Origin: Cantharellus purpuraceus
Lineage: Eukaryota; Basidiomycota; Agaricomycetes; Cantharellales; Hydnaceae
Reading direction: 5' to 3'
Assembly: GCA_025174535.1 (NCBI GenBank)
Contig: JALBUN010000003.1
Location: 310,001 to 374,000, forward strand
Length of the DNA stretch: 64,000 nt
Positions 1-64,000 of the stretch are shown here, in pieces (the first letter of the stretch is position 1; each line of letters opens with the position of its first letter). Both the position numbers and the translations under genes were made by a program. The notes under the pieces are model-generated. The model had not been told where the DNA came from. It saw only the letters and a program-made list of their open reading frames with translations, and made no database searches.

Positions 1-3
1 TTC

Positions 4-1152
4 ATGACCCTTCTCCATCGCCGTCTGTCCACCGGAGCTGCACCACCTACTCTTCTGTCCCAACCGGCCACATTTGGGTCCCACCCAGTACTATTCACCA
101 CTACATTTGGTGTTCTGTACCCATCTCTGGCGGCCCTTTCCTTCATTCCAGTCTACGGATACTTTTACTTCACAGACTCTTCCACAGCCTTTCTCGTAGG
201 TCCCTATGTCACGTCGCTGATACGCAAACCTCTCCCATTTTCCCGGCACGGACGAACTGTGGAAGATGTACTCGACAATGCTTTGAGCGGTTTTATGAAA
301 ACAAGCTGGTGGCTTTGGAGTAAATGGAAGGGAGGGCAGACGAATGAGCGTCAGGGTGATGAGATCACAACAGAAATTTTGGAGGAACTTGATGCGAAAG
401 GGCGCTGGATAGATACAGCACGAGCTCTCAGGAATCATCTTGAGGAATTGAAGGATCTCCCTGCCACATTGCAAGCTGCGCCTCGCATCTGGAGGAAGTG
501 GACAAAGGGTGGAGAGGGCGAGGGAGAAGGGGAGGATGTCGCGAGAGAAGTTCCAGAGGACCTTCAGGCGAACGGGAGCTGGAGTAAGACCACACAGACA
601 TTGATGAATCATCTTGGGGAGATGAGGGGCCACATTGTCGCAGTCCAAGCTGAGCCTCGCTTTTGGACAAAATGGACGGGAGAGAAAGAGGTTGAAGCTG
701 TCGAAGAGGGTGAAGAGAGTGAAGCCGAGGGTGGAGTGGATGGGATCAAAAGAGAAGTTCCCCTTCAGGCGAACGAGAGCTGGAAAGAAATAACACAGGT
801 ATTGATGAATCGTCTTGTGGAAATGAAGGATCATACTATTGCTGGGCTCGCTGAACATAACCTCCCGGTGGGTTTGAACGCAGACAAGTTACGAGAGTGG
901 AAGGGCCAAGCCATCGAGAGCTTGCCTGGATTTGACGAGGTTATCGCACCCAAGAATGGCACGATGAAGGCCATGACAGATGCAGTAGCAGCATACGTCG
1001 TTGTCAAAGTGAGTCAAAAGTCCTCACCTCACTACACCCATGCTGATAGTAGGCAGGTGTCAGCCCCTTTGCGCCTAGCAGCGAGCTTGTTCTTCACACC
1101 TAAAGTAGCACGACTATTGGAACGTCGCTGGAAGGCAATCTTCAGGAAATAA
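4..1152 (+). CDS. FAM210/DUF1279-like mitochondrial protein (tentative), with internal repeats
   Basis: Open frame from an ATG at 4 to TAA at 1150-1152. A 48-nt GT-AG intron fits at 1009-1056 (GTGAGT donor, TGCTGAT branch-like site, GGCAG acceptor). Its length is a multiple of three, so both spliced and unspliced forms stay open. Splicing joins AAYVVVK to VSAPLRLAASLFFTPKVAR, which resembles the C-terminal part of DUF1279/FAM210 proteins (AY.V.K...PLR......TP); that resemblance is the only basis for the name. The first 70 residues are rich in R, S and T with a hydrophobic stretch around residues 36-60, compatible with mitochondrial targeting plus a membrane segment. Residues about 120-290 hold three related 45-60-residue units with a W-x(5)-T-x(2)-L-x-N-x-L core, separated by Glu/Gly-rich linkers. 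An upstream exon beyond the window edge cannot be excluded. Confidence 0.55.
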   Translation: MTLLHRRLSTGAAPPTLLSQPATFGSHPVLFTTTFGVLYPSLAALSFIPVYGYFYFTDSSTAFLVGPYVTSLIRKPLPFSRHGRTVEDVLDNALSGFMKTSWWLWSKWKGGQTNERQGDEITTEILEELDAKGRWIDTARALRNHLEELKDLPATLQAAPRIWRKWTKGGEGEGEGEDVAREVPEDLQANGSWSKTTQTLMNHLGEMRGHIVAVQAEPRFWTKWTGEKEVEAVEEGEESEAEGGVDGIKREVPLQANESWKEITQVLMNRLVEMKDHTIAGLAEHNLPVGLNADKLREWKGQAIESLPGFDEVIAPKNGTMKAMTDAVAAYVVVKVSQKSSPHYTHADSRQVSAPLRLAASLFFTPKVARLLERRWKAIFRK

Positions 1153-1189
1153 ATTAAAGGCGAAAGCTGAAACATGAAGTGTGTTATAA

Positions 1190-1500
1190 TCTTTGAATCC
1201 CTCTGCTTGATATCTTACTGCTGCATGCCATCCAGGTGGTTGAATTTGTTCAATTCCTCTCCCAAGTCTGCCTGCTATAATCGGCATTCTGCAATCCTCT
1301 GCTGCTTGCAATGATGTCATCTTGCGTGTATCCGGGTGAAATCGCACAGAGAAAACTCCTCAGTCTCACCTTTGCCGTTTGCGTAGATGGTACATCGTCT
1401 ACCGCAAGCTCATTGGATTGGATGGCATTATTTTCAGTGTGATAAGCTAGCTTCAAACCAAAAGCCACCAATAGTAATAGCTCTGGCCTGCGGTGCCGCA
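1190..1500 (+). pseudogene. Decayed copy of the 5' end of the TMEM242-like gene
   Basis: This stretch aligns by eye, in order, with about 2730-3080 (leader and first exon of the intact gene at 2936). Shared blocks include a GCCATC-containing block near 1226, CTCACCTTTGCCG near 1367, GCAAGCTCATT near 1404, a TTTTCAG near 1431, and a block starting GCTTCAAACCAAAAGCCACCA near 1450. That last block differs from its counterpart near 2966 at about one base in five. In the copy the Met-Ser-Gly start is missing, so the short open frame here (peptide core ASNQKPP) has no proper initiation. I infer a partial tandem duplication that has decayed. Confidence 0.6.
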
Positions 1501-1999
1501 GCAATTAGTACTCCACACCTCCCAGTCGGAAACGCATGCAGTACTGTGAAATTTCTTTTTATCAAAAGTCCTGTTTTACGTCACGTTGGCCATCCAGGGA
1601 TCATTTCCTAGGTAAAACGAGCATGTTGTTGCGGACTACGGCCACTGATGTTTTTAGTTAGAGTGTACGTCTTCTAAGTTCTCGTCCGTCCACCGGCATG
1701 CATGGGCTCACTGCAGGATTTGGGTGCAAAATGCACGTTCATACCATCAAACCATCACAGAATCTACTTTCTAGTCATGCTTCGCAGTTGTGAACTCTGC
1801 GCAGCCATCCCGAATTGCTAACTTGACCAAATCCCCATGTGATGAAACAGTTGACAGATACATGGTCAAGAGAGGACCCAGCATATAGGTCGACCTCTTG
1901 CGAGTATTCATTACCCATTCGTCGACCTTACATTCCCAGGTAAGAGTTTCTCTTATAAAACGCTATTTTTTTAAAATTTAGGAACATTGTTTGAACAGA

Positions 2000-2092
2000 A
2001 TGAACTTCAAGATCTCTTCAGCTCTGTTGACTGTCGCTCTCATCGCTTCTGAATGAATTGCCGTCGGACACTTGGCTAAGTATCGGGGTTAG
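2000..2092 (+). pseudogene. Short secreted-peptide-like frame interrupted by TGA
   Basis: An ATG at 2000 starts MNFKISSALLTVALIASE, a good signal-peptide shape (basic residue, then hydrophobic core). TGA follows at 2054-2056, and the same frame then reads IAVGHLAKYRG to TAG at 2090. A CTTATAAAA box lies about 50 nt upstream, near 1953. The stop sits where signal cleavage would be expected, so this looks like a small secreted-protein gene broken by a point change, or a chance signal-like frame. No family recognised; no convincing downstream exon was found. Confidence 0.3.
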
Positions 2093-2935
2093 ATGAACAT
2101 CGCCTTACATTCTCACAAAGGGTCCAAAGATCCGGGCTACGATAGTACTGCTAGGCTGGAAATGTCCTCCATGCAAAATCAGTCGGCTTGTTTATCACGG
2201 TATGGTTTGGAATGCTGGCACCATTCGAAAATAGTGTGTTCCGAATTTGAAGGAGACAGAGTATACCTTCAGGGTGCTCGGCCTTCTGCCTCTGGAGAGC
2301 ACTAGTAGTTGGCGCTTCAACAAAAGTCCACATTGGTATCGGAACGTAGGTGAGGCTCTCTGGGTTCGCATCTATGTCTATATGGGATGGACCTGCGCTA
2401 CATATGGCAGTCAAGACATCAGCTGCTAATGCATTTCAACTGAGATGCAACATGCCCGGCAACAGTGTTGCGCCCTGATTCTGAGAACGTCCATTAAGTT
2501 GAAGCTGGAGGCCTCGTGCTTAGCTGTGCAAGTTTTGTAACACCCAAGACGGTTCGAGATTGCCGATTTGTACATCATTGTCTACATATCTATCAGACCT
2601 ATTTAATCTCTGAATCTTTTGCTGAGGGTGATCATCAATCCAAAAACGGAGAGGTTCTCATTAAATTCAGCAAGGTCAAAAAACACACCTGTCCGGAAAC
2701 ACAAGTGACTCCTGCATCCGATCCCTTTTATTATATACTCACCGCTACGCGCCATCTGATCGTCGTTTATGGATGTACAACTCCTCTTACCAGTTGCTTC
2801 CTATATTCGCTCCCAGTTCTTCAGCTCCTTAAAATGACGACATATCTCGGGAACTTTCACACAGGAAACTCCGAGCCTCGCCTTTGCCGTATGGGTTGTC
2901 CGAAGCAAGCTTATTATGCTTTTTCAGAGTCCGAC

Positions 2936-3821
2936 ATGTCTGGCAAATGTGATCATGATGAGCCTGCTTCAAAACAAAAACCACCAACAGCAGTACCTCT
3001 TACACTCGTGAGTCTTTCCTCCTCAAAAGAAGTTGTACAAAGACATTCCAATCAGCCTCTGGGCTAGATAGCACTTGGCGCTACTGCTGTCATCGTGCCT
3101 ATTCTACTTCTGCGCCGCGTACGAGGCACGACATCCAACGCCGCAGAGGGCTTGCAAAATGTGCCTCCACCACCGATCAGACGCGTCTCTTCACATACCA
3201 ATAATATAATTGGGGCAGGAAACTCTGCACTACCCCACCGTCATTTCGAGAGTCTGCGTGCTGTTGACCTACGACAACGACAGGACGTCGGTGAACATAC
3301 GACCCCCAGCCAATCCCGGTTTAGTGGTGGGCTGTATGCACTGAAAGCTTTGGGTATCGCAACATGCATAGTTGGTACGTCTGCCGTCACTGGGGTCTTA
3401 GCCATACGGTGGGCCATGGGTGTGCAGAGCGTGTGTAGCTTCTGCCCTTTGTTCTTCGACGATTTGAGGCTCAATTGTGGTTTATTTCCATCTTTGTCCC
3501 TGCAGGCCGAAGAATTTGCAGCGCGAGTGCGGACTAAAATTCAATCTCTGACGCCGACGCTGTCTTCCCGAATATACCGTACGCTCACATTATATAATTA
3601 CTCACTCATCCTTTTGTAGCTCACCGGATGTATTGCTGAACCCCTTAGGACACCATTCAGAGCCCTCCATGGAAGCAGAGGCAGCCGAGCGGCTATCAAG
3701 GGCTTACGAAGAAGGTGGGTTGGTGCAGTGGATGGCAGTTGTGGAGAAGGAATTGCAGATGGAAGCAGATGATGACCTAAACCGACAGAGAGACAGTGAG
3801 GAGGGGCCAACAGGAACTTGA
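2936..3821 (+). CDS. TMEM242-like mitochondrial inner-membrane protein
   Basis: Four exons: 2936-3007, 3068-3430, 3506-3578, 3661-3821 (222 aa). Introns of 60, 75 and 82 nt have GTGAGT, GTGTGT and GTACGC donors; all phases agree. Start chosen at MSGKCDHDEPASKQKPP because the first membrane segment (PLTLIALGATAVIVPILLL) follows directly and is itself split by intron 1. The second segment, LYALKALGIATCIVGTSAV and onward to MGV, continues into S-AEEFAARVRTKI. This matches the TMEM242 pattern (ALRALGWG....W.ALGV.S..DF...M..I). TMEM242 in animals helps assemble the ATP-synthase c-ring and complex I in the inner mitochondrial membrane; carrying that role to this fungal protein is inference. The acidic C-terminal tail (EEGGLVQWMAVVEKELQ) is typical of the fungal members as I recall them. 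A decayed copy of its 5' end lies at 1190-1500. Confidence 0.75.
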
Positions 3822-4689
3822 ATGCTTATTGTTGTGCTTCTGTATGTTTCCGTTCGTCACCAGCGCTCGGTTGGTACACAATTGATGCTGCTAATACTTG
3901 TTTAAAACACTGTCTAAACATCGGTTTGACAACGTTTCGTGATCATGGGCTCTCTGTTGAGGCAATTGAAGACGGAAACCAGTCCACTCCCCAATATATC
4001 TTTACTGCGAGTCTCTGAAGCGTCAATGCTGATCAAATTCCATTGTGTTCCGCTGAAGGTCAGACTATACTTCGAGGGATCAAAACCACGCCCCACGAAT
4101 GCTCTTTCACATACTCTTCAGCGTCGTAATCGTGTCTCTAAAGCGCACGCCGGTGTTGGAGAAAGCTGTGGATCTTTCGATTCTGAATTCATAACACTAT
4201 TCGATATTCCCAGGTGGCCGGTTCTACTAAGGTATTTCTCTCTTACTCTTCAGAAAAAAGAGTCATCCAGATATATGTTCCCTCCAGTATCCATACCGAG
4301 AAGCGAGACGAAATCGTGGATCACCAGAGACGAGAAAGCATTTGGCAGCTATTACAAGAGTTGATTAGATCTCTTGCATCTCTCTTGGCAAGCAACTCGC
4401 AAGACTATGAGCAATTGCTGTTGTTTTGTGTACCGAGAGGGTTCACAAGGCAAAATCGTTGAGTGTTTTTCAGAGGCACTGGCGGTCTCAGAATATGTTC
4501 AGAAGCGAGCGCGAAGTTCGAACCACGACTAGCGAACCCGTCCACACTATTATTGGTGACTACTTTGTGATGTTTCCTCAGCCGAGACCTCCATCGTTCT
4601 GGCATACCCCTCCTGCCACTTACAGCCTCAGATTTGCGATTCGCAGTTCAAGGTTGCCTTCAGTTCATACAGCGCTACGTACCTATCAT
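3822..4689. other. No supportable gene
   Basis: Several overlapping frames of 60-140 codons run on the plus strand (the longest at 3939-4364), with possible donors and acceptors, but none gives a recognisable family or a consistent exon chain. I see no RNA gene here. Confidence 0.4.
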
Positions 4690-5001
4690 CTACACCTCCC
4701 AGGGCTCCGCATCATACCCCATGTGCGAGCCAGGAACAAGTCTGTCGATGTATGAATTATGGGTTGATGTCAGGTAACTGAAAGCCTGATTTCCTTGAAT
4801 GATCAAAATCAACCAATTGCCATTGATATTCGAAGAGACAAGGCCGTCACCAGTGACAGAGACCTCTAGGATATTGCTCCATCGCACGTCTAGTATATGT
4901 TCAGTTCTGAATTGTCCGAAGTCGCTGTATATTTCCTGGCCTGGAAATTCTGCTTGATTGTATACACGAGAAACGAGGGGAACGCATTCAATAGATTGCA
5001 A
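4690..5001 (-). other. Unclassified minus-strand open frame
   Basis: A 103-codon frame whose middle (ILEVSVTGDGLVSSNING) looks protein-like, with alternating hydrophobic positions. No family recognised. It lies downstream of, and in the same direction as, the kinase-like pseudogene at 5170-5585, so it may be another fragment of a decayed locus. Confidence 0.2.
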
Positions 5002-5169
5002 TAAGCCTTCCAGAACTAGGATTGAGATGAGGGCAACCTCCCTAGGGCCCTATCGTTTTCAGTGGGAGAGGAGACGACGTTCGAAATGACAGATTCCTCC
5101 TCCGGTTTCTTTGTCTTTAGGTAAATGAGAATTTAGCGATGAGCCTAGATTGATGATAGATGGTTCTAG

Positions 5170-5585
5170 TCAGACGAACCCAACACGGTGAAGGCACCAT
5201 GATGTTGATAGTCGTCTTCCTCCTCTAGAGGCTCCTGTGCCTATTAGGGCCGTAGAGTTCGCGTCAGAACAAACTCTGACTAACCCCTCGCTGTTCGCAT
5301 CTATCTCTGCTGTGAACAGTCCGTAGCACCATGCGATAGCTACTGCTTGCATGTGTTCCATCTCTTCGTAAAACCAGGCCTCGCGTGCCAATTTTTGAGA
5401 GACGAGCGAGGTAGGACATATTGACAAGAATTAAGCATGAATGATGAAACGCTGACGGCGTACACCGATCCTACTCTACCACAGCCAAGTCGTTCGTCTT
5501 CTAGTGAGACATCAGACAGAGAATTGCCTTGGGGGAGATGTTGGAGGGCGGATGGGCAGGAAGACCACCTTTCCTCTGGGAGCAT
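5170..5585 (-). pseudogene. Fungal kinase-like protein, frameshifted fragment
   Basis: Read on the minus strand from 5585, one frame carries LGCGRVGSVYAVSV, a protein-kinase glycine-rich loop (GxGxxGxVY). About 45 nt later the homology continues in another frame as LAREAWFYEEMEHMQ followed by AVAIAWCYGLFTAE, the second conserved block of the degenerate kinase-like proteins common in Agaricomycetes. No donor/acceptor pair joins the frames cleanly, and the beta-3 lysine block (..VKVA..) expected between them is missing. The rest of the kinase domain (HRD, DFG) is not visible. I read this as a relic; related debris lies at 30950-31062 and 37609-37690. Confidence 0.55.
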
Positions 5586-6120
5586 TCTAATTTAGGTATG
5601 GCTAGTCGGACAGGTTTTGCTGTGCCTTTAAAGCACGTCAGTGGGACCTGACTTCAATGGGAGACTGTCAATAACAATAAAAGAAGGATGGCTGCAACTC
5701 TGTGAAGGTATAACATAGTACACATGACTTATAACAAGGCTCCCCCATCTCCCATGTCGGATCTACACATCCCACAAACTACCTAAACACAGACCATCTA
5801 TGGCCTAAAGCAACTATAATGGAGCTTATCTATCTATCTACAAGGGCAAGCGAACCTCTCGCCATGCCTACAGTGCCTTACGTAAAGGACACCTATTTAC
5901 TCCACGGCAAACCACAAAAGCCACGCTGAACATATTGCATCGCCTCAGCACAGGCCGAGTTGACCATACACATGCTTCTTTACTAATACAAAAACTACAT
6001 ATTTTGCAAAAGAAACCATTCAATGTAAAGACACTCGCTCCAAGTTACCTAGACCTCGGCCATGATTTAGAAGAAACCAAAGGCAAGTCTCTAGGAAAGA
6101 AGGAAACGAAAAGTTAATCC

Positions 6121-6370
6121 CCTGACGACACAAGCCGGCACTGCAATAGCAAGGTCATCATATCCCTCGACATGCAAGCAGAGGTCAAAGGACGGGGGCG
6201 GCAAAAATTGGCTAACCAATGATGACCGCGGTGCGGTCATTTTAGTGGTTAAACTAAAAAGAACAGATACTACACTTGATCTAAGCCTGTAATAAGAAAA
6301 GTAAATGTTAGTTGCTATATCCACCGAAGGTCTGCTAAGGGGGTACGCACCAAAAGGCCAGAGTGGTAAA
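6121..6370 (-). ncRNA. U2 spliceosomal snRNA, apparently containing an mRNA-type intron
   Basis: The minus strand carries the U2 landmarks in order. They are 5' CTCTGGCCTTTTG (stem I, 5' arm), then GCTTAGATCAAGTGTAGTA with the GTAGTA branch-site pairing element, stem IIa (TTTTAGT/ACTAAAA), stem IIb (TGACCGC/GCGGTCA) and an Sm site AATTTTTG near 6205. The stem-IV loop is TATTGCAGTGCC (binds U2B'' in known U2 RNAs), and closing pairs TGATGAC/GTCGTCA lie near 6121. Between CCTTTTG and GCTTAG, where U2 RNAs are contiguous, lies a 64-nt insert at 6287-6350. It has GTGCGT at its 5' end, CAACTAACATT as branch site, a pyrimidine-rich stretch and TTACAG at its 3' end. Removing it restores the universal CCTTTTGGCTTAGATC. 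Ends are approximate (5' end 6369-6371, 3' end 6119-6123). Mature length would be about 186 nt, close to the usual 185-190. Confidence 0.88.
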
Positions 6371-6395
6371 GAAAAGCAGTACATTGGGCCAGGGC

Positions 6396-6402
6396 TTATA
6401 TA
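6396..6402 (-). promoter_or_regulatory. TATA box of the U2 snRNA gene
   Basis: TATATAA on the minus strand, about 26-32 nt upstream of the inferred U2 5' end, the spacing expected for a TATA-dependent polymerase II promoter. It supports the 5' end chosen near 6370. No snRNA-type proximal element could be recognised. Confidence 0.6.
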
Positions 6403-6703
6403 CCTTTCTTGGGCGTCTATTACCGACGTGCACGGGCCAGCTACGTGGGGGACGGCGTACAATAGGCATATCCGTTCCCTGACTGGCATTGGCGTAATGC
6501 AAAGCGTTACCTATAGAACTTTGTCTATCTTCTCTTCTGAGTATATAAGGAGTTGCAAATTTCAGTTCGATATGCTTTTGCACACGAGGCGTCAATGTGG
6601 TAGTCTCTTTGCGGCGTCTCACGTCAAGCCCAAATCGGAAACAAGCGATAGATATATTTGTGTACTGAAGCAAGAAAAACAAAAATCTGCCCCATCCGCC
6701 ATC

Positions 6704-7404
6704 CTACAACGTCAAATTATACTCATACTCTGCCGACGTATGCTGCGCCAGCCACAACACAATAGCAGACAACATCAACGAGACGTTCTGCGCCACGTTC
6801 GCATAGCCGTAGTAGACGAACCGCTCCTCGTAGTGTTGCACAATATACTTTAGCACCAACACGCTCTACAGCACGAGCGGTTACAGCGCATGTCAAATTG
6901 TCGTGCGACAAGCAACTACTCACAATACTCCCAGCCAGGCCACCTGCCATCAATGTAAACCCTACGAACAAGAACAGCCGCGCCTGCCACACGATTGCCA
7001 GGTCCTGCCCGAACAAGCCCTGCCCCACCAAGCGTTCCTTATCTATCATATTCACCACGAGCAGCCCGAGCGTCGAGCATATTCCCGGAATCCAGTCCAG
7101 GAAAGTGACGTGCACTGGGATAGAGTCATATGGTGCGTCGGGGGGCGGATGGGCATGTGCCGATATGATGGCAGCGTCCCAGAATATCCAATGTGCTAGG
7201 GCAAACTGGCGATTCAGAGAGAAAGAAAAGAAATCGAGGTGCAAGTGTTTAGTTCAGCCGTCGCACAGGGTTGTAGAATCGGCCTCTTACCAAGCCTCCA
7301 GCGACGTATACTCCTATGGCCCGTTTGTGCTTCGCAAGTGGGAGTGTGGGGCACGAGAAGAGGAATATCCGCCGTGGGTCGTACTGTGAGGGCGGTAGTG
7401 CCAT
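6704..7404 (-). CDS. VPS68: Vps68/TMEM50-family (UPF0220) membrane protein
   Basis: Exons 7404-7291, 7205-6924, 6865-6704; introns of 85 and 58 nt (GTAAGA and GTGAGT donors); all phase 0; 185 aa. The core SAHAHPPPDAPYDSIPVHVT, then FLDWIPGICSTLGLLVVN and MIDKER, is the UPF0220 signature. The protein ends with ANVAQNVSLMLSAIVLWLA and EYEYNLTL, also typical. Four membrane segments are visible: around VYVAGGLFALAHWIFWDAA, the ICSTLGLLVVN block, LFLFVGFTLMAGGLAGSI, and the last hydrophobic stretch. In yeast Vps68 works at endosomes/vacuole with Vps55 in protein sorting, and TMEM50 is the animal counterpart; transfer of that role is inference. Start at 7404 chosen because it is the only ATG giving a frame into the first membrane segment. 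It is transcribed toward the U2 gene in the same direction. Confidence 0.88.
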
Positions 7405-7615
7405 GGGGTGGTTGTGAGATCTTGACAGCCGTTACGTAATTCAGCCGCTAATTTGCGGCGGAGTGGAGACGAAGACGAGGACAAGTAACACTTATGTAAA
7501 ACGCTGCGCAGCTGTCGCTGGGTCCGAATTGCATGTCTTTTGAAACCACACGCTGCCTGCAAGTCTGAACAACAAACCCACTTTCTAATGTGCTAGCCAC
7601 AAGCCTTCTAGCAAA

Positions 7616-7717
7616 GCATAGCACATCTGCACGTCGTCCTTCATGTGGCCAAACAGGTCGTTGAACGAACACGGCGGTGCCACACAGCATGAAAGACGAC
7701 GTGCAGATGTGCTATGC
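7616..7717. repeat. Long inverted repeat (30-bp arms)
   Basis: Arms 7616-7645 and 7688-7717 are reverse complements with one mismatch (arm starts GCATAGCACATCTGCACGTC); the spacer is 42 nt. It could fold as a hairpin of about 100 nt. No terminal target-site duplication was identified with confidence. Confidence 0.85.
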
Positions 7718-7749
7718 GCTTCTCAGCAAACTGGTCCAACGAGCCGATG

Positions 7750-7826
7750 CATGAGCACACGGCATGGCCAATTGACAAAGAGGCAACTTCGTGTCACGCA
7801 AAATGAACGACGGCTGTGTGCTCATG
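7750..7826. repeat. Second inverted repeat (14-bp arms)
   Basis: CATGAGCACACGGC at 7750-7763 pairs with GCTGTGTGCTCATG at 7813-7826 (one G-T pair). It follows the previous inverted repeat after only 32 nt. Confidence 0.75.
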
Positions 7827-10076
7827 ACACACAAGGAGCTGCGAGGAGCATTCAGCCAAGCATTCTTTGGCAGTGTCTCACCTGTGTTCCGTCGACGGAC
7901 TTCGCGACATATCCGTTTGATGAAGGCCGTGCAATGATGCTGCTGTCTTGCATTGACGAGCCCATCAAACACGAAGACGGCTGGATGATTTGCCAAAACT
8001 CAGCCACGATGGTTGGATACAGGGACATCGATCCAATGCCACCTCCACCTGCCAGGCTGACTGATCGGCTCCATGCAGGCGATGACTTTTGGGATTCACA
8101 TGATGTCCACTGAGTGTGCGCATGCCGGCTGACGAGGACTGTGGGCAGTCTTGATCGGCTACCACCCCTAGGCCAAGTTTGGATTGGTGCATTAATTGTT
8201 TCATATGGCCGGGATCCCTCACCGCAGCTTGATAGAGCTTTACCCGACTCCTTTGTTTTGCTCAGTCCTGCTTGTCAGGTCTCCAAAGGACATTTGGGGT
8301 CCGGAAGAGTACATGTGAATCGGACCTATCATACCCATGCAGCGATACACTCCGCCCCCAAGTGTAGAGCTCCACGGACGCATTCAAGTCACGGTTGCTT
8401 TGTATAAACATTTCATTCCCGCTCCTAACCGGCATGGCTTCCATCAGCCTGTCTTTGTGAGTGGCTTCTGCCTCGATGGTTCACGAACGGCCTAAGGTCT
8501 CTGGTACATCTCCCGCGTCTCCTGCTGATTCTTGCCGACCCCTCTTCGAGCAATACGTCCACTGTCATCTCTGAATTGAAACCTCTTTGTGCTTCTCTTC
8601 TAGTATATCTCGCCACTATCCTCATCTTCTGTTCCAAGCATTCATTTGTCTTCTATCCAAATCACACTAGGAGCTCAGCTATCTCATCGCCGTCCACCTT
8701 TGTCTACCGACTCCATTCGCTCGTTTCTTCGTCGACTCCTGTGGCATGAGCCATTGTTCACCGTTTTACAGTTCAGCCTCTGCTTCAACTGTTCTCGCCT
8801 TGCCGGCCGTACAGGGACTAGCAATGTTGAACTTCCTCGTTTACCTGGCACAACTCAGATAATCACAGGCGTAGAGGCATACTGTACAGTGATAAGAGCC
8901 TGTATTCAAGCACGAGGAAGATGGCACATGATCTGATCCGATGGTTCTCATAAACAACCGCCACCGCTGCATTTCCCTAGGATGATGTCTGTCCAATTCT
9001 CCTCAAGGATGTATTGAGCGACTTTGCCTCTGCACTTGTCTTACATCTGCTTTGTTGTTCTATTCCGCCCCAATCTCACCTGCGCCGCGACTTCTCGTTG
9101 TTGACCTTTCTTGATTCTATCCACCCTGAAACACATAGATTTTGGATCGGGGCAGCTGCTTTCTGTTACTGCACTCTCGATTGCTTTTCAAAGAATGGTT
9201 ACACCTTGGGGTCCTATCTACTCTTGAGTCTCGCACTCTACCTATCAAGGCGCAAGAAATTCTTCAACACTATGCGTAGGCTTTTTTCCTTCTCTTATCA
9301 TGGCCTTCTCTTCGAGTTACGTTTTCCAGCGAGGACTTGTGTGTCAGGAAGATCTGGGAAATGGAGCCTGAATGCAGGTATGCTGATTCGTTGCGCACGA
9401 GGATTCTACTGTCTCCGACCGCATTTTCTTTCACGTCTTAATCGTACGGCAGTGCCTATGCTTGTGCCACCACTGATACTATGCTCTTATTTCCTGGCCT
9501 GGCGCACCCATGACAAGTATCTATGATTGCGTGCTCCAGGTTTTCTCAGAGCTAGATAGCTATCACGAAGGTGTGGTCCATTCGTTCTGGTCTGGAGATG
9601 CCCGGGCCTGGTATCATGTTCTGGTCAAAACGATGAGGAGTGCTGGGATCATGAGTCTGGCTTTGGTGAGAAATCTTGGGCAGAACGTCCTGACACCGGG
9701 CCTGATGCATTAGCCCAATGGCCATCAAACAACCGGGGCTGCCTAGATCTGCCTCGGGCATTAGTAAAGATTCCTGGGGTATTATTCTTTTCACGTGAAA
9801 TCTGACATACAAGGCGTTGAGTTGATCGTCACCAACTCGGATATGAATTAGCGCAAAATCTACCCGACAATTGACAGGCCCGGGATTGTTCCCACAGTCA
9901 TGGGTAATCGGTCACCGGTCATGTATCAAACATTTACTGTATATCATGGTCGGGTAACACGGGGTAACACGGGATATCACGAACAATTACCTAAATCTTA
10001 TATTAGTCTCCTAGCGGTGTGAACCGGCATCGTGAATATCCATCAATTCACATCGCTCTTCTTGTTCCCGGACACT
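7827..10076. other. No supportable gene
   Basis: About 2.2 kb of T/C-rich sequence with scattered frames (the longest is 9014-9526, lacking an ATG start). A small direct repeat of GGTAACACG occurs near 9953-9972. I recognise no family, RNA gene or transposon terminus. Confidence 0.4.
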
Positions 10077-10760
10077 ATGTCTCTCAGCCTCGACACCCCA
10101 CTCTCCCTCTATTCTATCCCTGTTGTATGGCTAACAGCGTTCTATCCCCACAATGCGAAAGTGCGCCTCATACGCAGCGTTGCAAAATATGACAAGTGAG
10201 TGCCTTTTCTGTGTTTCGTCGGAGACTTGGTTAAGACCTCCGTGCTGCAAGCCTTCACCCCAGGACCCAAGACGCAGAATCACTGGCAAAGAAAGGAGTG
10301 CCTAAAGCCACCATTGACAAAATCACCAGGATGGCCGGTGCGCACCAAGTGGGTTGTCTTGCTTAATTTATCCCGCGCCACTTCTTACCATTCCGGCCCC
10401 GCAGAATGGAAACGAGATGTTTCCGTTCTGGACTGCAGCTTTGGTTAGCCACACCCTATTTTGACACAACAGTTCAGCCGGATTGACGTGGGTCGAATTA
10501 TAGTTGGCTGCCAATTTCGCGGGCCTTGATCAGCGCACGCTTAACCTTGTCTCCGCGGCGTTCATTGGCACCAGATTGCTTTACAACTATATCTATTTCA
10601 ATCAGAAGTCGGTGGGCGTATCCATAGTTCGGTATGTTATCCAATTATGTCACGAGCTCGTACCCCGCATTCTTACCCCTCGTGCAGAACCTTTACGTGG
10701 ATGGGGAGCCTTGGTACATGGTTCTCGAGATATCGTGTGGAAGATCCTGCTCACCTTTGA
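10077..10760 (+). CDS. MAPEG-like small membrane protein
   Basis: Exons 10077-10195, 10264-10348, 10405-10443, 10504-10631, 10688-10760; introns 68, 56, 60 and 56 nt; phases consistent; 147 aa. After splicing the core reads AGAHQNGNEMFPFWTAALLA, then ANFAGLDQRTLNLVSAAF and RLLYNYIYF. This is the pattern of fungal MAPEG-family membrane proteins (A..N..E..P.F.AA...A...gld...ln.....y...R..YN..Y). N-terminal (SIPVVWLTAFYPH) and C-terminal (TFTWMGSLGTWFS) hydrophobic segments complete the expected small multi-span fold. A TAG in the apparent frame at 10501-10503 is the acceptor of intron 3, not a stop. MAPEG members act in glutathione and eicosanoid metabolism; the substrate of this one is unknown. 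Confidence 0.72.
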
Positions 10761-11226
10761 ACCAGGTTTTCCGATGTATCTCGTCATCAAATCTGCCAAC
10801 AAAGTTCGCGTTGGATTGTGAAGGACAAAAGAAGTTTAGTAGAGGTGGAAACAGACATGATGCCTCGTGTTCGCGGATTACAGTAAAGTATCTTATGTCA
10901 CTCAAGCCTTAATCTGGTTGCTTGAATGACTTCCACGTTCTGTTGTCGAAATAATAATTGTATGTCATCGGTTTGTCTTAGGCTGAGGTAGCAAATTTTG
11001 GGAGGTAAGATGTGCTTGGGATCTGAGAAAGGTGGGCATTAACTGTAACATGACCTGCGTTGAGCTCCATCTTTCCCGGACTGATTCGGCATCGTGAAAC
11101 TAAGGGCCCTAGGAATGACATGACCTTCATCAAGAGGATCGAGGAGCCATTAAATAGGTCCGCATCAAGCGTGACAGGTAACAGTTCATGCATTATAGGG
11201 TGGGATGTGACAGGGGTGACCACAAA
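10761..11226. other. Intergenic, no gene seen
   Basis: The 3' flank of the MAPEG-like gene and the 5' flank of the GH5 gene. Only chance frames; no RNA gene recognised. Confidence 0.5.
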
Positions 11227-14200
11227 ATGAGCTCACTGGCTGCGTCCTTCGTCGTGCTCGAATCGACGCATGAGTCCGTAAACACAGACTACAAACCCGG
11301 CTCATCGCCAGACTACGCTCACAACTGGTCAAATGCCGCAGTCCGCGTGCAGGGCCGACACTTTGTCGACAAGTACGGCAGAGTGTGCAACCTGAGGGGT
11401 GTCAATCTTAGTGGGAATTGTAAATCGTGCGTGTCGTTTGACATTATGATATGGGGATGGAGGTGCTGAGTAGAGTGAAAAGACCTGCAAATCATGAGGA
11501 TAAGACATTCCCGGCACATCCAGAAACAGCCACGTTCGTTGATCGACCATTTCCACTGGAAGATGCCCCGGAGCATTTGGCTAGGCTCCGACGTTGGGGC
11601 CTTACGTTCAGTATGTATGATTTAGAGAGGTTCATGTTGTTTTGTCTAATACCCCTTTAGTTCGCTTTATTGTCACATGGGAAGCACTAGCACCCGCATC
11701 ACCAACTGAGTTCTCAACATCATACCTCACATATCTTCGCGCATTTTTGTCTCTTCTGCCACAATACGGGTTGACGGCATTTGTTTCTCTCCACCAAGAT
11801 GTATGGTCCCGCTATTCTGGTGGATCAGGCGCACCTGCCTGGACTCTGACAACTGTCGGATTCTCCTTAGATGCCTTAGAGGAGTGTGGCGCTGCCTGGG
11901 TGAAAGGTGTTGCTGGCGGAGGACACACGGAGGATGAGCGTGGTCTATGGCCTACAGGATACCAGAAGCTAGCCGCCTCAACAATGGCAACCTGCTTTTG
12001 GGCGGGTGACACATTTGCGAGCAAGCTGATGGTACCAAATCCCAAGGGGAATGGGAAAATTGGAATCCAGAAATTTCTCCAGGACGCATTTTTGGACGCT
12101 TGGGAAGTACTTGCGAATGCGGTGGGTGACTTAGACGGTGTGTTAGGATTTGAGGTGAGTGTGCCCCTTTTATATGGAGCGTATGTCAGTCAATGCATGA
12201 TTATGGGGCGTAGATGTTAAACGAGCCCCACCGTGGTTATATCGAGTTGGAATCTCTTCATGCATTCGATTATAATACAGAACTCCATCTGCGCGAAATT
12301 CGTGAGTACTATATAACTGTTTACGCATCCGTCATTCAATTCCCTGCGATCTCCTAGCCTCTGCCCTAGCAGGCTTCACTCTGGGTACTGGCCACCCTAC
12401 TCGTGTACCCTTTTACTCCAGATCCTTCCCCGTGCCGACCACCTTGTCCCATCACGTTATAATGAACGAGAGAGGAAGGAAGGTGTGGAGGGAAGATGGT
12501 CCCACTGAAGGTATGTGGGCTTCATTATTGTGCACGGTATATCCGAACCTTTCCTTTTCTATTTGGCTAGGCCGCTGTCTCTGGGAAGTACATGGTGTTT
12601 GGGGGTGGGACCGGGAAAAGGAGCAAGGCGTCGGTCTTCGCGAGAGCTACTTCAAGAAACACCCTGAAACGGGAAAGAAGGTATGCGTTGTTTTTCACAT
12701 TTGTTCTTGTATTGCATCGACAATAGCCAATCCATCATTTCATACTCGACACAATTATCCCTGTCAATCAACGTGCAGCATGTTTCGCCCCACTTCATAT
12801 TTCTGTTCATTGACAGTCAAAGCTCACCCATTGCACCTGTAGATTGACTGGTACACAGACTTTTATTACCCATTCCTTGCGCGCTGGGTAAAGCGCGTAC
12901 GATCAGTGCCTAGTGCACAAAATAAACTTGTTTTTGTAGAGGCTATACCCAATGAGGTGCGCTTGCTTTGTCCTGACAGGACGTGGTTGAAAATTGATAG
13001 TGCAGCACTTGTAGTTCTGTCCGCGTTCGTGGACGAAGGAACATCGGTTCGAAAATATGGTATACGCGCCGCATTGGTATGATCATAGTTTCTCCCTGTG
13101 CTCACTGCAACTCACACGAAACCACGCTTCTTGGTCTAGGTACGACCTGAACGCTCTCTTCCAAAAGGCGTTCGGAAGTATGAGTTATAATGTTCAAGGA
13201 CTGTCTCGGGTACGTTAAGGGACCGTATCCTCCTTGCCGAAGTTGTCTCATGCTTTAAGCATCAGGGTATGTTTGTCGCCCGTGCGATGTACTGGGGCCA
13301 CGCTTCCGCGCGAGACAATTTTGCGCTTCAACTCGGAAATATTGCTTGTGAAGCATACAACTCGTTAGGTGAAACACCTGTCTTGATCGGCGAGTGCGGT
13401 GTTCCGATGGATATGAAGTCCGTATCTATTCCTGTTTCGCATCTTGTTTGCTGCATCCATTGTTGATATTGGGTCATTCAGCCATAAAAATGCTTTTCAT
13501 ACTGGTGACTTCACATGGCAGGCCAAAATGATGGATGCCATGATCACAGGTCTCGAACGCAGCCTTCTTGGATATACGTGCGTAATCTGGTGTGTGATTG
13601 CCTGTTGTATGACTAATCCTGTTTCAGCCTCTGGAATTATAATCCTGAGAATAATGATACGCAAGGAGACAGCTGGTGTGGAGAGAACTTTTCCTGGTTT
13701 GGAAAGGCACACAGGCGCTCCTCGATTCCCTTCCCTTCCCTTTCTGCTCTGCAAAGAAACTTGGAAGCTGGAGCGGTCTCCTTGCATCAAAGCAACACAA
13801 ATTTAGATGATGGTGGACGGATTTTACGTGCCGTGGTGCGACCTTATGCCGCAAAGGTCGCTGGTGTGCCTCTGCGGTGGGTATATGAGCTAAACACTGG
13901 CCAGGTAGAGTTTGAGTGGCAAGAGCCCAAAGGTGAAGACCTTCGATGCAGGGAGACGGAGGTGTTTTATCCGGCGATGCTGCTCACTGGTGGTAGAACG
14001 ATTCAAGTCGATGGTTTAGATAGAGAGACATGGAGGTACGATGACGCGAGGCAGACCCTCTTCATTGTTCCCCCTGTCATTAAGTCTGGCGTCGAGGGTA
14101 CCAAGCGTCGTGTGGTAATTCGTGTTGATCCTCCGTTGGAGCCACTGTTCACAATGACGACGCACTGGCAAGACTTTGCAGTGTGGTATGCGAGCGCGGG

Positions 14201-14258
14201 GGCGCTTGTGTTGGGCATTTTGGGATTCCTAGTTAAAGTTGCATTAAGAGAAGGGTAG
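11227..14258 (+). CDS. GH5 glucosylceramide/steryl-glucoside beta-glucosidase (EGCrP-like)
   Basis: Twelve exons: 11227-11426, 11474-11610, 11661-12154, 12214-12301, 12358-12510, 12571-12680, 12843-12956, 13015-13076, 13140-13209, 13266-13417, 13482-13577, 13628-14258; 768 aa, all phases agree. The protein opens near residue 40 with [20 protein letters not shown], the GH5 entry strand. It carries the acid/base motif EMLNEPH (Glu281) and the nucleophile motif [11 protein letters not shown] (Glu519). [13 protein letters not shown] and [10 protein letters not shown] are further active-site blocks. Length, the large insertions and a C-terminal hydrophobic segment ([19 protein letters not shown], about 745-763) fit the fungal endoglycoceramidase-related family. 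Those enzymes hydrolyse glucosylceramide (EGCrP1) or steryl beta-glucosides (EGCrP2); which one this is cannot be told from sequence alone. A second start 39 nt upstream (11188) is in frame but less likely. Confidence 0.88.
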
Positions 14259-15953
14259 ATCGGAAATTTCGTATGTTATTTCATACCCATGAGTTATTAG
14301 TACTGTCCTAAATATGAGCCGACTGATCAATATCATGCGCCTAATTCAGTATTTAGTATATGCCTACTCTGTAGTAGTAGACCATATGTATTAGCATGCA
14401 GTAGTATGTTGATTGACTTTCATTATGACCCATGGGCAGTAGATGTAATCTGTCGCTGTCATGTATTGACCTCCCTGTGATCATCTGAATTGTTATGCAT
14501 CGACAATCAGCAGATTCTATTGCATCTAACGGACTAACAGAGCTTGGGGAGCCATCTCGAGGATTCCTGTTTACGACCAGAGCTTGTAAAGAAACTTACC
14601 TTAAAGTCAACAGCAAAAAAAAAAAAAACAGTTTGTCGGCTTATTTGATCACTTTTCTTATCAGTATGAGCCCAGCTCGCGAACATGGATCAGTGAGTTA
14701 GGCCGTGTGGTTGCTTCCATGCTATAATAAAGTATCAAGTTTGCATTTGTCGAAATAGGGTGATTGAGCCAGCTGTAACGTAAGCTGGCTTTCCATCGCC
14801 ATAGCTCCAAGAGCAGTTGAGGTGGAGCCTTGCATGGCCGAGCTGCCGTAGCATCACAGCAATCATTGTTGACTCCTCTGAGGAAACTAGGGGTTTGCGC
14901 TGCGTAACCTTCCATAACCTTTGCTAGATTTCAGGGATGTTGACATAGCGGGATGGTTCCCAGGAGATACTGCGGCGATACAAACGAATTAGGAGAGTGC
15001 TGCTGGCTAGCACGCACTGCCGATACACAGATCCTCTGACGCGGTTAATTGGCTGCCATGCGGTGCGCTTATGGAGGTGGTTGAGTGAACTCACTCCTAG
15101 TCGATGGCTACATTGAGAACAACAGCGGTCCAGACATCGACGACGGAGCGCCAAAGCCTCGGCCTGAGTTGAGTGCTCATTAATTAAACTCAACCCTGTT
15201 AAGCCGAGGCATAAATTTACTCTAGATGTCAAGCCACAGAAGATGGAAGCTACTTACAGCATTGTTCCTGCTGCTCATCTAAGCCTATCAAAACAATCAA
15301 CAGCAATGTCCTGATCAGGTTGTGCTGAGGTTCTGTGGCGTACGTCGAATGTACCTATTAGCGTCACTGGCACCCACGTTATTAATTCCCAGAGAAAGCT
15401 TCTCGCTATATTTGTGGTAAGTGCATTCGTTGAGAAGGCAAACCGAGAAGTCGTTCATCATAGGGAGTAGTGCCGGAGGCGACTTGGCACCAAGGGATGC
15501 ATCGATGATTACGTGCGCAGGGTGCAGCGAAGGCAGGGCGGAGTTGGCTGTGGTGCGAGTTCGCCCTATCTGTGCAAGGTGCCATAATGATGGAAGCTCC
15601 CTGTGGTTCTGCTGCTGGAGTAATTGGTCCAAGTGAGGTAGTATATTCAGGAGAACTGCCAGGCACCATCAAAGCCGCCAATATTTGTAATCAAGCTCGA
15701 TCACAGCGAGAACTTTTCGAAGCTGTACGGTGCCTAATAGCCGAGTCATTTGATAGGATTTTCGAGAAGGCTACTAATTCTGTAGTTGTTCTTTTTCAAT
15801 GATCTGCTGGAGCGCTTGCTATTAAGAGGAGTTCTGGCTTTATCCAGGTACTACTTATACACGTACTTATATACGTGGTAGGTCAATAAACTGTCACGTT
15901 TGAGTCAGCTGCTAAGCGACTTGAAAGCGCAACGCTTCTTGCTCTTGACCATC
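14259..15953. other. Intergenic, no gene seen
   Basis: Contains an A-run (about 14 A) near 14616 and frames of at most about 105 codons on both strands at 15315-15681, none recognisable. A TTATATACG box near 15868 lies about 85 nt upstream of the DUF6699 start at 15954 and is a candidate TATA element. Confidence 0.45.
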
Positions 15954-16700
15954 ATGTCGTCTCCAATCTACTACCATCCCAACGGCTCTCCCTATGCCGC
16001 TGCTGCGATACCTCTACCTCCTTCACCTTATGGATCTCCATACACATCTCCATACGCGTCACCGTTCGGCTCTCCATACGGTGCTGCCATGGTAGCGTTG
16101 CCACCATCGCCGTACACCGTCCCACTGCAACACACGCCCGTACACAATGCATTGCCTCTCCCACCGTCTCCCAGTGCGCTCGTAGCCACAGCGTCGAATT
16201 TCAAAGCGCATCGTATGCTAGCACTCAATCCAGAAGACCCCGCAATTGCGTGGGACGTACGTCTCCCACCCGACACCATCCGTATAGCCAAGACACCCTA
16301 TCCTGCACTCACAGAATACCACCGTGATCAGCATGCAGTATCTCCACCCTGGACATTTGTACGCCTGCGCTCAACGCTTCTCCCATGGATCGTAGAATGT
16401 ACGAACCCGGCAGGTGTCACCGTAGGCGACGTACTGGATGCTGTTTACGACTGTTTGAGAGCCAAGGTAACTAAGGATGAATGGCGAGATGCAAGCAAAG
16501 AGTTTCAAGGACGTTTGCTGGAGGCGTGGGAGAGGCGATGTATCCAGACCGGCGCAGATGAGGGTAGGGCTGCGAGGCTCAGGGAGGAGAGAAAAGGCAT
16601 CCGAAGGGTCGATTGGTTATTGTGGGATTTCGAGTGGTTGGGTATTGTGAGGAATGAGAGTGAGCTTGAGACATGGGATATACACTTCAGGTCACGGTGA
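15954..16700 (+). CDS. DUF6699 domain protein (copy 1)
   Basis: Single exon, 248 aa. Start taken at the ATG (MSSPIYYHPNG) rather than upstream non-ATG codons in the same open frame. Residues 1-85 are low-complexity, rich in Pro, Ser, Tyr and Gly, with repeated S-P-Y-G/T units. From about residue 90 the DUF6699 pattern follows: IAWDVRLPP, RLRSTLLPWIVE, VTVGDVLDAVYDCLRAKVTK, DEWRDA, and GIRRVDWLLWDFEWLGI near the end. The domain is common in Agaricomycetes and has no known function. It is the only copy on the plus strand; four relatives lie on the minus strand at 41.9, 51.6, 54.1 and 60.3 kb. Confidence 0.85.
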   Translation: MSSPIYYHPNGSPYAAAAIPLPPSPYGSPYTSPYASPFGSPYGAAMVALPPSPYTVPLQHTPVHNALPLPPSPSALVATASNFKAHRMLALNPEDPAIAWDVRLPPDTIRIAKTPYPALTEYHRDQHAVSPPWTFVRLRSTLLPWIVECTNPAGVTVGDVLDAVYDCLRAKVTKDEWRDASKEFQGRLLEAWERRCIQTGADEGRAARLREERKGIRRVDWLLWDFEWLGIVRNESELETWDIHFRSR

Positions 16701-17787
16701 TGTTGTGAGCAGCAGGTTTATTCTCCGGGATAAAGGGATGTGTTGAAGGGATACTGACAATCTAAGGTACAAATAATCTGTGGATTGCTTGTTTTTTTTA
16801 TTGTACTTGCTCCTGTATTTACTCGTTACTATTTTCGATGTCATTGTTGAGGCCTGAGGGATACCGATATTATACCAAGGTACAAATAATCGTCGTGAAA
16901 TGCTTGTTTTCTCTTATACTTACTCATGTATTTGCTTATCACTATTTCCGACATCATTGTCAATAAGACGTCACGTTTGCCCCTTATATACTCTCAAGTA
17001 GGCACGCCTTTACACGTGCTTCGGACCACAACAAGTACATTTGAAGTATTTATCAAGTTGCTTATAGTCCTTCTGTCTACTAACCTGAGTACACCTAGTT
17101 GCACACACAATTCCATAGTCTAAGCTGTGGTTTTCACACCTCTCCCGGAGGTTTCGACTCTAGCAGGAGATTGTGACGGCCTTTATAAGAAAAATCCTAG
17201 CGATCCTTCAAATTAACATGGTTATAAAGTACATTATCGAGAGTGTAAAAAAGCAGGATGGTGAATAAACGAAAGGGCTGTCAGTGGCATCGCCCGTGTT
17301 ACGTACTGGTGATGCAACTCAGTTTGAATTTTGATCATGTGTACTGTGTAGCAAATCGACGGCTATCAGCCCTGAGAGCTCTCCGAGACGCCGCCACTCT
17401 CCTATTTCGATTATCACAACCGGTTAGTGAACTGGGCAACATTGACAAACTACGCTTGCTGCATCTTCCATCACCTGGTGCCCCCACAATGCTATGTCAC
17501 ACCTTGATCGGATCCACGGACAGACAGACTATATAATGAACTTGAACATCTGTAGCAACCTTAGGCTTTCGTCCATGAAATTGTTGCATATCAGCGAGCT
17601 GCTAGGATACATGATTAAAGATTCCATGAGCTGGTGTCTCTGGCGTCAAGACAACTCAGCGGCGAAGAACGCCTCTGCTACGTTACATAAACAAAACGCC
17701 GACCATATAATTATCTGTTAGTGGCGGTTGGTATACCTATTGTTGTCAAATAAACTCACTTGGCAATTTGAGAAGGAACGACGGAGC
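16701..17787. other. Intergenic, no gene seen
   Basis: AT-rich. Two similar blocks at about 16764-16825 and 16879-16950 (GGTACAAATAATC, then TTGCTTGTTTT, then TTACTC) suggest a short diverged direct duplication of about 115 bp in the 3' flank of the DUF6699 gene. The only longer frame (17258-17536) has no recognisable product. Confidence 0.4.
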
Positions 17788-20292
17788 CTATGAGTCTAGC
17801 TTTGGTGAAAGTGAAAGTAATGGTGTGCCGGTGCTAAACCCTTCATTGCCTTCCATGACGATCCTGCCCGTCGTCCTGTCGATCTTGAAACGCTTGTTCT
17901 TGAGGACACGTATGATTGTCTGCTCATCAAGATTCCCATCTAGTACATCTCCTACATTTGATCGCGCAGTGAAAGCTGCTGCAGAAGCAAGTGTGCCTGG
18001 GCTCCGAGGAAGAACGACAACTTCACGCATGCGGTAATGCAATACATGGATGGTAGTGCCAACGATAGCGAAAACGAAAAGTACACTGGTGAGAATGTGT
18101 GAAGTGGAATCACTGTAGGGCTTTGAGTAACCGTGCGTAATAGAGTGACTGAACCTACACGATGAAAAGCCTTGGCTGGAACGTTTTGATGCCGACTTCC
18201 ATGGAGCCTGTGCTGGGCACGAAGTAGATCTCTTTGGCGACAAGAGACAAATACATACGCTGCCCACGAATGAGTGTGGACGTGCGGCATGCAATGTTGA
18301 AAACATACGTATATGTTCTCCGTAATGTTAATCATCCCAAGGGACTGGATCTGATTTGACAAGCCGCCAGGCGACATTTGTGCCTTCTGAACGATCGCCT
18401 CTGTGAGCCCTATTTTTGCCGTATCTGCCCTCTGCTGAGTAAATCTACACAACGGTGTGAGATGTCACAACATTAACACAAAAAAAGGAGCAGGAACTCA
18501 AAGACTCACGGGTCCGCATTGCTTAAATCAAAGGCGATCCCATTCATAGCACGCCCTTGCATCAGTCCATTCGGATCCGTAAGATTAGTCGACTGGGTGA
18601 AGTTTGTTGCAATGGTCGCATTCAGCAAGCCACCTGTCTGCAATGCCACTTGCACCGCTGCGTTAAATAATTCGATGGTTGGCGTGCAATATACCAATGA
18701 AAACGCGGGGTTAGCAGACTGGGAGCCTTGAATGAATGTCCAAAAGACAGCGGGTTTGAAAGGGTCCGCAGGAGGCGAATCAGGACAAGTGACAACGTCA
18801 ACTCCATATTGCAGTGAGACATTTGCCTGAGCGGAGATCGAGACGCTGCAACCATTTGAGGTGCCCGACATGGTGAAACCCGTCCCATTCGGAGACAGAC
18901 TACTCTGTTGGATTGATACGAAGGTGAGCCGTTGCATTTGATGCCATTAACTGAGATTGACATACAGACTCCCCGGCTTTGCAGTGCCCAAGCGACCTGA
19001 TACCTGTGGTATTTGCGAACATGGTTCCATTCGCAACTTGTTGACTAGGAACTTCGACTTGTGCGATCGCCCACATGTCACGCACAAAATTGGGAGGCGT
19101 GGCGTTGTAAAGGACGTTGGCTTGCACAAAACCAGCAGCCTAAGAGCGGTTGTGAGTGTAAGCAGGAGCATGAAACAATACTGTAAGTTTATTGGCTTAC
19201 CGTTGAAAACGCGGTTAGATTTCCAAAGTTGGGATCTAGGCCCATAGTTTGGAGGTTTGCCACGTTAAGATCTACAAGACAAGCAAATAGGATTGTACGT
19301 AGTTGAATGGAAAAGGATAGAAACTACACGAACTATGACCATTCCACCACACCTGCTTTACAGTGAACAGGGAGGCTGCAAGTGGTTGTATGGCTAAGCC
19401 AATCAAAACCATGAGCGATGAGGCAGCCACTATGTAATGACTATGGTAGTATGCGGAGACAGAAACGATCGCTGGATGTTTAGTGGAGTAATCAAGCAAG
19501 ATTGTCCGCGATGCAGGAGCATTGCCATATGCGAGGTCGATGTAAGGCTGCCAAAATTGAGTCAAACCTGGCTCACATAGCTTTCGTGAACATACCTGCA
19601 TCTTCTTGATATCGACGTCAGTCCATGCCCAGAGAGCAATGATGACCATCGCAACTGCTACGGGAGGGAGCGTCTGAAGACAAAGTGAGCATAAACAAAT
19701 GTACGAGCTATTGGTTTACATAGACAAAGTGCATTATCCCAAAAGTAGCTGCGAACTCGTTAGGAACCTTCCATCCTGAACAATAATATTAATTTGTAGT
19801 TGACTGAGTAAAACTTGTACACACCACTTTGATCACGTGAGAAGTGAAGCGCAATCTCCAGAGCCGCAGCCACTAGCACCATGAAGGACAACAATGAGAC
19901 GGCATACCATCGACGTAATGGGATGGGTGTCTCACAAAACGATTAGCCGTATGAGTGAGTATGATGCCAAGGGAACACCTACCCATGGCTTTATGGGAGG
20001 CTCGATTCTCTGCATCATGCTGGGCTTCTCCTGAAATGGTATATTGTCGTGCGTCGAACCTGCAGCAGCAGAAGGTTGCGGTTTCTGATCCTGAAAAATA
20101 TATTAATCGAACAATCTATTATTCTCAAGGGCAGCAACGAAGAGAAACGATGATGGTGTGTAGAGGGATTGCAGTACAAATGTGAGTAAGTTGATGACTC
20201 ACTGTAGTGTCATAATGAGATACTAGCGTATCATCTGCAGGGTTACTGGGTGTAACACCATTTCCGTCCACTTTGACTTTAGCCTCCGACAT
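17788..20292 (-). CDS. DUF3433 integral membrane protein
   Basis: Twelve exons read on the minus strand: 20292-20203, 20090-19983, 19930-19825, 19775-19720, 19673-19596, 19547-19328, 19271-19201, 19139-18966, 18904-18510, 18444-18309, 18259-18159, 18112-17788; about 619 aa. The donor of intron 6 is uncertain: GTAGTT ending exon 6 at 19328, or GTCATA at 19340, which gives 615 aa. Order: cytosolic N-terminus; RRWYAVSLLSFMVLVAAALE (TM1); WKVPNEFAATFGIMHFVY; TLPPVAVAMVIIALWAWTDV and DIKKMQPYIDLAYG; YIVAASSLMVLIGLAIQPLA (TM); a long Asn- and Cys-containing loop with many N-x-S/T sites, so probably lumenal/extracellular; SHILTSVLFVFAIVGTTIHV (last TM); and a tail RMREVVVLPRSPGTLASAAA with FTARSNVGDVL. 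This order and the WAWTD..IKKMQPY block are the DUF3433 hallmark. Function unknown. Confidence 0.85.
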
Positions 20293-21472
20293 GATCCCAA
20301 ACCAAGAATGCTCTACACTCTAATGCTTCTCCAAAGAGTGAATGTTCTAAGTGTGAGCGAGGAAGTCAAAGGTGGGGGAGGATTAGCTGGGACCGGGCGG
20401 AGCTGGGTGAAGGCGTACAGAAGGCTGCAGGCGGGCATTAACTTTCGGCACCGGCGCCGGTCAAGGGTCCTTTGTAAGGGCTAGATTAATAGCGTTTCTC
20501 CTCTTTTTCGTAAACATGTAAACATGTAACTGGGTACCTAAGCCGGAGCATGTAGCATTCCACACACTGACGTCTGTATCTCGTCTGAGCTTGCATCTCG
20601 AGAAAAGATTACGGAGGATTTCAGTTTTTACTTCGAACTTCTTGCTTCTCTCTAGATAATACGCGCCAGTGACACTGAAACTACGCGAATTTAAGCGTGT
20701 TTATGCTCCCCGTGTGGCATGGTTTATGAGACCTAGGCAATTCCTGATTTGGAGTGTCACCCGAGGAGTGTGACCTCAGGTACAGTCACGTGATCACAGC
20801 CGTGCTGAGCTGCCAAGATCATCTAGGGGGAAGGCATGAAAATGATCAATGATGCAATCAATTGTTTGAAACGCTAGGGGCTTAACACCAGGCGGGACAC
20901 GCTGATGAGCTTCAGTGTTGTTCATCTTATTGATTAACAGGATTCAGGTAGCAACTCGCTCGGTTAGATGCGGTTCACGAGTGAATTGCGAGGCAAGTAC
21001 AGGGTGTGAGTACGAAAGCAGCGTATGGTTGAGTCTTAAACGTCTTGTGAAAACTTCTCTCTGATTACTAATGCTATTATGTAACGCCACAGCCCGCCGG
21101 CGGGAAGACCGACTTGATAGTACAGCTAGGCGGCGGTTGCGTTCGTATCCTCTACGGAAGGCGTCCTCGACTTCAGTTTCTGTCATTGATACCCTTGTGT
21201 GATTCCTGTGACTTCTAGATACAGTCTCCACTTGCCCAATCCTCACACCAAAAAACCGCTGTTTAACGTCTTTATTTATGCTCACTGATAAAGTGATTGT
21301 TAACATATTTGTAACTGGGGAGCAGACACGAGTCCGAAAGGCACCATTAGCAAACTCAATGGATACTGTTGCCACAATGGCGTGGTAATTTGGGCCCCAC
21401 GAATGAGACAGAACAGATGCCGGTTCATGTTAATAAATAATCATACTCACTTGCAGAGTCATCTTGCAGGCA
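20293..21472. other. Intergenic with one unassigned minus-strand frame
   Basis: 20293-20900 is the divergent side of the DUF3433 gene; ACATGTAAACATGTAAC near 20515 is a short direct repeat. A 143-codon minus-strand frame at 20944-21375 (core TETEVEDAFRRGYERNRRLA) is Arg-rich, lacks an ATG and matches no family I know. It lies just downstream of Lunapark in the same direction and could be an exon, but no consistent splice chain was found. Confidence 0.35.
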
Positions 21473-23077
21473 TTATGAGTCCACATCCATTTGCTCGGCA
21501 TGTTCGCCCTGTGTGCCTTTTGCTTCTCCGACATTATATCCTACTGCTCCACCATCTTGGTTTTCTGCTTCAGGCTTGTCTACGAACACTGTCGACTCCG
21601 ACAATGATGACTTCAAGGAGGACTCATGATCTCGACTGGGTGGAGAAGTTGGGGATTGGTCGACATCCGCGCGTTCTGGAGGCGGTGTGTCCCGAGACAC
21701 CACCTGCGACGTCAATAGGCCAGCTGATGCAGAGGCAAACCCTGGCAATATGGCGGAGTGGGGGAGTGGTACACTTGAAGGTGTCACGGCAGATTGTGGT
21801 GAGGTTGGCGTTCTTAGTCCGGCCTTACGAGATCGTGCCGACTTGTTAAAATATCCGCATTTGGGACACAGGTACTCTTTTTGTAAATGACGGGGAAGGG
21901 CGGTGGAAATGCCATTAGCGCGTGAATATTTGTGAGGATTAACGAAGAAATAAGCAGTGTGACCTCCGTATGTATAAGCCTTACTCACGAGCATCCTCCC
22001 ACTGTTCTTCCTTTACCAACCCATTGTGCGAGAAACATCGCTCGCATATCAGTGCATATCGAGAGTTAGGGGATGGCCCGACGGTCGCTGAATCATCCCC
22101 TAATAGTGCATCGGCCAGCTTGTCATACCATTGTTTTCGAGGTGGAGGTAGAGGAACAAATGTTGCTGTGTTCAGGAAAGGAGTTGCGATCATATCAAAC
22201 GAATGTTCACGTATTCATCCAAAATATAAATGCGCACGTGATAAAGGTTGACCCTGTGGACGGCCACGCACGGGCTTTTGTGGAGATGATGGTGCCTGGT
22301 ATGAGGCAGAAGATTCACTGGGAGGTGGACGTGGCTGAACTTGGGATTGCACAGATCCGGGTTGACCGCGATTTTGAAGTCCAGAAGCAGCACTCATCTT
22401 GCTCTAATAGGCCATTGAATTAAAATGATTAGTAAGTAGACAAAGAAGTATGTCATACCCCAGTAGCAACCGATCCATCATATCGATCTAACAAATTCTT
22501 GGTCGAATAATAGTTCGTCTTCTTTTTGATCTCCTCTATCTTGTTCCGCTGCTGAACTAGCAATTGCTTTAATGTCATTTCTGGAGAAATAAGTCAATAA
22601 ACCATGTGGTAATGATCGGAACCTTATGGTAGGGTCGAGAGGAAGCACCTTCCGCGTTTCCCTTCCGCGCATACCACAACTGAACAATACGCCTTGTAAA
22701 TAAAATACTGTAAAGGAAATCAGAGAGCTCGCGTAGTTTCATTTGATGGACTCACACGACAGGCCCGAGGAAAACTGGCACGCCCCATAATGCGCCGTTG
22801 TAAGCTCGCCTACGACCCCCTATCATACCAGCCCACCACAACCCCACATAAGCTACCCACGCAGAAAATGCCCAAAGGGTAAAAAGGAGCGTAGCACGCC
22901 GCTCCCGCAAGCGGATTTCTGAGAGTTGAGTTTGTCGCTTTTGAATAGAAAGCGCGAGTGAAGCGAGGACCTGCTCATAGTCCTCGTCGGATGATTTCTG
23001 AAAGGTTGTTGATAGTTGTACAACGTAAACTAAAGATAGTCTGATCTTACCTTTGTAAACCAGGAGAGAATGGGCAT
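21473..23077 (-). CDS. LNP1: Lunapark, ER three-way-junction protein
   Basis: Seven exons: 23077-23051, 22997-22756, 22707-22649, 22580-22459, 22403-22238, 22165-21989, 21876-21473; 398 aa; phases agree. N-terminus MPILSWFTKKSSDEDYE is followed by a coiled stretch, two membrane segments (ATLLFTLWAFSAWVAYVGLW and GVPVFLGPVVILF), then EEIKKKTNYYSTKNLLDRYD, a Lunapark hallmark. After a Pro/Ser/Gln-rich linker comes the zinc ribbon: CERC (Cys246, Cys249), NGLVKEEQWEDAQ, then CPKC (Cys268, Cys271). A Ser/Pro/Glu-rich tail follows. Lunapark sits at tubule junctions of the ER and works with reticulons and Sey1/atlastin. Intron 6 splits the ribbon between its two cysteine pairs and uses an unusual AAAAAG acceptor. 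Its placement is supported by the resulting WEDAQYLCPKCGYFN. Confidence 0.9.
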
Positions 23078-23586
23078 TTCAGCACTTGCTTGCAGTGGTG
23101 GCGGTGATTGTTGAAGGCGTAATTACGTAATACTGATCGAGTCACAAGCGCCTCTGATTCTCCATGTGTTCACTTTCACCATGAGTATAGGACTTAACTT
23201 ACGCTCCCTAATATTGAGCTGTGTAAACATTCGTATGCCAAGCTCGACTCATCCATTTTTTAGCCAACATCAGGAGCCACTGCACTGCATACCTTGAACA
23301 TATTACACCTGAAGCAGTGAACAGGTAGAACGCTTCTTCAGTGACAAGTCGGGTCTTCAAGGAGCTTCTTTGATAGCTGAAGAAATGGATAATTATTAGG
23401 ATCCTCTACCCCGATTCGCTGAAACGGTGAAAAACAGTTGGGCTAGAGAAAATTACAATTCATTGCAAACGAGAAAGCACGAAAGCTGGCATGAAAGCAA
23501 CAGGATAGCACGAATGACATGGGATTTAGAAGACATGTTGACACTACACGGGAAGACCGAAAAAGGGAAGGCGATATTCCTGGAGT
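23078..23586. other. Intergenic, no gene seen
   Basis: Space between the Lunapark start and the 3' end of the next minus-strand gene. No frame or RNA gene recognised. Confidence 0.5.
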
Positions 23587-24854
23587 CTATGCGACACTGA
23601 CTTCAGATGCGAGTAAGGACATCTGATGGGTAGAAAGGGCAGGAACAGACTGTCGCTCAAGTCGCTCAATCTGTGCCTTGAGTTTTCTGTTCTCCTCTTC
23701 AGCGGTCGCCATGCGTTCTTCAGCGGTCGCCGCGCGTTTTTCGGCAGCCTGCCTCTCCGCCTTCTCTTTCGCTGCGCATTCTTCGGCGATCGTGGCGGCC
23801 TGCCTCGCCTCTTCCGCCTGCTTTTGGAACTGCTATTAGACCGTGCATGCAATTAGTGTCTGAACACAACACCAATACATACGAAACTCACCGCCTCCTC
23901 TTCCTCTCTTATCCTCTCTTTCTCAGCTATCGCCTTCTTCGCTTCAATCCATGCCGTCTTAAATTCGCCGTAGACTTTTTCATGGACCTCTGGGCGAGGT
24001 GCGATCACAGTGGAAGTGAATCCTGATGGCCACCTGAAACTACCAACCTTCAAGCTTGGCTTTAATATGGGAGGGTAGTCGTGCCACGCTCTGAAACCTG
24101 GCTTTGGTGGGAACTTTTCGTCGAGAACCTTCTTGATCGTATTGTACAAGAGTTCTGCGTACCAATAACAGTGGTAGCGCCAAAGGGTGTAATTGTATCG
24201 ATAAGCGTGTACGGTGCAGGCCAATACGGCCAGTTGTGTCACGGAGAAATATTCTCCGTCAACAATGAATCTGTGGCAGACATCGTAGGATGACCAAAAG
24301 GGAGTGTGAAGAAACCTATCGCTCCCATCACGGGAGAAGTGCATATCATCGGAAGCCTCTGTGCCGTTCGAAGACAAAGAATCCAATGAATGCACCGACT
24401 GGGACGACAAGTAGGATGTGACCTTTCCCAGTGCTTGTGGTAGAGGTGCCTCGTCTTCAAGAGACGTCAGCTCTATGCGTTCATCCTGCGTGGGTCCGCG
24501 ATTCGAATCCGAGTCAGATAGGGCATTGAAGCGTCTGTCAACGACAATGACAGTTTCACGAGCGGTATTCTTTCCCGGTCTTTGACGTTCCTTGACATAA
24601 AACACTAGGAACTCATGAAACGGCCTGTCGAGTCTCTTGCACCAATGGACCTGGGTGACAAAAACATTCTCAGCGCGGTATACTTGTGGCTCATCCAATG
24701 CCTCTGCCGTGGGCAAACTTTTGTGAGCCCCCCGCCTTCCTGACTTGAAAAGAAGCCCGTCGTTCATGTTGTCCCTGGAACGGATTCGTGCAAGGAGGTC
24801 CTTGCTGTATGAAGTCAAATGATAGAGAACGATACGGAAAATTCTTCCAATCAT
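23587..24854 (-). CDS. Agaricomycete hypothetical protein with C-terminal coiled coil
   Basis: Exons 24854-23892 and 23832-23587 (59-nt intron, GTGAGT donor, CTAATAG acceptor, phase 0); 402 aa. Start at MIGRIFRIVLYHLTSY. Residues 1-120 contain YRAENVFVTQVHWCKRLDRP and FLVFYVKERQ. The middle has an acidic, Ser-rich linker. A well-ordered block HRFIVDGEYFSVTQLAVLAC, then RYNYTLWRYHCYWYAELLYN, follows. The last 120 residues are a heptad-rich coiled coil dominated by Ala/Glu/Lys/Arg (AATAEERMATAEEENRKLKA). I recall relatives only as uncharacterised mushroom-forming fungal proteins and cannot assign a function. Several GACCGCTGAAGA-type repeats encode the AATAEER units. Confidence 0.7.
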
Positions 24855-26506
24855 TTGCGAGGTTATAAACGAAAGCAATGGGGTGTGTGTGTGCAGGAGT
24901 GGGCAAGAATCTGCACGTCCGCCAACTGATGATTGAATCCTACTGCAGGCGCACCCACAAACGCCCTCAATAATTTAAGCCTAATCCTGGTCATGGGCAC
25001 GCGAAACAAGGCTGGTATACGGTATGTTTGGCTATATAGGGTTATTCAATTTTGCTTCAATGAAATAAGCGCCAGCTTATATTTGAGTCACGGGCTTTGG
25101 CACTGGCCCAGACGAGTAGACGATCTCACTTGAAGATGCCAATAAATGTGCCCAATCATCAGGGACGCAGTGCCAAAGGGATATTTTTGGAAGGCGGAAA
25201 CGTTTGGATGGCGTTCTCGAAGTCTTAGGGACTTGGACCGAGTTGCCATGTTCAGACACGGAGGCTGTCCCATAGGCCGCCAATCTTCGCGTGTTAGGAA
25301 AGTCTCAAATTGCTATCTCTGCCATACCTTGGCAAGGACCTCGTCTGAATAGCCAATCACGCCCCGTCAAATAGACACGCCCAGGGCTCACGCTAGTTAT
25401 TTCTCTATGTATCACAATTCTTCCTCCGCATGTCTTTAATGTTGCAGGCAATTTTTGTGTGCTTTTCAAATCATTGCCTGCATGAGGGACATGCGGGAAA
25501 TTGAACTCGCAAGATATGGATGTCATACGTGGATGATGTTTTGATGTTTTGAAAATGCCTCACTCTGGATTTTTTGTCATGGATAATTAAAAACAGTCTC
25601 ACTGCTTGCGACGGATGAGCTTGGATCTTGCTGCCTGCTGGCAGCAACGTTCCTTGACAGACCACGATGTACACGCCTCCTAGTTCTTCCTTTCTCCTGG
25701 GACAGCATCTTAGATGCAAATTTCATATTGTTGGTCACCACCATGCAATGCTGGCAAGTCTTTGCGCATTCAAATGGTACAGCTATTTCGTCTTCTTCAT
25801 ATCGCCGGTGCCTTGCGTTCCCCAGTTCTATCATCACGTTTGGAGGACATTGCCTAGTTATTGTGTCCATCGATTATGCAAACGACCCGTGAGCCTATCG
25901 ATCCATTCAATCTATGCTGGGTCTCATTACAAACATGACATATCCTGCCTATGGCCTGTGAAGGCTCATCTGATCGCGATTGATAACAAAGTTGAAGAGC
26001 ATCTGTGACCTTGACAGTAACTTTGAGGAGACGATGAGCTCATCGGGATTTGATCTCGATCGTAGTATTGCGTCCACCCATATCTCCATCTTCTCCTCAC
26101 CTGCTTGAAGTCTGGCACGTCTCGTTTGTAACTCAATTATGAGTATCACCAGACGTCCTCATGACTGCCTCGGACTTCAAATGTTATTACCTCTCTTGTG
26201 AACCTGTTATCGCAATCTCCCCCCTTTGGTCCATAATATATGCATTTTTTTTCACCGTAAAAGGGTCGTGCCATGTGTTTTGGCCATTTCTGTTTAGGGT
26301 GCACGGCCACTGCTAGTCATTCTGATCGCGCACTCACATTAAGACATATTCGCTAGTCGCGGTCCTGCATACCACCAGTTCCTCTGGGCCAGCACTGATG
26401 CTACAATCAAAATCAAAGCCCAAGATATGATATGAACCATGCCTTTGTCATGCGTTGCCCCACTTTTAATAAATAACCGTGAAGCGCGCCCCCTTCGTTT
26501 TGAGAG
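24855..26506. other. No supportable gene
   Basis: Short frames on both strands (for example minus 25077-25283 and minus 25577-25870) without a recognisable family or consistent exon chain. May hold decayed coding sequence. No tRNA-like or snRNA-like element was recognised. Confidence 0.35.
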
Positions 26507-27173
26507 TTAGGCTAGTAGATCATCATACGCTGCTCCGCCACTAAAGTTACCGCTGACTCTAGGGAGGTATTCTTTAGGGAGCGGCTTGACAACTGTCATG
26601 GAAGAAATAATTTACTCACTTTCTTATCCTGCATGCGGTCTAGGGTCTTTACTCCTTCAATTGAACATGTAGGTGCATGGCTCAATGGAGGTGTTCCCTC
26701 AGGGGAAATTGTTTCCATGTCATATGTCTTGGAGCCCTGGCGTGACTGACTAGAGCCATTTTTGGCCTCGACTGCGTATTCAGGAAGTATACTGCAGTGA
26801 CCGACTCCCAATGTGGTTGTTGACAAGCCTATTAGCTTGCACATCGATGTTTACTTGTCAAGGTCAGAATATCATGTGTGAGGATATTATGTAGTTATGC
26901 CTTACAGTAGGAGGTCTGAGGCGTAGGAAAACCTGGCCCGGGCTGTGATGGCTCTTCGATGTTGTTATGTACAGTTGAACTGAAGGCTGACGTGTCTAAA
27001 CCTCGTTGGTAGGATTGTACAAGATGACCATGACGCGCGTGCTCTGGTGCTCGGCAAGAGTCAGGCGTGACGTCCTGCCGGTGCATAAATTGGGCAGGAT
27101 CAGTCTCCGCTTCAACCGTCAAGTGCCTTTTGCCCCCTCCCATCAACAGATGGAGTAGATTTTCGACACTCAT
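26507..27173 (-). CDS. Small orphan protein, three exons
   Basis: Exons 27173-26906, 26828-26653, 26584-26507; introns 76 and 68 nt (donors GTAAGG and GTAAAG; acceptors AATAG and TCAAG); phases close perfectly; 173 aa. Begins MSVENLLHLLMGGGKRHLTV, continues as a polar, Ser/Pro/His-rich, probably disordered chain, and ends PLPKEYLPRVSGNFSGGAAY-DDLLA. The ordered C-terminal tail is the main reason to believe the model. No family recognised. The AAG acceptor of intron 2 is the weakest point; using the GTGAGT 20-odd nt downstream instead would leave an implausibly short intron or break the frame. Confidence 0.5.
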
Positions 27174-28050
27174 AATTACTTCCAACTGATCTACTGGACC
27201 CAACTTTCAAAGTGTCATTGTTTTAACATAATGATACCAGCTCTACATCATTTCAAGACCATCGTTGGATTTAGAAATACTACGTCCTACTCTCTTCTCT
27301 TCTCCATATGCACTTGTGTGTACAGAGGCTCTGACATTGACTCGAGAGTCTCTGAAGTAATTTATGGTGCAATATTCACTTTTAGTCTTTCTCTTAATTC
27401 TGTTGAGTAGGTCAACCCCGTACCTTCTACGATTGATATCAGACTAGACATATCTTCCGAAATGATTTCAACTAAACCCACGGGTTGCTGTTCGTCTAAC
27501 ATGGTTGACTCTTCAAATAATATTATACGCATTGTGCACTAGTAGGTAGTAAGCCAAGCGGAGCTTGGCTCAGTCACGCTTCACTTCACTGCCTGAATGA
27601 ACACCTCGGTGCAAGTTTCCCACCGAGCCCACAGTCACGAGTTCAGCTCACTCCCCGACTGCGACCGTGGGATTGCTAGCCTAGCGGTCCGAACCGTGAT
27701 CTACCTCAAAGGAGGCAGTGCATCTAAGACTTATGGCAAAGGCAGCAAGCATAATCATGTTTACCAATTTCAGCTGCTTTCTCACATCGAATCTTGGCTT
27801 CTATGCAAACTGTCCGCCAGCATTTAAGGCATCATGTAAGACCAGGAGAAAATGCTACAGTTCGTTCAAGGGCTCTGAAAACGCGTAGTGCAACGGCTAT
27901 GAACGCCTCTATTGTACATGTTGGACAGAACAGGGCGTCCCTTGGGATCCACTACGGTCCACAAACGTGACTACGGATCTTCGTTGGTGAACGCCGATGA
28001 TAGGGGCATAATACTGAACGTATATAAGTTTTGTTACTTTGTAGTTTAGT
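27174..28050. other. Intergenic, with a short perfect hairpin
   Basis: No gene seen. AGCCAAGCGGAGCTTGGCT at 27552-27570 is a perfect 8-bp stem with a 3-nt loop. It is preceded by GTAGGTAGTA. Confidence 0.45.
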
Positions 28051-28178
28051 ACCTCAGTCACTCGTTTACACGAGACTGAGGTAGGGTTTTTTTATCTTAT
28101 GTTTGACAAGTAGCTGACAAACTACGTAGTTTATACTAGGTTTGTCATAATATAGTCACTCGTTTACACGAGACTGAG
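28051..28178. repeat. Paired CTCAGT-type hairpins
   Basis: 28051-28082 forms ACCTCAGT/ACTGAGGT plus CTCGT/ACGAG around loop TTAC, with a 2-nt bulge. A second copy, 28154-28178, repeats the core but lacks most of the 5' arm. Both lie next to TTTATACTAG direct repeats (near 28130 and 28180). The same two-hairpin arrangement with different stem bases occurs at 40665-40780. Confidence 0.75.
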
Positions 28179-28881
28179 TTTATACTAGCTTTCGCTGCGT
28201 TAACCTTCAATAGTACATACGTCACACCGTCTAGGATATTACTTGCGGGAGATAGAGAGGGAGTACATGGCGCCCACAAGTATCCATAACAAGTGATTAT
28301 CACCCCACGTCCTCTCAGCACACTCTACCGGTAGAGTAAGACAGGTCACCTACCACTTATCACACAGCTGGGAGACCAAGACAGGCATTGCTGTCCCATG
28401 ATTGACCATGTTTCTCGTGGTGCAGCGTTTTGCTTAAAGAACGACACAAGACCTTGAAGTTACAGCAACATTCACTTAGTCGTCTCCGAGTTGTATTCTT
28501 CTTAATCTGCCAACTATAATTGAGATGTGTCACAATATAGCGTCCAATCCAGATGCACTTATGTGCATCTTAATCATAGCAGGTTGTCTTGGACTCCCAT
28601 TGGCACGGCCGCGCAAGCCTTACATTCGTCTCCGGCAAATGCTCTCCTGCAGAGTCTTATTTCTTTTAGCAACCGACTAATTGTAATCGGAATGAGAATT
28701 AATATGTATTCTCCGTTGCAGCTGTGCTTTTTTTAACCATGCCGGGTGGTACGCACTTCTTAGACTTCCATCGGCAGATATGCGTAAGCCCTTTTTCGGC
28801 ACAGGACTGTCGTTTCGTGATATAAAGGCTTCACTATGACCTCTTTACAACACAGCACCTAACATATTTCTTACAACAGCA
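28179..28881. other. Intergenic / promoter region of the aldo/keto reductase
   Basis: No gene seen. A CCATA...GTGATTATCACC block near 28284 resembles one near 40787 beside the other hairpin pair. GATATAAAGG near 28819, about 60 nt upstream of the ATG at 28882, is a plausible TATA box. Confidence 0.4.
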
Positions 28882-30164
28882 ATGGCCTCTAAGACATATC
28901 CTACACGTCAACTAGGTGGCAATGGACCCACTGTCAGCGCCATAGGCTTTGGCACCATGGGTGTGTATCAAGAATTCTCTACCAAATCATAATAGTTCTT
29001 ATAGAGCGATATACAGGTGTCGGCGCATATTACGGCAAAACGGATCGGGAGGAAGCGTTTAAGACTCTTAGCTATGCCGCCGATCGTGGTGTTACATTCT
29101 GGGATTGCTCAGACATCTATGGCGATGGCGAGTGCATTCCTCACACCCCCACATAATTCCTCACAGTGTCAATCTTTTTTTACAGCGGAAGCAGTGCTCG
29201 GAAAGTGGTTTTCCCAGACAGGACGACGCTCTGAAATCTTCCTAGCAACCAAGTTCGGTGCGATGGTTCTTGGTAGCAACCCTCCGATGCCCTCTTCCGC
29301 ACCCTCATACATTCGGAAAGCCGTCGCTCGTTCCCTCGAACAACTCAATGTTTCCCATATCGACCTTTATTACCAGCATCGCGTTGATCCTAATGTGCCA
29401 ATCGAGATTGTGATGCAAACACTTGGAGAGCTTGTGGATGAAGGTAAAATCAAATATATTGGGCTCAGCGAGTGCAGCGCCGATACCTTGAGGCGTGCCA
29501 AGGCTGTCAAGGGCGCGGGCGACAAGCTCATCGCAGTGCAAATGGAGTTTGGGCCGTTCAGTTTGGATATCGAGCGTGGAGACTTCATGAAGGCGGTGGA
29601 GGAGACCGGCGTCGCCGTCGTGGCGTACAGTCCTCTGTGTCGTGGCTTGGCTAGTGGCAGGTACGTTATAATCAATTCCTCTCATGTGCCCGCCTGATCA
29701 GTCGTGCGATCTCTTGTGCGAATCAGATTCAAGTCGCGTGCCGATTTCGAAGAGGGCGATCTTCGACTTGGGTTCCCACGATTCAGCGAAGAAAACTTCC
29801 CTAAGAACCTCGCAGTGGTGGATAAGCTCAAGGATATCTGCAAACAGATCGGTAACGCATCTTCGAGCCAAGTGGCTCTTGCATGGATCTTGGCCGAGTA
29901 TCCAAACTGTGAGGATCTGCCTTCACTCCCGCCGTCCTTGATTGCTGATTGGCGCATATTTTAGTTTTCCCGATTCCCGGTTGCCGTACAGTCAAGCGCC
30001 TTGAGGAGAACGCTGCTTCCGCCGAGTTGCAGCTCTCGCCTGGAGACGTGGCGGCCATCAGAAAGCTTGCTGAAGAAGCGGACGGTGTGAGTGGAGACCG
30101 ATACCCACCCCAATATATCAGTCATGGCAATTGCATACCATTGGCTGAGTGGAAAGGCGAGTAA
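28882..30164 (+). CDS. Aldo/keto reductase
   Basis: Exons 28882-28960, 29017-29127, 29186-29660, 29727-29908, 29965-30164; 348 aa, normal for the family. All four catalytic residues are present: Asp56 and Tyr61 in FWDCSDIYG, Lys86 in LATKFG, His128 in LYYQHRVD. NADPH-binding C-terminal parts (PIPGCRTVKRLEEN) follow. The family is the cytosolic NADPH-dependent reductases of aldehydes and ketones, close to the yakc/pyridoxal-reductase-type group common in fungi; the substrate is unknown. Intron 2 (29128-29185) must start with GCGAGT to keep the frame: it gives IYGDAEAVLGKWF, whereas the only nearby GT donor shifts the frame. This suggests a GC-AG intron. Confidence 0.9.
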
Positions 30165-30929
30165 ACTGGCCACCCATGATGGGTAGACACAAAACTCTCT
30201 TAGCATGTAGACGATTCGACCAAGAACATGAGTTCATTTGTGATACGAATCACACAGTCTCTTGAGACCGCATGCCAACACCGGAGTGTGTCGGGCCACG
30301 GTGGCTTCCTATCCCTCATAACCCAGAGACGAATGCATGGCTCCCTCTGATCCCAGGTGCTTTGATGGAATTATCGCTAGCATGAACTTCTAGGAAGAGA
30401 GCGCAAGACCGGACTTGGACTGGCCGGGCAGTGACCCCATTTCCATTCCCAGTAAGTACAGCTTAAGCACTGGACTTGAGCACTAGTGAAAGCATTGGCA
30501 GGGCTAAAGCTACAGCGTTGAGGCCAGACGCTTGGGCCATTTTCTGTCAGCGTGCATCTGCCCTAGTGGCACTTGAGATGTCACACCTTGAAGGGTCAAA
30601 ACAACTTCAGTTTGGTTGCCCTTTTGGGATACATCTATCTTCACGGCAAGCAAGAGATCATTCAGAACTCACGGTCTGACCTGCGCACTCCTTCACAGCC
30701 ATCAAATGCCTTTTCGTATCGATAGCCTCGTCAAGGTCAACGACAATATGCCCCCACCGACATGCCTTAAGGGTACATTAATACCCGCGATCCTTAACAT
30801 ACTAAGTTGCCAGAGAGTTGGGGACCCGCCTGTTCGTCCGCCCTCCAAACTTCCTCACCCTGACGACCTCTGTCTTCGGAGTGAATTGGCTACAGAAGAA
30901 TGGGATCAGTCTATTGTAGTGACAGCAAG
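30165..30929. other. Intergenic, no gene seen
   Basis: Short frames only. The right end grades into the segmental duplication. Confidence 0.4.
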
Positions 30930-33175
30930 GATGACTTTTTTGCCACCACCCCTCTTCATAAAAGTCGCTGTTCAACATTCTCGAAATTTGGCCTGTGAAG
31001 CCTGGTTCTACGCAGGGATGGAACATATCCGGGGAGTAGCCATTGTGGATCGGTTTGAATAGCAAGGCCTGAGTTGGGCCAAAGCCGACGCAACATACAA
31101 TCCTGATGAAAGACAATGTTCTGGATGAGGATGAGAACAACTTTTCACCTAACGCCAGGGACACGGAAACATCAAGCAATAAAGATGACACATCTAACCT
31201 CTCACATTCAACGGAGAAAATAAACAAGACTCTTCTTCCCTCCTTTCAAAAGTGATGAGAGGACTTTTGTCTCATTGCTGGTTTTGAAGGACTGGGTGGG
31301 TTGATGCCCACGTACGTGTCTAATATCCGTATGCTATATTCAAGGCATTATTGCTTTTCAGGTCAGATATCTATGAAATATTCGGTGATGTTTGGTCAAT
31401 CTGGGGTCGCGTAGGTGGACTTGCAATGGAATGGATAAGTCTTCTGGTAGCGCCCGCCACACATAGCAGAGTCATTTGTCCTTACTACAGACACGAGAAT
31501 CAGTAGTGTGTGGTTAATTCCGATCACGCAAGATAATTTAATGTTTGATAGTCCACCATTAACCATGATAATATCTCAGCGGCTCATTGGGTTATGTCCC
31601 TGAATCTTGCAATATGAAGCCTTGGAAGCAAAATAGAAAGGCTATCTACCATGTTGAGCAAAAGAGCCAGTCAACAGATCGGCGGTGCATAATTAATTTT
31701 GATTAGATCGTGCATCTTGGTATCTTGGAAAACACATGTCGGTCATGAAAGGTATCACCAGACTACGCAATGTCGATGTCAACGATGCCTCGAGGATCTT
31801 AATTTGCCAGTGTGGTCGTACCCCTCGAGTCAGGGAAACGTATGTATAAACCAACATTTTGACATTTGGCAGTCCCATCTCTAAAGGTGTCTCATTCACC
31901 ATGCCATGTATGAGCCGAAAGTCACTTGTCATGGGGGTGGAGTACTTTGCTTCTTTTTGTTTTTTTTTCGAGTGATGTGCGTGGCTTTATTGTTTGTTAT
32001 TCATCGCACCCATGTTTTCCAGCCTGGGACGACGTTATGGTGCCAGCAGGATGGTACTTTCTGTTCGGTCGGTCCCCATTTTCCCTTGGATGCCACCTCC
32101 ATCCTACCAGGGACCTGTTTAGGGCCCACTGTATGGAAATGACGTATGTGGGAGAGGTACATCAACTAGCGACCTGTGCAGGGCAATCAATGTACACCAC
32201 AACCCCATGACACATCTCTGTATCCCTGTAATGGAAACATTGGTATTTCTCAATTCCCACCGGAGATTCTGGGCTCCACGTCAAATATTTTATATTCCCG
32301 GGTTGTCCATGTCAAACTGAGTCAGTTCGTCGTCCCCCCTTAGCGGGCACCTATGCCTGTGATCTGCCAAGAAATCGATAAGGATGTGAGTCATCCCCAT
32401 GACATGCACATTATGACACTGATAGCTCTCGAGTTTGATGATACTTTTTATGGTAGTGGTGCCTCCTACACCGGGACACGGCACACAATACACATCCAAC
32501 ATCTTCGAATGCCCTGCTCTTACCTAGCCTCCATTTCCCATATCCGTCTGCCAAGCAGCAGCCACATATCAACAATCTCCAGGTTGGACCTTGGACCTTG
32601 GGCGTGTGAGCGATCATTCACCCTCAATATCTCATGGACACCCACAAGTCGGAGGCTGAGAGTCTGAGAGTTGAAATTTCCCGCTTTGGATAGAAAGCCG
32701 ATTCCATTGCGACCTTGACTAGGAACGGAACAGCGCTCAGCGTCTTAGCGGCCTGCTCACACACCAACACCGTTAAACTCAACCCTTCCGTGACCCGATA
32801 GGAACGGAACGGCGCTCAGCATCTTAGCGGCCTGCCCGCACATCCACACTGTAGAACTCAAAATATCCGTGACCCGGGTTACCCTGTTCTCTTCACCTGC
32901 AGCTGGGGACTTGATTGTGGCCCAGAACATGGGTAGTATGACGTATGCAAGATACTTACGCCCGTGGGTGATGAACACCATATCCACATCCACATCTCGG
33001 CTTGACTTGCATTCATGTGCCTGACAACGTTACCATTGGTGTTTCAACGTCTTTACGTTTTCTCCTGGTGATTCCGTGCTCGATTTTGGATTTCTTGTAT
33101 TTCTGGGTTGCTGCTCCTAGTCGGCCACCATGCATAGTCTAGATGTTCCGCCAAGAGATCGATAAGGATATGACT
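30930..33175. repeat. Segmental duplication, copy A
   Basis: Collinear with 37590-39450 over about 2 kb, with many blocks of 20-60 nt that are nearly identical (for example around 31250-31320 with 37830-37900, and 32880-33050 with 39190-39375). Small indels separate the copies; B lacks 26 nt present in A near 30977. Copy A also contains a local duplication of about 85 nt near 32715-32850 (ACGGAAC.GCGCTCAGC). Its right end runs into the 3' part of the DUF6535 pseudogene. Confidence 0.8.
30950..31062 (+). pseudogene. Kinase-like fragment
   Basis: PPPLFIKVAVQHSRNLACEAWFYAG continuing MEHIRGVAIV (given here in pieces) includes the VKVA-type beta-3 lysine block and the EAWFYxxMExxxGVAI block of the Agaricomycete kinase-like family. 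A stop follows at once, and no glycine loop or catalytic loop is present. It lies inside segmental duplication A. Confidence 0.6.
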
Positions 33176-36100
33176 GCTCTGAGTTGAAGCCCATTCTCCG
33201 GGACGTACCCAGTAACTCGGATATATGTTTGCGTAGAACTGGGAGAACCTCCTTCCAAAATGGGTCGCCTTGTATGCGTTGGGTACCGTCCCATTCATGT
33301 TGTTCTTCGTCAACCTTACCGCACACCTGTTTGACCAGCTCTATTAGACGGTTTGTTGCTTCACAGTCCCATCGTCTCTTTGCATATTCCACAAGAGATG
33401 GAAGCGCTGCACGGCATTCCTCAGTAGAAATGTGCCATATACGGGTCCCAAATTGCCCTCCAAAGCCGTTTAGATTGAACATGCAGTGCCAGGCTCGCAA
33501 AAAAAAGTGGCCAAATCGAATCTGTCAGGACTGCTGTAAAAAACGAGTGGTATTCGCCTGCTGTATCAATGATCGCAAAAATATGCGTCATAGGTACAGC
33601 ATATTTGTCAAATTCATGACCTCCCTGGGAAGACAGTGTCTTTGCGATCGCAAGACAGTTGTTGAAATGACCATACTTCTGAAGTTGATGATGCCAAGTG
33701 GGTTCTTGGGAAAGGGCGCAAAGCACCTTGAGGTAGGGAATATGAAGGCGCGAGGAGAAGATATTTATAAGTGGGCCATCATCGGTGTGTGTTCGTGGAG
33801 CAAGCAGGAGGACCGCTAAAGTGAGTGCTTGTGAGAAGTGTTCTCGGAGCGATTCATCGTCTCGACCCATTGAAGCCACTGTGTACCGAATGGCGCAAGC
33901 CGCATCCAGGGCTGCATAGCATGTGCCTATCTCACCCATGAAACGCATCAGCGTGTCAACGTAGCGGCGCTTCCGGTCTGGGGCACTCGGCGATCCATGC
34001 AACCTCACCAAGAGCCAAAAAGCGCCACCGGTTGCGTCATCATCTGTGCCTTCACACATGCGTAGATGGTAATCCACCAGTAGGTCAAACTGCTCCTGGG
34101 TGCAAGGCCCACTTGCAACCGAGGGCAGGGATAGAGCAAGGATACGAACGAGAATGGCGACACTCTTGGATCGGGCTTGATCATCGCCCAGTGTGCATGA
34201 GTGATCCACGATTAGAGAACGACAGAGTTTGAGAGCCTGCCTGAATCCGTGACGATCGCTGAACACGTCATTTGTGTCAAAGTATGGAAGTAGTGCATGA
34301 ATCAGCATCAGCGCATTCCAGTGCCATCTATGCTCGTGAATCCCATTGAGAAGCACGGCTAACGTGCGATTCATAACTCCTTGTTGAAGTATTTTCATGG
34401 CTTGACTGCAAAAACATAAAATCAACAGCTCACACAAATGGATTCTCGCAAATGTCTGGCTTCTTACCTCAAGCCTCACCAATTCCCGTCGATCGATTCG
34501 AAGGCCAAATAGCATGCCTGCTAGTAATATGCAGCCTGCCATCAGATGGAGGGGGGAGAGGGACGGCTCAGAGTCAAGGCAGATGCCAAGTGACAAATTC
34601 CGGGTCACATTCACCCTCGTGCGGACGGCAGGTAACCATATGTGCCATCCACATCCGGTCTGATAAAGGGAGGCGTGTCATGTCCAGATGATTGTAAGGC
34701 TACGTCACCGTCTGTGTAAATACGAAACGGATTACCCAAATCTCGTTCAACACAAAAGTCGCCAAATTGCTTTCAGGCATCCCACCGCGCCTGCTCGTGC
34801 GAGAGGAAGAATTTGATTCGTAGGATCAAAGCACACATAGAACCCACTTTTTCAATCTGTCCACGAGCGCGCCAGTCACCTCCACCTTAGCCGGCCACTC
34901 AATCTCCAGTACCATTCTGGCTGCAGCAGTTATAATCGCTGTGTCCGTAGTTGTCTCAAGTACCCACTGGGGGCAATACAACGTCTACTGGTGAAAACTC
35001 GGCATCTGATCCCAGAACACTAAAATCAAACTGATTGGAAGACATCTGTTCTCCAGTAGCGCCTAACTGCTCCAACCTTATAGCCGCCTCTGGGTCGGCG
35101 GGCGACAGGGGGACCCGCCTGGAGGTGAAAAGTATAGGGGAGAGATACGGGGAAAAGTGCACTACCCATTCCGAGAGCAGGCTCTTTGTGGCAAAGGCGT
35201 CCTTCGAGAACTTTCGAAGGCGATCGAGGATGCCTTCCCACGATTTTGCGACCGACGTTCGAGAGGGAGTCGTGTATGTAAAGACACGCTGAAGTACCGT
35301 GGACACTGGCGTCTGGAATGGACAGTCGGGTGATTTCAACGACGACACCACGGCGAAGAAGTAGAATATAAATCCAAACCCCGATGTCGCCATGATCATG
35401 CTTGCAGCCGTATGTTGCAAAGACCAGATGTTGGCGGCGAGAGCAATCCCAAAGAAGAGCAGGGACATCTGGAGTAATATCGGAAGAGTGGCGATGATGG
35501 TGTTGAAATGCCGTGTTGCCAGTGCATCCAGCCTCTTCTGCCTACGCTGGCAGCGTTCGTGCAAGGAGCCTTGTCCAAAGCGCATTGTTTTGAAGTGGCC
35601 CGGCCACTCACTGCACCGAATGCAGCTAAAAGACTGCTCGAGAGGCTCGTGTACGCCAGCGTCTGTATCCAAATAGTTGTAGAACTCGGTCCAGTCCAGA
35701 CGGGAGGGGAAGCCTGTCGCGCGGGAAACGTAAAACTGTTGATTGTGTTGATTAATATCATTAAGAGGGAGTTGGTGGTGTCACTGGGAACCGGACTGAG
35801 ACTCGACTGCATGTTGACAATGAAAGCCGAGCCGACGGCCAAGAACAGACTAGCCTGAACGACGTGTTTCTCAGTCAATGTCGATGCGAAGGATGGAGCA
35901 CATGAATATAAGCAGTAAATCTAGACCACCGTTGTGCCTCTCAATCAGCTCGTCATCATGCCGTTTAGCCACACGTTCATATGTAGACCAGAAACGGGAG
36001 CGGGGATCCTTTCTGGTGCGTTCAAACATATCCAACTCATACATGGTATCGAGGATGTCTTGGAGGATAGTCTCGGACCTGGTCACAAACCGTCAACATG
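33117..36100 (-). pseudogene. DUF6535 domain gene, broken by several frameshifts
   Basis: Minus-strand order from about 36100: RFWSTYERVAKRHDDELIER (N-terminal DUF6535 block), SAFIVNMQSSLSPVPSDTTN, IWIQTLAYTSLSSSLLAAFG, GHFKTMRFGQGSLHERCQRR, HFNTIIATLPILLQMSLLFF and GIALAANIW (membrane segments), SPDCPFQTPVSTVLQRVF. Then come CFDPTNQILPLARAGAVG and a long C-terminal helical region (34614-33421), and AWHCMFNLNGFGG to the end near 33117. Frames change near 35600 (about 13 nt missing between AAFGAV and GHFKT), near 34830, and at a T-run near 33500. The first intron (GTGCTC...TTCAG near 35870) is also out of phase by one base. DUF6535 proteins are multi-span membrane proteins of unknown function, expanded in Agaricomycetes. 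The long surviving frames suggest recent inactivation, unless sequencing errors explain the indels. Confidence 0.7.
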
Positions 36101-37589
36101 CATTTAGATAAGGGATCGTGCACTCGCTTTGTCGTTGGCATGTCCGACACGATGGGCTCGGCATTATTGGTGCCATGTTCCTGTGTCGCGGACGTCGTTG
36201 GAACACCAGCTTGGGGGAGATCTGGATCTTGTAAGGCGATTGCGGTGCATGTGCTGTGTTGTATTGCGTCTTGGAGAATGGCTTCCGGTCTGGTCGCAGG
36301 CCATTCTTTTCACACCTTAGTTCAAGCGCACCCAAAAAGTCGTCGAATTGCCTCACCGTTGTATGACGGGTCCACAGCCTCGTCCCGACCCTGATGAGCT
36401 AGAGGACGCCCTGTGTGCCCAGGTGGCAGAGTGTGTGATTCGTGCCCAGTATCGGTTGCATCGTAAAGGGAGGCCCCTGGGCCGAGCGCACGCCGTCAGC
36501 ATCCATATTACGTGTTAGATCAGGAGGCATGCACTCACTGAGCGGACGGTGGGTGAGACTTTGCAGCGGCAGATGTATCACTTGCTTGCACGGCGTGGTC
36601 GCCCAATGTCCAGATCTCCGTGTCTGCTTCTCGAGATGTCATAGCTTCCTTTCGCTGCTGCAACTAGCGCTAGACCATCATTGGATAACGTGACTGGCGC
36701 TAGTTACATCCAACATCACGTGCACGTACAGAGTTCTCACCGGCCTACAAGTGATGAATAGTGTTCGTGGACCTATACAGGACAAGTGAGTCGGGGTTTG
36801 GTCTTTGGGAGATGTCGTCTGATGAAATTCATACCAATTCTCTGCAATGGTCCCTTTAACCTCTAAAGGTGCAACGCACGCCCCAACACGGGCACCTTCA
36901 GAGGCCTATCCATGAATGGCTTTCATGCAAACGTTATATGATGCCGTTATGGTCCAGTCTCTGGCGGACGCATGGGCACTGAGACGTCGCTGGAGGCAGT
37001 CTCAGAACGACAGGGATATCATTGCTCTATCACCGTCAACAGGGTGCTGAGAGCGTGAGTGGTCAAAGGTGTTGCAGTCCTTTCGCGTGCAGTTAGGACT
37101 CGAAGTCAACGTGATGGAATTTCGAGGTAGGATGACTGACAGTGCTGTTTTCACGAGTCTCGCGTGGGACAGCGGTGAATGGAGGGCACTTTGGTATTAT
37201 TCTTCTCACGGTGGTGATCTCAGGCAACCTTGCGACGCACTGCACACAGCCAAGCCGGTGTGAAAGCAGTCAATCTTCATATTGATTCATGATCTTGATA
37301 AAAAGGGGCACCCATCCAATAATCGAGAGCCCAAGGCTTCAGCGAAAATTCCGCGTGACGCAGGGCTCACTCTCCTCTGCGAACTACTTGCACGCCGCAA
37401 GCCTTCATAATCAGTCCGACGAAGGATGCAGTTGAGGTTGACCAGTGTCAGGATTGACGTGGAGTCGGTCGGTTGCCAACATGCCTCTGGTCAAGTGAGT
37501 CCGTATTGGATAAAGGATCATAGGAGGCTGGTCGGGGTGCTGGTCGGTCCATTCCCAGCATCAAGGAAGACGCGAACGTGCCTGTTGGC
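36101..37589. other. No supportable gene
   Basis: Left part may hold the decayed N-terminus of the DUF6535 gene. The rest shows short frames on both strands with no family. No RNA gene recognised. Confidence 0.35.
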
Positions 37590-39450
37590 CAGAAGGAGAA
37601 CTGAAGGCCTCGTCATAAACGTCGCTGCTCGCCTGGTCCTCCGCAGAGATGGAGCATACTCGGAGAGTAGCCATTGCGCATATGGGCTGCTTGTGGCAGA
37701 GAAAGTGAGATCCTGGGTTGAGCAAAATCCAACGCAACATAAAGCGATAAAGATGACGCACATCTAACCTCTCACATGCACGGAGAGAATAATAAAGACC
37801 GTTCTTCCCTCCCTCAAATAGTGATGAAAGGACTTTTGTCTCGTTGCTGGTGTTGGAAAGACTGGGTGGATTGATGCCCACGTACGTGTCCCATATCTCT
37901 ATGCTATCTTGGAGACATTCTTGCTTTTCAGAGCAGATATCTATGGACTATCCAGTGAGGTTTTCTGGTCAATCTGGGGTCGTGTGGGTGGACTACATGG
38001 CAGAGTCATCTGTCCTTGCTACAGACACGAGCATCAGTCCTCCTCGCATGTGTCTCAACGTGGGGTTTACAGTGATGTAATGACCGAGGAGGGGTTTCGC
38101 GGTGTGGTTCACGCCAGAAAATTCAATGTTTCACTACCAACCATGATACTATCTCCAGCGGCTCATTGGGCCATGTCCCTGAACCTTGGTATGAGACAAG
38201 CCATCGCCCTGATTTACAATATGAAGCCTTGGAAGTGAAATAGAGAGGTTATCATCATGAGCAAAAGAGCCAGTCAACAGATCAGCCGTGCACGGTAAAT
38301 ACATGTCTGTCATGGAAGGCATCACCAGACTTCGCAGTGTCAATGTCAACGATGCCTCGAGGATCTTAATCTGCCAGTGTGGCCGTCACTGTACAGCCCC
38401 CCCAAGCCGGGGAAGCGTATGTATAAGCCATCATTTTTGGCATTTGGCAGTCCCATTTCCAAAAATGACATTCGCTGCACATGCAAGTCAGTTGTCACGG
38501 GGTGGAGTGCTTTGCTTCTTTTCCGGGTGATGTGAGCGGCTTTGTTGCTTGTTGTTTGTTGATCGCACCCGGGACGACGTCATGGTGCCAGCAGTATGGC
38601 ACCTTCTGTTTGATTAGCTCCCATTTTCCCTCCATCTTTCCTCCAGGGTCCTGTGGATGAAATGACGTATGTGGGAGAGACACATCAACTAGCGACCTGT
38701 GCATGGCAATCATTATCCACCACCACCGCATGTCGACGGAAACATTGGTATTTCCACCGGAGATTCTGCGCTCCACGTCAGATTATTTTATATCCCGGGC
38801 TATCCGTGTCAGTTCGCCGTTCCCCCCGTCCCCCTCTTAGCCGGCACCCATGCCTATGATCCGCCAAGAAATCGATAAGGATATGAGTGATCATCATGAC
38901 AGACACATGATTATGACACTGATAGTGTCCTCGAGGAGACTTTTTATGGCAGTGGCGCCTCCCGCTATGCGCTACACATCCAACATCTTCGAATGCCCCG
39001 CCCTTACCTAGCGTCCACTTCCCATATCCGTCTGCCAAGCCACAGCCACATCAACAACCTCCAGGTTGGACGTTGGACGTTGGGCGTTGGGCGTTTGAGC
39101 GTTTGCGACCTTGACTAGGAACGGAACGGCGCTCAGCGTCTTAGCGGCCTGCCCACACAGCCACACCATAGACCTCAAAATACCCCGTGACCGGGTTACC
39201 CTGTTCTCGTCACCTGCAGCCGGGGACTTGATCGTGGCCCAGAACACGGACGGTATGACGTATGCACGATACTTGCGCCCGTGGGTAATGAGCACCATAG
39301 CCACACCCACATCTCTCGGCTTGGCTTGCATTCATGTGCCTGACGACGTTACCGTTGGTGTTTCAACGTCTTTACGCCCCCCCCCGGGTGTCTTGTATTT
39401 CTGGGTTACTGCCCCTAATCAACCACCAAGAAATCGATAAGGATGTGGTC
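37590..39450. repeat. Segmental duplication, copy B
   Basis: Partner of 30930-33175. It starts near the decayed VKVA kinase block (TCATAAACGTCGCTG at 37614 against TCATAAAAGTCGCTG at 30957) and ends near AAATCGATAAGGATGTGG at 39428. Part of it (39110-39400) is repeated again in diverged form at about 39480-39750 (CAGCGCTCAGC, then GGCCGGGGACTT, then ATGACGTATG). Minus-strand pieces THILIDFLADHRH near 38870 match the C-terminus of the DUF6535 pseudogene (SHILIDLLAEHLD near 33150) and a similar piece near 32370. Confidence 0.8.
39065..39098. repeat. 7-bp tandem repeat GTTGGAC/GTTGGGC
   Basis: Four to five imperfect copies at the spot where copy B departs from copy A. Confidence 0.85.
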
Positions 39451-39785
39451 CTTATGACGTCGTCTGACTTTATCCAAAACACGACTAACAACAGAACAGC
39501 GCTCAGCACGCCTCAGCAGCCCGCACGCCCACACCGCAAAACTCAAATTGACGTGACCGCGTGATGCTCTCTGTTCGCTTCACCTGCGGCCGGGGACTTT
39601 GATCCCATCAACGTGTATACTATGACGTATGTCTCTCTCTCCCTGTTTGCCGACACATCAAGTTGTGCCCGGGGGGTGATGATAACGCCTTGCGTTCATG
39701 TGCTTGTCAATGTTGCTAGTGGCGTTTCACGGTTTCCTCCCGGCGATTCTGCGCCGAGTACCTGCTCCCCTACACCTTGTACGGA

Positions 39786-39872
39786 CTGCACGCACGGCAC
39801 ACGGCACACGGCACACGGCACATATCCGACACTAACGTCCCCTTTGAGCACACCGAGCACACCGAGCACCCT
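39786..39872. repeat. Short tandem repeats (CACGGCA and GAGCACACC units)
   Basis: Four CACGGCA-type units near 39791-39820, then three GAGCACACC-type 9-mers near 39846-39870. The surrounding 39.6-40.2 kb has no supportable gene. Confidence 0.8.
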
Positions 39873-40040
39873 GGCCGCCCCGCCGTGACTCGTCCCCAGT
39901 CAGCGCCCTTGCGATCCGTCCGCCAAGCCACCAAGCAAAAACTCTAATAAACGCGAAGCTAGCATCCGTCTCGAAACGTCGAACATGGACAATCGTGACA
40001 TGATCGTGGCCCCGATCAGTGTTGGTTGTGATGTCAGCCT

Positions 40041-40059
40041 GAGAGAGAGAGAGAGAGAG
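40041..40059. repeat. (GA)n microsatellite
   Basis: Nine GA units followed by GG. A hexamer run CATCCG (three to four copies) follows at 40342-40366. Confidence 0.9.
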
Positions 40060-40664
40060 GGTCTGACAGCGCAGAGAGTGCTGGCGCGCTGCACACCCGG
40101 CTCATGAATGTATGAAAGCAGGCACGCGCGCGGCTGATTTTCATTCAAATATCGACTAGCAAACAAACAGCGCGCGCCGGCGACGTCTCAGCAGCCAGCC
40201 AGCCCACCCAACATCGCATGCAGTTTTCAAAGGTGCCTGTGGTGCACTTGCAGAATACATACGCGGAGGTGTGTAAATGGCGCATGTCGCGCGGGTGTGT
40301 GGCGCGTCGATTGGAAATTAGGCCCGTGGGTGATGTATACCCACATCCGCATCCGCATCCGCATCTGTATAGTGCGTACCTAGCTAGAACGTCGTGCCTT
40401 GCCTCGCGCGCGTGTTTGCCACTGACGGATTTGGATTTTGGGCTCAAACGTCAGATCAAGGTCGGTGCCCCGCCCCTGGGCTTGCATTCCCGCCCACCCC
40501 TGTGCACAAGGAGAGAGTGCTTGGCCCTTGGACTAGCCGGCCCTCGTGCGTGTCCCGGATGATCTGCCAGGAAGTAGAAGAAGAAGATGTTGAGGCAACG
40601 GCACTAGTGAGCTAGAACGCACGTGACTCACAGCAGCCATACAGGCGTGACCGATTCATGTAAC

Positions 40665-40780
40665 ACCTCAGTGTTCTTACCAGACGCTGAGGTGAGCATC
40701 CGTTCTCGATTCGTTTCGCATTCGCTTACCCATAGGTACTGCCCAATATTATTCCATAGTTGTTCTTACCAGACACTGAG
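40665..40780. repeat. Second pair of CTCAGT-type hairpins
   Basis: 40665-40693 forms ACCTCAGTG/CGCTGAGGT plus TCT/AGA around loop TACC. 40761-40780 repeats the 3' part (TGTTCTTACCAGACACTGAG) without the 5' arm. Layout and spacing (about 95 nt) mirror 28051-28178, and a CCATA..GTGATTACCACC block follows at 40787 as it does near 28284. Confidence 0.75.
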
Positions 40781-41879
40781 TATCTCCATAGCTGTGTGAT
40801 TACCACCGGTAAGGGATGCCGTCGTCTCGTGACGTCCACACACACATGTCATCATATCTCCCCAATGGCACACAGTACACGTTGGCCGATATGACATCAT
40901 CATTCTCTGTTATGGGTGCTGGGGGTGGCTTAGAGTGGCGGCGGTCTTTAAATGGTCCCAAGCACCTCCTGGATCCCTGACCTTTGGAGCCAGCCCGAGC
41001 AAAGCCACGTCATGGTAGACAGACATGCCAAGCGCCCAAACGACCACGGCGTTGAGCGTCAAGCGTGGAACGTAGAACGTAGAACGTAGAATGTAGAACT
41101 CGAGGGACAGAAACACAACAGATCCTCGCCCCCTTGTGGAGCCCCCCCCCCCAATGCACGACGCACGACGCGCGACGTATAACACGAACACGGCCTCCTC
41201 TGATCCCGACGCACGAAATCGCCTCATCACCAGAATACAAACAATGTCGTCCGGGTCCCCCCAATCTGGGGAACATGTGGAAGACGAGAGAGGGGTACTT
41301 GCTCTATATACATCGTGGAGGGCGGCCTAGAACCCCTGATTCTCAGGCGTGGCACCGAAAACGGAGGCGGGGGACAGCGCTCGGCGCTTGGTGCCAGCCA
41401 GCCAAGGATCCCCTGCAACGGCCCCCCCATAACACGCGTTTTTGACGCGACACCCACCCATCCGCAGTCTCCCTTCTCAATTCCCCAATTCGCATGCAGT
41501 GGAGTCTCGCACGCTCATATAGACAGACGCACACCATCTTAAGCTACTTCTAGCCCTGGCTGCTATTCTTCTTTACACCACTCGTGGAGCCGGACGCGTT
41601 CCCTTTTTTTTTTTTTTTTGGTCTCAACAGGCAACTATATTTACATTGTTAAATTGTGCATTATGGCTCTCGTACAGGGTATTGTGTGCATGGGAATGAG
41701 AACAAGCAGAACCGAGTCATAAGGATACAGTAAAAGGCCCGTGCGTCATACGTGAATACGTGCACATGCGAGCGCTGCCGACATAAGATGCATGATACAC
41801 GCGTGATACCGTCGTCAACCGGCAACGCTCAAAACAACACAAGGCCACACAAGGCACAACAATGGCCGTCTCGCTCTCT
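40781..41879. other. No supportable gene; simple repeats
   Basis: Contains an ACGTAGA-type heptamer run (41068-41099), C-runs near 41142, and a T-run of 16 at 41604-41619. Frames are chance products of GC-rich sequence. Confidence 0.45.
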
Positions 41880-42677
41880 TCACGTGCCCGTCCAAAACTT
41901 GACCGACTTTTCGCCCTGCCCAACATGCATGACCCACTGGTCGCGCGCGCGCCCGGGGGTCAAGCCGCGAAACACGGTGTACTTGGTGAGCCAGTCCACG
42001 CGGCGGAGGCCATTGTTCGACTCGTACGTGCGCTCCTTGTGCGACTGCTGGCGCTTGCAGCGGCGGAGCCACGCGTCGCGCACGCGCTGCTGCATGCCGG
42101 CGGACGAGGCGTGCCACTCGGACGCGGAGGCGCGGTGGCGGAGCGCGCGGTAGATGCCGTGGAGGACGTCGCCGACGGAGACGGCGGCGCTGCCGCTGGC
42201 GGAGGCGGGGTAGATGTCGATGGGCCACGGGAGGTCGGCGCAGCGGATGTGGAGTGCGGGCTGCGGGGGGGAGGTGGCGGGGCGTGCGAGGTCGCGCTCG
42301 GTGAGGCCCGCGTAGGAGGAGCGGGAGGCGCTGTGGGGGATGAGGATGTGTGAGGGGGAGAGGGTGAGGTCGAATTCGATGGACGCGCGGGAGGCGAGCA
42401 CGGGGTCGATGGCGGGGGGTGTGGGCGCGGCGGCGTGGGGGTATACGGTGCGGGCGGGTGTGGTGTAGTAAGTGTGCTGGCGGGAGGCGAAGGTGGTGGA
42501 GGAGGTGGGCGCACTGGGTGTGGTGTAGTAAGAGTGCTGGCGGGAGGCGGAGGAGGTGGTGGTGGTGGTGGAGGAGGAGGGCACACTGGGGTGCGAGCGC
42601 CGAGAGTAGGAAACGTAGCTGGGCGCGGCGAGGGTGTTGTGCGAGTGAGAGCGGTGGTGGTGGTGGTAGTGGGCCAT
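41880..42677 (-). CDS. DUF6699 domain protein (copy 2), histidine-rich N-terminus
   Basis: Single exon, 265 aa from the ATG at 42677 (MAHYHHHHRSHSHN). In-frame ATGs at 42725 and 42743 are possible; a CTATAAAG box at 42711-42718 argues against a start far upstream, but an AATATAAT element near 42825 would allow them. Residues 1-100 are Ser/Thr/Pro-rich with two SRQH(S/T)YYTTP repeats. The domain follows: FDLTLSPSHILIPHS, PALHIRCADLPWPIDIYPAS, VSVGDVLHGIYRALRHRASA, SEWHASS, GLRRVDWLTKYTVFRGL, and DQWVMHVG at the end. The coding strand is very GC-rich compared with the other copies, matching its GC-rich surroundings. Function unknown. Confidence 0.85.
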   Translation of the reverse strand: MAHYHHHHRSHSHNTLAAPSYVSYSRRSHPSVPSSSTTTTTSSASRQHSYYTTPSAPTSSTTFASRQHTYYTTPARTVYPHAAAPTPPAIDPVLASRASIEFDLTLSPSHILIPHSASRSSYAGLTERDLARPATSPPQPALHIRCADLPWPIDIYPASASGSAAVSVGDVLHGIYRALRHRASASEWHASSAGMQQRVRDAWLRRCKRQQSHKERTYESNNGLRRVDWLTKYTVFRGLTPGRARDQWVMHVGQGEKSVKFWTGT

Positions 42678-42743
42678 GGTGGCAGACGAAGAGGAGGAGG
42701 AGGACCCGCCCTTTATAGCGGGCATCACCTCCGTGTGAGACAT

Positions 42744-45589
42744 GGACACGACAGTCAGCAGCAAGCAGCAAGCAGCAGCTCTCTTGCCAACCACTTTCCA
42801 GCTCACCCGGCGGAGTATCAAATTATATTCGCCTGACAACCATCGCCTTCAGGAGACATCCTGCACCGCTTGGCAAACAGCAATGCACCTCATTCCTGTG
42901 TTTTCTCTTCGTCTCCCCCCGTCGGTGGCTCTGGGCCACGCTTGGGCGGCATGCACGGCGGCCCTCTCCCTAATCACGCCGCAGTACAGGCGCCACCACC
43001 CAAGCACTCCACCGTGGAGCCCTCTGGTCTCAGACGATTGGTTCACCCCTTTGGACACCGGACTCGGTGTTATCGCAAGACACTCGACTCACGCGCAGCC
43101 CACGACCAGACTTTCCGCAGATCCCATCTCTGGTGCCGGATCTGGCACCGCCCCGGCGTACTACAAGTAGACATTGTATATACACGGATCCGAATACGCG
43201 TCCCCGCGCGCGTCATGAACTCTTGCCCGATTTAACTTGCTTGGTACACGCGATAAGACCGCGCGCAACACGCTTTCTCATTAACATTGATGCGCTCGCG
43301 TTTCATTTATCTGCATCTCCCCCCGACACGAACAACACGGTGATTGATCCCGTGCCAATAATAACAAACTATAAGCATGCTACGGCCAAGCGAAGCGCGC
43401 TTACGTTGTTGGTTACGTTATCCCTGGCGTGTCTGTAGATCCCGTCCCCGTCCTCGACCACACAAGCACACGTGTGCGGGGGGGCCAACGCAAAAAAAGA
43501 AGAGAAGGACACGCATGATGGATGCGGAGAAGTCCTTCCCTGCACCGCCCTCCCAAGTCAGTCTCTATCGAGTCACAATCGAATCACGACACATGTATTA
43601 CGAATCGCTCATGCCACCCGATGGCATGAGTCACGGATCGTGAATCTAGGGGGGGAGGGGTGATCTCTCCCCAATCTTACCGACCATCTCCACCCCCGCA
43701 CGGACTCGATCCCATTCGAACATCTCACGTGTTAACGTCAATGTTCCCTGCATACCGTGCACTGCCCCCACAAGACACTGCACTGTGTTGATATCGTCTC
43801 GCTTGCCCTTGGCAGGATAATGTCGCATATCATCAGAAAGTCTGAACGTCTGCAAGTCTAAACGGCCACCACCGCCAATATACCACGTGCGGTATATCGC
43901 ACGTAAAAGGCGGTTCGAGATCCCCCGTGTAACACGTCCTTGGATTGTCATCCATCCAGCCAGCTGTCACCAGTCGAGTAATCAGAAGATGCCCCCCGTA
44001 CATCCCCACATCCGTGCTATATGCTATATTCGTTTTACCCCGCTCTGGCCTGCGCTCCACGGCTTGCTTCCGAGTCTAGGACCTTTGCTTCTGCTTCTGC
44101 TTCTGATGCTTCTTTCGACAAATATATATATATATATTTCTTCTTCAGAAAACATCACCACGGCATACCTTATCTAACACAACAGCTCGGCTCAGTCCCT
44201 CCGTTCTCTATCAGTGTACATCCATCCTAAAAATAAAACGTGCTGCCAGCCAGTCAACTAGTCAGCCAATTATCCTGGTACATTATGCTTTACCAGTCAA
44301 CTATATACTTGGGGAGATCCCGCCCCCCGCCCGTGCTTCTCTTGATGCATCTTTTTCCTTTCTTTTCTTTCTTCATTTTTATTGTTTATTTTATTTTTTC
44401 GCTTCGGCCTCTGCTTTCCAACCACACACCCCACGTCCCGCTCACATTCACTGACACATACATAAGCCCACAGAACCCAACAACGTGCTGCACGCCATAC
44501 ATTACGCTCTACATGCCTTTACCCTACTCCACAGCTCCTCCTAATTCTCCTGCTTCCGAGCCCTTCTTCTTTCCCGAGGGTTTTATTTCCATTCCACGAC
44601 TCTGCCCTCTTCTTTTTCCAAAATTTATCTTATTTATTTGGGATCCACGTCCCCGTGATACACAAAACCGCCCAGACCGACCTGCGGAACACAGTGACAG
44701 TGCTGATCACTTGCAGTAATGTAATTAATCAATCATCATGCATCATGCCCCGCTGACTGGCAAAGCGCAGGTGTCGCACGGGTATATACTCCGGCGGCGG
44801 CGCCGGCGAATCCCAAAAGCCAAGCACGCACGCGCACGCACCGCCCCCGACTCACACACCGCCCCCGACTCACACATACCGTCCGCGGTCAGAGCCATCC
44901 ACCAATCCCCGGCGCGCCACTCAGGCGCCCCTCGTCCTTCCAGCTGCGCATGCCCCCCCCATGCCTATTATACTCCCCTTGGCTTGGTCTTCGCTCCTTG
45001 ACAAGTACCTATATCGCGCGCACCAGTCCAGCTCGGCAGCCCGCCCAGTCCCGCAGTTCCAGGCATTTATACGCATACCTCGGCTCACACGCGCGCGCGT
45101 TTTTTCGTATTCGCTCGTATACACGAGTTTCATGTGTTCTTCGCGCCGTCACGGGTGGGTGTGGCGGCCCAAATGTCAATACAAAAACGCCATGAGCGGG
45201 CGGGGAAAAAGAAGGGAAATTCATGTGAAAAGGGAAAAGGTGTGTGAAAGGGAAAAAATAAAAATAAAAATATGTGTGTAAAACCGTGCATCTGTGCGTG
45301 CAATTGTGTCAATGTGTGGCCGCGCGTGCGGCTGATGTGCATCAAACGCCTGAGAAGTCAACCCACAAACCGCGCAAACCTCCATCTGAAGAACCGCATC
45401 TCCCTCCCTCGCGATCTCCCATGGTAGAACGTCCGCGTCAACACCCTGCACCAGGCCCGAGATAATCGTGACGCACCTGGCACGAAGGAAAAGTCCGGGA
45501 AAGGCTGCTTCTGTAGACGCAGGCGTAGGGACACTGGCACCCGACATCAACCATACCTGTCCCTCTATCCCTCCTCTCCGGCCTGCCCA
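42744..45589. other. No supportable gene
   Basis: GC-rich and pyrimidine-rich tracts, an (AT)n run near 44123-44136, and a T/C-rich block 44340-44420. The many frames here overlap on all strands with biased composition, and none shows a domain. Confidence 0.4.
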
Positions 45590-48500
45590 GCCACACATAA
45601 ACAGCTAATCGCCACAAGGCGGTTCCGGTGATCCACCGTATTCCGTCGATCGGTCTATATATCCATACTCCGGTAATCACCCGTTCGCCGTCGGCATATA
45701 TACCCTGCTTCGGTAATCACCTGTCCTCTGTCAAAGTACATCCCGTACCCATGCAGCAGCCGACAACAGGGACGTCGGATCGTATATGCATTGATCTCCG
45801 TGAATGGTGTGATTCGCGTGGTCGATTCCGTGCTAGATACTAGCCCTGCTTCACTGCGCCACCCTTCCTTCGTTTTCTCTATTTATGAGCGTCCCTGGGG
45901 GGCCGGAGGCACGTCGAGCATTCCAAAGACAACCAAGTCCCAGCAGGCCCAGACATTCAAACTTCGATTTGAATACAAACGCCCCCGTCATCCCGCGCGC
46001 ACCGGCATCACGGAAGAATAAATACTTGCTCAGCTCGCTATTCGCTTGCGCCCAGAACACCTGCCCATCTCAGTAGCGACCTTGCGCATCTCGGTTCAGG
46101 CGTACGGCGTCATCACTGGGCATGATGGCATGGTATGAATATGCGCGCCCAGATAACGCGACCCGATGCGTATTCGTGGCCCCTATTCGTATTTGTGTCG
46201 CGGATTGCCTATTCCAGCTGCAAAGGGGGGAAGGGTAAAAAGATAGTGCGTACGTGCGATTATGACATGGGGATGCATGTCAGGCCGTCGCCTCCCACAA
46301 GACACACAACACAAACCGCGAGTCCGATTCCCAGGCCGCCACACATTCAATCGCAACAAGGCTGTCCTGGTGATCCAGCGCCTTCTGCCGACGTATATAC
46401 CAATGCTCCGGCGGCCACCCGTGTACAGCATATACTCATGCAGCAGCTGATAACCCAGGGGGCCGGCCGCGGTGTGCGTGCGTTGACCCCCCCAAATGCC
46501 AGTGTGATTCGCCATGGTCGACCGCATGCTATGTAGATCCTGCGTCATGGCATTCTCTGGAAAGGCTGGGTACGTCGGAGGTTCCGGGGGCCAAGCCCAC
46601 GCCCAAGCTTGAGCTGAATCTTGAATACAACACCGTCATCTGCGCGCACGGCCATGGTAGAGTGCTTGCTTGCGCCAAAGAGTATTGTGCGCCGGCCCAG
46701 CCCAGCCACGACTCGGCACGCCCATACGGTTTCACCACAGGTTTACGATAGCATGGCACGGATGCACGCGCCCATATCTTGCGACCCGACGCGTAGTTCT
46801 ACCCATAGGGGTAGACGAGAAGCGCATGATGCATTATGTGCGACGTAATACGGGGTGCATGTCAACTCACGAATCACGAACTACAAATCCAAATCTGGAG
46901 ATCCGTATATCGATCTCCACTCCCGCACGGATTCTGAAGTGGGACACTGGTATCAGACAACAAGAAACAAACAATACCTGCCTTCTCGGACCGTCCAGCC
47001 ACACATTTGTACAATCGCACAAGGCGGTTCCGGTGATTATATTAATACTCCGGTGATCACTCGTTGCCTGTTGGTGTATATACCAATGCAGCAATCGGAC
47101 CACGCGTTGATTTCCGCGAATGGTATGATTCGCGTTGTCGGATCTAGACCTCATCCTGCTTGACTGCGTCACCTGTTGATTCCTGTTATCATTATTTTCT
47201 TTGCTTTTGCTTTGGTTGTGTGACGGGATATGGAAAGTCCGAACTGTTGCTTGCGAGATCGGGTACGTCGGGGATTCCGTGCGTAGGCCAAGCCCACGCC
47301 CAGACTGAAGCTCAACTGTCATATAACGCCGTCATCCGCGCGCGCTCTGACATGGCAGAGGACATGCTCACTATTCGGTCGCGCCCAGAATACTGCGCGC
47401 GAGCCCTGCCCAGCTCGACTATGAGATTAACATGACGTATCGACGTTCACGCGCATGTTTTTGACCACCTAGAGTTGCCTATCCCGCCACACAGTCACAA
47501 GGCTGTCCCGGTGATCCACCGCCTTCTGTCGATATGAATACCAATGCTCCGGCGGCCAGCCGTTCGCTGGTGGTGTACAGCATATACTAATGCAGCGGCT
47601 AATAACCCGGGGGGCCGGCCGCGGTGTGGATCCTCCTGAATGCCAGTGTCATTCGCCATGGTCGACCCCGTGCCATGTAGACCCTGCCTTGCTTCACTAC
47701 GTCATGGGATTCCCTGGAAGGTCGGGTACGTCGGAGATTCCGGGGGCCAAGCCTACGCCCAAGCTTGAGCTGAATCAACACCGTCATCTACGCGCACTGC
47801 CATGGTAGAGCTCTTGCGCTAAAAACATTGTGCGCCAACCTGGCCCAGCCCAGCCACGACGTTGCGTATCTCGGCCCGCCCACACGGTTTAACCACTGAG
47901 ATTTACATAGCATGGCACGAATGCACGCGCCCATATCTTGCGACCCGACGCGTAGTTCTATCCATAGGGGTAGACGAGAAGCGCATGATGCATTATGTGC
48001 GACGTAATACGGGGTGCATGTCAACTCACGAATCACGAACTACGAATCCGAATCTGGGGATCCGCATATCGATCTCCACTCCCGCACGGATTTCGAAGCA
48101 GGAGTGGGACACTGGCATCAGACAACAAGAAACACAATACCTACCTTCTCGGTCGGTCCAGCCACACATTTGTACAATCGTACAAGGCGGTTCCGATGAT
48201 TATCTCCGGTGTTCACCCGTAGTCTGTTGGTGTATATACCAATGCAGTAGCTGGTCACACGAACAATTGGACCACACGATGATTTCCGCGAATGGTATGA
48301 TTCGCATCTTCGGATCTAGACCTCACCCTGCTTGACTGCGTCGCCTCCTGTTATTGCTTATGAGATCGGGTATGTCGGGGATTCCGTGCGTAGGCCAAGC
48401 CTATGTCTAAACTTAAGTTCAAATATAACACGGTCATCCGCGCGCGATCTGACATGGAAGAGGACATGCTCACTATTCTGTCGTGCCCAGAATACTGCGC

Positions 48501-48770
48501 GCGAGCCCTGTCCAGCTCAGCTATGAGGTTACCCTTCTTGGACCCATGACGTATCGACGTTCACGCGCATGTTTTTGACCACCGAGAGCTGCGATGATAG
48601 TGATATGGATGCGCGCCCATATACTGCGACCCGATACGTAGTTGAATCCATGTCATGGTTGTCTATTCTGGTCTCATGTGGCAACGCGTATCATAAGATC
48701 GTTACGCGCTGTAAAGAAGGTGGTCTCAGGGGGCTAGGCCTACGCACGTATGTATGAATACGTGCGCGCG
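45590..48770. repeat. Higher-order tandem repeat array
   Basis: At least five related blocks of 0.5-0.7 kb start at a GGT(T/C)CCGGTGAT-type element near 45629, 46370, 47031, 47510 and 48196. Blocks 2+3 and 4+5 form a pair repeated with a period near 1.16 kb. For example, 46791-46985 and 47950-48145 are almost identical, and a TCGGATCTAGACCTCA element recurs near 47140 and 48310. Recurrent internal elements are TATATACCAATGCAGCAG, CATGGCACG.ATGCACGCGCC and TTGGACCACACGATGATTTC-like segments. No coding capacity is conserved between copies. Confidence 0.85.
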
Positions 48771-49599
48771 CAGTGGGCGGAAACTGCGGTATTTTCCACC
48801 GTGGGTTAACAACGTTGACATGTTATGATCTACTGTTGAAGAATCGGACAATCAGAGAATCAAAGTACGTTCATACCATACTAGGATCGCATGGTATCAT
48901 TCCCGTTACGTTTAGGGGGGAGTTTCGCGCTAATGGTCTGATCATGATTGTGGCACAATTTTGCAAATGATGTGGTGCGGTCTGCGTAACATGTGATTTA
49001 TTTTTTTAGATGAGTTTGAAGCAATGGCAATAAAGCCTCCAGTACCTAGTCCTTCCCAGTGCCAGTGTCTCACAACTTGCGTGCTGCGGTCGTATTCGAC
49101 GTGGCGTTCGCGAAAAGGTCTGATCATGATTGCATTTGCAATGATGTGTGACTGCGTAACACGTCTTGCTCACGTGACTTATTTATTTTTCTGGTGATCT
49201 TGATTTCGAAGCAATGGCAAAATAGCCTCTCTTCCTGCACAGTGCCCCGAATTTGCTCGGAGTTATCTGGTGTCTGGAGATTTGCGTCTGACGTTTTCGA
49301 TCGAGTGTTGTCGCTTGTGCCAAACTTCAAGTTCGTTTTCCGTTACAAGTGGATCTCCGGCTGTCCATCACTGTTGGCAATGCATCGTGCACATGCCGTA
49401 TCGTCACACCATGCTGGGTCACAGGGTCTAGCTGTTAGTGGGCTACATATCCTCTTCGAGTTGGCTATCCGAGGCGCGGTTGCTTCTCTGCTCCATGATG
49501 GTGCACGGTAAGTTGGCTTGACGTTGATGCCGATAATCGTATCGTATCTACTAGTGTAGCGTGTTGAGGGGCCTATGAATCATGATATTGAATTGATTG
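48771..49599. other. No supportable gene
   Basis: A TCTGATCATGATTG element occurs at 48937 and 49119, each near TTATTTTT, suggesting a diverged 180-bp duplication. One 105-codon frame (49194-49511) has no recognisable product. Confidence 0.4.
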
Positions 49600-50620
49600 A
49601 TTATTTTACCACTCTCTCATTGCTCTACATGCAGGCCTATGCAGGTTACTAAGACCGCGTTCCAACTTTTCCTATCCAGCCCAAAAGAGAACGAGTACGG
49701 CATCGAGCATGCATGTCAGTAAAGACAACGCCCGGGGATCGACGTCATGACATGACCCACGCCACCGGCACCTATGTATTTGAAATCTCCCTCTCAGAAC
49801 CGTGGGCACTGTGTGATACAATTACTTATCACGACGCCAAGTCGCAACTAGACTGAGCCGGCTGCATATCTGCGTCGTTGTCTGCGTCAACTTCTCGGAC
49901 GTGACTTTTCAGTAGGATGTTCCATGCTATGCATAACTTTGCCACACCTGCCGTCAACACGTCAATGCATGGAACCCATCAACTTCTCGGGGATTTTCCG
50001 GAGAACTCCTATACACCGGAGACTTTGTGGCCGGTCCTTTACTACCACCACTCAACTTCTGTGTAGGGTATGAGCGCCGTCAAACATTCTTCTGCCCATC
50101 CCTTGAGAGGAAGCGTGCGATGTCCGCACATAGATGTCAACACCCTAGATCATCTCCGCGACGGGAGCCACTGTGCGTCGAGGTTTTCTCCCAAACACGA
50201 ATCGCCTAACATGGATACAGCTTTGTGGCCGGTTTCTTATTGCATCTCCACGTGCAGGTCCATGCAGATTACCAATACAGCGTTCCCATTCTTCATCTAT
50301 CATCCCAAGGGGAGGGGAGGGCATGCGTGCATATCAGCGAAGACATCATCGCGCCTCACCCTGGCACCAATGTCCCTCTCAACACCGGGTACCATGTGAG
50401 CTAATTAATTTACTACAACGCTAGCCGCCATGACCAACGTACTGAGCTGGCCGTGCATCCGCGTCAACGTCCGCGTCAATAATGCAAATGTCTCTGCTTC
50501 TCGCGCTTGTTCCGTAGGATTTCCTGTTCTGTTGTATCGCCACCGCCTGTCGTCAATACATCAGCACCCTAACTCTATTAGCTTCTCAGGCTGTTACTGT
50601 AGGATGTTCTTCGTGTCTTC
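49600..50620. repeat. Diverged tandem duplication (about 0.6 kb period)
   Basis: GCAGGCCTATGCAGGTTACT near 49631 matches GCAGGTCCATGCAGATTACC near 50253. TCAACTTCTCG-type and GGCACC(T/A)ATGT elements recur at similar offsets. Peptide-like pieces MQVTKTAFQLFLSSPKENEY and MQITNTAFPFFIYHPKGRGG line up, so the unit may be decayed coding sequence. Confidence 0.6.
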
Positions 50621-51557
50621 TGTAGCATGACATGACATGCAAACACACATCTGCTCCCCAGTTGTCTCCGGCTGAAGACATTCCCGCAGGATGTAACAAA
50701 ATCACCGATCCCGTTATAGCGAGATCCCCAGGTCAATTCCTAACACCACCGCCTCACCGAGCACCGGACGGAGCAAGCTGTACATAATTACAATTTGATT
50801 AGCCCAGCGTTCGACGATCGAGCATAGCTTTATTCTCGGTCGCGTGTATATACTAGGACTATATAGTGACTTCTCCGGAGCTTTGGTGCAAGGAAAGCAC
50901 CGGTGCGCGCGTGAGTACTTGACTTCTGATCACAGCCAACCCGATTATGACCGCGACTCGACGGAAACTTTGCTAAGATTCATAATTATCCGAGACAGAG
51001 TCCGTCGACATCGCCACCCTTAGGCAGCGCTGGTGACTGGCGGCAAAGCACATTCTTGACATATATAGGACACCTGCAAACGACATGAGGAACATCTTAC
51101 GGAACTGACATCAACCACCTCTGATACAACCGTCGACATCTGTACACTTGGTAGCGTCGGTGTACTGGGGGCTAGAGGTATTCTTATTACGACGTGCGCC
51201 TGGGATTTGAGTTTACAAGTTGTAAAAGTTCGCAACACACAAGTTCAATTCACCAGCTTTCATTAATATTGGTCAGACTGGGCCGCACACTTGTGCGTCC
51301 TTCATAGCGCAAGTCATGTACGCCCCACGCAAGGTGCTTACAGGAGTTATATATTAAGATTAATTCATATAAGCATGCGTAGTGGTTTATATATGACAAT
51401 CATCCATACAACATGTAGAATGAGAATATTTCACGCCTTCCTGTACGGTTAACGTTTCCAGGCATACAGTACAGTACAGTAATACAAGTTTTCCTTCACA
51501 TCATATCTTCAATGGTCATATATCAGGACACAAACACTAACCCCACCATGCTCACAA
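50621..51557. other. No supportable gene
   Basis: AT-rich toward the right. A 3x ACAGT run lies near 51469. The right end is the 3' flank of the DUF6699 gene. Confidence 0.4.
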
Positions 51558-52343
51558 TCACCGTCGTCCCTGTAACTTTGGCTGTGGCCCAAGCTTCAAA
51601 AGCCATTCCTTGGGGTCTTCCACAGGAGCAACGAGCTTTAACCCCATAAAGAACGACTTTTCACCAAGGATATCACCCTTTATGATATGCGAGTCCACCT
51701 TGAATGACGCCGGGCTCCTCGCCAGTCTCAAACCCCGCGCCTTGTGCATCGCGCGCTTGACATTGCTAGATTCCTCGTCCCACTCATCCCGCTGCAGCGG
51801 TTCCTGCAATGTTCCATGTATCGCGGCAAAGACATGCTTCACCGTCACCATTTCATGGCGTGGGAGAACAATGGCAACGGCCCATGGGAAAGAGTCGGAT
51901 ACAATCCGCATGTGGTGTACGGGAGGATCTGTGGCGGGCTCTGCTAGGATAGCTTCGGGGATTTTCTCGAGAACGCCTCGGCTGGGGACGTGCCGTGCTG
52001 CGTGTAGGCCGTGGGTGACATCCCAAATAGCGATGGGATGGTGTGATTCCCCAAGGAAATAGTGGAGCTGGATCTCTTGTGGTGTGATGCTTCCTGGCGA
52101 CCAACTGTTAGTGTGATGATCTTGTCCGGGTACCAACAGTAGGTACTCACGACGTCGATCTCTCCTCTGTCTTGGTGAGATTGGATAAGCAGGGTACGGA
52201 GCACCCATGGCAGGAGCGCCATATTGGGGATACTGAGGGTATCCCCATGGATACGCCTGGGGATATTGCGAGTAGGCAGGGTACAGCTGTTGTGGCCATT
52301 GACCGCTAGAGTAAACGGGATAGGAGGTGTATCGCGCGGGCAT
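51558..52343 (-). CDS. DUF6699 domain protein (copy 3)
   Basis: Exons 52343-52151 and 52093-51558 (57-nt intron; GTGAGT donor, CACTAACAG branch, GCCAG acceptor); 242 aa. The intron length is a multiple of three and leaves the frame open, so a naive reading would include 19 extra residues. N-terminus is Tyr/Pro/Gln-rich (SSGQWPQQLYPAYSQYPQAY). The domain: IAIWDVTHGLHAARHV, MRIVSDSFPWAVAIVLPRHE, VTVKHVFAAIHGTLQEPLQR, DEWDEE, FFMGLKLV, EWLLKLG at the end. A TATATAAG box near 52503 lies about 160 nt upstream. Closest by eye to copy 4 (54.1 kb): same intron position, the HGTLxEPL block and the EWxLxLGP end. Confidence 0.87.
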   Translation of the reverse strand: MPARYTSYPVYSSGQWPQQLYPAYSQYPQAYPWGYPQYPQYGAPAMGAPYPAYPISPRQRRDRRREYLLLVPGQDHHTNSWSPGSITPQEIQLHYFLGESHHPIAIWDVTHGLHAARHVPSRGVLEKIPEAILAEPATDPPVHHMRIVSDSFPWAVAIVLPRHEMVTVKHVFAAIHGTLQEPLQRDEWDEESSNVKRAMHKARGLRLARSPASFKVDSHIIKGDILGEKSFFMGLKLVAPVEDPKEWLLKLGPQPKLQGRR

Positions 52344-52899
52344 CGTGACGATGGGCGAGCGCGATGATAGTTTAGATCTCACGCTGATAAATGAGCGCAA
52401 TCGGGATGAGCGGTGGTGACAGTTGAAGAGGGGCAGTGGTGGAGGTGGAGGTGGTGGCAGACACCAAGTAGGCGGTATCTAGGCCATGCGCGCAGGCTCT
52501 TGGCTTATATATGGTAGCTCCATCCGAATGGCACTTGCGAAGCCTAAGTCACGATTAAGTCAGTATTTAGAAATCATGCAGCGCCCAGCGGCGGTGCGTC
52601 TTCGTCTAGGGCCCTGTTTCGAGCTCCGATGGCCTTTTGCTTACGTCGCCCACCGCCTCGTCTTTCCTGAACCTTGTCATTTGACACAGGACACAGGATA
52701 TCGAAACTCCAGCGTTACCTTTTTCCGATATTGGGCAAGGTCCCGTGCATCTGATAATGGCAGAATCATCAGACCCTAGGAGCGCAGTGCTCTGGTCTCA
52801 CTCCAAGTCTCCATCACGGACTGCCAATTGTAGGGGCCATTTGGAGCACTGTATCAATGATGCACTGGATCATCTTTCCACAGTTGATGGGAGCGGAGT
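52344..52899. other. Intergenic / promoter of DUF6699 copy 3
   Basis: No other gene seen. Confidence 0.45.
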
Positions 52900-53540
52900 T
52901 GTTATTGGTGATTGTGCCAGCTGACGGTCACTTCCTGGTAGAGCGACATCAATGTCTGTTGCGGTTCGTACTCTTACAGTAAGAGACTCCTGTTGCCTTC
53001 ATGCGCATTTTATTTTGATGTCGCACTGATTTCTGATATCAACCTGAAGATGCTGAAAGTCCACTTGTTCCTGCAATGGCTGATAGATCGACATCATCAA
53101 CTTGACGTTTCAAACGTTGCCTTCTCGCATATTTTGTTTTGACGCCTCAATGGTTTCTGATACCTCTTCGAAGATTCTGAAACCCTCCTGTTCCTGCGAA
53201 GCCGACCCATCACACTAACTAATAGAGAGTCAATTACTTACTTGGCTGTGGTGGTTCATTGTTCGCTTAATGGCCCACACCTTCCTGCTGCCACTTCCAG
53301 TCTGATGCTGAACTGTTCGCTGATACCTTCCAGAAGCTACTAGAGAATAGAGGGGTTATTCTCGTGAAGCTGACAGTCGCACTTGCTGATTAGGTACGTG
53401 GCTGTGGCAGTTGCGTTTATACACTTTCAGATCCCCTGTCTTCACCTTGTACATTTCATTCTGTCACTTTGAAAAAACTGCCGAAAAGTGGAGTGACTGT
53501 GCCCGCGAAGCTGACTATCTCACTTGCTAATAGTGACATC
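52900..53540. repeat. Diverged tandem repeats of about 125-165 bp
   Basis: A segment of the form GCGAAGCTGAC...CTCACTTGCTAATAG recurs near 52915, 53072, 53195, 53363 and 53503, several times followed by GGCTGTGGCGGTTCG-like sequence. Roughly five units, strongly diverged. Confidence 0.55.
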
Positions 53541-54082
53541 ACGTTGCTGCGGCGGTTCGTCAACGTCAAGACCCCCTATTTTCTCACTTGACAGACACCA
53601 CATGGGGGTTGGTACAAGACACCGTTATCTTCCGCGTGACTCTTTTCCGCCCCCAGATATATACTTGGCGTCTTTCATCGTCAGCAACCACTATTGTCAT
53701 ACTTTGACACCACAGGAGGTCGTTGGTGCATTTTCGTCATTGTCTTGTGCGCGATTATCATCCGCTCGCCAGAGAAGCGCTCAGCGCTTTTGTCATTGGA
53801 TCCACGATATTTACTCGTACACCTTGTGTAATTACAAAGCGCTCTAAACAATCAAAGTTCCCTTGTCTCCTCGAAGAGCCAAAGGGTATCATACTCGTCG
53901 CGTATACATTGCAATAATACAGCTGTCATCGATCGTGATAGGGCATTACAAGGGTATTAGGTTTATAAACTGCCGAAGCATGTACATACGGATGGTCTGC
54001 TCTAAAAGAGGTCAATAAGATTGTTCTAAAGCCTACAAACGCAAGACACGAACTCACCCTGACCAATGTATTATTCTTTTTT
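53541..54082. other. Intergenic, no gene seen
   Basis: 3' flank of DUF6699 copy 4. Nothing recognised. Confidence 0.45.
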
Positions 54083-54838
54083 CTAGTCGGCTCTTCGTGT
54101 CGGACCCAGTAACAGTATCCACTCGTCAGGGCTTGGACCCCCCGGCCTCAAACCCAGGAACTGTGTCTTGTCTAGTAAAGTGTCGATTCGCCATACACAT
54201 CCTTTCGCCCTCATCGACGGCGGACCGTGCATCAGCCTGTCGAGCATCTTTTTGTATATCTTCCGCCTATCAGTGGGGCAAGTTTCACTCCACTCCTCCG
54301 GGGTGAGAGGTTCGTTAAGGGTGCCATGAATGGCCTCGAGGACGAGGCCAATATTGACGACTAGGTTGCGATCTCGTGGTGGAATGTGAATGTTGACATC
54401 CCATCTGCTCGAGTCGAAGACAATGCGCATTTTCCTGATGGGGGGATTTGTCGCGGGTTGGTCTAGGAAGTGACGGGTGACGGGTTCCAGGGAATCATGG
54501 GATGTTAGTCGGCGCGCCTTGTGAGGCGGCTGAGATATATCCCACACGGCGGTGGGCCTGCGCTGTCCCCCTAGAAATCTGTGTAATAGGAGTTCGTGTC
54601 TGGTTGTGGGAAGGCGCTGGCGCTGGACAGGTTCGCCTTGAACTATCACAAATCAACACTAAATGAGTGACAACCCAGAATGCTTTGAACCTTGAACCTT
54701 ACATTGTTGTCCTGGAGGAGGGGCAAAAGTAGGTGGGTAGATAGGGTACGGGACTGGGACATATTGCCAGTATCCCGGACTGTAATAAGAATGACTAGGG
54801 GTCCATCCATATGCAGACTGTCCCCACGGAACTGCCAT
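54083..54838 (-). CDS. DUF6699 domain protein (copy 4)
   Basis: Exons 54838-54703 and 54642-54083 (60-nt intron, GTAAGG donor, GTGATAG acceptor, phase 1); 231 aa. N-terminus MAVPWGQSAYGWTPSHSYYS is Tyr/Pro-rich. The domain: ELLLHRFLGGQRRPTAVWDI, MRIVFDSSRWDVNIHIPPRD, VLEAIHGTLNEPLTPEEWSE, then WRIDTLLDKTQFLGLRPGG and DEWILLLGP at the end. A TATATAAA box near 54930 lies about 92 nt upstream of the start. The intron sits at the same place (end of the Pro/Tyr-rich leader) and phase as in copies 3 and 5, which supports common descent by duplication. Confidence 0.87.
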
Positions 54839-57800
54839 ATCTTCGTTTCGTAATGTCGTGGGCGGTCGGTGGGAAAGTTCGTTAATGTTATCGGTGAGGA
54901 GAGGAAAGCAAGCGGGCACCTGTCAAGCAGTTTATATATCTGCCACAGACAAGGGCGTCATGTGGTCTAAGGATCTGAGGCGATACGCGGCTTCTCCGCG
55001 CGTTCTTGTATTACTACTTCACGTCCCTGTGTCTGCAGTCCTTCCTTCGCCACCCTTACGCGCTGACTCAGCAAACTCCGACAGCAACCTTGTGTTTGAA
55101 GCGGAGTTACAATTGTTGTCTTGACACTGCCCTGGGCACTGATGCATTGATGCAGTGATATTCACATAGGGAGACGGTCAGATGCGGGGTAGGCGGAGGC
55201 AATGGCATGCGCAATGAGCGTCGTCCCGCCGCTCTCCATCACACATTCAAGGATCGAATGCTGTCCGCAGGTGGCCACAGCAGAGAAGCGCCTTGGCAAA
55301 TCCGAGAAGATCCATGATGTCTCCAGACGAGCTCGCATCGTCCTGCCGGCCGGTGCCTTACCCAGCCTTCGTACAGATATGGATTTCTGCTGCACTGCAG
55401 CCTTTGGCGATCTCCATATGTGCAAAGGTCTCCTCCTGCAGCGCCAGTACTGCCAGATGATATGTTTGAGGCTGTGGGTAAACACTGTCTACGCGTTTCC
55501 AAAGTTTTCCACACGTCCGTGATATCAGAAGGGATCCTTCATCTCCTCATGTGAATTGCGATGAATCACGACAGGCGGCTGGCAGTCAGGGCCTGCCCCA
55601 AATAAGGCTATCTATCTTTAGAATGTCGTTAGGCGTGAATAGCCAAATCCACACATCAGCAGATCATTTATTCCTGACGATCCTCATCGTCCAGCTAATC
55701 CGCGCGGCATCACAATAGATCGGGTTGCGGCCAAGTTTGCAAGTTCCGAATGCTGTGGTCCACGACAATATCACGCAAAAATATACTTGACGCCAATTTC
55801 CTTAGGAGCGCAAGGTGATGGGGGCTGCAATATATACTGCCTACTGTCTGACACCCGTCCGTCTGCTGTCTATCAGAGTTCATGGTGTTCCGAAAGTTAG
55901 GGGTCCCTCCCTCGTTTCTCGGTCTTCTTTCCTTACGAGGTCCCGTCCACAATTGAGTGGCAACACAAAGCAATTGCAACAAGGGAAACATGTCCCAGGA
56001 GTATGGTCTTCGATTGTTGGATCACTAGTGCAGCTGTTTCAGGTATTGTTTAGATTCCGAAGGTTGCTATTGCCAAGCTTCCAATCCACGCTCAGAACAT
56101 GCTCCGTGACGTAATTCTCCGATTTCTCAGGCTGGATTTGGAAATCTCCATTGTCCGGTTCTCCGTTAAAACGTTTCTGGTCTCTTTCTCCACCGTTTCC
56201 TCCATCAGACGTGCTTCTGCAGCGTCTGTAGCGTTCTCAAGCACCGCATTCAATGCCGCCACTCTTTCGCGAACGAATTATGCTTTCATCAATAAATCTT
56301 GATAAACTGCCTCGAAAAAAGTGGAACTAATATTTGTTTTCTTTACCCGTGCAGATCGGACCTGTCTAGTATCACTTTTGAGTTTGGTATCGGTGCTTGC
56401 AAAGTATGTACCCCATATTTCAAGCGTCTGTCTTCCCTAACCTTATCTTGACGCCAAATGGTCTGGATGATGCTCTGCGACAGATCATCTAGTCTATATT
56501 TCATGCATGCTGTGCGTGGTGACTGGACGTGAGATTCCGCTTTTGTCTCTCTTGGGTCGGAAATCCTGACTCTTGTATTCCAGTGTCTACTTGAGGGGAA
56601 TCAGAAGCTGTTCCCCAGACAAAGTTGGTCTGCGGTCCATTCAAACACCCACTCACGTTCCATCGGATATCCTGTGATATCACCTTTGAACTGCTGACAC
56701 CGTGTTCTCGGACCATGCTCAATGATTCCAACCCCTCGACCCCTTGAATCGTCTGAGGTGCCACATCATCGAGCCCTGATTTCCAAGACAGCGTCTAAGG
56801 TTGAGCTCATGGTCTTCTTCAGCACTCGTTCCATCAGAATACGATGCTCTCAGCGGAAATCCCTCTCCATATGTCTTAGAGTGGACAGAGGGGGGGAAGT
56901 ACTAGACAATAATAGCCGGAATGATTGATTGACATGCATGCTCTACACCTTCGAAGAGGAAAACTGCATTTTTCTGAACACGCTAGAAGTTTTAGGGGAC
57001 AATGTCTACATTGGAATGAAAGTTGCGAGTGACAAAATATTATGAAGAGCGCAGCGTGTCTCGAGGGATAAACGCTACTGCCAATGGCAGCTTTCCAATG
57101 AACGCATACTAGATTAATCAAACACAGATACGAACCCGGGGTCCTTGAAAACCTGTGGGATGAGAAATTTGCGGGAGAGAAAACTACCTGGCACTTAGAG
57201 CCAGCTCTAGGGCTTCCATCTGCTCGAGCTCCCATCTCTATGGCTGGAGGTCATTGAAAATACGTTATTCACATTAACGACACAGACTCGACTCAAAGAC
57301 TTTGGTCTGACGATCATATGGCTAGCTTTGTTGATGAGAGAGTGGAGGAAGTGATCCAGTTGCATATCTCTGCTTGGCATCAACTATTAGAGGGTTCCTC
57401 GAGGGTAAAGTACAAGATAACTGACCTTCATCAGTGCCCACACTCACCTGCTCCGATTGTCACCCATCTCCATCCCACCATGAAATCCAGGACACTGCAC
57501 GTGGAGGACGAAGAGTCGTGACCTCCGTCTGCAATACACAGTAATTGGATGGATGGGCGCAGCCGAGGCTAAGTTTTCAACGCCTTATATAAAATGGAAA
57601 CTTTGCGACATGAAACAGTTACCATGCGTTTGGTCCCACTGGCAGCCCCCGCCTCTTGTCAAAGTGATGTAATCTTACAGGCCTGTCCAAATAAGAGAGA
57701 CAGAAAACAAGACTTAGCTAACGGAATTCATGCTAGTAGTATTTTTCACACTACTGGGGGAACACTTGATATCTATTGCAGTTGGGTCAGGACGATGGAG

Positions 57801-60285
57801 GATGATGTCGACCTTGGAGGCTTCTATGTTCCTCATCAATGGAAGAGGCATGTCAGTTGCTGGCGCCATGGCCTATTTCACTGGAATTTTAAAACGTGTT
57901 CTCCATACCTGCCGGCCATATTGGATGACCCCCCTTCATCCCGATGACTTCATACAAAGCTTTCTGATCAGCATTGGCCATGCTCCGACCCTACCTTTTG
58001 TCAAGTAAGGTGTTTCAGGCTATATTTCGACCCACGTAACTCCGTCTCCCTGGGAAGTTAGACGGAGCTAAGCGCAGCTTGACAATGTCGAAATTGAACG
58101 GGGCGTAGTCACGACGTCGGGCGCACTGGCAGTTGGCAGAGGATTGCATGAGAAAATGGGTAACAAATGATATAAACACAATTATGGAGAGGGAAAAAAA
58201 TACATGGTCAATGCCATTCACGGATATGTATCGAGCTTCATATGATGCGGTGGGACGAATCGACCATTTGTGAAAGGGTTCCATGAGTCCGTGACGCGTG
58301 ACCCGCTCACCGGGCTGTTATGGTCGAAACGGTACAGCGGGTCTTCACAGGCCTCACCATCCAATTCGCATCTGGCATACATACACACGGGTTATTACTC
58401 GATATGTATGTATAAGGTTGGAATTTCTGGTCTGGAGAGCGCTCGCTTCGGTCGCTGCACTCATCCGAGTCGAGGAACGTTGAGAACATAAGTGTCGTTG
58501 TCCTTATCCATTTGCAACGAGTTACCACAGTCTACTCAGGACAACCTGAGGCTATAGGTCTCTTGGGTTGGGATGTGAGCATTGAAAGCGATGAATAGAA
58601 CACGAGAGGAACCGGTCGTGGAAGCAACATCGGACAGAAGGTACGACTCGCGCAGGCATCCGAGATTGTCACTCCCAGGATATCTAGCACGAGTTCATCC
58701 GTAATGCGTCTTTTTTATCGCTACTCTGGAGTCGTATCGCCCTTACGGCAGTTGCTCCTCTCACCTCGCCCCCTTGAAGCTGTACCTGTTTTTGGAGGCT
58801 CCTGACTCTTAACCCATCGTTTCCACCTCCATGCTATCCCAAATCATCTCATGAACTCTAATTTTCGGAAAGAAACAAAAGATTTGAAGGCACGCCAATG
58901 TCTTCTTGAGCAATGAAAGGATAGGTCACAGGACTTCCTCTTGCTCTCACACTGTAGACACTGTACCGCTTTTCAATGGTGCCACGACGGGTGCTGCTGG
59001 TCACAAGGCACTCCCACATTCCGGATAAGAAGCCAAATTCATTGCCCATTCCCAACCTATCCCGCTAGCTGCCTGTGCAGATTGACCCTTTCACTGTGGC
59101 TGATGTTCATTCGCTTTGGGTCTGCCGAGATCTATATAGATCTCGAGTCGTCGATGGTACTGATTCTCTATTTAGTGACGCGTGGATCTTGGCCCTGCAA
59201 AACGTTCCTGATTGGGTATCCTTGAATTTCATTCTTGTTTTCCGTTAGACGAATGGTGTTTGGGTCAGGGGCTATTTTACCACCGCTGCACGCTCATTTT
59301 GTTGTGGCTGCTCACTCCCATCATGATATCGTACCTGGACTAGCATCATTCTCCCTCTCATTGAGCACGCTTACTTTCCATGCTTGAAGACACGATACCT
59401 TATTCACGACTTTGAGTTTAACACCGGCTTCGAGTTCGGGTAATCGGAGCAAAGGTAGAACAGGAACAAGCAAGCCTTCCGCCGACAATTGACGCACAAT
59501 ATTGCAAACGACGCAAAGAGATAATGACACCAATGTACAGTTCGGGACAGGCCTGTTCCCGAGTTATCTGGTTTCCAGTTCTCATTTTAGAATATCTCGG
59601 CTTACAGCATTTGACACAGATGCGGACGTTGCAGCGCTGAACCCACGGTGGTTGCGACGTGCTTTAATCGCCTTGCGGACTCATTTTTGTGTACATCTTT
59701 TTGTCTACCTCAATCATGTTTCAATATCCAAAGACGGTGATTTTGATTGCTTGAGATCCGACGCTTGCTGACAATTTTTGCGGTCTGGGCGCTTTTGTAC
59801 GGTTCTCAAATCACTTCATCTGTTCATCAACACCTCTCCTCTTGCAGTTCTTCCGGTGTACCACGTTTTGATTCGTGACAGATTAGAAAAGGCGATAATT
59901 GCGATAAGCCGCCGCGCCAGATTTGGAGTCCCCGCGTCTTGATGTTTTGATATTTCATAATTTTTTCCAACAGCACGGCCACGGGATATTCAAACTGCTC
60001 TTCAAATTATGGCGTGCTGTACTAGGATTATATCTGGGCTGAGTAAGAGTGTACCAGCTAGTAAGCCGTCTGTGACAGTGTCGCTCTGGCAGCCAGGAGA
60101 TCCGAGTGTGCTACACTGAGTAGCGAGTCGGTGCACCTGTATCCTGTCGGCAATCGCGGGTATCCATATTACGGGTGGATACTGAATTATTGAAGAACAT
60201 GATGAACCGATGCGAGCAATGAAACTGATGTTGATGAGGAGGTTGGTTAGAGCGCAGTTGCATGAGTGGGTATATGATGATGACA
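54839..60285. other. Long stretch without a supportable gene
   Basis: 5.4 kb. A minus-strand patch at 55160-55510 reads protein-like in two frames (ALQEETFAHMEIAKGCSAAE, and ATCGQHSILECVMESGGTTL), perhaps a frameshifted relic. A patch at 57730-58008 (plus) has hydrophobic segments but no consistent exon chain. The rest shows only short chance frames; no RNA gene recognised. Confidence 0.35.
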
Positions 60286-61018
60286 TCAATCTGTCGTGAG
60301 TAAAACCCACGATTCCCATCCCTCAGTTCCTGGCACCAACCCCACGAACGATGTCCTCCCATGCAGGTACTCTATCTTCCTCCTGGCTACCGGCGCCGGT
60401 ATTTCTTCCGTACCGTCTGATGGCGGGTGGACCGACCGCGAACTTTCGAACGAATGCGCACGCTGTGTATTGGGGGTAGAGGGAGGCGTTATCAGGTTCA
60501 GATAATCCAACTCCTCCCACAGCACAGATTTGGACCTCTCCATCACTGGCACAGGCGCGCGCAGGGCACGATAGACGGCAGTCAGCACGTCAAATACGGT
60601 GACGCCGCGGAGGTTGTGGACCATGATAGGAAAGGTAAAGGGCGATGCTGTGTGCCCGGGGGGCCCGGGAAGCATGATCGTAATGCGAAGATAGGTCAGC
60701 GGGGGGTGTGTCGCAGCGGCAGCAAATACGTGTGGAAGAGGGGTATGAGTAAGGTCGGTGTCGTGGAGTATGGCGCTAATGGGCGGTCTGCTGAGGTCGT
60801 AATACAAGCGGGGGGGAGAGATGGGGCGCAGAATCTCGTGAAGCTGGATGGGCGTGGCAGAGGATGGTGAACCAGCAGTGTCTGTATAACACCAGACTTA
60901 GCCGTAAAATACTACCAAGGGATTTGTGCCACTCACCAGACCAAGAAGGCTGATGTAACGGTACGTCAGGCAATGGTATAGGTCGGAGGCGGGGTGTTGG
61001 GGGAATCATAAGTGGCAT
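60286..61018 (-). CDS. DUF6699 domain protein (copy 5)
   Basis: Exons 61018-60937 and 60881-60286 (55-nt intron, GTGAGT donor, TATACAG acceptor, phase 1); 225 aa. N-terminus MPLMIPPTPRLRPIPLPDVP is shorter and Pro-rich. The domain: LYYDLSRPPISAILHDTDLT, LTYLRITIMLPGP, FPIMVHNLRGVTVFDVLTAV, YRALRAPVP, RRKIEYLHGRTSFVGLVPG, ESWVLLT at the end. The EW block is replaced by a Ser/Pro-rich loop (about residues 140-175), so this is a divergent member. A TATATAAG box near 61153 lies about 135 nt upstream. Confidence 0.85.
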
Positions 61019-62810
61019 TAGAGGCGATAATAGCGAGATCGAGTAAGCATGGCCGTTTTGCGCGGCAAGAGTCGTGACAAAGTATAGTCGTACGTGACAA
61101 GCGGGAAAGGAAGAGGGAAGAGAGAGGGGGCGAAAAAAGGTTTGCGCTGCCTTATATATCAGTTGCTACAACAAATGATCAAGGTTCCATTTAGGACAGG
61201 AAATGGATTCCCGGGGAAGAATAATTGAACGAGGCATTGCCCAGCGGACAGTTTTGTACAGCAGCGGGGCAAGCACAGCCCCGTAGGCGTCTGTGGGATA
61301 GCATCGGTTGGAGCTCTGCAGCGAAGAAGTGCTGTGCAGGCCTGTGAGTGACCTGAGAATGATGTCGGGGTCCAAAGAAAAGATGCAACACTGACATTGA
61401 TTAATGATTGACATTTCTTGTCCCCGGAGAAGTCAGATCGATTCGCGAGTCAACGGTCTTGCTCGCATGCCCTGGTGTTGAGTTTGATAGATGACGGCAA
61501 GTGGTGTCAATCTCCACGACTGCGACTGTACAGTAGCAATGTTGCAGGTACCGATATCATTCACTTATTGTGTGACACTTCTACCCGTCTTGTCAGAGCG
61601 CCTCTCTGCAGCCAATCATCTCTACGGGACTGACTTCGACATAAATTACGTGGCAGATACTCCGTCTTCATGGGATGCGTCAAATATCCCACCGGCATGA
61701 GCTCCTCCGGCCTTTTCAAATCTCCATATTCAAGTCAAAATATCTACCCGCCGGAGAAGCACTCACATACAAGTTGTTAGGTTCAGGATACGGGAGAAGT
61801 AACGCGGCTGTATAATTGCACAAGATAAGCTGTTGACGCCGATCCATCAGCAGGCCCACGTGGTGCTACGGCGTCCGTCCACGATCGATAAGTTCTATGC
61901 CGGAATGCACGACTTGCCGCACTAGTCATTAGAGCTAATGTATGCACGGTTCTTGCATCTTTGTTGGTGACATTCTTCTCGGGAGGTTAACGAGTGGACA
62001 CGGTCATAATCTGACATGGGACTATACATCAGGAACTCCGGTGCTATAGTCCTACCGTGTCTCAGACCGCCACCTTGATCCACTGTAGGGTGCATCGGCC
62101 GTTCCCATGCACTGACCAAACTGTGCCAGACGAAACAAACCTAGAATCCGAATCTCGCGGGAAAAGAGGATCACTCGTTGGAAAAACCTCGGCCGGAGCT
62201 CGAGCAGCGTGTGTCCGTCGCAAGACATCGAGCGTCTCAGGTAACATACCATGCTCTGGTGACGTTTCCGCTCATTGGGAACTAGCACCGTCTCACATCA
62301 GCACTGAATGAGACTGCTATAGGGACTAAACACATTGGAGGATTGTTCTGAGCAGATATGATGTTGATCGCCCGGCATAAACGGGGCCCGATCTGATAGT
62401 TAAGTACTGCTTCTCTGACAATGTTTGTCTGTCTACTCCTCGCTGGTGCTATCTGGTCGTATGGGTTATAGATGACTGCTTTGGACCGCTAAGCAGGTTA
62501 GAAGGACTAAAGTAAAGCAACCGAGGAACTCCATCGCGAACAACTTCCGACCTGGTAATGAAGCACTGCATCTCTGTCGACGCATGCCGCCCATGGAAGT
62601 GAGCTCGCTGTCCGGTCTCGGTCCTGAATGATGGTTAATATACTGCGAAGCAAATCACGTCACTACTAGAATGATGTGCCGTGCAAAGGTGGTTTCGATC
62701 GCTAATAAAACCCGTTGACTTGATCTCCATCTACTGTCGGATCTGCCTTCAAAGCGTAGCTTACACGCTGGAATAAATGAAACATACCTATATTAGATCT
62801 TAATTTACAA
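61019..62810. other. Intergenic, no gene seen
   Basis: Short frames only. A CCCGATCTGATAGTTAAG block near 62388 recalls part of 5S rRNA but the rest is missing. Confidence 0.4.
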
Positions 62811-64000
62811 TCATTCTCTCCCATCCCACGTCTCAACACACTCCACGTTCGCCAATTTTCGTGGCCGCCCACGCTTCGGTCTAGATTGAGCACCGTACTC
62901 CTTTTTTTTCCATCCTATGCCACCATCAAATGATTTGCCAGCTTCTTTCCCCGCCAAGAACTTGACTTCTTCGAACAAGGGTGTGGCTTGTGCTTTCAAC
63001 CAGTTTGCACTCTTAGCGCGATGCACAAGACAGTTTGGTGGAACATATTTTTTCAAGGCTTCCGATCCCATGCCCAACTGGGCGACTCCCTGTTCCATGG
63101 GACTACCATCTTTCCACAACGAGCCGCCATTCGTCTTCCGAAGCACGTTTAAAATGTCCAGGCTCTCGCCGGGTGGAATTGGTACGGGATGGCTAGGCGT
63201 GATGCAAGGCATATCCACTTCCTTCCGTAGCACCTTGTCCACGTCCACGGCACTGAAGAACGCTACCCCTTGGGGAAGATCGTCCATACCGAGACGGTAA
63301 GCAAACAGTGAGCGTGTCCATAGGTTTGCAATCTGCAAAGCGAGCGCGGCGCGGTACTTATCTTCCTCTTTAACAAGATACCTAAGCTCATCATGTACCG
63401 AAATCAGATAGCGCGCCTGAATCCCGTAGGTTTGAATCAAATGTTCCATAGACACGATGAGAAGGTGCAGGTAATCGACGCCTGAGGACTGCACAACCCA
63501 GTTGATACGGGAAGGGAGGTAATCTGCACCGAACTTCTCGGGGAGATATTGTTTCGATAGTGCATAGGTCACTCCGCAACCCAATGCAGGAGTCTTGGGC
63601 TGGTCAGAGAGGGCAATTTCCTCAAGTTTGTTGAAGACGAAGCTCTCAGTGCCACCAAACCAGAATTTACATCCAAACATGTCAGCGCGATGCGTATTCT
63701 TCCCCTTCGTGGTTGCATACAGCTGCTCGGCAAGACGCTGAGCCTCCTCCGGCAACATTGATGCATTGCTCTGCAGCAATAGCAGCATGGCATGTTTCAT
63801 GCCGGCACCATAGATACGTGAATAGTTGAAGACCTTGGCCTGGTCACGAGAGATGCCGAGAATGCTTGCCGTCTTGGAATGCAGATCGGTCCCAGCCTTT
63901 TTTGTTCCTTCCAACGTCATCCAGCCAATCGCTGTAGCACCGTGAAGTCCAAACTGAGCATCACCCATACAGCTTGAGATCCATAGCTCCTCGGAGTCGA
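62811..64000 (-). CDS. MIP1: Mitochondrial DNA polymerase gamma, C-terminal part (runs off the window)
   Basis: Open without introns from the window edge to TGA at 62811-62813; about 395 codons are present. The family-A polymerase domain is clear. DSEELWISSCMGDAQFG is motif A (its first Asp lies at the edge), RDQAKVFNYSRIYGAG is motif B (the O-helix with Lys and Tyr-Gly), and SVHDELRYLV is motif C. WTRSLFAYRLGMDDLPQGVA and FFSAVDVDKVLRKEVDMPC are conserved gamma-type blocks after motif C. After the catalytic domain come about 115 residues of extension, ending with a basic RPKRGRPRK stretch that matches an AT-hook core. The enzyme replicates mitochondrial DNA in the matrix. The exonuclease domain and N-terminus lie beyond the window. 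Confidence 0.95.
   Translation of the reverse strand, partial: DSEELWISSCMGDAQFGLHGATAIGWMTLEGTKKAGTDLHSKTASILGISRDQAKVFNYSRIYGAGMKHAMLLLLQSNASMLPEEAQRLAEQLYATTKGKNTHRADMFGCKFWFGGTESFVFNKLEEIALSDQPKTPALGCGVTYALSKQYLPEKFGADYLPSRINWVVQSSGVDYLHLLIVSMEHLIQTYGIQARYLISVHDELRYLVKEEDKYRAALALQIANLWTRSLFAYRLGMDDLPQGVAFFSAVDVDKVLRKEVDMPCITPSHPVPIPPGESLDILNVLRKTNGGSLWKDGSPMEQGVAQLGMGSEALKKYVPPNCLVHRAKSANWLKAQATPLFEEVKFLAGKEAGKSFDGGIGWKKKEYGAQSRPKRGRPRKLANVECVETWDGRE

Follow-up and report, generated by a model that had tools for sequence, protein, structure and literature searches.

A split U2 snRNA gene

The minus strand of the analysed DNA, a stretch of 64,000 nt that is here referred to as the window, carries a U2 snRNA gene, which matched the Rfam model RF00004 with 100.8 bits (gathering score 46, E 3.9e-19). 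U2 was the sole Rfam family above threshold in the whole window, and no tRNA was detected in it with ARAGORN. The following features, all on the minus strand, were assigned in and around the gene, in the direction of transcription:

6427-6433, minus strand: upstream promoter element GTGCACG of the window U2 gene, at -66 from the presumed start
6397-6402, minus strand: TATA box TATATA of the window U2 gene, at -35
6351-6367, minus strand: U2 exon 1, ACCACTCTGGCCTTTTG, 17 nt from a presumed start, identical in 4/4 copies
6287-6350, minus strand: spliceosomal-type intron within stem I, 64 nt, GTGCGT...CTAAC...CAG, same site in 4/4 U2 genes
6345-6350, minus strand: intron 5' signal GTGCGT
6307-6311, minus strand: candidate branch site CTAAC, with the branch A 21 nt before the end of the intron
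6287-6289, minus strand: intron 3' end CAG
6116-6286, minus strand: U2 exon 2, 171 nt up to the end of the Rfam U2 match (putative 3' end)
6268-6273, minus strand: branch-recognition element GTAGTA, from reading of the sequence
6202-6209, minus strand: Sm site AATTTTTG, from reading of the sequence
6137-6148, minus strand: loop IV TATTGCAGTGCC, from reading of the sequence

In the window copy, GUAGUA is followed by the Sm site in the expected order, and both elements are invariant in an alignment of the four U2 copies of the genome. A sequence-only reading of the window had placed a series of U2 landmarks on the minus strand and a 64-nt split at 6287-6350; every landmark was recovered where it had been placed, and the borders of the split are exact. 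This exact placement and the recurrence in 4/4 copies support the view that the U2 gene is real and that its insert is an intron of the spliceosomal type, within stem I beside the branch-recognition element. Intron bases occupy the first Rfam U2 model positions of the window copy, because the model is ignorant of the split.

For comparison, U2 genes of other eukaryotes were taken from four stretches of mislabelled genome bins, namely L055, L056 with only 12 nt upstream, and L057 and L058, which are overlapping pieces of one contig. In all three of the genes having upstream DNA (L055, L056 and L058), CCTTTTGGCTAAGATC is uninterrupted. Among viral contigs, the number of U2 loci for comparison was zero. 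The minus strand of L057 additionally contains, at 772-792, a perfect 21-nt U2 core without the rest of U2, and the bin to which L057 belongs, labelled Trichormus, also contains a whole eukaryotic-type U2.

All U2 genes found in the genome are interrupted at the same base

The assembly that was searched comprises 40.15 Mb in 50 contigs and may miss a copy. Four U2 genes were identified on four contigs, C3 (the window), C7, C17 and C49. The identical four places were obtained with the covariance model, in a genome search that scores the best candidates only, with a 21-nt core allowing up to 2 mismatches, and with BLAST of the joined exons. Their RF00004 scores were 100.8, 96.8, 96.0 and 92.6 bits, compared with the gathering score of 46. 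When the joined exons were used as BLAST query, all four matches began at base 17, which is the exon border, and none crossed it. The uninterrupted junction (GGCCTTTTGGCTTAGATC) was found at 0 places in the assembly with up to 2 mismatches allowed. A check for an intronless U2 elsewhere in the genome, which had been proposed with the sequence-only reading, thus returned none: a GT-AG intron is located at the identical base in all four genes found. Identity of exon 2 between the four copies is 84-95% over 165 nt.

The U2 introns are 64, 59, 57 and 58 nt long. Every one of them has a GTNNGT start, a CTAAC or CTGAC whose branch A precedes the intron end by 15-21 nt, and TAG or CAG as its last bases; the C49 intron contains two additional, weaker branch-like matches. 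The interiors of the introns are unrelated, with pairwise values of 0.32 to 0.49 compared with a shuffled mean of 0.42. As a yardstick for length, the four predicted introns of one gene were used, that of an aldo-keto reductase starting at about 28882 in the window. Spliced alignment to three homologues gave 56, 58, 66 and 56 nt for these introns, the second of which is GC-AG with borders that vary with one homologue, and measured against them the U2 introns are of typical length for the genome.

The splice signals by themselves are weak evidence, as they occur in the window at a frequency mildly above chance: the loose pattern GTNNGT...CTRAY...YAG had 27 matches, and ten first-order Markov simulations produced 16 on average, with extremes of 7 and 25. 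Chance is ruled out because the insert sits exactly between halves that are contiguous elsewhere, and because it recurs in 4/4 copies. A mobile intron family was also considered and rejected. The window intron, the only one used in this search, has no second copy in the genome and matches only itself.

Exon 1 is complementary to U6

The exon 1 segment CCACTCTGG is fully complementary to CCAGAGTGG, a segment near the 3' end of U6 that is identical in both U6 genes of the genome. This gives nine consecutive Watson-Crick pairs, which was reached by 26 of 2000 shuffles of a 23-nt stretch. It is at this segment of exon 1 that we would expect U2/U6 helix II.

In the alignment of the four copies, 57 pairs were predicted. 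Two-sided changes preserve four of them, which belong to stems IIb and III; three others are disrupted or gapped, each in a single copy. The two-sided changes would fit selection on several U2 copies. The first 26 nt of the joined RNA, folded in isolation, form stem I (-7.3 kcal/mol). When the whole joined RNA is folded, stem I is not the preferred structure, its pairs having a mean probability of 0.08 to 0.32, and the consensus fold of the four copies lacks it. In the cell, U2 is remodelled by proteins and by U6. Pairing of the exon halves across the intron in the precursor was seen in a 127-nt piece and was discarded after full-length folding, in which its probability was 0.00 for all four copies.

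Promoters of the snRNA genes

The element GTGCACG is located at -51 to -66 in 4/4 U2 genes, 3/3 U4 genes and 2/2 U1-like genes (see below), and in the same nine genes a TATA element is present at -33 to -37; the U1-like genes were found via the promoter pattern and thus lend it no independent support. The constant distance of the TATA element supports a predicted transcript start at exon 1.

Within 90 bases upstream of the five U5 and U6 genes, no TATAWA was found. About 60 bases ahead of their starts, these genes (L009-L013) have in common an element resembling ACAGGCYCAACCAAA, which was recognised by eye in 5/5 and by pattern in 3/5, and they have T-runs downstream. It may be that U5 and U6 of this fungus both have a Pol III-like promoter.

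An intron in one of three U4 genes

The other snRNA genes found were two for U6, three for U5 and three for U4, with matches that span the models end to end. The model alignments were those of the 10 best of 14 matches, and the remaining genes were judged from their sequences; on this basis no intron was seen in the two U6 and three U5 genes. The U4 copy on C17 (L016, minus strand, 5' end of the match 565886-566014) is interrupted by a 51-nt GT-AG intron. This copy consists of TCTCTTGTG, 51 nt with a GTACGT start and a GACAG end, and then CTCGGGCATGTACTG / CTCGGGCATG. In the U4 paralogues on C34 and C45 the same two pieces are joined, so that the intron is present in 1/3 U4 genes, and its gain or loss therefore postdates the duplication. 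Seven consecutive bases of U4 are complementary to U6 here (CTTGTG/C with GCACAAG), and the split separates the last of them from the other six. On C17 the U4 and U2 genes are in head-to-head orientation, with about 0.7 kb between their model matches.

For U1, no Rfam match was obtained in the genome, even at E 10, a level at which 9 of 14 control genomes gave matches, all under the cut-off. Inspection by eye of 25 exact ATACTTACCTG sites gave no convincing U1. Eleven of these 25 sites share the flank of a dispersed repeat (L029, L034, L037-L040, L043, L044, L048, L050 and L052). The promoter pattern was found at 45 places in the genome, compared with 59 for the reversed control, and is thus not specific on its own. 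Of 15 pattern places without a locus, 12 were examined and the other 3 were U2/U4 genes; places with identical 60 bases downstream were excluded. In this way two U1-like genes were identified, L071 (C9, near 444150, minus strand) and L074 (C10, near 455340, plus strand), which are 95% alike and both start with ATACTTACCTTGATGG behind a promoter of the U2/U4 type. The Rfam U1 model did not match L071 or L074 at E up to 1, and their assignment as U1 genes is tentative. Seven of the 45 pattern places belong to a different dispersed repeat around CACTCGYGATCTCTGAAYCG (L066, L079, L086-L088, L091 and L096).

Proposed dependence of U2 synthesis on U2

Taken together, the preferred reading is that the genome has four functional U2 genes, all of them interrupted by an mRNA-type intron at one identical base of stem I, and that the synthesis of U2 would need existing U2. 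A probability of about 0.87 is given to this reading, in which splicing itself, the transcript ends, the type of polymerase and the expression of the four genes are what we infer from the DNA. In the proposed mechanism, a Pol II-type promoter, common to the U4 genes, would yield a U2 precursor whose 17-nt first exon contains the 5' half of stem I together with the segment that pairs with U6. The U2 intron would then be recognised by U1 and mature U2 and removed by the major spliceosome. Splicing would join CCTTTTG to GCTTAGATC, with the 5' end of U2 at or near ACCACTCTGG. The two halves of stem I would be joined in this step, and stem I and helix II would become available only after splicing.

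Branch-site recognition by the major spliceosome depends on mature U2. With all U2 copies found being split, new U2 could be made only in the presence of mature U2, and as the assembly yielded no intact U2 gene, each cell would have to receive a functioning spliceosome from its parent. A cell that loses U2 would be unable to restore it from its genes. The sequence-only reading had described the intron as a possible autoregulatory point. This is a weak proposal, because U2-dependent maturation of U2 is a positive feedback, which would amplify a shortage and would not hold a level. The proposed dependence suggests that a fungal genome of 40 Mb can do without an intact gene for a core spliceosomal RNA, and that the machine is needed for its own making.

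Possible origin of the introns

The identical site, the unrelated interiors and the strongly conserved exons fit a single gain of the U2 intron before the four copies were dispersed, after which the introns would have diverged freely. A single gain is less certain than the splicing and expression of the four genes. Several insertions at the identical base, or gene conversion that spread one of them, are conceivable routes as well, though less simple ones.

Compatible with the self-dependence of U2 described above, the U2 and U4 introns could have been reverse-spliced into the snRNAs at their contacts with U6 and then copied into DNA. This origin is possible, although the odds are somewhat against it. 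The split of U2 directly after the U6-complementary segment (nine of nine), that of U4 one base inside the end of its complementary run, and the presence of the U4 intron in 1/3 paralogues are consistent with it, and the same origin is cited for the U6 intron of fission yeast in PMC10484740. Against it, a genome search with the window intron, the one intron used for this purpose, found no donor, the difference between the U4 genes may be a loss, no intron was seen in U6 (2 genes) and U5 (3 genes), and two sites are too few for statistics. A fuller version, in which free introns were reverse-spliced into U2 and U4 at the U6 contacts, the U2 insertion became fixed in every copy and the U4 insertion came later, leaving paralogues with an empty site, is unlikely on present evidence. 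If it were true, the spliceosome would be an obligately self-propagating, inherited machine in this lineage. With an intron in one paralogue and not in two, the U4 genes constitute an internal experiment on gain versus loss, and hence on reverse splicing.

Alternative readings of the insert

It is very improbable that the insert stays unspliced, with mature U2 starting inside or after it or with the insert retained as an expansion of the stem I loop. This reading draws on the Rfam alignment, in which a full-length U2 is obtained using intron bases as the 5' end, and on the 127-nt precursor piece, in which the exon halves can pair around the insert. However, the halves are unpaired in full-length precursor folds (probability 0.00, 4/4), the intron interiors are unlike one another, exon 1 is invariant and pairs with U6, and the TATA distance points to exon 1. 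It is hardly credible that an insertion has left the window with a dead U2 pseudogene and that an intact functional U2 lies elsewhere, even though split U2 genes are rare in general and an assembly of 50 contigs may be incomplete. This reading was rejected on the four split copies at the same base and the lack of an uninterrupted junction in the assembly, next to the conservation of the exons, the promoter and the U6 pairing.

Comparison with known introns in small RNA genes

Introns in snRNA genes are of an already known kind. For Rhodotorula hasegawae, an mRNA-type intron of the U2 snRNA gene is on record (Takahashi et al., 1993, as cited in PMC2586383). The likeness to the genes described here is that a spliceosomal-type intron is located in a basidiomycete U2 gene. 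In R. hasegawae the U2 intron is reportedly about 60 bp long and immediately downstream of the branch-site recognition domain, and introns are said to be present also in U1, U5 and U6. In contrast to this reported site, the intron here is upstream, in stem I; moreover, 4/4 copies found here carry it, and U5 and U6 show none. The present genes are a further case next to the U2 intron reported in 1993 from the basidiomycetous yeast.

In fission yeast and several other fungi the U6 gene contains an intron (PMC10484740, PMC5832005). It is likewise of the mRNA type and interrupts the gene for a spliceosomal RNA close to a functional region, and reverse splicing is the origin proposed for it, whereas here the interrupted gene is that of U2 and both local U6 genes match the U6 model end to end and are intronless. 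PMC5832005 also describes canonical introns near the 5' end of U3 snoRNA genes, which are widespread in Basidiomycota, with U3 paralogues both with and without the intron in some fungal genomes, and terms U3 and U6 the sole small structured RNAs known as often interrupted. The mixture of intron-bearing and intronless U3 paralogues resembles that of U4 here, but U3 acts outside the spliceosome and its intron thus involves no self-dependence.

A description of a U2 or U4 intron in Agaricomycetes was not found in the open-licence literature, which is weak evidence. The site in stem I, the fixation in all copies and the U4 pair with and without the intron may be new, the site in stem I provided that the R. 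hasegawae intron lies where it is reported to lie.

Other genes in the window

The best matches of the aldo-keto reductase encoded in the window were metagenomic proteins; among proteins of named species, the best matches came from Sphaerobolus stellatus, with 71% identity across 73% of the query, and the next ones from other Agaricomycetes. Judged by these matches, the DNA would be that of an agaricomycete, perhaps a fungus near Sphaerobolus. Three DUF6699 (PF20415) proteins are encoded within 36 kb of the window, at 15954-16697 (plus strand), 41883-42746 (minus strand) and 51561-52343 (minus strand).
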